Of a DNA stretch of 64,000 nt, positions 1-64,000 are shown one piece after another. The position numbers were made by a program, and so were the translations under genes. The stretch is from Halichondria panicea (taxonomy: Eukaryota > Porifera > Demospongiae > Suberitida > Halichondriidae), in NCBI RefSeq assembly GCF_963675165.1, contig NC_087377.1, forward strand, positions 16,183,518-16,247,517, written 5' to 3'. Under the pieces are notes generated by a model. It had not been told where the DNA came from, did not search any database, and saw nothing but the letters and a program-made list of their open reading frames with translations. The first letter of the stretch is position 1; every line of letters begins with the position of its first letter.

Positions 1-399
1 CACCCACCACCCTAGCTGGCCTATAGCACTCTAGCACTAACTTGCTGAAAAGAAGCGTGAGTGATAATTAATTTTGTTTTTTCCTTAAAATGGACAGCGA
101 AGTTGAGTTGTGAATGTCCAATAAATTTGATGGTTGCTTATGATCACGCTTTCAAGCCCACATTTTCTATGAAATAAGCATAAGTAAGCATAAGTATGTG
201 TTTTTTTAGACCTTTACGTACGTAAGAGAGAAATTTCGGTAGAGCTAAATTTTGTAATCCAGAGTGTAAATAAGTGTTAAATACTGGAAAACTCTACCCC
301 ATTGTACATGTACATGCAGTATACATGACTGGTTAAAATCTTAGTGCATACATGTGTGCATGACGTTACAGTATTATCATGCCATTGCTATTGCTGCAG
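1..399. other. Probable intron of the alpha-mannosidase gene
   Basis: No coding sequence or RNA gene is visible here. It ends in a clean acceptor (TTGCTGCAG at 391-399) that opens the first recognisable mannosidase exon, so it is most likely intron; the exons for the catalytic half of the enzyme lie outside the window. Confidence 0.5.
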
Positions 400-2668
400 A
401 GATGACTTGGGCAAAGAGGTCATCAGTCGCTTCACTACTGACATGAAGACAGATGAGACATGGTACACTGACGCCAACGGCAGGGAGATGCAAAAGAGAA
501 GGTGATCACTGATGATGTCATAGCTAGTCACATGATCTGTATATACATCCGTACAGGCGTAACTATCGTCCCACCTGGGTGTACAATAACACTGAGCCAG
601 TGGCGGGCAACTACTACCCTGTCAACTCCAGGATGTACATGAGGGTGAGTGTGTGTGTGAGGGGTTAGGGCTCTGTCCCGTGCATGGGGGGGGGGTTGTG
701 TGTGTGTGTGTGTGATAGGTGCTTTGTGGGGGTTTTTTATCTCTTAATTTTCGTCTGTGTGTGTGTGTGTGTGTGTGTTGTGGGTTAAGGTGGTTCTGGA
801 TTGTTGCAGGATGAGAGTCGAGGGGTGCAGCTGACAGCCATGACTGACCGCTCTCAGGGTGGGTCCAGTCTCAACGATGGACAGATGGAACTAATGGTGT
901 GTAGCGTATGAATACCAGTACATAGTTATAATTATAGAGTATGAACTACCTATTTACTGGCAACGTGCAATTTTCAAGCATTATTTACATACAGTGTGTT
1001 CTAACCTTTTAAGTTCCCCCACGCCTCCACACACACACACCCTCACAGGTACACAGGCGCACCCTCTATGACGACAGACGTGGTGTAGGAGAGCCCATTA
1101 ACGAGACTGGGTTAGATGGTAAGGGCTTAATCATCCGAGGGTCCCACTACCTCTTGTTTGATACTATTGAGCAATCAACGGTTGACCAGCGAGTGCTGGG
1201 AGAGGCTCTCATGTTGAGACCAGAGCTGCTGTTTGTGGAGGATAGTGGCTCTCCCTCGGACTTCATGGACAAGTACTTCACCAACGTGAGTATATACATG
1301 TGTTTTCTCATCTACTCTTGACACATGTATGTAGCTACATGTATATATACCGTATATCGTATTAATTACTAAATATTTGCTCGTGAAAAACCTTTGCAAA
1401 TGAGCCAAATCAGCAGAAAAATTGACCCTTTGCTATTGCGTTCTGGCAAGGATCGGGTGTATTTACTAGTAATAATTTAGGCTTTGCGATTTTATTGTTG
1501 CGAATTGAGCAACCCTCACAAAGTTCGCAAATGTTTGATGCTCGCAAAACATTCTACATTGTAGGTATGTGTACAGATAATTGTATACATGTATAACAGT
1601 TGGCGAACAGCTGGGGTTTTATTAGATGAGAGTAGTTTTTGATTTTTGTTTTGACCATCTATCTGCATGTGCACATTGTTTAATTTGTGAGATAGAACTC
1701 TAAGAATATTAGCCAATTATTAGTTTGATGATCCCTACTAAATTGATGATTGAATGCAAATTACTTCACAATAATTTAAATACTGGTGTGTTATACATGT
1801 ACGTACGTGCTTCTTCCTTGTTGCATGATTGTAATTCTTTCTGGACTTGGTACGTGTTCATGAATATCAGTTTTCTATTACTCCAGTTTACTGGTGTGAA
1901 GGCAGAGCTACCGATGAATGTCCACCTGCTGACACTGTCTGCCCTCGGGGACTACATGTATCTGCTCAGACTGGAGCACCAGTTTGAAGTGGACGAGGGA
2001 ACACTCGGAAAACCAGTTAACGTCTCGTTATCTGTGAGCCCCTCTGTACATTGTCAGTGATATGCCCACATTATGATATCATGTGACAAAGCGACCTTTA
2101 TATCAAATTATGTTGTTCAAGTAGCTATACAGTGTGTGTCCCATGCAGTGTGTTTATGTACGTACAGTACATGCATGTATAATTATAATTATGTAATTAT
2201 GTACTCTTATAAAATGTACATGCAGTACAATCATGTAACCACATAATAAATTTAGCAGACTGAATCGTATTGTAATGTTTTGTCTGTCGCAGGACTTGTT
2301 CTTGTTTGAGATCTCTAGTGTGACTGAGTTGGTGCTTGGGGGAAATGCCAACTATCCTGTCAAGAGACTGCAGTGGAAGACTGTCACAGGTACAGCAGCA
2401 CATGTGTTGACAACATTACAGTACCCTCATTTTGTGTGTTCACTATTATACCATTATTAGGGTGCTGCATATAATTATATAAAATACATCTAGTGCATGT
2501 ACAACTTCTCAAGTTAGTGCTGCCGGTTATAAAAAATAATGTATATTCTGTACATGCACAGAGTCTACTGATGGTGTGCGTGAGAGGCGTAGTGTGACTG
2601 GACCCAAGTACACTGTGGAGCTCCACCCCATGGAGATACGCACATTCAAGATGGCCATTCACTTTTAG
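400..2668 (+). CDS. MAN2B1: Lysosomal alpha-mannosidase, C-terminal part (5' end outside window)
   Basis: Seven plus-strand exons: 400-501, 557-644, 810-896, 1049-1285, 1887-2033, 2293-2389 and 2562-2668, with GT-AG junctions and continuous frame. They encode the C-terminal beta-sandwich half of a glycoside hydrolase family 38 enzyme, which removes alpha-linked mannose from N-glycans in the lysosome. Diagnostic stretches are FYTDxNGRE-like (YTDANGREM), [51 protein letters not shown], and a final [15 protein letters not shown] before the stop at 2666-2668. The MEIRTF ending is typical of the lysosomal (MAN2B1) subfamily rather than Golgi mannosidase II. The catalytic N-terminal domain is upstream of the window. 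No break was seen in the visible exons. Recognition is from sequence motifs; the lysosomal assignment is by family knowledge. Confidence 0.93.
1370..1556 (+). repeat. TA-element (Tc1/mariner-like MITE) copy 1, in mannosidase intron
   Basis: A diverged copy of a repeat of about 200 bp also present at 40303-40518 and 28545-28720. Shared words include AAACCTTTGC, AGCCAAATCAG, TTGACCCTTTG and a terminal CGCAAAACATTCTA. It lies in the intron between mannosidase exons 1049-1285 and 1887-2033 and carries no gene. Confidence 0.7.
1684..1850 (+). repeat. Diverged repeat, pair of 2845-2997
   Basis: Intronic block beginning TTTGTGAGATAGAA and ending AATTCTTTCTGGACTT. The same order of words recurs just after the gene at 2845-2997, where a TAGCCTCGA...CGAGGCTA inverted repeat is inserted. 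Confidence 0.55.
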
Positions 2669-2844
2669 AATTAACACATGCATCATGAAACTGATTGTCT
2701 GTACGTATGTATAGGATTTACGTATTTAAATACAACTGAAGTTTTTTTTATAGAGCATCTGTATTATTATTAGTATACATACGTGTTAAAACAATAATTA
2801 TATGAAGCTGCCTATTTTGTTATGGCAATCTTGCTGTGCATCAC

Positions 2845-2997
2845 TTTGTGAGATAGAATTCCAAGAACATTACCGTTTGGTGATCCCTACCAAATAGTTA
2901 TACTATAACTAGCCTCGATTCCAGGCCGCAGGGAAAGGCGCCTCGAGGCTATACTATAACTTACGTACTTCTATGGTTGCAATTCTTTCTGGACTTA
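2845..2997 (+). repeat. Diverged repeat, second copy of 1684-1850, with palindromic insert
   Basis: Repeats the 1684-1850 block in the same orientation. The inserted part around 2910-2955 is a hairpin with arms of the TAGCCTCGA / CGAGGCTA type, a motif that also appears near 3668, 10954 and 38881. Confidence 0.5.
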
Positions 2998-3002
2998 ATT
3001 AT

Positions 3003-3033
3003 GCCTCGAGGCGTAGCCGCACGAGGGATACAG
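3003..3033 (+). repeat. Short dispersed motif (CCTCGAGGCGTAGCC type)
   Basis: The motif ATGCCTCGAGGCGTAGCC followed by CACGAGGGATACAGT also occurs at 4098-4129 and, slightly altered, at 51104-51136. It looks like the end of a dispersed repeat family. Confidence 0.55.
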
Positions 3034-3048
3034 TAATAGGCACGACAT

Positions 3049-3630
3049 AGGTTGACCTTTTGCTAATGAGTTACTCCCGTATTGCATTCCTGCAGCATGA
3101 CAGGATGTCACGCCCACATTTACCTAGAGGAGGTGTGGCCTCGCGTCATAATTTATCATCAAGTTTCACGGAGGAATTGTGAGTGTACGGAGAAAGAAGA
3201 GAATATACGGAAGCACAACACCAAAACTTGCTCTCCTAGCTAGCTAAAAGACTACAAACGATCATAGTACTCCACAGTAGTTATAAATAATGCCTAACTA
3301 TATCCTATGACATAAAAAAATGAATAGCATAGTCATAGTTGAAGAAATGAGCTATAAACTACATAAAATATAAACTTACAGTGTAAGAGTTTGTTGCGCT
3401 TTCTATGGCTCCTGTGTTAATGTAATACTTATAGTAGATACTAAGATTGATAAACTAGTAGAAAATGCCTCTTGGAGAGACTCCAGAAGAGATAAACACA
3501 AAGAACAGTAAAATAGCGCTGACGGTGCATAAAAATACTTGCTGAGTCAACACAAATATCATGTGGGCGTGACACCTGTCATGCTGCAGGAATGCAATAC
3601 GGGAGTAACTCATTAGCAAAAGATCAACCT
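3049..3630. mobile_element. Non-autonomous inverted-repeat element with TIRs of about 70 bp
   Basis: Arms 3049-3119 and 3561-3630 are near-perfect inverted repeats: the left begins AGGTTGACCTTTTGC and the right ends GCAAAAGATCAACCT. The roughly 440 bp interior has no coding capacity. Part of the interior (about 3125-3375) resembles 40925-41110, so this is a repeat family. No clear target-site duplication could be read, so the superfamily is unassigned. Confidence 0.75.
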
Positions 3631-4097
3631 GTCATACCTCCTCTGCAGTAAAGCTGACTGTCCTTAGCCTCGGTCCCAGGCCGATTTTTTTTTAATAGAA
3701 TGAAGTTGAAAAATATGTTTGACCTAGCGTTTAATTGGAGACGGATCGGCCTGGGATCTGTCTCTATGTTATTATTTTTTTTTTCTAGCATTCGATATAA
3801 TGCATGCGCAATGATAGAAGGTTCAAAGTAAGTGAAAAAAAGGAGTAAGTGAAAATAGTTCATAATGTAATGTTACATTCAGAGTTAACCAGGTCCACGG
3901 CTGTAGGAGTTAACGCTGCGTGTCCACGAGGACCTTGCTCCTCTAATGGACATGATTGATGATCGGAGGAGACAGAAAGATAGTCGGTATCTTAGCCAGC
4001 ACATAGTACTACTGTAGGGATTGTTCCATTTGGTTGCCAGAAGTGATGCCATGCAGTCTTTTGTAAAAATTATGTGTTGGCCTGATAGCATCATTAT

Positions 4098-4430
4098 GCC
4101 TCGAGGCATAGCCGCACGAGGGATACAGTGTGTGTGTGTGCGCGTGTGTCTGTGTGTCTGTTCCAGCTGTAACTGCTCAACGGTTGCAATGCGACGAAAA
4201 CTAACGGCTTTTATAGGCTTCTAGCCACGTTCTCTTGGATTTTAATTCGTAGATTAGCAAACTAAAGCTTTTTTCTCGAGTTATGGCTAGTTTGACTCAC
4301 ATTGAAGGCTGTTGCAGTCTCTTCAGAATCTTTCATAGCATCATCTGTCCGCACAAACTTTCTATTCAACATATGAGTTAGCCTTGCACTAGAGTGCTAG
4401 CTTTTTGTTAGCTACAAGACTCAGAAAATA
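4098..4430 (+). repeat. Composite dispersed repeat, partner of 51104-51790
   Basis: Begins with the CCTCGAGGC motif, continues with a TG-rich run and the words GGTTGCAATGCGACGAAAAC, GAGTTATGGCTAGTTTGAC and CGCACAAACTTTCTATT. The same sequence order occurs at 51104-51790, where an extra block of about 400 bp is inserted. Confidence 0.65.
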
Positions 4431-4469
4431 CCTGTTAAAACAGCTAGCTAGCAGTAGCCCTCTGGCATG

Positions 4470-5109
4470 CAGTAGCCATTTGTGAAATTGGACACACCCT
4501 TTAATTATTCCTGTGGACGTAATGCGCATGCGCGCTTATTCCACGTGTGATATCCAAGATCCAGATCCAGATCCTCCTGGCAGAATCATATTTTTCTTGA
4601 GGGCCTGGTAAGCCACAAAACACTACTATATAACAATATAGATAACAATATGCATGTACACAAGTCTTTTCTTCTTAGATATTATATACACTGAACTACA
4701 GATCCTGGAAGAATAAATTTTCTTCTTTCTTGAGGTCCTGGTAAGCCACATAATACAACAATAGATGCATGTAAATAAGTCTTTTCTTCTCAGTGACTTT
4801 ATATAGATAAGCTAACTTTATGAAATAATTAGTAAAATTATGCACTTCCGCTTATAATTAATTGAAAACAAAATCTTCTTCTTTGTTGCTTCCTAGATTC
4901 TTGAGGTCCTGGTATACGCAGCCACAAAACACAACAATGATACCATAATTATACAATTGAATAGATGCAAGTCAGTTTTAGACAGATTATTTTATACACT
5001 TTTTCCTCTTCTATACTTCCTCTTCTATACTTAATTCCTCTTCTATACTTTTGAGCGAAAGCAAATCATGGCGAGAGGCATTAGCACAGCGCCAGCTTGA
5101 ACACTAGTT
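4470..5109 (+). repeat. Composite repeat, copy 1 (pair of 8965-9434)
   Basis: Starts AGTAGCCATTTGTGAAATTG and ends with GAGCGAAAGC...CATGGCGAGAGGCATTAGC. The copy at 8965-9434 follows the same order with small indels. An internal unit, CTTGAGG(T/G)CCTGGTA, recurs three times (about 4600, 4731, 4900), so it is itself partly tandem. No coding content was seen. Confidence 0.7.
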
Positions 5110-5204
5110 TTATACTAAGTTATGGCTATTGAAAAACACCGTTTAATTAATGATTTTGGGAATCTTTCAGCTGCCATAGCTTGAATACTGTGGATCCAAA
5201 ATCC

Positions 5205-5760
5205 AAAATTTTTGGTTTTTCTGAAAGCTTAGAAAGAAATGGTACCATCAGTGTGACGATAGTGTGACGGTAGTGTGCCATAGTGTTACGGTGGTGTGAC
5301 GTTAGTGTAAGGTATAGTGTGACGGTGGTGTGATGTTAGTGTGGAAACACACCAAAATTTTAGGTTTTTCTGAAAGCTTAGAAAGAAATGGTACCATCAG
5401 TGTGACGATAGTGTGATGGTAGTGTGCCATAGTGTGACGGTGGTGTGACGTTAGTGTAAGGTAGTGTGATGGTAGTGTGACGATAGTGTGGAAACACACC
5501 ATTTGAAAGGTATTTTTCTAAGCTTTCAGAAAATCATAAAATATTTGACATTCGATCAACTTTACTGAAGTTATGTTATTGCAGTTGAAAGATGATAATA
5601 GAAGTATTTGACAATTTGGAATTAAACCCACTAGCTCACAGGGACGCAAAAAACTATTGCTGGTGAATTGAACCCACTCACGGGAACACAAAACTATTGC
5701 TGGTGAATTGAACCCACTCACGGGAACGCAAAACTATTTCTGAAGTTATAGCTGTTGAAA
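5205..5760 (+). repeat. Minisatellite: TAGTGTGACGGT-type and GAATTGAACCCACTC-type units
   Basis: Two adjacent arrays. At about 5245-5500 the unit AGTGTGACGGTGGTGTGACG recurs many times, interleaved with two copies of the phrase TTTTTCTGAAAGCTTAGAAAG (near 5216 and 5366); a third, diverged copy lies near 5838. At 5640-5740 a GCTGGTGAATTGAACCCACT unit recurs. Apparent reading frames here are repeat artefacts. Confidence 0.75.
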
Positions 5761-6129
5761 CACACCCCCCCTCCGTTTAATTAATGATTTTGAGCTGTCA
5801 TAACTTGAATTCGGTGGATCAAAATAAAAAAATTTAGGTTTTTTTGAAAGCTTAGAAAGAGACCTTTCAAATGGTGCCATCAAAGTTGATATTCGAGAGA
5901 TAAAAGTATTTGCTAATTTGGCGATCATGTGGAAATTAAAGTGGATGTATAAACGAAGAGAGCATAATTATATATATACAAGAAAAATTATAATACATGA
6001 CAGCTTTATAAAAGGCATGATGAGGATGCACATAACTAAGAGGCCAAATTACAGCTATTGGTATAAAGAAACTCAAACAGTATAACGCCCTAAACAACTT
6101 CATAGTCCGCTGCTCTGACTGTTTCATAA

Positions 6130-8635
6130 TTATTCTCTTGAACTTGCATCATTTGGTTCAGTGGTTCCTCCATACGAGTTAGGTTGTAATTGATTAGTAT
6201 GTCCATATGATGGATTAGGTTGAGTGGCTTGTCGATACGATTCATTTGGCTGCACCATCTGCACTTCCTTGAGCTCAATCTCTATTTTCCTCACACACTT
6301 CTTGTGGTACACACAAGCAATGCAGATGACAACACTTATGACAGCTATTGCAGCAATCACTACAGCCACAACAGCCACAGTAACTCCCACTACTGCAATC
6401 CCATCAGTAGCTTGAACAAGTGTATCTCCTCTGGCCAGAATGAACACCTCCTCCACGGTGATCTGATCTGTTATATCCGTCTCTGATGACACAAACACTG
6501 TGTACACAGTATCTGGAGTTAGTCCTGTAATGTATGTGTGGGGGCGGGGGCGGGGGAATAATTATGTGCAAATGTCCCAAGTTAAGTGTTCAATGATCAA
6601 TAGCTGCTTACCCTCAATCAGTCCCATGGTGGTGGTGACAGTACTAGATAGTGTGATGTTTGTCTCCCCAGCTGCCCTGAACCAGAGGTTGTATCGTAGC
6701 TCATCCCTCCCCCTACCACCAGTGGACACTGGCTCCTCCCAGACTAGTGTTAGTGTGGTACTGGACATATCCACCACCCTCACGTTGAGTGGAGGGGACG
6801 GGGGAACTGCGTGGGTGTGTGTGGTTTGACATGAATTGACCTAATGAACTAAGGAAATGGTGTAGAACTGAAACAGCACAAGCATGCACTATGTGTGAAA
6901 CATGCAATAGCCCAACTTTTATATTAGAGGCAACGACAGTAAACAAATCACATACGATAGTCATTTATTCAACCCTGATACTTCTTTTGCAGTTTACCTA
7001 AGTATGTCCTCCAACTCACAGGTGCAGGGAAGGTCCACCTCTTGTGGTGTTCTGTAGTAGCCATCATCACAGGGACACTCTGCCAGGCCTGGGGCTGTTG
7101 TGCTGTTGCTGTTGCTAGGGCATGTTAGGCACTCTCCATTAGCCACACTGGCATAGAACCCAGGGTCACAAGCTGTGTGTGGGGAGGGGGGGGGAGATCA
7201 CATTCATTTAACAATTATGTATGGCAGCTATATATAGCTATAAATTCAGTATGCCATGTGATAGTCAGGCCATGCATCCCTTGCATAACATACACCCAAA
7301 CATGTATTGAGTGTAGCACTATAGCGCATTGTAAACTATTATTATTAAGCATATACAATGTGTCCCAAACTGAAACATGTAATCATACTTACACAAACAA
7401 GTTCCGTTCATGGTGGTAATAAACCCAGTGTCACACTCACACCTGCTGGAGGGTACAGCAACCCAGTTACCACTCTCCGAACACGTGAGTGAGAAAGCAT
7501 CACCTACTGGGCTAGAGTTAGAGAAGCAGGATGCATTAACGTTGAGCTGTATGCCAGACCCCACTGTTGGAGCTATTGTCTCAGGGCGCACCACCAAGTT
7601 GACTGTTTCACCAGGACAGACGTTATAGAAGACAATCAGTCGAGACATGAGTATACAAGTGCCACGATCTCTAATAGCGAGGTAGAACCCAGACTCATTG
7701 GTATTGAATCCAAACTGCTGTTCAGTGGTTGTTGTGGTAGTTCCAGAGACCTGAGTCAGCAAGGTTTTTATAAGTGCATAATTACCAGTGTCTATAGCAG
7801 CCACAGGATTCACTGTAGAGGTCTCATATTTCAGTAGGTCAAATGTTCTACTGCATCTTGTGCTGCCTTCATCAGGGCAAGCGTTCTGCTGGTATTCAAT
7901 CTGTACAGAGACTTGCTGTAGAGGATATCCATCCACTGTTCTGTTGATGTGCTGAGTGAAGAACCAGTTGTTCTGATCTCCACCTGACCAGCCACAAACA
8001 GTGACAGCAGACTCACAGTTAGTTCCTTGTTCTACCCACTGAAGAAAGAAAGAGATGAGATCAGTGCAATCTGTACTGCTCACGCTAATTACTAGCTAGA
8101 ATTACTTACAGATGATTGCAGCCCAACAGGGTTGTTATCATCAAGGTCCACTGCCTGCCACACTGAATTAGAGTTTGGTGGGAGCAACCTGCTATAGTGA
8201 CTGGAGTCCATTAGAATCCTTCCATTAGGCCACTCCAAGTGATACTCTGGTTTCTGGTCCACCGCCCGCATCAGATTTTATTCTTGGATTTCTATCTCAT
8301 TATTGGATTTCTATCCCATTATTTCTACTACGCATGCGCATAATGGTCCATGCGGTACAAAAATAGTGTGATAATGATATTCATTTGCAAAATAATGAGA
8401 TTCATAAGGTGAAAACTGATAATGACATAATGAGAAAAGCCGCCCGCCCGCATGCAATTAGAAAAACTTCAGGACCAGAAACCAGAGTGTCACTTGGAGT
8501 GGCCTTAGGAGGGTCCTCCACAATGTTCTGTCCAAGGGAAGGTAGAGATACTGTACACAGTTCACTCTCATCTCCTGGAGCCTGTCCAGCCACCATTGTC
8601 AGCACACCCAGCAGCAGGTTGGCTATAGCTAGCAT
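6130..8635 (-). CDS. Eph-receptor-like type I membrane protein lacking a kinase domain
   Basis: Minus-strand exons: about 8480-8635 (signal peptide, MLAIANLLLGVLTMVAGQ), 8110 to about 8262, 7393-8038, 7020-7172, 6612-6806 and 6130-6524. Junction phases of the last five are consistent. In order, the product has an ephrin-binding-type domain (WVEQGTNCESAVTVCGW, GDQNNWFFTQHI, CPDEGSTRCSRTF, GFYLAIRDRGTC, LIVFYNVCPGE), a Cys-rich module (CDPGFYASVANGECLTCP, CPCDDGYYRTPQE, PCT), one FN3 domain (FPPSPPLNVRVVDM, TLTLVWEEP, GLTPDTVYTVFV), a hydrophobic TM span (about VVGVTVAVVAVVIAAIAVIS) and a tail of about 60 residues. This is the Eph extracellular order, but the frame stops at 6130-6132 with no kinase. 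The exon-1/exon-2 junction is uncertain because a short inverted repeat lies there. It could be a decoy or adhesion receptor; ligand binding is inferred. Confidence 0.82.
8222..8515. repeat. Inverted duplication inside first intron of the Eph-like gene
   Basis: Positions 8222-8260 and 8471-8512 are inverted copies of one another (core GGACCAGAAACCAGAG and CACTTGGAGTGGCC), separated by about 210 bp containing CCCGCCCGCAT-like words. One arm is coding in exon 2, the other in the end of exon 1. This could fold into a hairpin in the pre-mRNA and it blurs the exon boundaries. Confidence 0.65.
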
Positions 8636-8865
8636 CTTAGACAGTTGAAATTAACTGAGTCAGATATAGATCTACATGGTACCAGGTGGAGTTAGGGTTA
8701 ACTAAGGACACAATATCTTGCATGCAGCCATAGATACTATAAACTTAGATAGACTAAATACAACCTCCTCTCCCTCATTCATATCCTGCATGCATGCACC
8801 CACCTCATTAACCAGAAACTTGTACGGTGGCCCTGAGGTACACACCTACTCCATTTTTCATTTGC

Positions 8866-8966
8866 GGTTCATTTCGCAGTTCAACTGCCCTTCTGCAGTT
8901 CAACTACGCTTCTGCAGTTCACTTTGCAGTTCACTTTGCAGTTCGCTTTTGCAGTTCGCTTCTGCA
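8866..8966 (+). repeat. Simple tandem repeat of TTCTGCAGTTC(A/G)C type
   Basis: About eight imperfect 12-16 bp units built on TGCAGTTC. It directly abuts the composite repeat that begins at 8965. Confidence 0.7.
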
Positions 8967-9434
8967 GTAGCCATTTGTGAAATTGGACACACCCTTTAAT
9001 TATTCCTGTGGATGTAATGCGCATGCGCGCTCATTCCCCTGTGAGAGAAAATAATATCCAATATCCAGATCCAGATCCTCCTGGCAGAATCATCTTTGTC
9101 TTGAGGGCCTGGTAAGCCACAAAACACTACCATATAACTAATTATATAGATAACAATATGCATGTACACAGGTCTTTTCTTCTTAGATATTATATACACT
9201 GAACTACACTAACAGATCCTGGAAGAATAAATTTTCTTCTTTCTTGAGGTCCTGGTAAGCAACATAATACAATAAATAACAACAATAGATGCATGTAAAT
9301 AAGTCTTTTCAGTGACTTTATATAGATAAGCTAACTTTAATATGAAATTCATTATAGATAACACTCTAATACTTTTGAGCGAAAGCAAAAACATGGCAAG
9401 AGGCATTAGCACAGCGCCAGCTTGAACACTAGTT
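8965..9434 (+). repeat. Composite repeat, copy 2 (pair of 4470-5109)
   Basis: Same order of words as 4470-5109: AGTAGCCATTTGTGAAATTG at the left end, GATCCAGATCCTCCTGGCAG, and GAGCGAAAGC followed by AGAGGCATTAGCACAGCGCC at the right end. It sits immediately upstream of the relic mannosidase exon at 9447-9642. Confidence 0.72.
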
Positions 9435-9446
9435 GGTACAGTACAT

Positions 9447-9642
9447 TCATGTTTCCTGTTACTCCAGTTCACTGGTGTAAAGGCAGAGCTACCGATGAAT
9501 GTCCACCTGCTGATACGTACTGTCTGCCCTCGGAGGTGGAGACTATGTACTCAGACTGGAGCATCAGTTTGAAGTGGACAAGGGAACACTCGGAAAACCA
9601 GTTAACGTCTCGTTATCTGTGAGCCTCTTTGTACATTGTCAA
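9447..9642 (+). pseudogene. Relic copy of one alpha-mannosidase exon with flanking intron
   Basis: This block repeats mannosidase exon 1887-2033 with its upstream polypyrimidine/CAG acceptor and downstream GTGAGCC donor. Recognisable are the codons for [15 protein letters not shown] at the left, and further on a stretch equivalent to [18 protein letters not shown]. Small insertions near 9510-9540 break the frame, and no neighbouring mannosidase exons accompany it. Because splice sites and intron flanks are retained, it arose by DNA duplication, not by reverse transcription of mRNA. Confidence 0.85.
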
Positions 9643-9937
9643 GGATGTGCCAAGAATTTTCGCAATGGTGGCAATTTTCAGTGCATGTGTAGTAAACTAG
9701 CCGTAAGAGGTGACTGTTTTATAATTATATAGAGGTGTATAGTTAGTATCAACCACCACTGACCAGTGTAGACACATCTCTCACTTGCATTGTCAAGTAG
9801 CTAATTTTGTACGCATGCATTATGTCATCCTTTGCTTTGGTCAAAGCTGGTTGTTGCATGAGTTCTAATAAAGTACATGTACATATGTGACAACCTAGGT
9901 GGCCTTTACCGTATTACTAGAATGTTTTGCGATGGTT

Positions 9938-10275
9938 TGCCCTATGGTTTCAATCATACCTTGTGCAATACCGAAAGTAAACACTATAATTATAGTAACA
10001 CAAAACGTTGGGTTCTCCCATTACACAGAAATCATATGCAGACATCATCATGCAGAATGCTATTCACGTATATAGGTACTCCTGCCCTAGCAACAAATCT
10101 GCCAATGCATGCACCGTGCATGTGTATCTATCACAGTGCATGATATTAGTGCCCTATGGTTCCAATCATACCTCGTGCAATACCGAAAGTGAACTAGTAA
10201 CACAAAACGTTGGGTTATTAACTTCTGTGTGTGGCGATTAATACCTCTTTTTGAGGTTCTCCCATTACACAGAAA
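9938..10275 (+). repeat. Diverged local duplication of about 90-100 bp units
   Basis: The order CCCTATGGTTTCAATCATACC, GTGCAATACCGAAAGT, AACACAAAACGTTGGGTT, CTCCCATTACACAGAAA occurs at about 9938-10030 and again at about 10151-10275. No coding function was seen. Confidence 0.65.
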
Positions 10276-10717
10276 CCATAATTACAATGTTGTCGAATAA
10301 CCATGCACATTTCTTTCACATACACATTTTAAAACGCTCATTTTGCAATTACAAAAAATGTTCTATGCCACTAGAAAAGCACGCGGCTATATAGTTGCCG
10401 ACCTAGCGTTATTTTAGAAACAAATCGATAATAAGTTAGTTTACTGCCCTTGAAATGATTCTGAAGCAGGCATGCACATATACTGAAGGCAACAAACTGC
10501 ATGGGCTACCCTTACTCATACAGGTGCATGATGTCATACCAGGCTGTACTAGAGGGAATGAGCCTACACATGCACGTGGGAACAGAGAAGGGGAATTTAT
10601 TAACACTTAGGAAATCAAAACATCATTCCATCAAAAAATCATGCAGAAATGTATCACTAGCTAGTCACTAGCTTTTGTGGATAATATTTGTGTGGTTGAT
10701 GCATGCTTGGATTGTAG

Positions 10718-10815
10718 GTAAGGTAGGCAAGGTCGCTTCATTCGTGGGTAAAACATTCGTGGTCAGAGTTTCAGCCACGAAAACCACAAATATTTTACCC
10801 CACAAAATTACCAGC
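10718..10815 (+). repeat. Hairpin-type dispersed repeat (pair of 25288-25393)
   Basis: Contains GTAGGCAAGGTCGCTTCATT and inverted ATTCGTGGT...ACCACGAA words; the same block is present at 25288-25393 inside gene A. A small non-autonomous element is likely. Confidence 0.65.
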
Positions 10816-10953
10816 TATACGGTATATATAATTATAGCCGATCAAGAGAGTCTTGTTGCATCCTCTCCACCTCCTGCATGCAGGTGATACTGATTAGGCC
10901 CTGATAAATTATGCTCGGAATAATTTTAGCATAATAGGTGTCTAAAGATAGTT

Positions 10954-11006
10954 TAGCCTCGAATCCAGGCCGATTAAAGTATTTTAATCGGCCTGGTCTC
11001 GAGGCT
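10954..11006. repeat. Near-perfect palindrome (TAGCCTCGA...AGGCTA)
   Basis: Arms TAGCCTCGAATCCAGGCCGA and its inverse flank a short AT-rich loop. Partial relatives lie near 2914, 3668 and 38881, so it belongs to a dispersed hairpin family. Confidence 0.65.
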
Positions 11007-12093
11007 AAAGATAGTTTGGGATCAATGTTCATTTTTGGTAAAGATCATTACATTAAGTTTTGCGTAAGTACGTTCTCATGGTAAATGCACTTGTCAAGTC
11101 TCCTGGTATAAGCCATGCCTCTTGTTGCACCTCAGAGTTGAATGTTGTACATCCTCAGGCTCGTGCATGGATGTGGGTGTGGTATGCATGCCTGTACACG
11201 TATATATAGGACACAAAAATCCTTCTCATCTTTCTCTCCCCTTTGGCTTCTGACAGACTCTAAAAGTACCCAGTGTAACGTAACAGCTGGATCATTGGAT
11301 TTGGGCTGTGTGCATGTACGTATGGTCCGAAAAATGCTGATTGCATGCAACGCCATGCACAAATTACCATAATTATGCATTTTCAGAACAATTCATTTAC
11401 AGTCACGTAATAATAATAATTTTATGCATGAAGCTGCATGCCTAATGAAGTTATATTAATTATACGTACGTAAAACATGTATATAGAGCAATTACTTAGC
11501 CCTTAATTCCGTTTGTGCATGGCCGGGAATGGCATCTCTTATATATATAGTTGACTAATTAATATGAGCCATACTTATGTAGTTGTATGGAACTACATGT
11601 AATTAATTATAAGTCTATTGCATGCATGCATGGGATCTCAAGCATGCAACAGACATGCTTGTCTACATGACAAACACTTTTAGCCTATAATAATTATATA
11701 TAATTATAAAAGCATAGCTATAGCAGCTAGTACGTCCGTTGCCAAACTAAAAGGTCGATATAATTTATATATCAACTTGAAGGTGCATATGGCCGTACTT
11801 TAGAGAGAAGGAATATAATAATAGCGAGAGTCTACTGTATATACAAGACATTAATTGTTGATTATACAGCAAGCAATTGCAAAAATCACTGTAGATATAA
11901 TAGTTCTCCTCATAGGCTATGATTATGTACCCAGCCTGCATGCACTCGAAAACAACAATTCAAAATTATATCACAGAATCGAGACAATAAAACACTTTTA
12001 CAGAAAGTAAAAGAATAAACAAGTGTGTGGAAGGTTTGAGCAAGTGCACAGGTACTGAATGGTGGTAGTTGGTTAGTTCTGACATTACTGAGT

Positions 12094-13367
12094 TTACCAA
12101 TCAAAGTCTGGCAGGGGTGGCAGAGGATCCAGTAATGGTGTGCTTGGCTCTTCTGCTGACTCAACACAATCCATAATCTCTGCAGCGAGATAAACACACA
12201 AGTCAATAATTATGTCATTGTAGGGTCATTGTGACAATAACAACACAACATGTGGACCACTATTATATCTAAGCTTATTTCTGTTGCTTTGCAGGTTATA
12301 AAGGTGTACATTTTTCGCAGTTTCTCTTATTAAGCATGTAGCGCGAACATTTATACCCACAAATTAAACACCGCATGTGCCAAACGATTACTTATAATAG
12401 CCCCACGAAAAATAAATCAGTGAAACTTTATACCCTCGAAATAATCATACCCTATACAGTTCCTGTTTCTCTATACCTTCCCATTGATTTTCCGTGGGTC
12501 TCTGTTGTAGGGTCAGCCTGGTGGTGAGAATGCCAGAGCGGATGTTAGCAAGACTTGTCGATGGTGCTGGTGTCACGGTGGTGTATTTGAGGGAGTCAGT
12601 GAGTGCCTTGAAATATGACGGCTCCACAAATGGAGAGAATATGTCTAAAGTGTGTGTGTGTGGTGTGTGTGTGTAGAGTGTGGGGGTGTGTGTGTGGTGC
12701 GTGCGTGCGTGTGTGTGTTTGTAAAGGGTGCACCTAATATTGATGTAAGTAGTACCTTACGTGCTCAGCTACGCAAACACACACACACAGAGGCCATAAT
12801 TATACCACTATACAGTGTAAAGTGATACGTATCTATGGCGATCTCACCATCGTCTAGTTTAGGGAGGCTCTCAATTTCAGGAAACTCGTCAATAACTGAT
12901 GGTGTTGTCACATGCATAGTGGAAGCTACGATCTTCTTATGGGTCTTCTTAGACGATCCAGGTTTGACGACAGATTTCAGCGGGACAGTACTCTGTGATC
13001 AAAAGGAACATGCCTGAATTAACAAGGTACACACATACGAAATGCCACGTAAAGTACAGAGGTCAAGTATCAGCAGGCATGTTGTAGTACAGTATAAAAT
13101 GTACCTTAGTCAGTTTTGTTGTATTTGTTTTTGAGGATTGCACGCTAATGGAGTTACTCAGTGATCTCAGAGCTTGTCTCGAGCCTGGAGTAGACTCTGT
13201 CATCTGCTTCTGAGCCAGTCTACCAGAGCCCCCTGGGCCTACAATCGATGGTGTGCATTAAATTAAAAATAACAAGCAATTTACCAACCTTGCTTAGTTC
13301 CAGACTTCATTTTGCTTTGCTGGTTTTCTTGAGATGCAAGGTAGCTTCTAGGCACAAGGGAAGTCAT
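12094..13367 (-). CDS. Securin-like (PTTG-type) anaphase inhibitor
   Basis: Five minus-strand exons: 13289-13367, 13105-13238, 12848-12992, 12477-12644 and 12094-12179. Their lengths sum to 612 nt, exactly 203 codons plus stop, with matched phases. The product is disordered, Ser/Thr/Pro/Lys-rich and has no ordinary domain. Two perfect RxxLxxxxN destruction boxes are visible, RSYLASQEN (residues 7-15) and RQALRSLSN (47-55), then a Lys-rich stretch, then an acidic FPEIE motif (108-112) followed by DDDIFSPFVEPSYF, and an acidic/Pro C-terminus ending LDPLPPLPDFDW. Vertebrate securin is 202 residues with RKALGTVN, YPEIE and a similar acidic/Pro end. PEIE is the pseudosubstrate motif that blocks separase. 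Function is inferred from motif order and length. It is divergent from the Sm-G gene with a shared promoter. Confidence 0.72.
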
Positions 13368-13602
13368 AGTTAACTGGGAAAGTCAGTGACAAATCGACAA
13401 AGATCAGATTTTCAAACAGTAGGTACAGAGGTCAACAGTTGCCATGGAAGTTATAGACTCATTCAAAGCCGCACTTGAGTTTGTAAGCGGCTTTGATTCG
13501 AAGCTAGCCTACCAGTTTGTATTCTCCCCACGTGGTTTCTTTGAAGTTGTTTGTCAAAAGAGACCTCATAGATAGTTGATTTTCTCGAGATTTAAGTCCA
13601 GT
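13368..13602. promoter_or_regulatory. Bidirectional promoter between securin-like and SNRPG genes
   Basis: The two start codons are 235 bp apart and point away from each other. The interval holds three TTTGAA/TTCAAA words (13411-13416, 13462-13467, 13540-13545) that match the cell-cycle CHR element, a palindromic CACGTG E-box at 13529-13534, and a hairpin with CAAAGCCGC/GCGGCTTTG arms (13464-13492). No TATA box was obvious. The sites are seen; their use is inferred, and short words can occur by chance in this AT-rich DNA. Confidence 0.55.
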
Positions 13603-14186
13603 ATGAGTGGAAAGGCTTTCCCCCCGGAATTGAAAAAGTAAATCTATGCTCAGATTTGTTTGCGTGCCCAGCACTTTAATTAAAAACCCAATATTTTTCT
13701 ATATAAAGCTCATTATTCAGTTAACCCATTATTCTATTTGTCTCCTCTAGGTACATTGACAAGAGACTTCAATGTAAGCAATATTGTATCTAGCTACAGG
13801 CTACGTCTTGAAATAATTACGATAATTTTTGTAGTACCAAGGAAATTGTGTTGTTTGATTGTAACCTCTATTCTCTTGCTGCCCTTGTATACAGTGAAGC
13901 TGAATGGTGGACGCACAGTGACAGGTGTGCTGAGAGGGTTTGACCCCTACATGAACATCGTCATGGATGACACTGTAGAGGAGAAATCCAATAAACAGAA
14001 GTCAGAGATTGGAATGGTGGTAAGAGCGTGCTTGTAGTTAATGTGTACCGCATCTACCTATAGCTGTCACAGTTAGTATGTAAGAAGATCATTGGAATTG
14101 CTAATTAATAAAATTATTGATTTCCTTTGCAGGTTATTCGTGGAAACAGTATAGCGTTGATCGAAGCCCTGGAGAGAATAACGTGA
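13603..14186 (+). CDS. SNRPG: Small nuclear ribonucleoprotein Sm G
   Basis: Four exons: 13603-13637, 13751-13773, 13895-14019 and 14133-14186, totalling 237 nt or 78 residues plus stop. The product follows the Sm fold: an N-terminal PPELKKYIDKRL helix, Sm1 motif LKLNGGRTVTGVLRGFDPYM with NIVMDDTVEE, and Sm2 motif MVVIRGNSIALIEALERI. Sm-G is one of seven proteins forming the ring around U1, U2, U4 and U5 snRNAs in the spliceosome; the human protein is 76 residues. All splice junctions are GT-AG and in frame. Exon 2 is only 23 nt. A truncated duplicate of the third exon and following intron appears twice at 35-36.5 kb. Confidence 0.97.
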
Positions 14187-14419
14187 TTCCTGAATCTTTG
14201 GTATGTATGCCGCCCAGTGCATTAGTGAACACAGAACTCTTGCAGTTTATGATTTAATAGTTTGGTTTCACACGCTACTGTGTCTCATGTTTTATCGCGT
14301 TTTGTGCAGTGTTGTTCTGGTATAGTTGTCCTGTTTAATTAACTCTTATGGTTTGGTTCATTGATTTATATCATTATCGTATACCTGTCCAGTGCCTTTA
14401 GCTTTACAGTAATGAATGC

Positions 14420-14572
14420 ATGGTACCGTAATCGTTCTAATTATAGAACCAGTATAAAAAATAATCTAAAAACAATGTACCAGATTTTATATGGATGGTA
14501 GTATAATGGGCGTTATAAAAGAGGGCGTCCTCACTGAGGCTGGTTCTATAATTAGAACGCTTATGGTACACA
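14420..14572. mobile_element. Small inverted-repeat element (about 150 bp)
   Basis: Left arm GTTCTAATTATAGAACCAG and right arm CTGGTTCTATAATTAGAAC are exact inverses, and imperfect outer arms (GGTACCGTAATC / GCTTATGGTAC) extend the pairing. It has no coding capacity, as expected for a MITE. Confidence 0.7.
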
Positions 14573-15341
14573 CAAACACACTCTACCGTATCTATCTCGC
14601 TTGCACATGATGCGCACCAAGACATAATGACCATGCAGTGTCTCAGTGTGACCACTATTTAATACTGTATATACTTTAATTGACTGCATGCATGCATGTA
14701 CTAGTAGTCTGGTATGTACAATTTTCTTAACGGAGAGAGTACAGAGTTCAACTCCGAGAGTTGTACAGTTGGCATGCACTCTTACTGCACGCATGTAAGA
14801 AGTATACTATTATACGTGGGACTTTTACATCTAATTGTCCGGCTATAGTTATCCAAAAAATGTCTTTCGAAAAAGCGAGTAGCTAGCTACAAAAAACCTG
14901 CAGTTGAGCATGCGCTTAAAATAAAGATACGCTTATAATCGAGCAAACGCTAATAATCCAGTTTTTACGGTATGATCAATCATGCATGCAGTTTTTCACT
15001 TTCATTTGAATGGTTTATATGGGATAGCCATGCATGCATAATTAAGTAGCATATAATATTATTATTGATTAAGAAACTACGTACATAGCATTTTCATGTA
15101 GAAAGTCTATGGCATACCACTTCCTATGACATCATACAGTATATGGCTGCATGCACAATAACCTCGAAATTGTTAATGCCAAACAAAGTGTTTTAATTCG
15201 AAAATTTTGATGCCCCATGCAAGTGTTGAAAATTAATTTTCCTGCTAATGCATACCTTTTTCCATGAACTATAGCTGCAATGGATATACGCATGCATCTG
15301 AGTATACACATGGAATTCCATTGTCAATAACACCTTAGGTG

Positions 15342-15349
15342 TATAAAAG
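15342..15349 (+). promoter_or_regulatory. Probable TATA box of gene A
   Basis: TATAAAAG lies about 60-70 bp upstream of the gene A start codon at 15410. The paralogous gene B has a TATATATAAAAA run at a similar position, which supports its use. Confidence 0.5.
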
Positions 15350-15409
15350 CTGCTGAATGCATTTTGCAAGCTACTAGTTTTTGACATAATTATTGCCAAA
15401 GCTGGTGCC

Positions 15410-16173
15410 ATGTTTACAATTCTACTGAGAGTTTTTGCTATTTTCCTGTGTGTACAGGTAGTCAAGTCTCAAGGTTAGCTATACGTACGAACACGTGACA
15501 GTACGCATGCATGTATATATACATGTAGCCAGCTGTGTATTATGTTATGGCTGTTAAGTTAAATGCAGAAATGCATGAGGTACGTATAATATAGCTGCAT
15601 TTGTAGTTCGCAATAAATTATTTTGAATTTTGTATCGAAAAAGTTATTTTGATGATTTATGTGTATAATATACGTATATATATAGCTCAACAACGTCTGC
15701 ACTGCAAAGTAACTGTGGTATATAATTATATGAACTGCTGCAAATGAAAAGTGAATGTGCTCTTTACGCCTATATATATTAGCGCTTCAACTTTGTGTTT
15801 GAGAAGTTACTGATTGATGTATCTATAATTATTTCTCAGCTGCAACTTTTAGATGTGTATACTGCTTAACCTTACAATAATTATGAGATCTCTCCTTATT
15901 TCTTTGCAGTGCTGAGTATCAGCACTCAACCGTCAAGCCGAACAGTCGACGATGGTGATACTGTAATGTTCTCTGTAGTAGCTGCAGGTGCAACAGCTTA
16001 TGAATGGCATTTGGATAGTACTTCCCTTCCCAATGGTGGGGACATCACTGGAGCCACTACTGATACGTTGACAATTGCGAATGCGGAACAAGCAGATGCA
16101 GGCGATTACTTTGTCAGGGTATTTGACAGTGATGGATTTCTTGACTCTAATACTGTCACACTAACTGTTTTGT
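15410..16173 (+). CDS. Gene A exons 1-2: signal peptide and Ig domain
   Basis: Exon 15410-15473 encodes MFTILLRVFAIFLCVQVVKS, a clear signal peptide. Exon 15910-16173 encodes one Ig-like domain with the central Trp (YEWHLDS) and the DAGDYFVRV motif of strand F. Both canonical Cys positions carry other residues (MFSV and YFVRV), so the domain lacks the usual disulphide. The same exon pair, equally Cys-less, starts gene B. The 1.5 kb intron that follows occupies the place where gene B has its CCP exons. Confidence 0.85.
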
Positions 16174-17722
16174 GTAAGTTTAAATCATGTCTGTGCCTGT
16201 GTAGCTTCTGCATGTTGCAATTGTGTGTTGTACCAATCTCATTGTGGCAAACAGATTCTTAGTTGAGGACAATTAGGTGAAGGTTAGCTATAATTAATTG
16301 TAATTATCCTGTGTACCGGAACCCCACTATAATCATAACTAACACAGCATCACTGTATTCTATTTATGTGTTTCACTGCTAACCACATGCACAGAACAAG
16401 CTATAGGGGATACAGTTATTACGTACTGTAACAGTTACTTTGAAGGGCCTGTAATTTACTATTGTGGTTTTACAACAAAATAGCTTTCTTGTTACTTGAA
16501 GCCTGCCAAACTTTCCAAATTAATGCCCGTAGTAACGAAATGAGGACCAACAATTTCAGACAGCCAACAAATTGATTGGAGTATAATTAATCAGGCAAAT
16601 TTACTAGACAGCCAGTGACATCTCCCCTTAACACTGTACATGCTTACCAACAGTTAGACTAGCTGCACTAGAAGTGACAATATGGTCAGTTTACATTCCA
16701 GAATCACTGACATCAACAAGTGATAATTATCAGTGTGTGATCGATCCCTTGGAAATCATCATCAGACGTTTCAAATCCAAACCGTTAGAGAAAGTATATA
16801 AACCATTGAAACATTGTTGCAAAACCTCCTTTCTAAACCGATTTCCCCCCATTTTAACAAGTATTAGAGAATAATCATGCAGAGGCTAAGTGTTACATTA
16901 AACAGTTCATCACCCTTCTCCTGAGCACGCAACAGAGGAGGTACGACATGAGTATACCTCGATTAGGCTTAATTGGGATAGGTCAAGTGTTTAACGTTGC
17001 ATGCGACTAAATAACTCAATTTTATACTCGTGTCAGACCATCTCTGAGCGCGCAGAAGCACCGAAATGTTTTGGGAGCCACACCCCCTTTAGACTTCCCC
17101 GCCCACTAATTAAACATGTTCTACTTCAGTTCTACTTCAATATAAACAAAATGTCTTTTTTACTGAAGCACGGTGAACAGTAGACTGGTAAAACTCTGTG
17201 TAGAATATTGTGTTGCCTAGTCAGCATATCAGAAATTAAATGGCTGTGGTTTTCGTAACGTCAGTCTACTACGTACTACTACCGGAGGACTGGCGCGGTG
17301 CAGCTCTAGCAATTAGTCCAATAATTATCCGCCCACATCGTGTGTTAATTATTGCTGAGTTAATGAGAAGCTAATTGCATGAGCTGCACCGCGCCTGTCG
17401 GACCTTAGCCTTGAATCCAAATTTGAGGCTAGTCGTCAATAATCCATGCATGGTAACCGCATGCAGTCTAGCCATTTGAGTTGCCACAAATAACGTGGGG
17501 CAAACGTAAGACGAGTCTCTACACAGAGTTTACCCAGTCTCTTTTTCACGTGCAAACGTTGCTATGTCTAAAGAACACATGGTAAAACCATTCATCTTGC
17601 GAGACGGTGCATGGTGGCTGGTACGTGGTTCTTTTGAATTAATTTAGGGGTTCCATTGACTTTAATATTCACAAGTAAGACAGCATTTTTGTATCGTACT
17701 GATTGAATTTTCCCTATTGCAG
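16174..17722 (+). other. Gene A intron between Ig and Calx-beta exons
   Basis: No CCP-like exon remains here. Near 17286-17398 an inverted pair, GCGCGGTGCAGCTC and GAGCTGCACCGCGC, suggests a small hairpin element. Otherwise it is AT-rich intron. Confidence 0.55.
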
Positions 17723-19231
17723 CCACTTACCAAATGACCCTTAGCAACAGCTCAGCATTGGAAACTATAGAAAGCAGTCAGGCTAGCATTCTGTATCGAG
17801 CAACTCTGTCGAGAATTGATGGAACACAAGTTCAGCAATTACCTACCGTGGTCTCAGTTACACTGGTTGCTGAGGGAATACCTTCAAACACAGTTTCTGG
17901 TAATAACCCCAAATGTTCCATCTGTGATGTACAATTATGTATGACGAATAATTGCAGAAGAAGGTGTCGATTTTAGCATTGGATCCCTCACGGTTACGTT
18001 TGGTCCGTGTGACCCTTGCACCCCAGACCACCTGCAGAGGGAGGCACAGCTGTGTGTGAAGGATGACGATGATTTGGAGTTTGAGCATGGATTCACTCTT
18101 AGTGTTGATTTAGCATCAACAAACCCCCCAGGGATAACTGCAGGAGACCCCCTGCAGATAACCATCACTGATGATGGTAAGTTTCATGTATCAACACATG
18201 CAACGTCTGTTACTCTTTTTCTCAGAGCAATCGACTGTTGGTGTAACATTCGACCAAGCTGACTACACTATTGCTGAACCCAATAACTTCCCTGTGACTG
18301 GAAGTCTCACTGGACTAACAGGAGAGCTGCAAAGCAGCTTCTCTCTCACACTTGGTGTTGATTTCTCTGTTAATGAACTAACAAGTGAGCCACTAAAACT
18401 GGATTTGTGTACACTGTGACAATGATGGTTTTCGACACGCAGCTTCCCAGGATGTCACATTCAATCGTAATGTCAATTTCCTTGCCAGTGGAGCCAAAAC
18501 ATTTTCTCTGGTTGTTGATACTAGAAATGGTCCCAGTTTTGAAGGGTTCCATTCTTTTGTGGTATCTCTACCGACTGACTCTGATTACATTAATCCTCTA
18601 GCCAGTGACACTGCCAGTACCACCATCACCATCAGTGACTTTGATGGTGAGATGTAGACGACACACTTATTGACCGGACTGTTTCATGCAATATAATTAT
18701 AGTAAATAATTATATATCTTTTGCCCTTATTCAGATGCCACTGTTGCGGTAGTAGCTTCCACAGAAACGGGTTTGGAGGGTACAAATCTGACTGAAAAGT
18801 GTGCAATGCTCTTGGCTACATCGGGGGACATCTTGACCGATATTATAGTCAAATTTGAGTTGATTCCTGACACTGCAGGTCAGTGTTAATTACACCTGAT
18901 TGTCTATAATTATGGTAGATTTGTTATTCTTTTATGGTCATGTGATAATTTACCAGCTATATGTGCCTCTGATGGTAACTTTCTGTTCAATATTACATAT
19001 CTTTCTCTTTCACAGACGCCAGTGACTATGCAGTTGTGGGTAGTCTACAGACTGTGATTCCAGCTGGTTCTACTGCCGGCGATTCGTCACATCATGCCTG
19101 TGTGACTATCAGTATAGTCGATGACAACCTTCTGGAAGTGGATGGAGAAAGATTCTCTGTACGTTTGCAATCTGAAAATGCCGAAGTCGGTTCTTCAAAT
19201 ACCATCGATGTTTCTATTACTGATGATGATG
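17723..19231 (+). CDS. Gene A Calx-beta cassette 1 (three modules, six exons)
   Basis: Exons 17723-17899, 17958-18176, 18226-18384, 18443-18646, 18735-18878 and 19016-19231. Each exon pair forms one Calx-beta module: first half with an acidic, NVSF/SLTL-type strand pair, second half with a DDxxxE and ITDDDG-type end (DDDDLEFEHGFTL, TITISDFDG, SITDDDG). This cassette is the first of three near-repeats; all six exons read through with phase-1 junctions and no break was found. Confidence 0.85.
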
Positions 19232-19283
19232 GTAACTGCTATTAGTATAGTGTGCACTTTCACTTTCATATTCATCTATATAG

Positions 19284-22200
19284 CTGGTGATTTTCAACTT
19301 TCTTTGGCTACTGATCATGGAGCATTAAGTTTCAATGAAGAATTGGAAGAAAACATTGATTTTCTTTTGACACTGAGCAGAATAGATGGAGAGCCTGTTC
19401 GTCTTGCTACCCGGGTCTTGTTCAACGTATCCACAACTGGATTTCCTGCCACTGTTTCTGGTAAGTCAATCCAATAATGTTTGTTGTCAATATTTTTTTA
19501 TTGTCTCGTATTAACTATGCTACTAAGTAGAGTAGCGATGGTTTTGCATACATGTGAGGTTCTAGTATTTATTGATTAAATTTTCGAGTATAGATTCCTC
19601 ATGCACAAGAGAAGTACTGTAACAGCTAATACAACTCAGCCTGAAAAATTCGTCAGAAATGAGCTGTAAATCTGTATACATGCATGCATGCATGTACACT
19701 GTACAGCCAGAAGCAGACTCCGAGTCTGACCTAATTGCAGATCCATGGCACCCCTTTTCAAATTATTCGTTGACAGGAAATGCAAAATACTTTTAACATT
19801 ATAGATCTACATGCTGAAGATTATTCATCAAGCCATCAGATAGACTTCGAACTGTTTCTAGTTAAGCCCCTCTTCTATACAAACTACTAGTAATAATACC
19901 AGGAGCACACAAAGGGAAGGAGCATGCATCTAACCGTGTAGAAGAGCTGTCTGTGTCTATAAGTGGTTTGACCTCCATATAATTATGGTAGTTGTGAAAG
20001 ATATGCGAATACATAATTATAACACTCCAGTACGGCGTATTGGAGTCAAGGGCGGATCCAGGGTCAGTTGGTTGCAGGGGCGGATCCAGGGGTGATTTTG
20101 AGGGGCTGAAGCCCCCCCCTTTTGAAAAAACTACCTATGTATTGCTAGTCTGAGGTTACAACAATTTTGCCACCAACCTTGTTACTTATGCATCTGCATG
20201 TAGACTCACTGACTTAAGAGATGCTAGACAATAGCCAAGTCTAGCTACTAACAGTATAAAGGATGTAGGCTAGCTAGCTGGACATACTAGCTAGATCTAG
20301 CTAGCTAGAACTAATAAAGTTGCATAGGTCAAACTATTGCTGTTGCTGAGTCAGCTCCTTGTGCAATGTTTTGTAGCCTCGATCATATCCCAGGCCTCTT
20401 TTCCTAGCACAATGCCTTGTGAAGGAGGCTATTGTGCATGCTGTTGAGCTGCAACATGGAGCAGATTTCAGACGTTTTCAGCTAGTTGCAAGGAAGCAGC
20501 CTTATCTCCTCTCACTCTCAGTGCAGTCTGGGTAGGCATTGTGATTCTTTTATGTACCCTGCAAGAGTGCATGAATGTAGATGTAACATCTACAGTATAC
20601 ATCCTTTTGTTGATTAGAACGAGTTTTTTGTATTAACTTTTTCATATTCAGTATTCACTTATTAATATGATAGTTCAAAGGTAAAAGTGTGAGCAAATTG
20701 TAAAAAGCAAAACATTTCGCCTCCGGTGAGGCGGAAGGGGGATGCTCCCCCTCCCATACCCACCGGCCCCCTGGGTGGCTCCGCCACCCTCGTACAGGGC
20801 TTTGCCCCTTTCTACTAGCCCCCCCCTTTCATTTTTCCTGGATCCGCCCCTGGGTTGGGTTCGTATGAACCACCCTTCCAGTTATTTCATATCAGTAATA
20901 CACTAGCTAGCTACTAGATTATATTGATTGGAGCAAGCTATAGCTACAAAGTTCTCTCTGCATTATAAGAGGGTGCATGGGGCTGGCTATATATTTCTGA
21001 TAACTGTTGTCATGACCATTTTTTTAGTAAAAATAATGTCAGTAACACTTTTAAGAACCCCCTGGCTTATTCCCAATTCCTGGATCTGCCCCTGAATACC
21101 TGAGCAAAGCAAAACATGGCGAGAGGCATTAGCACAGCGCAGCTTGCATAATTCAATAGAAGCTGCTTCTAATTTGCTCCAGCTTGAAACGTTGTTCATA
21201 ATTATATACAGACTGCACTAAAGTTATTGAGATTTTGGAGTCAATGTATATTTCAAGTAGCTTCAAGAATCATACGGGTTTTGGTGATGTTGTTCACAGT
21301 AATTAATTGTTCACAATAATTCCCTTGCATGCAGATCAAGGCATTGATTTTGACAGCCCATCTTCATCATTTATCTATGTTATCTTTGGTGAGTGTGATC
21401 CGTGTGATGGTGGATCAATTTTCCAACTTGGAGAGACGGTCAATTTTGTTCAAACATCCGTTAAGGATGTGATGATTTAGAGTTCGATCATGGATATATT
21501 CTTGAAGTAGATGGTCCACCTGATGGTATAATCCTGCCAAGTCCGGTACAGATCAACATCAATGATGACGGTATGTGTGTCAGTCATTCACTGAAGAATA
21601 TATCAGTATAATTATTGTATTGATCTCCACAGAACAATCGACAGTTGGTGTAACATTCGACCAAGCTAACTACAATGTTGCTGAGGGCAGTAGCCTCACT
21701 GTGACTGGAAGACTCACTGGACTAACAGGAGAGCTGCAAAGCAACTTCTCTCTCACACTCAGCGTTGATTTCTCTGTTGATACATTAACAGGTAAGCCAC
21801 TAAAACTGGACTTGTGCATGTGCAATGACAATTAATTGATGGTTATAATTACATGTATACAGATGTTAATGATGTCACTTTCAACCCTGCTGACATGATC
21901 ATCAATTTTGTTGCATTTGAAAACACAACATTTTCTCTGACTATTGATGCTAACGATGATAATGACTTTGAAGGGCTCCACTCTTTTGTTATATCTCTAC
22001 CGACTGACTCTGACTACATTAATCCTCTAGCCAGTGACACTGCCAGTACCACCGTCACCATCAGTGACTTTGATGGTGAGATATAGACGACACTCTTTAT
22101 TGACCTGGCTGTTTCATGCTAAATATCTTTCACCCTTATTCAGATGCTACTGTTGTGGTAACAGCTTCCACAGAAACGGGTTTGGAGGGTACCAATCTGA

Positions 22201-22614
22201 CTGAAACCTGTGCCATGCTCTCGGCTGCACCAGGGAACATTTTGACCGATATTATAGTGAATTTTGAGTTGTTTTCCAATACTGCAGGTCTGTGTTACAC
22301 CTGAGTTTCTTGTTATCCTTGTTCCTTTGTATTCATGTGATCATTTACGAGCTATTGTGCCTCTGATAGTAACTTTCTGTTTAATTGTATAGCATCTTCC
22401 TCTTCCACAGACACCAGTGACTATGCATCTGTGGGTAGTCTACAGACTGTGATTCCAGCTGGTGCTACTGCCGGTGATTCTGTCTGTGTGACTGTCAGTC
22501 TAGTCGATGACAACCTTCTCGAAGAGAATGGAGAAAGTTTCTCTATACGTTTGCGATCTGAAAATGCTGAAAGGGGTCTTGCAATCCTCATTGTTTCTAT
22601 TACTGATGATGATG
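19284..22614 (+). CDS. Gene A Calx-beta cassette 2, with frameshift in its second exon
   Basis: Exons 19284-19460, 21335-21570, 21633-21791, 21863-22075, 22144-22287 and 22411-22614, in the same order as cassette 1. In exon 21335-21570 the KDDDD codons are short by one base (around 21466-21470) compared with the copy at 23355, so the frame reaches TAG at 21478. The intron 19461-21334 is swollen by transposon insertions. The other five exons are open and retain splice signals. Confidence 0.8.
20049..21094. mobile_element. Outer inverted-repeat remnant (GGGCGGATCCAGG / CCTGGATCTGCCCCTG)
   Basis: Ends resemble those of the inner element at 20075-20852 and enclose it. Comparison with the related sequence at 52030-52270 suggests this block was inserted into an older repeat. 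The exact left end and target duplication are unclear. Confidence 0.5.
20075..20852. mobile_element. Inner element with CAGGGGCGGATCCAGG termini
   Basis: Left end CAGGGGCGGATCCAGG and right end CCTGGATCCGCCCCTG are perfect 16-bp inverted repeats, with a second internal inverted stretch of C-rich and G-rich runs. GGTTG flanks both ends (20070-20074 and 20853-20857) as a possible target duplication. Such termini are common in hAT-type non-autonomous elements; no transposase frame is present. Confidence 0.75.
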
Positions 22615-22678
22615 GTAACTGAGAAACAATAATTATTTCTAATAGTATGCACTTTCACTTACACTTCTTTTCATCCAG

Positions 22679-24772
22679 TGGGTGATTTTCAACTTTCTTT
22701 AGTTCATGGACCATTAAGTGTCAATGAAAAAATGGAAGAAGAGGTCGATTTTCTTTTGGCACTGAGCAGAATAGATGGAGAGCCTGTTCGTCTTGCTACC
22801 CGGGTCTTGTTCTCTGTATCCACAACTGGATTTCCTGCCACTGTTTCTGGTAAGTCAATACAAAAAGCTGCTGAGTTGTCTGAAGTAATAATGTTTTTGT
22901 CAGAAGTGGATTTTTGTCTCATATAGTATGCTGATAAGTATAGTCCATGGTTTTGCATATACATGTGACAACTCTATAGTATTGGCTTCGTGTTTTCTGT
23001 TCTCAGTGTTGTGTGCCTTCACTATACTATGTATGTCTACACTGCCCTGTCAGCATACGTCGACAATTATACGTACATGCCATAATTATAATTTGCTCCA
23101 GCTTGAAATGTTGACACATGCACAGACTGTACTAAGATGATCTTTGAACTTACGTGTATGTATAAGCATGCAAGCTTTATCGTAGCGTCATGCATTATAG
23201 TGGTGCAATATTCACCTTGCAGATCAAGGCATTGATTTTTTGAGGGTCCAGATTCTTTATTTAGCTATTTCGTCTTTGGTCAGTGTGATCCGTGTGATGG
23301 TTTATCATTTTTCGGAATTGGAGAGGCGATCCATTTCATTCAAACATCCGTTAAGGATGATGATGATTTAGAGTTCGATCACGGATATATTCTTGAAGTA
23401 GATGGTCCACCTGATAGTATAATTCTGCCAAGTCCGGTACAGATCAACATCACTGATAACGGTACGTGTGTCAGGCATTCATTGCAGAGTTTATCATTAA
23501 TTATGATGTAGAGCAATCAACAGTTGGTGTAGCATTCGATCAAGCTAACTACAGTGTTGCTGAGGGCAGTAGCCTCACTGTGACTGGAAGACTCACTGGA
23601 CTAACAGGAGAGCTGCAAAGCAACTTCTCTCTCACACTTGGTGTTGATTTCGCTGTTGATACATTAACAGGTAAGCCACTAAAACTGGACTTGTGCATGT
23701 GCAATGACAATTAATTGATGGTTATAATTACAGATGTTAATGATGTCACTTTCAACCCTGCTGACATGATCATCAATTTTGTTGCATTTGAAAACACAAC
23801 ATTTTCTCTGACTATTGATGCTAACGATGATAATGACTTTGAAGGATTCTACTCGTTTGTGATATCTCTACCGACTGACTCTGACTACATTAATCCTCTA
23901 GCCAGTGACACTGCCAGTACCACCGTCACCATCAGTGACTTTGAAGGTGAGATCAGTCTTCGGTCTCGAATTATTTTGTAAAATTGGTCAAAAATTTGCT
24001 ATTATAATTATATACAGCATAATAATTATGACAGAATGGCTTATACGCAATTTCTGATTTGGGTATCATGACTTTGATAATGACATCAATGAATGTTTTG
24101 ATCACTTCAGATGCTACCATAAGTGTATCCTCTGCCATTGTCACTGGAGATGAAGGTACCAACGTCACTGTTTGTGCTTCTGTGGTGGACACATCGTCAG
24201 GCAACATCGATACAGACATTGAACTCCGCTTTGAGCTTGCACCTGACACTGCAGGTACGTGATTAAAATATACATGCATGTATAGAGAAATGAATAGCCT
24301 TATTCATTGCTATTTTACGTTGTATTCTTATCTACATAATAATAGAGACTCACAGAGAGCCTTATATATAGTTACTATAGAGATTTCTCTTTCACGGTAT
24401 TGTTCAATCCTTTCTTCTTAGAAAGTGTTGCTCCACCACGTTTTGAGTGCCATTAGTATACTTACAATGTCAATTGGTTTGTAAACTAGCTGAATGTACG
24501 TATAATATATATAATTATATACAAACTATATAATTATCGCTTGCTTGTTAATTTGTACTTTTTCTTTAGATGTCAGTGATTATGATCCCGTGGGAAATTT
24601 TTTTGGAATTTTGTTGCTGGTCAAACAAGTATCGGTTCTGAGGATTGTGTAACTATTAGTGTACTGGAAGATGACATTCTTGAAAGTGATCAACGATTTT
24701 CAGCTATTTTGTCTTCTGCCAATGCTCTAGTTGATGTCAGTGAGGCCGTTATTGTTATCACCAACACAAATA
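22679..24772 (+). CDS. Gene A Calx-beta cassette 3, with two frame disruptions
   Basis: Exons 22679-22849, 23223 (or 23252)-23461, 23512-23670, 23734-23946, 24111-24254 and 24570-24772. In exon two the canonical acceptor gives a wrong frame, but a second CAG at 23249-23251 restores it (DSLFSYFVFGQC). In exon 24570-24772 one base is missing relative to gene B exon 53228-53431, giving a stop near 24650. The cassette is otherwise very similar to cassette 2, including introns. Confidence 0.8.
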
Positions 24773-24868
24773 GTAAGTTACAATAGTAATACATATAGAC
24801 TAAGACTAAGTACATACAATAATTATAATTATAACAAGTCTGCATGCATAATTACCCTATATCTTCTA

Positions 24869-25219
24869 ATTTATCGGACACTTCTAATTACCCTGGACAC
24901 TCTTTTGGGAAATTTTCGTTATTCTAATACAACGGACACTCCAGTGCTTTAATATTACTAAATATCCGGACAATACCTTGAAAAGTTGAGTTACATTCAT
25001 AGACGGCAAGTAACGACTTAGAGTGCTGCAGTTAGAGTAGCTAGTTTTTATAGCTATAGTGCAACTATTCAGTCATACACTGTTCTAGCTAGCTCGCATG
25101 CAGCTGCTTGCTTAGCTTGTTCTAATTTTTTCCGGACACTTCGCATGCTCTATAAAAATCTGTTCCAATTATATCCGGACAATTTCCAAAGTTTTTTGCT
25201 GTCCGATAAATTAGATTAG
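24869..25219. mobile_element. Element with TCTAATTTATCGGACA termini
   Basis: Left end TCTAATTTATCGGACA and right end TGTCCGATAAATTAGA are inverted repeats; internal CCGGACA(C/A) words recur. It sits in a gene A intron. Terminal CGGACA-type repeats fit a pogo/Tc-like MITE, but the superfamily is a guess. Confidence 0.6.
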
Positions 25220-25287
25220 ACGTGGTTCAGCTTTATTGAGACATTTCGTGGGTAATATTTTCGTGGTTGGAGCTTGCACTGCAGGAA

Positions 25288-25393
25288 AAGGTAGGCAAGG
25301 TCGCTTCATTCGTGGGTAAAATATTCGTGGTCAGATCTTCAACCACGAAAACCATGAATATTTTGCCCCACGAAAATTACCTTCTATTCGGTA
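25288..25393 (+). repeat. Hairpin-type dispersed repeat, second copy of 10718-10815
   Basis: Shares GTAGGCAAGGTCGCTTCATTCG-type sequence and the inverted TTCGTGGT / ACCACGAA words with 10718-10815; lies in a gene A intron. Confidence 0.65.
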
Positions 25394-25680
25394 TAACCTT
25401 GACAAGCATGCAATAACTTATAGTAAATTAAAGCTTTTACCAAATAATTGTTACCAATTGCAACTTCTGAGAGATTGACAAAATTGAGCATGCACTGATT
25501 ATAATAATTATATATATATATTATTATTATAATTAAGTTACGTGTCAATTATGAGTTTCATAAAAAGCAGACCACATGTTTTGAATTGGTAACGAAAAGA
25601 AATTTTAGTTCGACTTGCTTCATTGTTACAATAATTATATGTTAATCAGAACTAACATACATAATTATCGTGTCCTGCAG

Positions 25681-28600
25681 TTCCTACGCTCAACTTCTTA
25701 TCAAGTGATCTCACGGTGGTGGAGGGAGTAGACGAATTTGTTTTCTATCTGCTGAGAATCACGGACGTACCTGCCGGAGGACTGGAGGGGTTAATCGAGT
25801 ATGAACTCTTTGTGAGTCCAAGTGGAGCAAGTAAGCACATAATTATGTATAATTATATACTTATATAGACAGTGCTACATGTACATATTTGTACACTAAA
25901 GTTTGTACACGTATGTAAATTGATCGTGCTACTTAATTTGCAGCTGTGAATATGGACTATCGAGCGGACAATCCATCAATAGTCTCATTTGGTACCTGTG
26001 GAGAGACTACCTCACGGGCTGAACTGGAGGGGGCTCTCTCTACACTAGCTCAGATTGAGATTATAGATGATATGATATTCGACACGGATGATGAGAATGT
26101 GATGGTGTTCTTGTTAGCAATTGATAATTTCAGATTAATGGACATCATCATTGTGAACAATGAAAGTACGTAGGTTGCTGTATGCATGTAAGCTGTGCTG
26201 TGATTAGGTGTGAGTGCATGCAATTCAGTGATCGATGTGCTATAGACTTCATGCATACATACCCTGTCTTACAATTCGTACATATACTCAATGAAATTTA
26301 ATTCAACTTGCTAGTACTCAACTGCACAACAACCTTTTGTTTAGCTTATAGCGTTTACTGACACGACAGTATAATACCCATATCTCGATCAAGTTATAGG
26401 ATTGTTATAGGATTGTCCAAAAGATGCATTTTGTATAGCTCTGTAAGTTTTTGAATGGTGTGTTTAGATTACAAACTTGTTTTTGAGAGATAATGATGTA
26501 TTTATGTTTTTTCAGGGGCTGTAGTTAGTTTTGATGCTGCGAGCTACGCTGGTACCGAGGGCTTATCTGTCAGTCTGGTTCTGAACCTGACAGGTATTCC
26601 AGAAGAAGGTTTCCAGGAAAACTCGCTCACTGTTACCTTGACAACCATCGATCAGGGGAAGACTAGTGAGTAGTTTATGTAATAGTTTAATCAAAGCATT
26701 GACCTTTCACCTCCAAATTGTATCAGAATAGCTAAATGGCGACAGATGAATTTATTCTATGATCAGATATCTTGGTTCCAGTATCACATTTTGATTCACC
26801 GTCACAGATGCTAGCGACTACAGCATTCCTGTTCTGTTCCAAGTGACATTCCTCTCGCTGACTCCGCCCTTTGTCGTGTCCGACCCAGTAATCGTCACAG
26901 CAGTGATGGACAATCTGTTTGAAGACACTGAAACGTTGCAAGTAATGATCTCTGACATTAGCTCCCTATATGTGATATGTACTGAGTGCACTGCAGACCT
27001 CAGTTTCCAACAGGCCACGGCTGATAGTAAGTGAACGTATTCAATCCCAATACCTCCCCTCTCCCTCTCCCCTTTAATAATTACTTTCCACTATTTCCCT
27101 GTATCCTTCTGTCTTCACTTTCATTTCAGAATCCAGCAATACTGTTAATTTCAGAAGTACATATGTACTTATCTATCTGATCTAGCTAAGTTATTTAGAA
27201 GTACAAAAGAAAAGCTGTATGTAGTATTCAAACGCACATTTCTCTCCCCTACCAGTACCTAGTTGGAGCTTTGACAGTGCTACCATCACCGGAACTGAAG
27301 GAAGCTCAGTGGATGTGTGTGCCACTCTGTCTGGTATCCCTAGCAATGGACTCGAGTGTGATATTGTACTGCAGCTGACGGCAATGCCTGGGGCTATGAA
27401 TCAAGGTAACCCAGTGTCCTCACTCTTACGGTTGATGGCTGCATTCAGTGTCTCAGTATTGCTATAGTGAATGACACTGTTTACGAGGGAGATGATCAGA
27501 GGTTCAGTGTGATGGGGGGTAATGTTAGCCTTGGCTGTGTCTTCTCAGCGGATGATACTGCTACAGTCTACATTACAGAGAATCTGGAAGATGGTATACA
27601 AGCATGCACATAGCTACATATATGTGGTGTTTGAAGCTGAAATTATATACATAGGCTACATAAAACCTATCATGTATTTATCTATGATTGTATGCTGCTA
27701 CGTTACGTAGCCATAGATAGCTAACCTCGAAATTACCTAAGTTCCCTGCATGGTCTGGAAATTATATCTCAAGTACCGTGATTAATCTGAGAAGTTGTTA
27801 TGTGCATGCTCTACTTCAGTATTTTTTTAGCTTTGTTGGTATTGTGCCCCACCAGTTCTGTCAGTGAGCCTCAACTCTGATCAGCTGATTGTGATGGAGT
27901 CTGATGAAGTAGCGAGTGTGTGTGCCACCATCTCTAATGTACCTGGGGGTGGACTGGATTGTCCAATCATTCTCTCTCTGTCTGCAGTACCTGGGAACAA
28001 CAAATCAGGTAGGTTTAGAATAAACATACAACAATAAAATAGCTTGTATTTGTTCATTTTATGTATTTGTAATTAGAAGTCCAATTACATACCACAGTAT
28101 ATACAGCTGTACCAATTAAAACGATGAACGTTCCTCGAAAATGTACTTCCACGTAAACCACAGTTGCTAACCTTTCCCTTACTGATGCATGTGATTAAGC
28201 ATGTCTTTATTGTTTGCTTCTCCCCCTACTCTCAGCAACCAATGGAATGGACTACTCTCTTCCAGGGGAATTCCAGATTAAGTTTGGCTCTAGTTCATTG
28301 TCCGGGGACTCAGAGTGTGTGAATGTGACTATCAGCAATGACGACTTTGTAGAGGGCAGGGAAGAGTTTGTTGTCACGGTAACCAGTGTGACGCCACAGG
28401 TGGAGCTGTCTGAAATCAATTCAGTTACTGTCATCATCGTAACTGTAAGATACTCCTGAAATAATGATTGTGTCATCCTATGATGAGTGGCAAAACTATA
28501 ATTACACATCTCATTTGGGAAGCTTAGCTTTAAGTTACATAATATTTTGCTGGTGAAAAATCTTTGCGAATCAGCCAAATCAGTAGAAAATTTGACCCTT

Positions 28601-29321
28601 TGTGATCCAAGTAATAATTATATTCCGGCTAGGATCTTGTGTATTTACGGTTTTGCCATTTTATGGTTGTGAATTGATCGACCCTCGCAACGTTCGCATA
28701 TGTTTGTGTAATACGGTATGGCCATACAAATATCTCCCCTCCACACACACACACACACACACGCACAGCTGCAACGGCCTCCTTCTCTCCCGGCAGTATA
28801 ACAGTGACTGAGTCTGACTTTGTCAACAGCAGTGTATGTGTGGTGCTGACTTCTCTGCCATCTGGAGGTGCACTAGAGTGTGACATTGACATCACCTTGA
28901 CTCCTCTTCAAGACACGGCAGGTCAGAAAGAATAGATTATAGCTAGTTAATATAGTGCTGTATAATGGCTTGATATTAATTTCAGTAGAACCAGAATGTA
29001 CCTTGGCATTTAATTTCAAAGAGTGTAAGGAGGCATTTCGTAGTTCTTTGGTAGTTGAGCTGTTATGCGACACCTATTGAGACTGTTGTTGTTCCACATA
29101 AACACATGCAGTATTGAACGAGGACTTTGAATATTTTGAGACTGTATTGATGATTCCTGCTGGGACTGCCCTAAACCAGCCTGTATGTGTCTACGAACTC
29201 CAGTTTGGAATAGTGGACGATCAGATTGTGGAGGACTCTCAATCTTTCAGTGTTGTGCCGTCGAGTGTGTCCCCTGCCAACACTTTGACTGTTTCTGATT
29301 CCATCTATGTTACCATTCAGG
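25681..29321 (+). CDS. Gene A Calx-beta modules shared with gene B, with deletions
   Basis: Exons 25681-25830, 25944-26165, 26516-26665, 26808-27026, 27256-27405, about 27451-27593 (remnant), 27856-28008, 28236-28444, 28769-28921 and 29112 to about 29321. They align one to one with gene B exons 53803-58085. Relative to B, the second half of one module and the first half of the next are lost between 27405 and 27451. The end of exon 28236-28444 is short by 8 nt so the IVDND-type ending is destroyed and phase changes. The last exon runs out of frame into tail sequence. Confidence 0.8.
28545..28720 (+). repeat. TA-element copy 3 (diverged), in gene A intron
   Basis: Related to 40303-40518: AATATTTTGC at the left, CTTTGCGAATCAGCCAAATC, TTGACCCTTTG, and GTAATACGGTA at the right. 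Gene B's equivalent intron lacks it. Confidence 0.6.
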
Positions 29322-30147
29322 TGAATTTCTTCTGTTCAATGATTCTCCACAAATTTATGGTACGAGCCTCACTGTGGACTATACCATATCCAGGTGTGCT
29401 CAAGTGTTGTGTCAAGTCTTAGTGAGAACAGCCGAGTTTGACTGTAAGTATAATAATATACACCTGATGTTTGTGGCTATGATAATAGTAACAAAATAAT
29501 GTTCTATCTTAATTTTCCCCCTCCACACACACACACAGGTTCTCCCCCTACTGGTAGCTACACTGGACAATGGTACCAAGAGTCAGCCACAAGCAGGGCG
29601 ACTATCAATAGCCTTGCTCTAACTATTGTGCCATATTGCTCCAATCAGGATGTTCCAATGTTTGAAAACAGAAAATTCCGTATAGGTATAAGACTGCATT
29701 CATGCACTATTCATAATAGCACGAGAGACACGTACGACATATTAAACTTTTCGGCTACAATTAGTAGAGGGTATGTATATTTACGTAGCTATACAACTGG
29801 TAATCCTCTATATTATTGTTCCAACTCCTGCAGACAACACACAGTGTAGTGTGGTATTCACTGGCCAGCAGTACGAGGTTGACCCCGTATCTGGTGACGT
29901 GACTGTGGAGTGGGCCGGAACTGGACCAACTGCTGACATTCGTATCAGTGAATTCACGTGTCGTCTGCCCGATGGAACATCTACAGATTGTGAGCTAATC
30001 ACTACCATTCACTATTCCAGTGTACACACAGACTCTGTAGCATTTTCTTGTTTTCACTGATAATATATGCCTTTAGTAGCTGCCACCACAAGCTGAGACA
30101 CACACACACGCACACGCACACGCACACGCACACGCACACGCACACGC

Positions 30148-30179
<32 letters not shown>

Positions 30180-31290
30180 TACTATCTATTTGATGCCTGT
30201 TGCTAATTCTAAGAACCAAAATTTGAGGTTAATGTTTGTTGTATGCTTGCTTCAGCTAGTTTAACCACATAGAAGAACCCACATTCCCCAATCACACTAT
30301 CAACTACATGTACCACAAAACCTGACCCAGACAATACAGGGTTGTACTTTATACCTAAGCCCCCCTCAGAAGTTTTCTTTTAAAAGCCAACTTGAAGTAT
30401 CACAGCAACCAATATCAAGTCCAAGTTAGAAGATAAGTCTTATAATTTATGTCAGCTTGACCTCAACGTTTTACAGCTTTACAATAATTATTCAGCATGG
30501 CCCCAATGTGAATAGATGTACAATAACTATTGGGTGTTATATAGCACTGTAGTTGCATGTGTATGTGACTGAATGCAACAGATGAATGGGGAGAGTTGGT
30601 GCACCATTAAAGACTCTTTAACCCATCATTCTCGGCTCTCCAGGCCGAGCATCTGTATGCTTTTCTGTTTCTGTCTGTTTCTGTGTTGTGTGTACCTTTA
30701 GTCAATTAAAGAAATCAGATCAGCATGACCACCCCCCAGTAACATACATGTGTACATAGATAACTAATTATGAGTACAGTACTGTAATCTATAAATATAG
30801 TAGGATGTGTAATAATGTAAAGTAATACTAAGGATAAAGAAAAGACACAGCGCTGACAGCATTTTTCTTAAAAACGCACAGAAAGACACATACATGTAAC
30901 AGGTCAAATTCTATCAATTACTACATCTACATGTACACATAATTACCCAAACCCCCTCCCCCTGGCCTCCCTTGAGAGTAGTTAAAACCAGCAGATTAGA
31001 CCCAAAAAACACAATTCATGCAAGTAAAGACTAGATCACAAGAGTTGAAGGTAATAAAGTACAAATAAATAAAACTGCATATTATTGTAATAGTATAATA
31101 ATAGTTAGAAGCATGAATATAAATAATAGCTAGCTAGCTTACCAGCTTGAAATTAGTTATTCCTGCAGCCATTCATGTCTCATAAGTTTAATTTGTAAAT
31201 GCATTATAAGGAAATAGGAGAGGTGGTTACCCAATTCTACGGTCAGATAAGGCAGTTCCTCGCAATTTATTTTTTCGTTTCAACCCCTCC

Positions 31291-31362
<72 letters not shown>

Positions 31363-31504
31363 CACCAGTCCGTTTGTGCTCACTGGTCTAGCTCCAGGTA
31401 ACCACACATTTGTTGTAACCCCACTACAAATCAGCGATACTAGCCTGCCTCAGTGTGGCAGTGGGAGGGGACTGATTGGTCAATTCATTGTAATCCGATT
31501 GTAA
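29322..31504 (+). CDS. Gene A C-terminal tail exons
   Basis: Remnant 29322-29443 (codons for LLFNDSPQIYGTSLTVDY in a shifted frame), then exons 29539-29685, 29834-30019 and 31362-31504 with consistent phase-1 junctions. The last two form a small beta-sandwich motif, FTCRLPDG...TDC...SPFVLTGLAPGNHTFVV, the FxCxLDG-C-SP-L-G-HTF pattern of Ig-like extracellular modules. The protein ends LIGQFIVIRL and stops at 31502-31504. No TM or GPI-type tail was seen. Equivalents for gene B should lie beyond 64000; decayed copies lie at 37.8-38.3 kb. Confidence 0.7.
30098..30178 (+). repeat. CGCACA / CA microsatellite
   Basis: An uninterrupted run of CGCACA units grading into CA units, in the last intron of gene A. 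Confidence 0.95.
31289..31361 (+). repeat. (CA)n microsatellite forming the last 3' splice site of gene A
   Basis: About 36 CA units run straight into the final CAG acceptor (31359-31361), so the polypyrimidine tract is replaced by a length-variable dinucleotide array. An open frame across it is a simple-repeat artefact up to 31361. Confidence 0.9.
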
Positions 31505-31651
31505 AGAACTACATGTAGCTGTTTCATGCATGTATACACAGTCATGCATTAATATTTATGTATCAGTAGATTATTGAACACAAGATTATCCGTCTTTATT
31601 TTTGATCCATAAGATTTTTGGAATTAATATCAAGCATAATTATATATACCA

Positions 31652-32199
31652 TCCGACTAGAAAAACATTTGCAATGTGAAAAATTGCTAGGATTGGCCAG
31701 GGGAACCACAAAAAAGCGTGGGAACAAGAAATCAGACAAGAGCATAACTCCAATCCGTTACAACGTCAATCACATGTATACTGGTAGTTTTCCCATGTTT
31801 TCCCAGCCAATATGCCACGCAATTTTTACTGGTGGAGTGATGACCAATCCCTATATATATTTATTATACATTAGAATGTGGGGCACATAATCATGATGAT
31901 TTGTGATGAATTGATGTTCCTAATACATGTAGTGTAGAGCAAAGGTACACACAGTCCATCCATGCGTAGTAACATGCACGGACCGTACTGGTGACTGCAT
32001 GGAATGATGTGGTGGATGGAAGCTGATAGGTGGATCTGGAACACAGTCTATTATTTAATATACTATGTATTGTACACGTTCATGACGTTGTAACGGATTG
32101 GAGTTATGCTCTTGTCTGATTTCTTGTTCCCACGCTTTTTTGTGGTTCCCCTGGCCAATCCTAGCAATTTTTCACATTGCAAATGTTTTTCTAGTCGGA
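31652..32199. mobile_element. Non-autonomous element with TIRs of about 115 bp
   Basis: Arms 31652-31767 and 32083-32199 are almost exact inverse copies (left start TCCGACTAGAAAAACATTTG, right end CAAATGTTTTTCTAGTCGGA). The 315 bp between them is non-coding. Very high arm identity implies a young insertion or hairpin-driven correction. Reading frames within it are arms read from both strands. Confidence 0.85.
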
Positions 32200-32756
32200 T
32201 TCCCTTTCTTTTTCAGTACAGTTTACGTATCATGACATACATAAGTGGAACGTCAAGAGGCAGTACAAGAAGAGAAGACAGGACTAATCAGATATCTTCT
32301 CGAATATCTCTGGACTAATAATTATAGTATAATGAGTAATAATTTATTGCTTGATAATTATTTTGAATTTGCGAATCAGTATTAAATGACAGCCATTTTA
32401 AGAGCATGATATCTAGCCAGTGCATATAGCATGCCTGTCAGAGAAAGGGAGCTAGAGCTGAACAGTGTGAAGAAAAGGAACACCTCAGGCTCTGGAAAAG
32501 CACTGCTGCACTGATTTTAGGCGCACGGTTTATTAGCCACGCCTATCTATTATTATTGGCCACAACACAATTGCTGAGTCATTAAAGATGGCGGAATTGT
32601 CTAGGTAAGAGAAATAGAGACTGAGAGGTCTTCTGCCTCGTGGAAGCAATCGCAAATCTGAAGAAGCGCTTTGTAATCCAGGTTGTAGTCGTTTGGAAAC
32701 CCTGTGCAGAATGTCCTGGAGATGGCTGTACTTGGAGTAAATGCTGGGCAAGAAAC

Positions 32757-32808
32757 TTACTTACTTACTTACTCACTTACTTACTTACTTACTTACTTAG
32801 TCAGTCAG
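32757..32808 (+). repeat. (TTAC)n tetranucleotide array
   Basis: About twelve TTAC units with one CTCA interruption. Confidence 0.9.
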
Positions 32809-34370
32809 ACAAAGAGCGGTGAAACGTCGAAATAGTGCAATTTTTAAAATGAAAATATTCATTCATTAAAATGTTTATGGATTATGAAATGAGAGATACA
32901 AAGAGAGAAAAGGCTAAATAAACTATCTGTTCAGCCAGTTTCTTGATGTGGCCTTTCCCTGCAGAGATAGAACAGTTTGAACATGAGTCAAAATAATTGA
33001 AATATTGCTAAACACGGGCAAACCCACTGCCAATCCTATGTAAAACCTACTGGTTTTACTAATAAATAACTAGCTGAACTAAAGGGGCAACTTAGATTCG
33101 AAACTATGTACTCTTTCTGGAATGTAAACGTAAATCACTGTCGCACCTCCTCTGCATGGTGTACCAGACCACAAAAAGCACAATTAATACTTAACAAGAT
33201 CTAGCATTGTATGGTATACTATAGGAAGGCACACAGTCATACATAGCTAGTATTGGTATTTTCTCTCTGCACAGGCTTGCCTCTCTTCTCTAACCATGCT
33301 GTGGCAGTCTACATGGACAAAAATGGCATAGAATATCACGCATGAAAAACAGCACAAGAAGACTAGTTAAAATTTTTATGAACCTTTGAGAGACCTATTA
33401 AAACTGACTTGAACTTGAAATACTACATGCACATGGTGGTCACCATGGAACTATTGATCAAAGGTAGGCTTATAATGAAGCAATGCAACAAAAAACAAAG
33501 TGTTAATTGTACAGTTCTAAAGTTGTATAATAATGCTGCAGGTGAGTGTTACCTCCTGCACAGTATTCTAAACACTTGTGTGCTTACAGTAAGCACACAA
33601 AGTATAGTAAGCCTTACTAGCTGGAGTATTGCTGACTCAGCACTTTACAACCTCACACAGAAACACGTGTAGCTCCGCTTTGCAGGGTTGCCTGATTCTG
33701 GGAATTGTACTGCACTCTATCTAGATTGTACTCAGCTTGTGTCAGTTAGCTCTAGCTGTGTAGTTTGGCAAAAATGGGGATCGGTACGTTCTGGCGCAAA
33801 TCGAAAAATTCGGTAGTTTTTTTGTTATCACTGCATGCTCGGACTGGAAGCGACTTGGCCTATCCAAGTTTTCGCTGGATAGTAGTCCCATGGCCATCGA
33901 TCTGTTAGTGTGTGTAATTAGTTTTAATCAGTCTTGTTTGTTTTTTGCGTTACACGCCCTTTTACCTGACGCACTTTGATGTCTGACGGAGTTCGGCGAC
34001 TTACTCTATATGCACTGTGGACTAGGATCACAGCAAAGAAGCCTGGAGTCTCAGAGAAGTATGGCTCCTGCATGGAGTAGGATCCCAGAGTGAGACAACA
34101 AACCAGTCACAATTCTAGCTTTCTATTGTAGTGACCCTTTTCCATTGTTCCTGGTACGATCACTTTAGCTGTAAACACGTAGGGTACATACATTGTGTCT
34201 TCGTTAGCTATGAGCATGGACCTAATTTTCGTGGAGGATTGCTAACCCACAATACAGTTGCGCTATATATATATATACAGTTGGATATGAGTGTAGTGTT
34301 ACCATCATCATTGATGGCATGGATCAGCACAAGACCAATTTTAATGTAAAATTCATTATTAATACTTTTT

Positions 34371-34425
34371 GAGCGAAAGCATAACATGGCGAGAGGCATT
34401 AGCACAGCGCAGCTTGCAACACTCG
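34371..34425 (+). repeat. GAGCGAAAGC dispersed repeat copy
   Basis: GAGCGAAAGC followed by CATGGCGAGAGGCATTAGCA and CAGCGCAGCTTGCA. Other copies are at about 5053, 9377, 21102 and 52219. Confidence 0.75.
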
Positions 34426-35028
34426 TTTATTATTAGCAATTGTCTGCAGTCATGCATGCATGCATGCGTGAGTATACATGAGTATAATTGGTCCTCATTT
34501 ATTTAAAATAAATAATTATATGACATATAATTATTGCAGCCCGCGCCAGTAAGGTTCCAAAAAGTCATCACTTTTCCTAAGCAATGAGCATGCACATTAG
34601 AGAGCCCTGCCCACATATAAATTGCACTACAGATCACGATCATTCAAGCTGAGTTACTAGCTTGGTAAGTTGATTTCCAGTGTGTTCTTGTGTGAAAGGG
34701 GGTTCCATGGAATCCATGGAACCTGTCTGGATCCGCCACTGCGCGCTGTTCTTGACTCTTTTCGTTCATATATATACTAGCTGCACTGGGCACCTATTTT
34801 ACGATTTGCACGGCTGTTACTGTGTATACATGGCATGTGGGGGTGCATGTGTGTGAACAATAAAATATTGGACACAAAATAGTATAATTTTGTAGCTGTT
34901 ATAAAATGATAAGTAAATTAGTTAATCGGCCGTCTCTCTGTCCACAGTACAGAGGAGGAGTGTGTTGACATCGGACAAAACAACCAAACTACTGTCACTA
35001 TATACTGCATGGATAATGATTGTGCATT

Positions 35029-36062
35029 GAGTTGCTTAAAATAGTACCGTTACGTGCTCAGCTTACGCAAACTGTAAACACACACACAGAGGCCATAAAT
35101 CAAATTCTTGGGTCTATGGTGATCTCATCATCGTTTAAATGTCAGACAATCATGTTGTTTGCTACAGTGATGGGTGTACTGAGTTTGACCCCTATACGTG
35201 AGCATCGTCATGGATGACACTGAATCCAATAAACAGAACTACGAGATTGGAATGGTGGTAAGAGCATGCTTGTATGTATACCGCATCTATACCTGTCACA
35301 CAGATTAGACTGCTGTGTGTATGCATGTGGGATCTAATTTCAACGATATCCTTGTAGGTTATCGTGGTATTGAAACCCTGGAGAGATTCCGTTTGGTAAA
35401 TGAGCTTGAAAGTTAGCTCCTCCCCTGACACTTACTGCATGCATCTCTTCAACCCACTCAAGATACCATTTATGAAATGAGGCCGCCTTCTCTGTTTATC
35501 TGACACTCAAGTAATAATATTATATGTACTGTTAGCACTGTCAGCATTCTTGATAACAATAAAGTTTGTATATGATAGTTTTTTCTTATTACTAGCCAGA
35601 CAATTTGGTTTTGAATGCCATGCACACGCTCATCTCATGCAAACTATGAGATATGTATAGTGTCCTTAGCTGTATGTGCACTTCTTCATATACAGTACTT
35701 TTCAAGTAGGTTGAATCATTCAAAGTTGAATGTTGAAGTGAGTACTCACACCACTAAACCACAAAACAAAGCTGATCATGATTATGATCTACCCACAAGC
35801 TTCATAATTATGTACAAATGTATGTGTATCTTTGCTTGAACTTCTCCTAAGTAAGTGCCTAGATTTTCAAAGAGTATCTGTAGCACTGTTACGGATTCAA
35901 CATAGGATGAGGACCATGCATGCCTTTGCTACTTTGGCTCGACATCTCCACTTCTCCTGAACAAATGCTCTATTCACAGTACTTTTGCTGATGTACATTA
36001 ATTCTCTTACTTGGTTTGCTTAAGTAGTGTAGCAACACTCTGGACCTCAAGTCATTTGAATT
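35029..36062 (+). repeat. Tandem duplication, unit 1 (about 1034 bp)
   Basis: Repeated almost base for base at 36063-37098; the largest difference seen is a short insertion near 36556. Near identity across non-coding DNA marks a recent duplication. The unit contains the chimeric securin/Sm-G fragment and a Calx-beta fragment. Confidence 0.93.
35040..35395 (+). pseudogene. Chimeric fragment: securin-like gene joined to SNRPG
   Basis: About 35042-35140 matches the flank and edge of securin-like exon 12848-12992 (GTGCTCAGCTTACGCAAAC, GAGGCCATAA, GGTGATCTCATCATCG). About 35170-35395 matches SNRPG exon 3, its GTAAGAGC donor, following intron and start of exon 4 (TTTGACCCCTA, CATCGTCATGGATGACACTG, GAGATTGGAATGGTGG). 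Order and orientation equal the parent locus with the promoter and 5' exons deleted between. Retained intron excludes a retrocopy. It is not translatable as Sm-G. Confidence 0.88.
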
Positions 36063-37098
36063 GTTGCTTAAAATAGTACCGTTACGTGCTCAGCTTACGC
36101 AAACTGTAAACACACACACAGAGGCCATAAATCAAATTCTTGGGTCTATGGTGATCTCATCATCGTTTAAATGTCAGACAATCATGTTGTTTGCTACAGT
36201 GATGGGTGTACTGAGTTTGACCCCTATACGTGAGCATCGTCATGGATGACACTGAATCCAATAAACAGAACTACGAGATTGGAATGGTGGTAAGAGCATG
36301 CTTGTATGTATACCGCATCTATACCTGTCACACAGATTAGACTGCTGTGTGTATGCATGTGGGATCTAATTTCAACGATATCCTTGTAGGTTATCGTGGT
36401 ATTGAAACCCTGGAAAGATTCCGTTTGGTAAATGAGCTTGAAAGTTAGCTCCTCCCCTGACACTTACTGCATGCATCTCTTCAACCCACTCAAGATACCA
36501 TTTATGAAATGAGGCCGCCTTCTCTGTTTATCTGACACTCAAGTAATAATATTATAAATTATGTACTGTTAGCACTGTCAGCATTCTTGATAACAATAAA
36601 GTTTGTATATGATAGTTTTTTCTTATTACTAGCCAGACAATTTGGTTTTGAATGCCATGCACACGCTCATCTCATGCAAACTATGAGATATGTATAGTGT
36701 CCTTAGCTGTATGTGCACTTCTTCATATACAGTACTTTTCAAGTAGGTTGAATCATTCAAAGTTGAATGTTGAAGTGAGTACTCACACCACTAAACCACA
36801 AAACAAAGCTGATCATGATTATGATCTACCCACAAGCTTCATAATTATGTACAAATGTATGTGTATCTTTGCTTGAACTTCTCCTAAGTAAGTGCCTAGA
36901 TTTTCAAAGAGTATCTGTAGCACTGTTACGGATTCAACATAGGATGAGGACCATGCATGCCTTTGCTACTTTGGCTCGACATCTCCACTTCTCCTGAACA
37001 AATGCTCTATTCACAGTACTTTTGCTGATGTACATTAATTCTCTTACTTGGTTTGCTTAAGTAGTGTAGCAACACTCTGCACCTCAAGTCATTTGAAT
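36063..37098 (+). repeat. Tandem duplication, unit 2
   Basis: Second copy of 35029-36062, carrying its own chimeric securin/Sm-G fragment at about 36072-36428. Any reading frame here simply repeats one in unit 1. Confidence 0.93.
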
Positions 37099-38880
37099 AT
37101 GCATCTAGATGAACACCCACACATGTAGTCAGTGCTGTGTATTATCATGCATGGCATCATCACACTGACAGGCTGTGACAGCCACCTACAGTTGTATCAG
37201 CTTTGTGGTTTAGTGGTGTGAGTACTCACTTCAACATTCAACTTGGAATGATATTCAACCTACTTGAAAAGTACTGTAGCTGTTAGTGTGCAGTTTCTTG
37301 CTTTTTTTGTCCTCTCCCTATAAGTACCACCCATACACTTGAAATGTAGACACAAATGTATTATGTACATCGTACCAATTGTACCCACATTGTTAATTTG
37401 GTTGTTCTCTTCTCTATTTTCAATATGATCCTATTTACTCTTTCCTCCCTGTATAATATATAGTTGAACTACAGATGGTGGGGTGGCCAATGTGTGTGAG
37501 AGTGACGGTCCTGCCACGGTGTGTGCAGCTGAGAACGGACACTGAGAGAGAAGCCACTGCCATGCACTAGTACTGTGCAAACATCCGATCTCAGTGCTCA
37601 GAGTGAGTCATGCATGCATGCTGCATGCATTGTGGGGTTTCTATACCTGAACCTCAGGAGCTGTATTGTCGACGATAACCTGCCTATAATACTGTCATCA
37701 TCTACAACGATGAAGGTACGATAAACTTCCCCATTGTTTGGGCTCTACATCAATTAAATTACTGAATTTTTGTAAAAGAGAAAGAGCGTTTAATTTTTTG
37801 TTTTTTTGTAGATGTTGATGAGTTGCTTCTTTTCAACGACTCTCCACAGGTTGTTGGTAATAGTATCACTGTATGTGAACTACACCGGTGTGCTCAAGTG
37901 TTGTGTCAATTAAGTCAGAGCGAGAATAGCCGAGTTTGACTGTGAGTATAATTTTATATATACTTTTTGTAGCAGGTGCATGATTGAAAAGAAGCATAAT
38001 TTTATAGACTGCACATTTTACTAGATCTTTAATTTATGTGGCTATATATGAAGAATGCCATGCCGTGTTGATAACGAACGATTTTCTATCTTTAATACTA
38101 TTCTTTACCCCTCCCAACACAGGTTCTCCCCTACTGGTATATAGCCTCACTGCATGGACAATGGTTTCAAGAGCAGTCACAAGCAGGAGGGGACTATCAA
38201 TAATCCTGTTGTGCCACGCTGCCCCAGTCAGGATAGTGGTTGAAGAAAGATATTTCCGTATCTAGGTATTGTAACTGCGTGTAGTACATGTTATTAAGTC
38301 TGTATCAGGAGAGACTTTGTGTGGAATGTACCGTATAGCGCGAAATTTTCGAGGCACTTAAATTTTGTGGAATGGCAAAGCATTTCGTTGAATTATACGC
38401 ACACGCTATACGTTGTGTCTTCCGTTAGCTATAAGCATGCATTCGTGGATATAATTATAGAGCCAATTATGTCCCCAAGTTTTGTAGCCATGCTTTTATT
38501 CTATATATATTATGAATAGACATTTCTTCTGCTGCATAAAATATTATACTCTAGTGTGCATGAATTAGTGGGTACACATAACGTAGTGTGTGCAGCCTGT
38601 GCATGTTGTGTGTGCAGAGGGCTCTCGGTAACTAGAGGCAGAGCATTTATCTATAGCTATACCTAGGTATATACATAGCAAGTGCTATGTATGCACTGTG
38701 ACATGCATAGGAGGGAATTTAAGACAACATTTTTGGCACGCTCATACGGTAATTCAAAAATGTCTTTAGAGTAAACAATTCATTACAAGAACAAGAGTAT
38801 CAATCATTCTACCAGCATACTTGCATGCAGTGATTGTTACCTGATTCATGCTCACAACTGCATGTCAGTTCCAGCTAGAT

Positions 38881-38920
38881 TAGCCTCGAATCCAGGCCGA
38901 TTAAAATACGGCCTGGTATG
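38881..38920. repeat. TAGCCTCGAATCCAGGCCG hairpin remnant
   Basis: One arm plus part of the second of the palindrome family at 10954-11006. Confidence 0.5.
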
Positions 38921-39175
38921 TAATTAATCATAGGCGTGGTCCATACACGCCTACGTACTATCTGCTTTATAGCCTAGCTAGCTAGCTGTGGCCCTCTATG
39001 GTGTTGTCGAGAAGGCTTGCACACTAGTCTGAAACCAGAAGAGGCTCTCATCTACCTCTAATGGTTGGATATATAGTCGTGATGTTTTGAACTTGGTTTC
39101 TGTAAATTAATGGTTTGTTTCTCTCTAGCTATAGCTCTTACTTGCACTGATCATTTGTAGCTACATCTACATGTT

Positions 39176-39412
39176 AGCACTATAATTATTTTCGTGAGTA
39201 TTAATTTATGCTATTTTTATGCGAATGAAAGCAAAAATATGTACTCGCAGATAATTGACTTGCGAGTAATTAGAAACCCTATGGAATAACATTAATTTCA
39301 CAACTTGACAGGATTTAGCAGAATAACTATACACAGGTTATTTAATACCAGCAAAATAGTGACATCACAGACAAATCTACCTGTGAAAATAATTATGTCA
39401 CCTAATCCTACC
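39176..39412 (+). repeat. TCACCTTA-type repeat, copy without insertion
   Basis: Shares with 40190-40632 the words GAGTATTAATTT, CAGATAATTG, CTTGCGAGTA, ATTTCACAACTT, TTTAATACCAGCAAAA and CTACCTGTGAAAATAATTATG. It lacks the 216-bp TA-element and thus serves as an empty-site control. Confidence 0.75.
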
Positions 39413-39533
39413 AAACATGCATGCCGGCATACCTGGGTAGTTAGAGGTACTGCATGGCTGCATTGTCATAATAATTATAGTACTAGTTCATAGTACTATA
39501 GTTCATACAGTACTAGCCTCAAGGCTATAGGAG

Positions 39534-39547
39534 TATATATAAAAAAA
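39534..39547 (+). promoter_or_regulatory. Probable TATA box of gene B
   Basis: TATATATAAAAAAA lies about 95 bp before the start codon at 39639. The downstream 5' leader contains GTGCAAGCTACTA, similar to the leader of gene A, so the two promoters are paralogous. Confidence 0.45.
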
Positions 39548-39638
39548 GCAAGATTTAACTCTGCTTGCAATTGTGTAGATATTGTGCAAGCTACTATAGA
39601 GTCTATAGCTGTGGAGTTGGATCGCCTTCACAGCTGCA

Positions 39639-42023
39639 ATGTCTGCAATTCTACTGAGAGCTTTTGCTCTGTGCCTGCTTGTACAGGCAGTCAAGTCTCA
39701 AAGTAATTTACATAGTGTGCATGCAGCAGTTGTGTGTTTTGCGATGTTGATGCATGCCGCATTCAACATAATACAATACCTTATCTGGCAATGCAGACTG
39801 AGCTATACTTATAATTATACATGATTATATATACTGTGCATGCATGCATGTTTACAATACGTTGGAATAAGTATAGCTCATGCAGTCTGCTTTGCTGATA
39901 AGATCTGAACAGAAATTAGTTTTGACTTGACTGAGCTGTAGCCTGAAAGATTTTTCTCACTCTTGAACACAGAAATCTGATTGGTCTGAAAATGTTGTGC
40001 AGTGAAACAAAAATGCAAGGAATTTAGAGTAGTAGCAAGAGTATAAAAGAAGAGAGGTCATGTAACAGCAAAATACAGCAGAATTCAAATGTGGGCAGAT
40101 GAATGTTTGCTTGAATGTGCTAAAACTAGAAATTTATATTTTTAGCACTTAATGAAAATTCACATTTGAATTCTGCTATATACCTTAAGGTGACATATTT
40201 TCGCGAGTATTAATTTCTGCTATTTCTGCGAATGAGAGTAAAATTGCAAAAAATGTGTAGTCACAGATAATTGGAAATTGCAATTAAAACCACTTGCGAG
40301 TACCGTATTACTAGAATATTTTGTGGGTGAAAAACCTTTGCGAATGAGCCAAATCAGCAGAAAAATTGACCCTTTGCGATCTAACTATTGCGTTCTGGAA
40401 AGGATCATGTGTGTTTACTAGTAATAATTTAGGTTTTGCGGATTTAATTGTTGCGAATTGATCAACCCTCGCAAAGTTCGCAAATGTTTGATGCTCGCAA
40501 AACATTCTAGTAATACAGTAATTAGATTTCACAACTTAAGCAAGAATTAGCAATTTAATACCAGCAAAAATGAGCTGAACAGTGAAATCACAAACAAATC
40601 TACCTGTGAAAATAATTATGTCACCTTAAGGTAGCTAAGAACAGTGCAACAACTAAAGATAGTAGAACTTTGATTTTTTACGTTTTGGTGCAGGTATCAA
40701 CTATTGACGCTTCCAATCCCTGTTACATCATATGACATCATCATTCCAGAGTATATGTGCACATTGAAAATATATTAGGCATGGAACTAGCCTATAATTT
40801 CAGCTCAAACATAATTATTATGTTTTGTGCAAATACAGTAGACTCTCACTATTCCGGTACGGCCACCTCAATATACCGGCCATTTGCCAGTTTGGCACGG
40901 AATGCTAGCTAGATGTTTACTGCCAGAGGAGGTTGGACACGCGTCATAATGAAGAGATGTACGGAAACTTGCAGAGAACAGTAGCTATCCAGCTAAGCCA
41001 AGAGACTGCAAGCGATTTTAGCACTCCATACTATATAGTAGTAAAAATACCCAGTGAAACTAGAAACTGAGTAGCATAGTCATACTAGAAGCAATGAGCC
41101 AGAAACTTAGATTAGTCACAAACTTCGAGTTGTTGCTGCACTTCCCTTTGTGGTATAAGCTGCTTGGTATAACCTCGATAATTTTCTCTGATTCATTTAC
41201 GGAGACTAGTAAATCACCTCCGTTATGCCTGTTACGATGATAGCTTCAAGGAGAATACCGGAATCTGGAAACGTTTCATATCCACGTCAGTATATAGTAC
41301 TATATCATGTATGGTACAGCACAAATAATGGGAACCTAGCATGCTTACTTAATAGTCTGTATGTACATGCACTTGTATACAAGGTATGCTTCAATGTATG
41401 CAGTTTAGGTGTGTACAGGGAAACGTCTGTCAATTGAGAACACTAGGTCACAATATTTGTACATGACATTGTACAGTACGTGTACCAGACCCTTCATCAC
41501 ACTACCAGTTTGAATGTGTCTGTGTGTTGTTTATCCATTTAATCACTTGTTGCTTCTGCTTCAAATTTTGCTTCCCATTTCGTTACTATACGTAGCTGCA
41601 TGTCCATGTCTTGTGTAGTTACTATTAGAATGTTTGGCAGTCCGTAGGTAACACCCACACACAGTCATGGTAATTAAACGCTTTGTCAGGCATATAGTGT
41701 AAGACAATCATCATCACCTGTTCTCTCAACTTCTCTTATTCCAGTTACCATGCCGATGATATCTAGCCATCCAATGGACCTGGTGAATGTCAATGCCGGT
41801 ACCGATGTCAGCTTCTCTGTCAATGCTACTGGAGATGAACTGGTTTATCAATGGATGAAAGATGGAGTGGACATTTTTAACACCCCATTTAAATATGTTG
41901 GCACGAATACTAGTAATCTGACAGTACTGAGTGTGAACGATCCTGATGATGAGGGGATTTACTTGGTAACCGTGGGTAATGCTGCAGGGACTGTCCCCTC
42001 AAATGAGACTACACTCTCTATAA
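39639..42023 (+). CDS. Gene B exons 1-2: signal peptide and Ig domain
   Basis: Exon 39639-39702 encodes MSAILLRAFALCLLVQAVKS, matching the gene A signal exon in length (64 nt) and sequence. Exon 41745-42023 encodes an Ig domain with VYQWMKDG and a DEGIYLVTV strand-F motif. As in gene A, both disulphide Cys positions are replaced, here within SFSV and IYLV. The 2 kb intron between them contains the nested element at 40190-40632. Confidence 0.88.
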
Positions 42024-45000
42024 GTAAGTAACTGCCAGCTCAGCATTCCACTTATAAGTGAGCTATACTAAACTGTAAGATGTATACAGTAGCATACTTA
42101 CACGAGGATTCAATCTAGATTAAAGGTCTTGTGTAAGCAGGACTACACTGCTTTGCATAAGAGGAAAATCTAAATTTCCTATACCATCAGGATAGTGCAA
42201 CATTTCGTACACTTTCCTTTATGTGTCCTATGGAGTTTAATAAAGTTAAACGGAGTTAATTGGGTGGAGCGTAGCCTTCACAATGCGCATGCCTAGCAGG
42301 CATCGCCTCGTGCGGAGATCTGCCATCTCACTCGCATTGCCTCGGGCTGAAATTTGTCTAGCTATCACTAAAGCGGGCTAGCTGTCTTTACCGTTTCCCA
42401 CCCACCCATTCCCCTTTTGTTTTGTTTTCTCTGGTATGTTCATACCGTGACGGGGCGGCACCGTAGGAGGGGGCTCGTACCCAGCTACTCACCTAATTTA
42501 TTCCCTCGGCCTGAGGCTAATGATATTCATTGACCCAAATTAACCGCAGGGAATTCGCAGCTAATGATATTCATTGACCCACATTAACCGCTGGGAATGT
42601 GCAGCTAATTATATTCATTGACAGCCTCCTCCTACGCTGTTCCACCCCTCCAACTCCCCATAAAGCTGATGGGTAGTTTGAGGTATATTATGCTGATTGC
42701 CAATCACCGGTTCGAAGTGTAACCAACATTATGTATACACATGTTCTAAGAATTGGTAAAGGCTGTATGGGAAATTTTGCACTATCCTTTGTAAGTACGT
42801 TTGTGCAGGAAACATGACAATTCTCAGGAAAGGAAATGTAAAGACCCTGCGTTGTTTTCTTTCGAACAAATAATTTTAAGTGGCGATACGGGTTGATGCT
42901 GCCGGGTTGACCAGTGATTGCCTTTTACAATGCACATGTATACAACTTGAGCTCTCTCTTTAGTGTTTTGTAACCGTAGCTATATAATTATATTGTTCTG
43001 TGGCATACAGTTGACTGTACTTCACTGACTGTTCCTATTGGAGGTACCATATCGTATTCTACCGGTGCCCTTAGCAATACTAACTACCCGACTGGAACGG
43101 TAGCAGACTACTGCTGTACTCCAGGAGAGTTACTCAATGGAGATGCTACAAGACATTGTCTATCTGGGGGTGCTTGGAGTGGAAGAGGGCCATCTTGTGC
43201 ACGTAGGTTTGTAAAAGTTGTTACATGCAGTTTAAAACCCAGCCTGTAATGATTTCCATGAAGCCTCCGATTGTGTAACTTATCACATTACAAAGTTACG
43301 TTGGTTAGTTTGTATACACGTATTAACTTGGTTTGTCAAAGAGTGTTATGATTATAGAGTCCTTTTTCCAGGGGTTCCATTGTACATGTGTGAGGCTTTG
43401 TACGTTATTTTGTTTATGCATGTGTAATACAGTAAAACTTGTCGAGCGGTCATCCTTGCAGTGGCTGTAAAGAGGTGTAGGCCTTGATAAATAATAATTT
43501 TAGCATAATAGGGGTCTAAAGAGATCAATGTTCATTTTTGGCAAAAAAATGGCTTGAAGCGAGTTGAAGGTGAATAATTATTATGGATTAGTTCAAGTCA
43601 GCAAGGAGAATTAATTATGTCTTGTGTCAGCTACGTTTTAATTTTGTCTATATGTCAGATTTTTTAGGGATTTTTTATAAGAATAATAGGCACATTTTTC
43701 AAGAATAAAGAATAGTGAATAATTAATTTTATCAGGGCCTAAAGAGGTGGCCTGCTAACACAGGTCCTTGCAATGGAGATTTGCATGGCCGGGGCCCATT
43801 AACATGGCTGTATAACTTAAGAAACTGTGTGGGAAACTTTGCATTATCCTTTGTAAGTACATTTGCAGGAAACATGACATTTCTTAGGAAATGAAATTTA
43901 AAAACCCTGTGTTGTTTGCTTTCGAACAAATAATTTAAAGTAGCGATACGGGTTGGTGCTGCCGGGTTGACCAGTGATTGCCTTTTACAATGCACATTAT
44001 ATAACTGGAAACTCTTTAGTGTCTCGTAACCGTAGCTATTATATATGTTCTGTGGCATACAGTTGACTGTACTCCACTGACTGATCCTACTGGAGGTACC
44101 ATATCGTATTCTACTGGTGCCCTTAGCAATACTAACTACCCGCTTGGAACGGTAGCAACCTACAGCTGTACTCCAGGAGAGCTGTTCAATGGAGGCGCCA
44201 CAGGCACAAGACATTGTCTATTTGACGGTACTTGGAGTAGGGTACATCCATTTTGTTCAAGTAAGTTTATTAAAAGTTGTTACCAGCCTGTGATACTCGA
44301 TTTGATTGTGAATACTTTTGTGACTTATTACATTACAAAGTTACGTTGGTTATAGTTTATACGTATTGACTCGGTTTGTCAAAGAGTGTTATGATTAGAA
44401 TCCTTTTTCCAGGGGTTCCATTGTACATGTGTGAGGCTTTGTACGTTATTTTGTTTATGCATGTGTAGCTAATACAGTAAACTTGTCGAGCGGTCATTGC
44501 AGTGGCTGTAAAGAGGTGGTCTGCTAATATAGGTCCTGCAATGGAGATTTGCATGGCCGGGGCCTATTAACATGCCATGGCTGTATAACTTTACATATTA
44601 TTTACAAGAAGTTTCACTGTAGCTCTTTATTTATTTCTCACAGATGCCTGTCCTCAACTTAGTTTGGGGGGTGGCCGTGTAATATATACTTTAAGCCCTA
44701 ACATCAATACAAAATATCGCCTTGGAACGTCAGCTTCTTTTGATTGTACCCTCTTTGGTCACGCTTTAACCAGTGCTGGCAGGGTTACCTGCGTGCTTCC
44801 CTCTGGTCCCGACAATGGTAACGGCGTATGGAGTGGTGTGATACCATCATGTTCCCGTGAGTTCCTGTCATGTGACTCTGCCGGCACGAGTGCATGAATG
44901 CTGCTAACCCAGAGTTAGTGTTAATTGTTTACTCTCTGCAGCCATCGTGTGTCCTGATCTGGCGGACCCAACTAACGGAAGAGTCACCTTCACAACAAAC

Positions 45001-48000
45001 GATTTAGCTCCGTTCAGGTTGGGTATCGTGGCAATCTACAGCTGTGATCCAGGCTATGGACTGAGTAGTACAGGCCTTAAAATTATAAGAACTTGTGTAG
45101 ATCTATCTTCTGGAACAAATCTTGTCGGTACATGGAATGGCTATGCCCCTAATTGCTCCGGTTGGTTAATAATATATACACGCAACCATAAACGGAAAGT
45201 ATTAATATTATTTTTCTACAGCAATCCAGTGCACGGCTTTAGAAGCCATCGACAACGGAACCATCAGCTACAACTCTACTGGAAATGAACGGTTTGGACT
45301 TAACACTGAGGCCACTCACACCTGTACCACGGGCTACTTCTTGAGTAATGGGAGTGATGTTGTGAGGGTGTGTGGGGGAGACGAGTCTAATGCTACTGGA
45401 ATGTGGAGTGGCAATGTTCCCATGTGTACAGGTGAGAGTTTGCTACTGGTCTGCATGCACATGTAGAGTTCATATGCTTGTAGTTTGTGTTTAGGCAACT
45501 TACTATTTAATAGTCAATTTTCACCTTAGCAATAACTTGTCCTGCTCTGCCTTCAATTGTTGATGGTGAACTTGTGGATTATGGCAGCAATTCACCTGAT
45601 GTGAGTGATATGCTTCCCTTTGGTGCCATGGGGACCTACAAGTGTACCACTGGGTTTGCACCGGAAGGCGGGGCCATGGTGACCAGGACTTGTACTGCAA
45701 ACAATGATAATGTTTCTGGAGGCTCTTTTGAAGGAGTTGCAGTTTGTGTGTGTAAGTTACAATTACGCTTATATAACAGACGTTTTGAGCTAACCCAGAA
45801 TGAGTGTAAATTATTTACCCTCTGCAGCCATCATGTGTCCTTATCTGGCAGACCCAATTAACGGAACAGTCACCTTCTCAGCAGACGGTCTAGCTCCATT
45901 CACGTTGGCTACCGTGGCAACCTACAATTGTGAGCCAGGCTATGGACTAAACAGTACAGACACAAGAACTTGTGTGGATCTATCTGGTGAAACAGATCCT
46001 GTTGGTACATGGAATGGTGATGCCCCTACTTGCTCCGGTTCGTTAACATAATACACACAGCCATAAACGGAAATTTTTTTCTACAGCAATCCAGTGCATG
46101 ACTTTAGAAGCCATTGACAACGGAACCATCAGCTACAACCCTATTGGAAATGGACAGCTTGAATTTAACACTGAGGCCACTCACACCTGTACCATGGGCT
46201 ACTTCTTGAGTAATGGTAGTGATGTGAGGGTGTGTGAGGGAAATGACTCTAGTACTGCTGGAATGTGGAGTGGCACTGTTCCCACGTGTACAGGTGAAAG
46301 TCTGCTACTGCATGGTCTGTATGCACATGCAGGGCCATGAATAGGGTGGCAAAATAACAGCTGGAAATTTTTATCATTTATTATCCTCTGAGTATAGCAG
46401 CTGTTCATGGCAACTTGTAAACTTGGCGGCGACCCTTTACCATTTGCGGCAATAGTGTCAACCGCTGGCGGGTAAATGTTAAGCGAAGGCGGGTGACCCC
46501 TATAGGCCACCATAGATCATTGATATTAAGGTAGATCTCCCCCTGACATGTACAGTTCATATGCTTGTAGCCTGTGTTTAGGCACTTAATTAAATAGTCA
46601 ATTTTCACCTTAGCAATAACCTGTCTTGCTCTGATTGTTGATGGTGAACTTGTGGATTATGGCAGCAACTCACCTGATATGAGCAACATGCTTCCCTTTG
46701 GTACCATGGGGACCTACACATGTGCCACTGGGTTTGCACCGGTAGGCGGCGCCATGGTGACCAGGACTTGCATTGCAAACATGGATAGTGTTTCTGGAGG
46801 CTCTTTTGATGGAGTTCAAGCAGTTTGTGTGTGTAAGTAATTTTGATATTTACTTAGATGTTTTGAGCTAACCCAGAGTGAGTGTAAATTCTTTACCCTC
46901 TGCAGCTATCATGTGTCCTGATCTGGCAGACCCAATTAACGGAACAGTCACCTTCTCAGCAGACGGTCTAGCTCCGTTTATGTTGGCTACCGTGGCAACC
47001 TACAGTTGTGAGCCAGGCTATGGACTGAATAGTACAAGCACAAGAACTTGTGTGGATCTATCTGGTGAAACAGATCCTGTTGGTACATGGGATGGGGAAG
47101 CCCCTACTTGCTCCGGTTCGTTAATCACACAGCCATAAACAGAAAATGTTTATTCTTCTATATACAGCAATCCAGTGCATGACTTTATCAGCCATTGACA
47201 ACGGAACCATCAGCTACAACCCTACTGAAAATGGACGGTTTGGATTTAACACTGAGGCCACTCACACCTGTAACACGGGCTACTTCCTGAGCAGTGGGAG
47301 TGATGTGAGGGTGTGTGGGGGAAACGACTCTAGTACTACTGGAATGTGGAGTGACACTGTTCCCACATGTACAGGTAAAAGTCTGCTATTGGTCTGTATG
47401 CACATGTGCACAGTTCATATGCTTGTAGCTTGTGTTTAGGCAACTTAAATTTCTGAAAGAGTTTTTTATAACCAATTTTCACCTTAGCAAGCTTGCATAT
47501 GTTTTCTACATGACTTGAGAGAAACCCAAAATGAATGTAAATTATTCACTCCCTGCAGCCATCATGTGTCTTGGTCTGCCGGACCCAACTAACGGAACAG
47601 TCACCTTCTCAGCAGACGGTCCAGCTTCGTTTATGTTGGCTACCGTGGCAACCTACAATTGTGAGCCAGGCTATGTACTGAATAGTATAAACACTACAAG
47701 AACTTGTGTGGATCTGTCTAATGAAGCAAATCCTGTCGGTACATGGAATGGTGATGCCCCTACTTGCTCCGGTTGGTTGGTTAATCATAATATACACACA
47801 GCCATACACATTATTCATTATATACAGCAATCCAGTGCACGGCTTTAGCAGTCATTGACAACGGAACCATCAGCTACAACACTACTAGAAATGGACAGTT
47901 TGAATTTAACACTGAGGCCACTCACACCTGTACCACAGGCTACTTCCTGAGTAATGGGAGTGATGTGAGGGTGTGTGGGGGAAATGACTCTACTATTGGA

Positions 48001-51000
48001 ATGTGGAGTGGCAATGTTCCCATGTGTACAGGTGAGAGTCTGCTACTGGTCTGCATGCACATGTAGAGTTCATATATATGCTTGTAGCTTGTGTTTAGGC
48101 AACTTAATTGTAATTTCTGAAGGATTATTTAATAGATAATTTTCACCTAGCAATAACCTGTCCTGCTCTGCCTTCAATTGTCGATGGTGAACTTGTGGAT
48201 TACGGCAGCAACTCACCTGATATGAGCGACATGCTTCCCTTTGGTGCCATGGGGACCTACAAGTGTGCCACTGGGTTTGCACCGGATGGCGGCGCCATTG
48301 TGACCAGGACTTGCACTGCAAACATGGATAGTGTTTCTGGAGGCTCTTTTGAAGGAGTTGCAGTTTGTGTGTGTAAGTAATTTCAATTATAAGCTATAAT
48401 TTCCGTACATTTACTAGATGTTTTGAGCTAACCCAGAATGAGTGTAAATTGTTCATCTTCTGCAGCCATCATGTGTCCTGATCTGGCAAACCCAATTAAC
48501 GGAAGAGTCACCTTCTCACCAGACAGTCTAGCTCTGGCTACTGTGGCAACCTACAATTGTGAGCCAGGCTATGGACTGAATAGTACAAGCACAAGAACTT
48601 GTGTGGATCTATCTGGTGAAACAGATCCTGTCGGTACATGGAATGGAGATGCCTCTACTTGCTCTGGTTGGTTTAGTCACAATACATGCAACCATAAACG
48701 GAATGTTTATTCTTCTATATACATGCAGCAATCCAGTGCACGACTTTAGAAGCTATTGACAACGGAGTCATCAGCTACAACCCTACTGGAAATGGACAGT
48801 TTGGATTTAACACTGAGGCCACTCACACCTGTACCACAGGCTACTTTCTGAGCAGTGGGAGTGATGTGAGGGTGTGTGGGGGAAATGACTCTAGTACTAC
48901 TGGAATGTGGAGTGGCACTGTTCCCACGTGTACAGGTGAGAGTCTGCTACTGGTCTGCATGCACATGTAGAGTTCATATGCGTGTAGCTTGTGTTTAGGC
49001 AACTTATACTAGACAATTTTCACCTAGCAATAACTTGTCCTGCTCTGCCTTCAATTGTCGATGGTGAACTTGTGGATTACGGCAGCAACTCACCTGATAT
49101 GAGCGACATGCTTCCCTTTGGTGCCATGGGGACCTACAAGTGTGCCACTGGGTTTGCACCGGAAGGCGGCGCCATGGTGACTAGGACTTGCATTGCAAAT
49201 ATGGATAGTGTTTCTGGAGGCTCTTTTGATGGAGTTCAAGCAGTTTGTGTGTGTAAGTAATTTTTCGATATTTACAATTAAGCTTACATAATAATGTTTT
49301 CCGTACATTTACTAGATGTTTTGAGCTAACCCAGAGTGAGTGTAAATTGTTCATCTGCAGCCATCATGTGTCCTGATCTGGCAAACCCAATTAACGGAAG
49401 AGTCACCTTCTCACCAGACAGTCTAGCTCTGGCTACTGTGGCAACCTACAATTGTGAGCCAGGCTATGGACTGAATAGTACAAGCGTAAGAACTTGTGTG
49501 GATCTATCTGGTGAAACAGATCCTGTCGGTACATGGAATGGAGATGCCTCTACTTGCTCTGGTTGGTTTAGTCACAATAAATGCAACCATAAACGGAATG
49601 TTTATTCTTCTATATACAGCAATCCAGTGCACGACTTTATCAGCCATTGACAACGGAACCATCAGCTACAACCCTACTGGAAATGGACAGTTTGGATTTA
49701 ACACTGTAGCCACTCACACCTGTACCATGGGCTACTTCTTGAGCAGTGGGTGTAATGTGAGGATGTGTGGGGGAGACGACTCTAGTACTACTGGAATGTG
49801 GAGTGGCAATGTTCCCATGTGTACAGGTGAAAGTCTGCTACTGGTCTATACGCACATGTGCAGTTCACGCTTGTAGCTTGTATTTAGGCAACTTGTATTT
49901 CTGAAAAAATTTTCAATTTTCATCTTATTAAATTATCAAGCTTGCGTATGTTTTCCATACATTTACTAGATTTTTTGAGCTAACCCAGAGTGAGTGTATT
50001 GTATTGTTCACCCTCTGCAGCCATCATGTGTCCTGATTTGGCGGACCCAACCAACGGAAGAGTTACCTTCTCAATAGACGATCTAGCTCCGTTTGTGCTG
50101 GCTACCATGGCAACCTACAGCTGCGAGCCAGGCTATGGACTAAGTAGTGCAGTCACAAGAACTTGTGTAGATCTATCTACAGCTGGTGAAGCATATCCTG
50201 TCGGTACATGGAATGGTGATGCCCCTATTTGCTCCGGTTAGTTAATTACTGTACTTTGGACTGATGTTAGTTGTTTATATTACAGCTATCCAGTGCTCGG
50301 CTTTACCTATCATCAGCAATGTAGTCATCAGCTACAACCCTGCTGGCACTGGACTGTTTCCATTTAACACTGAGGCCACTCACACTTGTGACAATTTTCG
50401 CACTCCAACCAATGGTAGTGATGTGAGGTTGTGTGGGGGAGACGGCTCTAATACCACCGGAGTCTGGAGTGGTACTGCTCTAGAATGTTCAGGTAACTAG
50501 AACCATATACAGGGATTGGCAACAAAAGTACCTCGATTAGCCATCCGTGTTGTTTCCCTGCGGTTTATTCGAGGCCGCCTACTTCAACATTGAAAAAAAT
50601 GGCCAAAGACACAAAAAAGAGACAAATGATTGTCTTACTGTCAGTAGAGCTGCTTAACTTTCAGTTCAATGCAATGCTTTAGGCTATATGCTACACGGTA
50701 CACTACTTAGTTAGGCAGTTATAGCTATATTATAATAGCAGGAGGTACATAGCGTCGCATGTACCTCTAGCTACTTCACAACAATCAGGAAATTATGTTT
50801 TTGTCATCTCTAAATGAGGTTGATGTCTTTATGGATCCATTTTACATGAGACATCAACCCTAAATGATGCCTACCTGCAGCAAAGGGCATCGAATCGAAG
50901 TTTTGAGGGGGCTTGGAAAGGTCTGTATTTACTGTCAGGTAACAGCAATAAAAGGTTGTTTTACCCCGTTGGGTGAGGGAAACACGGATGGCTCGCCCAA

Positions 51001-54000
51001 GCTCTGTATTGATTTTATGCGTAACTCATGTGCGCACGTGATCCGTTGCCAATCCCTCTCTTTCCTGTGTCTATATGCTAACGAATATACCCCCTATGTG
51101 ATTATGCCTCGAGGCGTATCCACATGAGGGATATGGTAAAGCTGACTATGTATGTCTGTGTGTCTCTTTCATCTGTAAATGGTTGCAATGCGATGAAAAC
51201 TAACAGCTTCCAGGGGCGTAGCCAGGAAGGGGGTTGCTATCATAAATGAAAGAGGGCGTGAACCGCCCAATTTTTAGCTGCGCAGTGCCGAAATTTGGTT
51301 AACCAGAAGCCACACCTCTTATTAATGACGTCATGATTAACTTGTTGGGCATGGCCCAATCCGAAGTTCTATTTGCATAGAGAAGCCTATTTAGCTATAC
51401 GAAAGAGAACTAGTCTCTATAGATTTAAGCCAGAATAGCTCACAGTTTAACGACTAAATCGTTTTTATTTCCTATACTAGCTGGCTAACTGCAGCAAGAT
51501 CTGGAAGAGAAGGGGGTGCTCAGCTAGATAATCAGGTACACTTCGTGTACAATCTCAGGCTATCTGAGATAGAAAGGGGGTGCTTGAGCACCATGAGCCC
51601 ACCCCCTGGCTTCTAACCATGTTATGTGGATTTTGATTTGTGGATTCAAACTAAAGCTTCTTTTTCCGAGTTATGGCTAGTTTGACGTACAGTGATCTCT
51701 TTAGATTCTTTCATAGCGATATAATTATGTTCGCACAAACTTTCTATTAAACGTATGAGTTAATTAGCCTTTTGTTAGCTAAAAGAGCTGTAAAGCTGCA
51801 TGCAGCACAGGCCTGCTACTGACGCTTGCGTATGCGCAAAATTATTAGATATTTTTTCCGTAATATTTCCTATAATGCAAAGAAAAATAAAAGTCATACA
51901 TAGCTAGGTTTGTTGTACCACGGATTGAAAGGAGATGGATAGGAAACACCAATGGGCATGGCCTGTCCACTTCCCTGATGAAGTGCGGCTTGGGATCGAG
52001 GCTAGTACACTGCCAGCACTCTGACCTCATTGGAGATCCACCCATTTTAATTACTCATTGACAGGAAATGCTTTCTACATTGTATCCTCTGGCTGCTTCT
52101 ATTCTATCCCATTCATCAAGCCATCTGATAGACTTTTGTTTCCATTAAGCTCCTCTTCTATAATTACTATGTGGTTCAGTGTATCAACAATAATTGTACC
52201 TCTTTTATATACACTCTTGAGCGAAAGCAAAACATGGCGAGAGGCATTAGCACAGTGCAGCTTGCAAACACACTCGATGAAAGCAATTATTGGCTTCAGA
52301 TTTTATAGCTACCTGTACATGCACAGAGAAATCGACAATTGGTGCAACATTTGACCAAGCTGACTACACTGTTGCTGAGGGCAGTAGCCTCACTGTGACT
52401 GGAAGACTCACTGGACTAACAGGAAAGCTGCAAAGTAACTTCTCTCTCACACTCAGTGTTGATTTCTCTGGTGATCCATTAACAGGTAAGCCATGCACAT
52501 GCAGGAACTTGATTCGCTTTTAAAATTACTTTTCTACAGATACTAATGATGTCACATTTAACCCTGCTGACATGATCATCAATTTCGTTGCCTTTGAAAG
52601 CACAACGTTTTCCCTGACTGTTGATGCTGACAACAATGATGATTTTGAAGGGTTCCACTCATTTATGGTATCTCTACCGACTGACTCTTTCTATATTAAT
52701 CTTTTAGACAGTGACACTGTCAGTACCACCGTCACCATCAGTGACTTTGATGGTGAGCTCAATCATTGATATCGTAATTAGGCAACAATTGCTAGACAGC
52801 ATAATTATATAAAGCTATGTATATAGAAGGTAATTTGTGTGATAATTATAGGGACATTAATGAATATTTTAATCACTTCAGATGCTACCGTAAGTGTGTC
52901 CACTGCCGTTGTCACTGATGGAGATGAAGGTACCAACGTCACTATTTGTGCTTCTGTGGTGGACACATCGTCTGGCACCATCGATGCAGATATTGAGCTC
53001 AGCTTTGAGCTAGTCCCTGACACTGCAGGTACGTGATTTATAAATAAAGAGAGAGAGAGACAGAGACAGAAAATCTTATCTAGTTTACAATCTTCTTCAT
53101 TATAATTATGATAATCTTACCAATTATGACTGCATAACTTAGTTAACTTTGGTTTGTAAAACTATAGCTGCATGCATGTACGTACATACACTACAAAGTC
53201 ATTAGCTTTTTGCTTTTTGCTCGTTAGATGCCAGCGATTATGCTCCCGTGGGAAGTTTTTTTATTAATTTGGTTGGTGGTCAAGCAAATATCGGTTCTGA
53301 GGATTGTGTAACTGTTAGTCTGCTGGAAGATAACATCCTTGAAAGTGATCAACAATTCTCAGCTATTTTGTCTTCTGTCAATGCTCGAGTTGATGTCAGT
53401 GAGGCCGTTATTGTTATCATCAACACGAATAGTAAGTTATACGCATAATGTATGAATATAGTGGGGACATCACGAGTCTGTGCCTGCCATTGCACAAGTG
53501 ATGTCAGCACTATCAACAAGCAATAAACCTTTTTATACTGTTACCAGATTGTTGCCAACCCATTCTGACAATAAAATTAAGCATGCACGAATATGAGAGA
53601 CGTATGCAGACTTCATGTTCCCGTTTCTTCCCCATTCTTCCATTCTCCTCCACTCTCTGCACGTTTTCCCCCTATTATAGCTCACCCCCTTTCTTCGTGC
53701 ATGTTTTGAGCCTTATTTTGACTTACCTCATTGAGTTTAGAATCCAGTATACTATATTTTATAGGTAGAACTGACAAATAATATGTAAAGTCTCCTCGGC
53801 AGATCCCACACTCAACTTCTTATCAAGCGATCTCACGGTGGTGGAGGGAGTAGACAGATATGTTTATTATCCGCTGAGAATCACGAACGTACCTGCCGGA
53901 GGACTGGAGGGGTTAATCGAGTATGAACTCATTGTGAGTCCGAGTGGAGCAAGTAAGCACATAATTAATGATGTCATGGACAGTGCTACAAGTACGTATT

Positions 54001-57000
54001 CGTTACGCTACAGTTTGTAAACGTGTGTAATTGATTAATGCATAATTTGCAGCTTTGAATATGGACTATCGAGTGGACAATCCATCAATAGTCTCGTTTG
54101 GTACCTATGGAGAGACTACCTCACGGGCTGAACTGGAGGGTGCTCTTTCTACACCAGCTCTGATTGAGATTCTGGATGATATGCTACTCGACACAGATGA
54201 TGAGGATGTGCAGGTGTTCTTGTTAGCGACTGATAACTTCAGGTCAATGGAAATCATCATTGTAGACAATGAAAGTACGTAGGTTGCTGTACGTTTGTAC
54301 ATTATATATACCCACTGTTAGTACCCAATGCATAAGAGCATAGCCATTAGCTTAGCCTTATAGCATAGCGTTTACTGACAGTATGATACCCGTAACTCTC
54401 GAGTTATAGGATTGTTCAATATATAATGCAAGATATAATTATCGTATATAGCGGGTAATTTTTGTTAGTATACACATTTTCGCATGAACTGTTTAATATT
54501 TCGTATTTTTAAATATTCGTACAGCTCAGAATAGTTACGTTGAACGTATTGCGGTGCATGATGCTCTACAATACGAAATATTCCACTATACGAAAATAAC
54601 CCGCTTATATAGTAGCTCTTTGTATACCTATAATTGTAGCGAGTGGTGTGTTTAGGTTACTAACTACAATTGTTTCGTTTTGAGAGACCCATGTAATGAT
54701 GTACATAAATAATTCAGTCATGTGTTTTTCAGGAGCTGTGGTTAGTTTTGATGCTGTGAGCTACGCTAGTACCGAGGGCTTATCTGTCAGTCTGGTTCTG
54801 AACCTGACGAGTATTCCAGAAGGAGGTTTCCAGGACAACTCGCTCACTGTTACCTTGACAACCATCGATCAGGGGAAGACTAGTGAGTAGTGCATGTAAT
54901 AGTTGAATCAAAGCATTTGACCTTTCACCTCCAAATTGTATCAGAATAGCTAAATGGCGAAAGATGTATTTATTCCTCTGTGATCAGATATCTTGATTCC
55001 AGTACATCACACTTTCATTCATTGTCACAGATGCTAGTGACTACAACATCTCTGTTCCATTCCAAGTGAGATTCACCTCGCTGACTCCGCCCTTTGCCGT
55101 GTCCGACCCAGTAGTCATTACAGCAGTGATGGACGATCTGTTTGAAGACACTGAAACGTTGCAAGTGATGATCTCTGACATTAGCTCCCTATATGTGATG
55201 TGTACTGAGTGCACTGCATACCTCAGTTTCCAACAGGCTGCAGCTGACAGTAAGTAGCTATAGCTACACAGTGAGTCTATCCCAATATTACCCTCGATCT
55301 TTTCTACCCTTTACTTCCCACTATTCCCTGTCCTTCACTGTCTTCCCTTTTATCTAGTTATATTTTTGTCCAAAACAGAGTTTTAAACTCTAATCAGATG
55401 GCTGGATTATATCTGTTAATTATCATAATTATTTAACTTGTAGCTGTACATATAATGTAAATACTATAATAATTATTATAATTATCATCTATTGATATAC
55501 ATTTTTCAGAGGTGTCGGATCTACATGTAGCTACGTTATTTAGATGTCCAGAATAACAGTCGTAGTATCCCAAATACATATTTCTCTCCCCTACCAGTAC
55601 CTAGCTGGAGCTTTGACAAAGCTATACCATCACCGGAACTGAAGGCAGCTCAGTGGATGTGTGTGCCACTCTGTTTGGTATCTCTAGCAATGGACTCGAG
55701 TGTGATATTGTACTGCAGCTGACGGCAATGCCTGGGGCTATGAATCAAGGTAACGTGTCCCCATGCACTCCTTTTCTACTATCTCTGTTGAAACATATAC
55801 CGTGCAGCTGTTGAAGGAGTTGACTTTGAGCTTGAGGGCGACTTTGACATTGTGTTTGAGACCTCGATAACTGGGTCCACGGCAACTCGCTGTGCTGTGA
55901 TAGCTATCACTGATGATGATATTTTAGAGAGCTCAGAGTTTTTCACTGTCACAGTCTCTTCGGTAATTCCTTCTATCGTCATTGGAGACATGTCGCAGAG
56001 TGTTGAAATTCAGATTAATGACACTGATGGTAAAAACTGGTGCGATTATGCCCGAACAAGCACTTGTTTAACTTGTTTACTCTTGCAGCTGTCATTTGTG
56101 AGCTGAGCTTTGTGTCGCTAAGTTACACTCTGAGTGAGGACGTTGGCTCTGTCGATTTGTGTGTCCGGACTACTGGTTTACCCTCAGGGGGTCTGGCTGC
56201 TGACCTGTCAGTCAACTTTGAATTTATGGAGAGCACCAAGACAAGTAAGTTCTGTTGAGTTTATACATGTAGCACATTGACATCATTGCTGTCTTGTGTT
56301 TAGGTATCAATGATGATTATGATCCTTTGGGCACATCTGTGGTGTTTGAAGCTGGACTCACGGGTGATTGCATTCAGTGTCTCAGTATCGCTATAGTGAA
56401 TGACACTGTTTACGAGGGAGATGATCAGTGGTTCAGTGTGGTAGGGAGTAATGTGGGCCTGGGATGTGTCTTCTCAGCGGACAATACCGCTACCGTCTAC
56501 ATTACGGAGAATCCGGAAGATGGTACGTTGTTACTTTTGTACTATTACAGGACGTATGTAACCTCGAAATGACATATAGCAGGGCCTACTGCCCTTTACA
56601 CACTATTGTATAATTATTACGGTACGTACTACATGATTACTATACATGCATGCATAGCTGGATTTCTAGCTAGCCTGATTTTACTGTAAAACAGCTACAC
56701 TGCTCTGGAAAGTAGTATAGCTAGCATGCAAGTATTATTAGTCTGTTTGACTATTTCACCACAAATTTAGCTCTGTTGGTATTATGCCCCCCTCTCAATT
56801 ACAGTTCCGTCAGTGAGCCTCGACTCTGATCAGCTGATTGTGATGGAGTCTGATGAAGTAGCAAGTGTGTGTGCCACCATCTCTGATGTGCCTGGGGGTG
56901 GACTGGATTGTCCAATCATTCTCTCTCTGTCTGCTGCAACTGGGAACAATTTTAAAACAGGTAACTCCAGAATGAAGATGTTGTACATGAAGGCCATTGC

Positions 57001-60000
57001 AACAACAAGATTGTGTGTTAATTGGAGTAATTAGAAGCCCAATTACATACCACACTAAAGTTGTACCAATTAAAATTATGCATGTTCCTTAAATTTAGCC
57101 GCAAATAATTTTCACAATTGGTAACCTTTTCCTAATACTGATGCATGTGAATATAATATTGTCTTTATTATTTGCTTCTCTCCCTACCCAGCGATCAATG
57201 GAATGGACTATTCTCCTCCGGGGGACTTTCAGATTGAGTTTGGCGCTAGTTCATTGTCCGGGGACTCAGAGTGTGTGAATATGACTATCAGCAATGACGA
57301 CTTTGTAGAGGGCAGAGAAGAGTTTGTTGTCACAGTAACCAGTGTGTCACCGCAGGTGGAGCAGTCTGAAATCAATTCAGTTACTGTAACCATCGTTGAT
57401 AATGACTGTAAGATTCCTGAAGTAATGATTGTGTCAACTGGCCGAAACTATAATTACACATGTAGATCTACTTGACCAATTTTGTTTCATTTTGGGATTT
57501 TCTAGAAGCTTGTATACTTCTTGCCATACAAATATCTCCCCTCCACATATATACACACAGCTGCAACGGCCTCCTTCTCTCCCGGCAGTGTATCAGTGAC
57601 TGAGTCTGACTTTGTCAACAGCAGTGTGTGTATGGTACTGACTTCTCTTCCAGCTGGAGGTGCACTAGAGTGTGACATTGACATCACCTTGACTCCCTTT
57701 CAAGACACGGCAGGTCAGAAAAAATAGACTACAGCTAATTATATAGGGTTGTATAATTGCTGACATTTTGCAGTAGAACCGTACCTTGAGTAAAATAGCA
57801 TTTAATTTCAAGTTGGAGAACGCTGCCTTAATAGACTAGTCTGTTGTTCCACACAAACACATGCAGTATTGAACGAGGACTTTGAATATTTCGAGACTGT
57901 ATTGATGATTCCTGCTGGGACTGCCCTAAACCAGCCTGTATGTGTCTATGGACTCCAGTTTGGAATAGTGGACGATCAGATTGTGGAGAACTCTCAACAT
58001 TTCAGTGTTGTGCCGTCGAGTGTGTTCCCTACCAACACGTTGACTGTTTCTGATTCCTTCACTGTTACCATTCAGGACAATGACTGTGAGTGGAGTTCAT
58101 TACCAAGAAACTTCAAACCTTCTCACTCTAATAATAGCATGTTCTTTGCCTTAATTCACTCCATTAGTGCCGATTATTTCGTCTTTCTATTATTTACTGA
58201 CATATAGCTATCAATAGAAAATGTCTGCCATTATAATATTATGTTGCACTATAGATGTTGGGGTGGGTTTTGAAAAATCAGAGTACAGTCTGGACGAGGG
58301 GACCTCACAGTCGGTGTGTGTTACCTTCTCTAGACAACTGCAACGGCCGATCTCATTGAGCAGTGACTTTAAGGACCTCAGAGGGTTGCTCAGAGGTGAG
58401 ACAGAAGTGTACTTTACAACACCCCCCAAAAAGTGTCTATATATTATATTTAGATCCCACTTGAGTGTTTTTGCTTATTGTTGCTATGTGCTCTATTTCT
58501 GGCAACGTGCTCTATTAAATGCTTCAGGCTACGTACTTTGTATTGTCATTTACAAGGAGATGCACATGTAATAACAGTGCCAATTATAACTGTTTCATGA
58601 CAGGGTTTTCTAGTCAAAGAATAGATTATAATATATGCATGTGTTTAGTTTTGTAAGCAGCTTAATAACTCATGCATGGTTGTGTATATCATTCCCTTCA
58701 CTCTTCCCCCCCCCCTATAGGTGAACTGAGGTTAGGAGTTCCTGGTCCGTCCTATCTGATTGGGGTCGGTGCGAATGCCTCAAACACAGTGGAGCCAGGG
58801 AGTGTGTGTATGTCTGTAGACAACGTCGATGACTCAGTGAAGGAAGGCAACAGACTCTCTCTGCTTAGACTGAACAGCTCTGAGACGGCCGTGATGATTG
58901 GAGAGCGGCAAGCACTGTTCATTGAGACTGCTAATGATGGTTAGTCGATGATGATTATTTCCTAAATTGCATTGTGTCTGCTTTATCTTTGCGTATTGTC
59001 ATAATTCATTTTGTTACGTCTTTATGATAGGTTTTTCAACAATTCGAGATTTCCAATTTTTAGCCTAAAAATGCAGCTATAGATCTACTGTAAAGTCATT
59101 ATGTCTGTAGGCACTACTATAGTGATAGTATGTTATCGTGAGGTATGTTTTCTCTCCCATGCAGTTATTGTGGCCTCTCTGACGTCTCTCAGTGGAATGG
59201 TGGATGAAAATAATGGAGCAGTGGAGATGTGTGTACAGCTGAACCACAGGCCCATAGACACCATCGTCACGGCAATACTCACAACACAACCTCTCACGGC
59301 AACAGGTATAAGAAATAGTCATGGAGCACCTCCACAAGTGACAAACTTAACAGCCCGAATACTTTTGCAATCAATCAAAATTATTCTCTGCAGAAGGAGA
59401 AGACTTTGTGTCACTGAATATCACCCTGGTGTGGCACTACGACTCTCCCAGCCTCACTCAGTGTGTGAGTGTGGCCATCATCAATGACGAGTGTGTGGAG
59501 GAGAAAGAAGAAGTGTTCACCGTCTCTCTGTCCACAGAGGAGGAGTGTGTTGACGTCGGACCAGACAACCAAACTACTGTCACTATACTGGACAATGATC
59601 GTGAGTCTAGACCACAATTGCTGCATGTGTCCCATAAATGTGCTGCATGGTACTGCACACATCATTTTTGTCTCAGGGCTGCTTGTGGATTTCAGAGATC
59701 CATTTGTGGAAGTGGAGGAATCTGCTGGGAATGTCACCTTGTGTGTGTACATCTGTGATGGAGGGCTTAAAAGAAATGCAAGCATCACATTAGCTACAGA
59801 GGATGCTATGGCAACTTGTGAGTTACAGTGTATTCACTATAAATGTATGCTGCACAATTATGTGCTTTTTATAATTATTTCATGTTATTGGTAGTGTATA
59901 TTTGTACCAAGTTAGTCTATACATAATTATACATACAGGGTGAAAACAGCCTTTGTATAATTATATAGAATCTAGTCGCTATATAATAATTGTTTAAAGG

Positions 60001-63000
60001 TCACTAGACAGAAGTATATTATTGAGAGTGATTTAGTGTCAGCAAACTTCACCTCTAACCCCCCCCCCACCACCCACCCACCATCCCACCACCCCACCCC
60101 TACAGCTGTAGCTCCTGAAGACTTTAGTAGCTCTTCCTACGAACTAACCTTCACGCCTGATAACGCTCATCAAGACTTGTGTGTGATCATCAATATCGCC
60201 GATGACGCCATCTACGAACAGACGGAGCAGTTTATGGTTTATCTGACCACCAATGACTCGTGTGTAGAGTTCAAGCAAGAGTCGACACCAATCTCAATAC
60301 TAGATGATGACTGTGAGTTGTGTAGTGCTGCGTGTGTGTGCAGCAGTTATAATGGGTTTCGAATTGATATAGTTATTCATTTGTGAATGACACTGTATAT
60401 ATACACAAGCCTCTGATTGCGCATGCATGTGCACGCTCATTCTCTACGTGCCTTTCGTTTATATATAATTATAGTAAATAGATTTAGTACAGTTGTGTCT
60501 CCCTACACTGTAAAAGACTCCGGTAGTATATATTTATACATGTATCATGCTGCTCTACCCTTAAATAGTATTAAATTGACGTGCTTCTTCTACTTCTTCT
60601 CTATCCTCAGGTTTGACTCTTGATTTGCAACCTGAATCGGAAATGGTAGCAGAATCACTGGGAGTGGTTGAGGTGTGTGTTTCTCTGTCTGGAGATCTGG
60701 AGACCAGTGTCAATGCCATGGTCTTGACCGTGCCTGGAGATGCAAAGTGTGAGGATGCCCTATATAGGTTGTAGCTGTTAAACACATCTACTGTATAACT
60801 ATTATGTTGTTGTAGGTATAACTTCTGTGTACTAGCTATGTGTAGTAAATCTGTACAATAAGTTCCTGAGCCAAAATAGTATCATACAGGAGTCTGAAAA
60901 GGCATGTACCTTAATTGTATTATGTGCAGATGATGATGACTTCTCATTTGAAACTGGTATGGGTTCTATCACTCTCACCTTTACTGAGGCTGGGGAGCAG
61001 TGTGTCAACGTCTCCATAGCAATGGACAACTTGCTAGAGACCTCCGAACATTTCTCTGTAGTGATGGGCTCTCGAGATGACAGAGTGAAATTGAACAACC
61101 GCATCTCACGCATCTACATCGTTGATAGTGGAAGTGAGTTCATGCAACATACCCACAAGTATATACTGTTACAGTAATATAATAGTATCACTTACGTAGC
61201 TACCTCCAATCAACTTTGTACTCAACGTTGTATATAGTTAAAAATTCTTGAGCAGTTTTTGCTCCAAATATTAATATTTATCCCCTCCACTCCACCCATG
61301 TTACCAGTGGTGAGGTTTGGGTTCTCTCAGAGTGTGTACCCAGTGCCTGAGGAGGACGCCAGTGGAGAGGGTTACATCTTGGAGGTGTGTGTGGAGCTCT
61401 TCTCTGGAGAACTGGACAGAGAGTTTGTCATCAGAGTGGAGGGTCAGGATGGATCAGCTGTCGGTAAATATGCTGCTATATACATGGTATACTATTTATG
61501 TTTTTTCGAAAAACATTGTATGGTACAATCCAAAGTATATCATGCATATTGAATGACAATCTCTATATCCATCAAGTCTATACAATATATAATAACCATG
61601 GTACTGATTATTATATACTAAACAGGAGGAGAGGACTATGTTCAATTGATGGAAGTCTTTTCAGGGATGGAGTTTGTTTTCAAACCGTTGCCACCAGCAC
61701 CACAGCTTCCAATAGGCAGAAGAAAGAGAGAGGTATCACTATCAGAGCTATGTGTGAATGTGAGCATTCTGGCCGATGATGTGGTGGAGACTGACGAGTA
61801 CTTTAGTCTGGTAATGAGCAGTGTAGACCCTGGAGTTACTCTCATGCCAGCCAATGCTACTGTGGTCATCTCAGACAATGACTGTGAGTTCACCTTAATT
61901 TATTATTGTGTTCACGGTAGATATTCCAGCTAACTATACTTACGTTTCAGATTGACATAATACCTTGTAGACAGCAAAACATATCTTTTATAACCACAAG
62001 TGTTTGCCTATAGTTAAACAGATTAAATTCACCACTGATCTGCTTCATCTTCCCTGATATCAACAACAGCATAGCGAGTTCCAATGACAGACACACGAGC
62101 CGTGTCATTCAAGTGGACAGTGAAGTTTTCAAACATCTCTTCCACTGCTCAGTAGGAAAACAATGGCGAACTCACCTCTGCATGCACCTATTATATTAGT
62201 TTATATTACTTATTAAAGTAGCTTCCACCCTAGCAAATCTGACTTCGAGGGAAAATGATTAGTTAGGGACATATACCCAAGACAACAGAGAACAGTACGC
62301 TATCACTAGTTGGTTGTGTAGAGCTACAGTTCTCTAGATTATCTCACTGAAGAACGTGAGGAGAAGAATGAGAAAAAGTTGTTGTTTTTTTGTTTTGCTG
62401 TTCTCATAACTTTTTCATACAATGTTCAATTCAGTTCATATTTCACACAAATGTCACAAATGATATGGGCAACAGATATATGAACTCAAAATAAGTCTTT
62501 CTTGTGTCTTGGGTGAGATCCAGAGGGGGGATTTTTGCTGTTTTCGACCCAACCCCTAATTAAATCATTGAATTTTGGATTTGCATTACTACCTTGACCA
62601 CGTAGCGTAGGGGCTAGCCAAATCCGATTAATTATAATGCCTATGTGACCACAAGCTCACAAATTTATTCATTGAGACAACAAATTCCACAATAACGATA
62701 TCTTCATCCCGTGCGCAGTGGTCATGGTTACGTTTGGCCAGGCTGAGGTATTACTGAATGAGGGTGACAATGGAAGTATGTGTGTCAACATCACTGGTCA
62801 ACTGGAACGTCCGGTAGTTATCAGTGTGTCCATCTCTGGAGGCTCTGCAGACACTGGTTCAGATCATAATTTCCCTGCTTCTACTTCGTTCAACTTCAGC
62901 TCCTCCCCTGACACTTACTGCATCTCCTTCAACGCCACTCAAGACGCCACTTATGAAAGTGATGAGACCTTCTCTGTTCGTCTTGACTCCTCTGACCCTC

Positions 63001-63855
63001 AAGTCAATTCTGGTGCTGTCAGCACAGTCAGCATTGTTGACAATGATGAAGGTTTGTATCAGTAGAAAGTAACGGTTTTGATTATACCGCACCGACATAT
63101 ATCACAGCATGCAGTTGTGCTAGTACGGTGTTCATCTATGGGAACGTTAGTAATTATTCATTATAATCTACGTTTACATCGTCATGGCTATTAGGATGTG
63201 TAATACGTTTCTACTGATCTTCTTTCCCCTCCCTTACGGAAATACCAAGAAATGTGTAATACTGTGACCTTCATTTACCGATTGTACCTATATATACATG
63301 CATATCTATTAATTTAATTTGGCTGTTCTCTTCTACTTACTCCTTTTCCTAGTCTTACACTTTCTGTCCTTCCTCCCCCCGTATATATAGTTGATCTAAA
63401 GTTGGTTGTGGCCAATGTGTGTGAGAGTGACGGTCCTGCCACGGTGTGTGTGCAGCTGAGGACGGACACTGAGAGAGAAGCCACTGCCACTGTGCAAACA
63501 TCTGATCTCAGTGCTCAGAGTGAGTCATGCGTGCATGCTTGGTGGTGATGCAGTACTTCTATACCTGCTTGCAACATCAAATCAACCTCTCCATACATGA
63601 ATGTGCCACACTGTCATTTGGACTCAATATAATACTTCCCAACAGGTGGATTGGACTACATCGCTTCTACACTGACCTTCAGTTTCCCCAACCCATCTGC
63701 TGCTGACACAATGCAGTGTAGATCCGTGCCTATAATGGGTGACACTATTGTTGAGCCTTGTGAAGCTTTCTACCTGAATCTCACCTCCTCTGCTGAGAGG
63801 AACCGTATTGTCGACGATGACCTGCCTAATACTGTGATCATCTATGACGATGAAG
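39639..63855 (+). CDS. Gene B: secreted or surface Ig / CCP / Calx-beta protein (3' end beyond window)
   Basis: A chain of 52 plus-strand exons, all joined by phase-1 introns: signal peptide, one Ig domain, 21 CCP (Sushi) modules and 15 Calx-beta modules, still open when the window ends. CCP modules mediate protein binding in complement and adhesion proteins, and Calx-beta modules bind calcium; together they suggest a large extracellular adhesion or recognition molecule. From gene A, a C-terminal Ig-like tail is expected outside the window. I cannot say whether the full product is anchored. The architecture differs from canonical sponge aggregation factors, which lack CCP modules as far as I know. 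One 2-nt insertion in exon 55598-55749 breaks the frame; all other exons are open. An alternative reading is two adjacent genes split in the 50493-52326 intron, but phase and frame match across it. Confidence 0.82.
40077..40176. mobile_element. Tiny inverted-repeat element (100 bp)
   Basis: AGCAGAATTCAAATGTG and CACATTTGAATTCTGCT form exact 17-bp inverted ends; non-coding, in a gene B intron. Confidence 0.65.
40190..40632 (+). mobile_element. TCACCTTA-type repeat carrying a nested TA-element
   Basis: Its ends, ACCTTAAGGTGACAT and ATGTCACCTTAAGGT, are inverted repeats. The element 40303-40518 lies inside, so this host repeat is older. The empty counterpart is 39176-39412. Confidence 0.75.
40303..40518. 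mobile_element. 216-bp MITE with C(C/T)GTATTACTAGAAT ends and TA target duplication
   Basis: Ends CCGTATTACTAGAAT and ATTCTAGTAATACAG are inverted repeats, flanked by TA at 40301-40302 and 40519-40520. TA duplication is the signature of Tc1/mariner-superfamily transposition. Diverged relatives are at 1370-1556 and 28545-28720, and a lone end is near 9909. Confidence 0.85.
40846..41170 (+). repeat. Repeat block related to interior of 3049-3630
   Basis: Words such as CAGAGGAGGTTGGACACGCG, CGTCATAAT, GCATAGTCATA and CAATGAGCCAGAAAC parallel 3125-3375. The left edge CAGTAGACTCTC with CCGG words resembles pogo-type termini, but the right end was not resolved. Confidence 0.45.
42516..42640 (+). 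repeat. Three tandem copies of an about 50-bp unit
   Basis: The unit GCTAAT(G/T)ATATTCATTGAC, followed by CCCA(A/C)ATTAACCGC and GGGAAT, occurs two and a half times in the intron after the Ig exon of gene B. Confidence 0.8.
43011..44856 (+). CDS. Gene B CCP modules 1-3
   Basis: Exons 43011-43202, 44063-44260 and 44644-44856, one CCP module each. The four-Cys Sushi pattern with the Trp before Cys4 is visible (IDCTSLTVPIGG, TVADYCCTPGE, HCLSGGAWSG, PSC). The first two exons, with about 300 bp of upstream intron, are a tandem segmental copy (42700-43440 against 43790-44480). Module 1 has an extra Cys next to Cys2 (YCCTPG) where module 2 has YSCTPG. Module 3 is more diverged (CPQLSLGGGRV, WSGVIPSC). 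Confidence 0.87.
44942..50492 (+). CDS. Gene B CCP modules 4-21: tandem X-Y-Z exon array
   Basis: Eighteen one-module exons: 44942-45160, 45222-45431, 45530-45751, 45828-46037, 46087-46293, 46614-46832, 46906-47115, 47168-47374, 47559-47771, 47828-48031, 48151-48372, 48466-48666, 48729-48935, 49028-49252, 49361-49561, 49620-49826, 50021-50236 and 50286-50492. Three module types recur in order: X (CPDLADPINGTVTF, GTWNGDAPTCSG), Y (AIDNGTISYNPTGNG, GMWSGTVPTCTG) and Z (CPALPSIVDGELVDYG, SVSGGSF). The order is XYZ XYZ XY XYZ XYZ XY XY, so type Z was lost at least twice. Introns between equivalent exons are also nearly identical, proving recent unit duplication. Two X exons (48466 and 49361) share an in-frame 9-nt loss. 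All exons are open and all junctions phase 1. Confidence 0.9.
50510..51058. mobile_element. Inverted-repeat element with GGGATTGGCAAC ends
   Basis: GGGATTGGCAAC near 50512 and GTTGCCAATCCC near 51047 are inverse ends, and an inner pair (AGCCATCCGTGTTGTTTCCC / GGGAAACACGGATGGCT) supports one element. No transposase motif was seen. Confidence 0.6.
51104..51790 (+). repeat. Composite dispersed repeat with inserted block (pair of 4098-4430)
   Basis: Equivalent to 4098-4430 but interrupted at about 51210-51610 by a block beginning CAGGGGCGTAGCCAGGAAGG and ending near CACCCCCTGGCTTCTA. The beginning matches hAT-like terminal sequences common in invertebrates; the right end is imperfect. Confidence 0.55.
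52219..52276 (+). repeat. GAGCGAAAGC dispersed repeat copy next to Calx-beta array
   Basis: Same motif as near 5053, 9377, 21102 and 34371. The preceding sequence from about 52030 (GGAAATGC, CATTCATCAAGCCATC, TAGACTT) also matches gene A intron 19740-19890, showing that both introns carried the same older repeat. Confidence 0.7.
52327..63855 (+). CDS. Gene B Calx-beta modules 1-15
   Basis: Exon pairs: 52327-52485/52540-52752, 52882-53028/53228-53431, 53803-53952/54053-54274, 54733-54882/55031-55249, 55598-55749/55808-56029, 56089-56244/56304-56522, 56805-56960/57192-57407, 57561-57713/57867-58085, 58255-58396/58721-58939, 59165-59305/59394-59600, 59677-59817/60106-60312, 60611-60748/60930-61133, 61308-61463/61626-61883, single exon 62719-63051, and 63391-63519/63646-63855. 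Each module ends in the Calx-beta signature, for example VTIVDNDC, VTIQDNDC and VVISDNDC, with DDxVEE-type turns (IVDDQIVENSQHFSVV). The first half carries VCVxL strands. Modules 1-8 are close paralogues of gene A; the rest are found here only and in the relic. Module 5 has a frameshift, and module 13 contains RRKR. Confidence 0.88.
62029..62144 (-). pseudogene. Antisense Calx-beta half-exon in a gene B intron
   Basis: Read on the minus strand after a CAG acceptor (plus 62145-62147), the frame gives VEEMFENFTVHLND, then VSVIGTRYAVVDIREDE, and a TGA at 62029-62031. This is the second half of a Calx-beta module (E-x-F-xx-F-x-V-x-L ... V-x-I-x-DDE), opposite in orientation to gene B. No partner first-half exon was seen nearby, so it is a stray inverted fragment of a paralogue. 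Confidence 0.72.
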
Positions 63856-64000
63856 GTACGGTACTTCCTGTTGGGTTGTCATGCATGCATCAGTTTTCAC
63901 TATAACTATAACATACGTATCCTGTTGGGTTGTCATGTAAATAATTATATAGCCGAAGGGGTATTTGTTGCAATATACTTTTGAGCTTGTACACTCTTTT
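63856..64000 (+). other. Gene B intron running off the window
   Basis: Starts with a GTACGG donor after exon 63646-63855. By analogy with gene A, tail exons resembling 29330-31504 should follow. Confidence 0.6.

Follow-up and report, generated by a model that had tools for sequence, protein, structure and literature searches.

Until the cell divides, the chromosome-cutting enzyme separase is restrained by securin. As a protein, securin is of an ordinary kind, but it changes so fast that in early-branching animals it usually escapes notice. The window analysed here (the whole stretch of 64,000 nucleotides) raises the question of whether a small gene at 12094-13367, on the minus strand, could encode the securin of this sponge. 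An initial annotation had read it in this way, as the separase inhibitor of the animal. The question can be divided: whether the gene is real, whether its product looks like a securin, whether something better is present elsewhere in the genome and whether the pseudosubstrate suits the separase and the Rad21 of the same animal.

The gene and its neighbor

Five exons, summing to 612 nt (79+134+145+168+86), yield 203 codons and a stop, as the initial annotation had counted them; the four introns are all GT-AG and the frame is open from end to end. Exon 1 (13289-13367, with the ATG at 13367) supplies residues 1-26 and one further nucleotide, and exon 2 (13105-13238) residues 27-71. Exon 3 (12848-12992) encodes residues 72-119, with one nucleotide over, and carries the basic stretch and the predicted pseudosubstrate. 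Exon 4 (12477-12644) closes with WE (174-175) and one base more, the first of codon 176; exon 5 (12094-12179) holds residues 176-203 and the stop, an acidic and proline-containing tail that finishes in LPPLPDFDW.

Codon usage was scored with a training set of 1526 codons taken from the Rad21 and separase genes of the same genome, the separase stretches being picked by eye. The joined frame reaches +50 bits; a generated non-coding null lies at -65 ± 14, and none of its 3000 sets attains the score of the frame. Exon by exon the model frame is top in only two of the five (12848-12992 and 12094-12179); in the remaining three it lies at most 0.05 bits per codon below the best frame, and a few alternative frames are likewise free of stops. 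The acceptor region of intron 3 is CA-rich. Upstream of the ATG an in-frame TGA stands at a distance of six codons, and TTTCCCAG, directly 5′ of the ATG, may act as a splice acceptor, so that an upstream exon is possible. In the genome searched (131.5 Mb, 39 contigs), the candidate is single-copy: its own five exons match, and the next matches have E values of 3.7 and 8.45.

A separate gene, for the Sm protein G (SNRPG), lies at 13603-14186 on the plus strand and is transcribed divergently (LSM match 3.3e-24; exons joined by eye). The two start codons are ∼236 bp apart; a shared promoter is possible.

Motifs of the predicted protein

Two sequences of the form RxxLxxxxN occupy the N-terminal part, where they make up a putative APC/C degron: RSYLASQEN at residues 7-15 (13323-13349, minus strand) and RQALRSLSN at residues 47-55 (13153-13179, minus strand). 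The predicted pseudosubstrate, FPEIESLP, spans residues 108-115 (12861-12884, minus strand); P6 to P1 are EIESLP in the human register, as set out in PMC6858450. Residues 71-100 contain seven K/R and no D/E, residues 101-135 contain eight D/E, and the tail (171-203) contains ten D/E and six P. The residue counts agree with the initial annotation, which had listed both boxes, FPEIE (108-112) in an acidic setting, a basic middle and an acidic, proline-containing C-terminus. There is no KEN box in the candidate (QEN is found instead, at 13-15), and neither the LPE docking motif nor NxLxPhiE is present in the protein.

Among 200,000 shuffles of the protein, at least two RxxLxxxxN were found at a frequency of 9e-5, PEIE at 0.00245, and both together at 5e-6 (that is, in one shuffle); these figures are post hoc, the initial annotation having already named the motifs.

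Comparison with known securins

Profile methods were silent: the Pfam Securin profile (PF04856), which gives 1.6e-59 for human securin as control, has no match to the candidate at E<=10. A phmmer search of the PDB with the candidate returned no securin among its matches.

Pairwise alignment with human securin (PTTG1, PDB 7nj1_B) gives more. The local score is 65 (shuffles 38 ± 6), and of 2000 full shuffles two score as high; window shuffles reach it more often (26/2000 with 40-aa windows, 133/2000 with 20-aa windows), so the signal is in part composition along the chain. At other gap costs, 11/2000 full shuffles (8/1) or 0/2000 (6/0.5) reach the local score. The global score, 106.5, is reached by none of 2000 full shuffles, by one of 2000 with 40-aa windows and by 21 of 2000 with 20-aa windows. 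Aligned on their own, neither the pseudosubstrate part (0.058) nor the C-terminus (0.37) exceeds shuffles.

The layout is, on the sequences compared, better evidence than the alignment score for a relation to human securin. The two proteins are 203 and 202 aa long, and landmarks follow in the same order (candidate/human): TP at 43/43, S[AS]KK at 84/89, PEIE at 109/112, WE at 174/174 and LPP at 195/193. With FPEIE held fixed, 100,000 shuffles never placed the box, S[AS]KK, WE and LPP in position together, for features that were picked after alignment. Both have a destruction box, then a basic stretch with S[AS]KK, then an aromatic residue and PEIE in an acidic setting; charge is similarly distributed in the basic middle, in the acidic part (103-136) and at the C-terminus. 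They differ at residues 137-170, where human securin has five acidic residues and the candidate none; the candidate is also without the KEN, LPE and NxLxPhiE of the human protein, and has Pro rather than Phe at P1. The human box, RKALGTVN, does not itself fit RxxLxxxxN.

The securins of yeast and worm provide a yardstick. In local alignment with human securin, the score of the yeast piece is reached by 462 of 2000 shuffles and that of the worm piece by 1587 of 2000: accepted securins of distant phyla align no better, and a weak score is therefore normal for securins. According to PMC6858450, conservation of the LPE docking motif extends across vertebrates and to some lower eukaryotes, but it does not define the class, because the yeast and worm pieces are also without it. 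Budding yeast Pds1 (PDB 5u1s_B) resembles the candidate at four positions of the pseudosubstrate (DIEIAP against EIESLP): P6 is acidic, P5 is Ile, P4 is Glu and P1 is Pro. Its piece has neither LPE nor NxLxPhiE; it differs in a downstream VPE (PMC6858450). Caenorhabditis elegans IFY-1 (PDB 5mz6_B) has the DIE core (DIEDDM) in a piece equally free of LPE and NxLxPhiE, but its P1 is Met and PEIE is absent. The candidate aligns with each within the range of shuffles: 531/2000 reach the score for the Pds1 piece and 298/2000 that for IFY-1 (a 104-aa piece only).

Other candidates in the genome

The initial annotation would have yielded to a better securin elsewhere in the genome. Neither the Pfam Securin profile nor human securin (E<=10) found anything in the whole genome, blanks that prove no absence because the exons are short. 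A search for [FY]PEIE, which reaches only securins carrying that motif, found 61 sites (19 in the reversed control); among the 55 inspected none was a better securin than the candidate. At least one RxxLxxxxN lies within 1.5 kb upstream of 20 of the 55, two boxes in that interval are found for the candidate alone, and only two sites, the candidate and L047, have two acidic residues among the five that precede the motif. The six remaining sites have the same 15 letters, and lie in the same part of contig C7, as 15 inspected copies of a NACHT family.

Three other sites were considered and set aside. L055 surpasses the candidate exon when aligned with human residues 85-160 (50 against 42), but it has no acidic context, no upstream box and a frame of 54 aa. 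L047 has the two acidic residues and one upstream box; its motif follows the splice donor of an exon that by eye resembles one of myosin. L058 seems to resemble a prolyl aminopeptidase, an assignment for which Pfam gave no support. One scan each of bacterial and archaeal genome contigs and of viral contigs showed no relative of the candidate.

Between 1.84 and 3.07 Mb of C7 there are 21 places with identical FPEIE-coding letters (L024-L038 and six more); a GAPGSGKS context is present in all 15 inspected, and L024 matches NACHT. By sequence these are probably a large NLR-type family of this sponge.

Separase and Rad21 of the same animal

Human separase cuts its substrates after the Arg of (S/D/E)xExxR, and securin has a residue other than Arg there (PMC10317155 and PMC12609080). 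Other securins are reported to become substrates once P1 is changed to Arg (PMC10317155; in human securin with two changes, PMC6858450). The human pseudosubstrate is EIEKFFP with Phe118 as P1 (PMC6858450), and the P1 of securin is described as a large hydrophobic residue in PMC10317155. With the yeast and worm registers set by applying the human one, the candidate's EIESLP (110-115) can be put beside EIEKFF, DIEIAP and DIEDDM: it has the acidic P6 and Glu P4, and no Arg at P1. Its P1 is Pro, unlike the large hydrophobic residue of that description; a one-residue gap would turn it into Leu.

A separase gene is present on contig C11 of the same genome. Over the protease part it gives a match to human separase at 3e-39, and the active site is conserved (GH, GCSSA and DIDR are all kept). 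Rad21 has one match in the genome, on contig C2 (7168501-7178500); the model, of 597 aa, has Pfam Rad21_Rec8_N at 8.6e-39 and a conserved C-terminal domain at 540-593. It contains (S/D/E)xExxR three times: DIEVAR at 176, DIEQPR at 427 and EFEARR at 517. The likely cleavage sites are DIEVAR and DIEQPR, both beginning with DIE. EFEARR lies directly before the conserved C-terminal domain, and its presumed human counterpart is no cleavage site. The candidate's EIESLP copies the likely Rad21 sites of its own genome but lacks the Arg.

NxLxPhiE is absent from this Rad21, and LPE occurs only at 110 and 403, with none in the 100 residues after the first site. As the candidate is without both motifs and Rad21 without NxLxPhiE, docking outside the active site may differ in this sponge; the pattern is suggestive.

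Weighing the alternatives

The layout shared with human securin, the separase of the same genome, the likeness of EIESLP to Rad21 sites and the single copy all support the initial reading, and the gene is taken to be the securin of this demosponge with a probability of about 0.86. One competing account has the product as some other disordered cell-cycle protein, degraded by APC/C via its destruction boxes, which carries PEIE by chance and makes no contact with separase. The motifs are indeed short, the Pfam profile is blank, [FY]PEIE is not rare in this genome (a third of the sites, 21 of 61, belong to one repeated family), and KEN, LPE and NxLxPhiE are all lacking; but LPE and NxLxPhiE are equally lacking from the yeast and worm pieces, five landmarks track human securin in order and spacing, and EIESLP mirrors the Rad21 sites of the same genome. 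Chance PEIE is accordingly judged unlikely.

The gene model might instead be wrong in part, through a missing or upstream exon or alternative splicing, whether or not the gene encodes securin. It was built from DNA sequence, TTTCCCAG immediately ahead of the ATG may act as an acceptor, intron 3 has a CA-rich acceptor region and the model frame scores best in only two exons of five; set against this are the GT-AG introns, the frame kept through five exons, the joined codon score far above its null and a total length one residue from that of human securin, so that such an error, too, seems improbable. That the locus is non-functional, a decayed copy or a set of chance open frames, is very improbable indeed: the exons are short and their individual codon scores modest, but no internal stop interrupts the sole copy found in the genome, two boxes and PEIE come together in 5e-6 of shuffles, and no null set among 3000 reaches the joined codon score.

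If the gene is a securin, its protein would be disordered and would take an extended form on separase. FPEIESLP would occupy the active site and mimic a Rad21 site there without being cleaved, with Glu, Ile and Glu at P6, P5 and P4 and no Arg at P1; the acidic, proline-containing C-terminal half would run along the N-terminal domain of separase; and the destruction boxes in the N-terminal half would allow removal by APC/C-Cdc20 at anaphase. That the protein works like a pseudosubstrate inhibitor with APC/C degrons has firmer support than its shared ancestry with vertebrate securin, itself probable.

Evolution of the pseudosubstrate

A survey of 65 taxa found securin in under half of the animals sampled and regarded the securins of animals as not homologous to those of fungi; sponges go unmentioned in its main text (PMC3195147). 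In the open-licence PMC literature searched, no title on a sponge securin appeared among the matches listed. A securin from a sponge would be an early-branch animal sequence and so a seed for sensitive profiles, and would make it possible to examine whether the pseudosubstrate is an inheritance or arose anew. Annotated assemblies are available for other sponges (for example PMC12616128 and PMC12586988).

The initial annotation had held that the gene would show the PEIE pseudosubstrate to be ancient in animals. This is new only in part: the [DE]IE core is older, being found as DIE in yeast and worm, and what sponge and human additionally share is the aromatic residue and Pro in front of it. The candidate joins this human-type aromatic-Pro before EIE with a yeast-type Pro at P1. 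One scenario, which these sequences make conceivable though still rather doubtful, is that the pseudosubstrate came from the opisthokont ancestor, that animal and fungal securins are homologous in this segment, and that the gain or replacement of docking motifs such as LPE and NxLxPhiE came afterwards, in step with Rad21. If true, such inheritance would contradict the non-homology view taken in PMC3195147.

Further features of the window and genome

Elsewhere in the window, 7319-8095 (minus strand) matches the ephrin receptor ligand-binding domain (Pfam 2.1e-16) and, less strongly, an ephrin cysteine-rich one. An Immunoglobulin I-set domain exon (Pfam 1.1e-7) lies at 15870-16262 (plus strand) and a Calx-beta domain exon (Pfam 7.2e-12) at 59976-60386 (plus strand).

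The pattern CG-any-Ser-Tyr-[AS]-Phe occurs at nine places in the genome (12 in the reversed control). Six of the nine read CGASYAF or CGSSYAF inside Peptidase_C1 matches, with Ser replacing the catalytic Cys, a substitution that we take to be the hallmark of silicatein. These silicatein-type matches lie at 656-668 kb on C2, 200-205 kb on C6 and 25 kb on C13; five of the six contain stops, perhaps as read-through introns or pseudogenes. Proteases of this type make a demosponge the likely source of the DNA.
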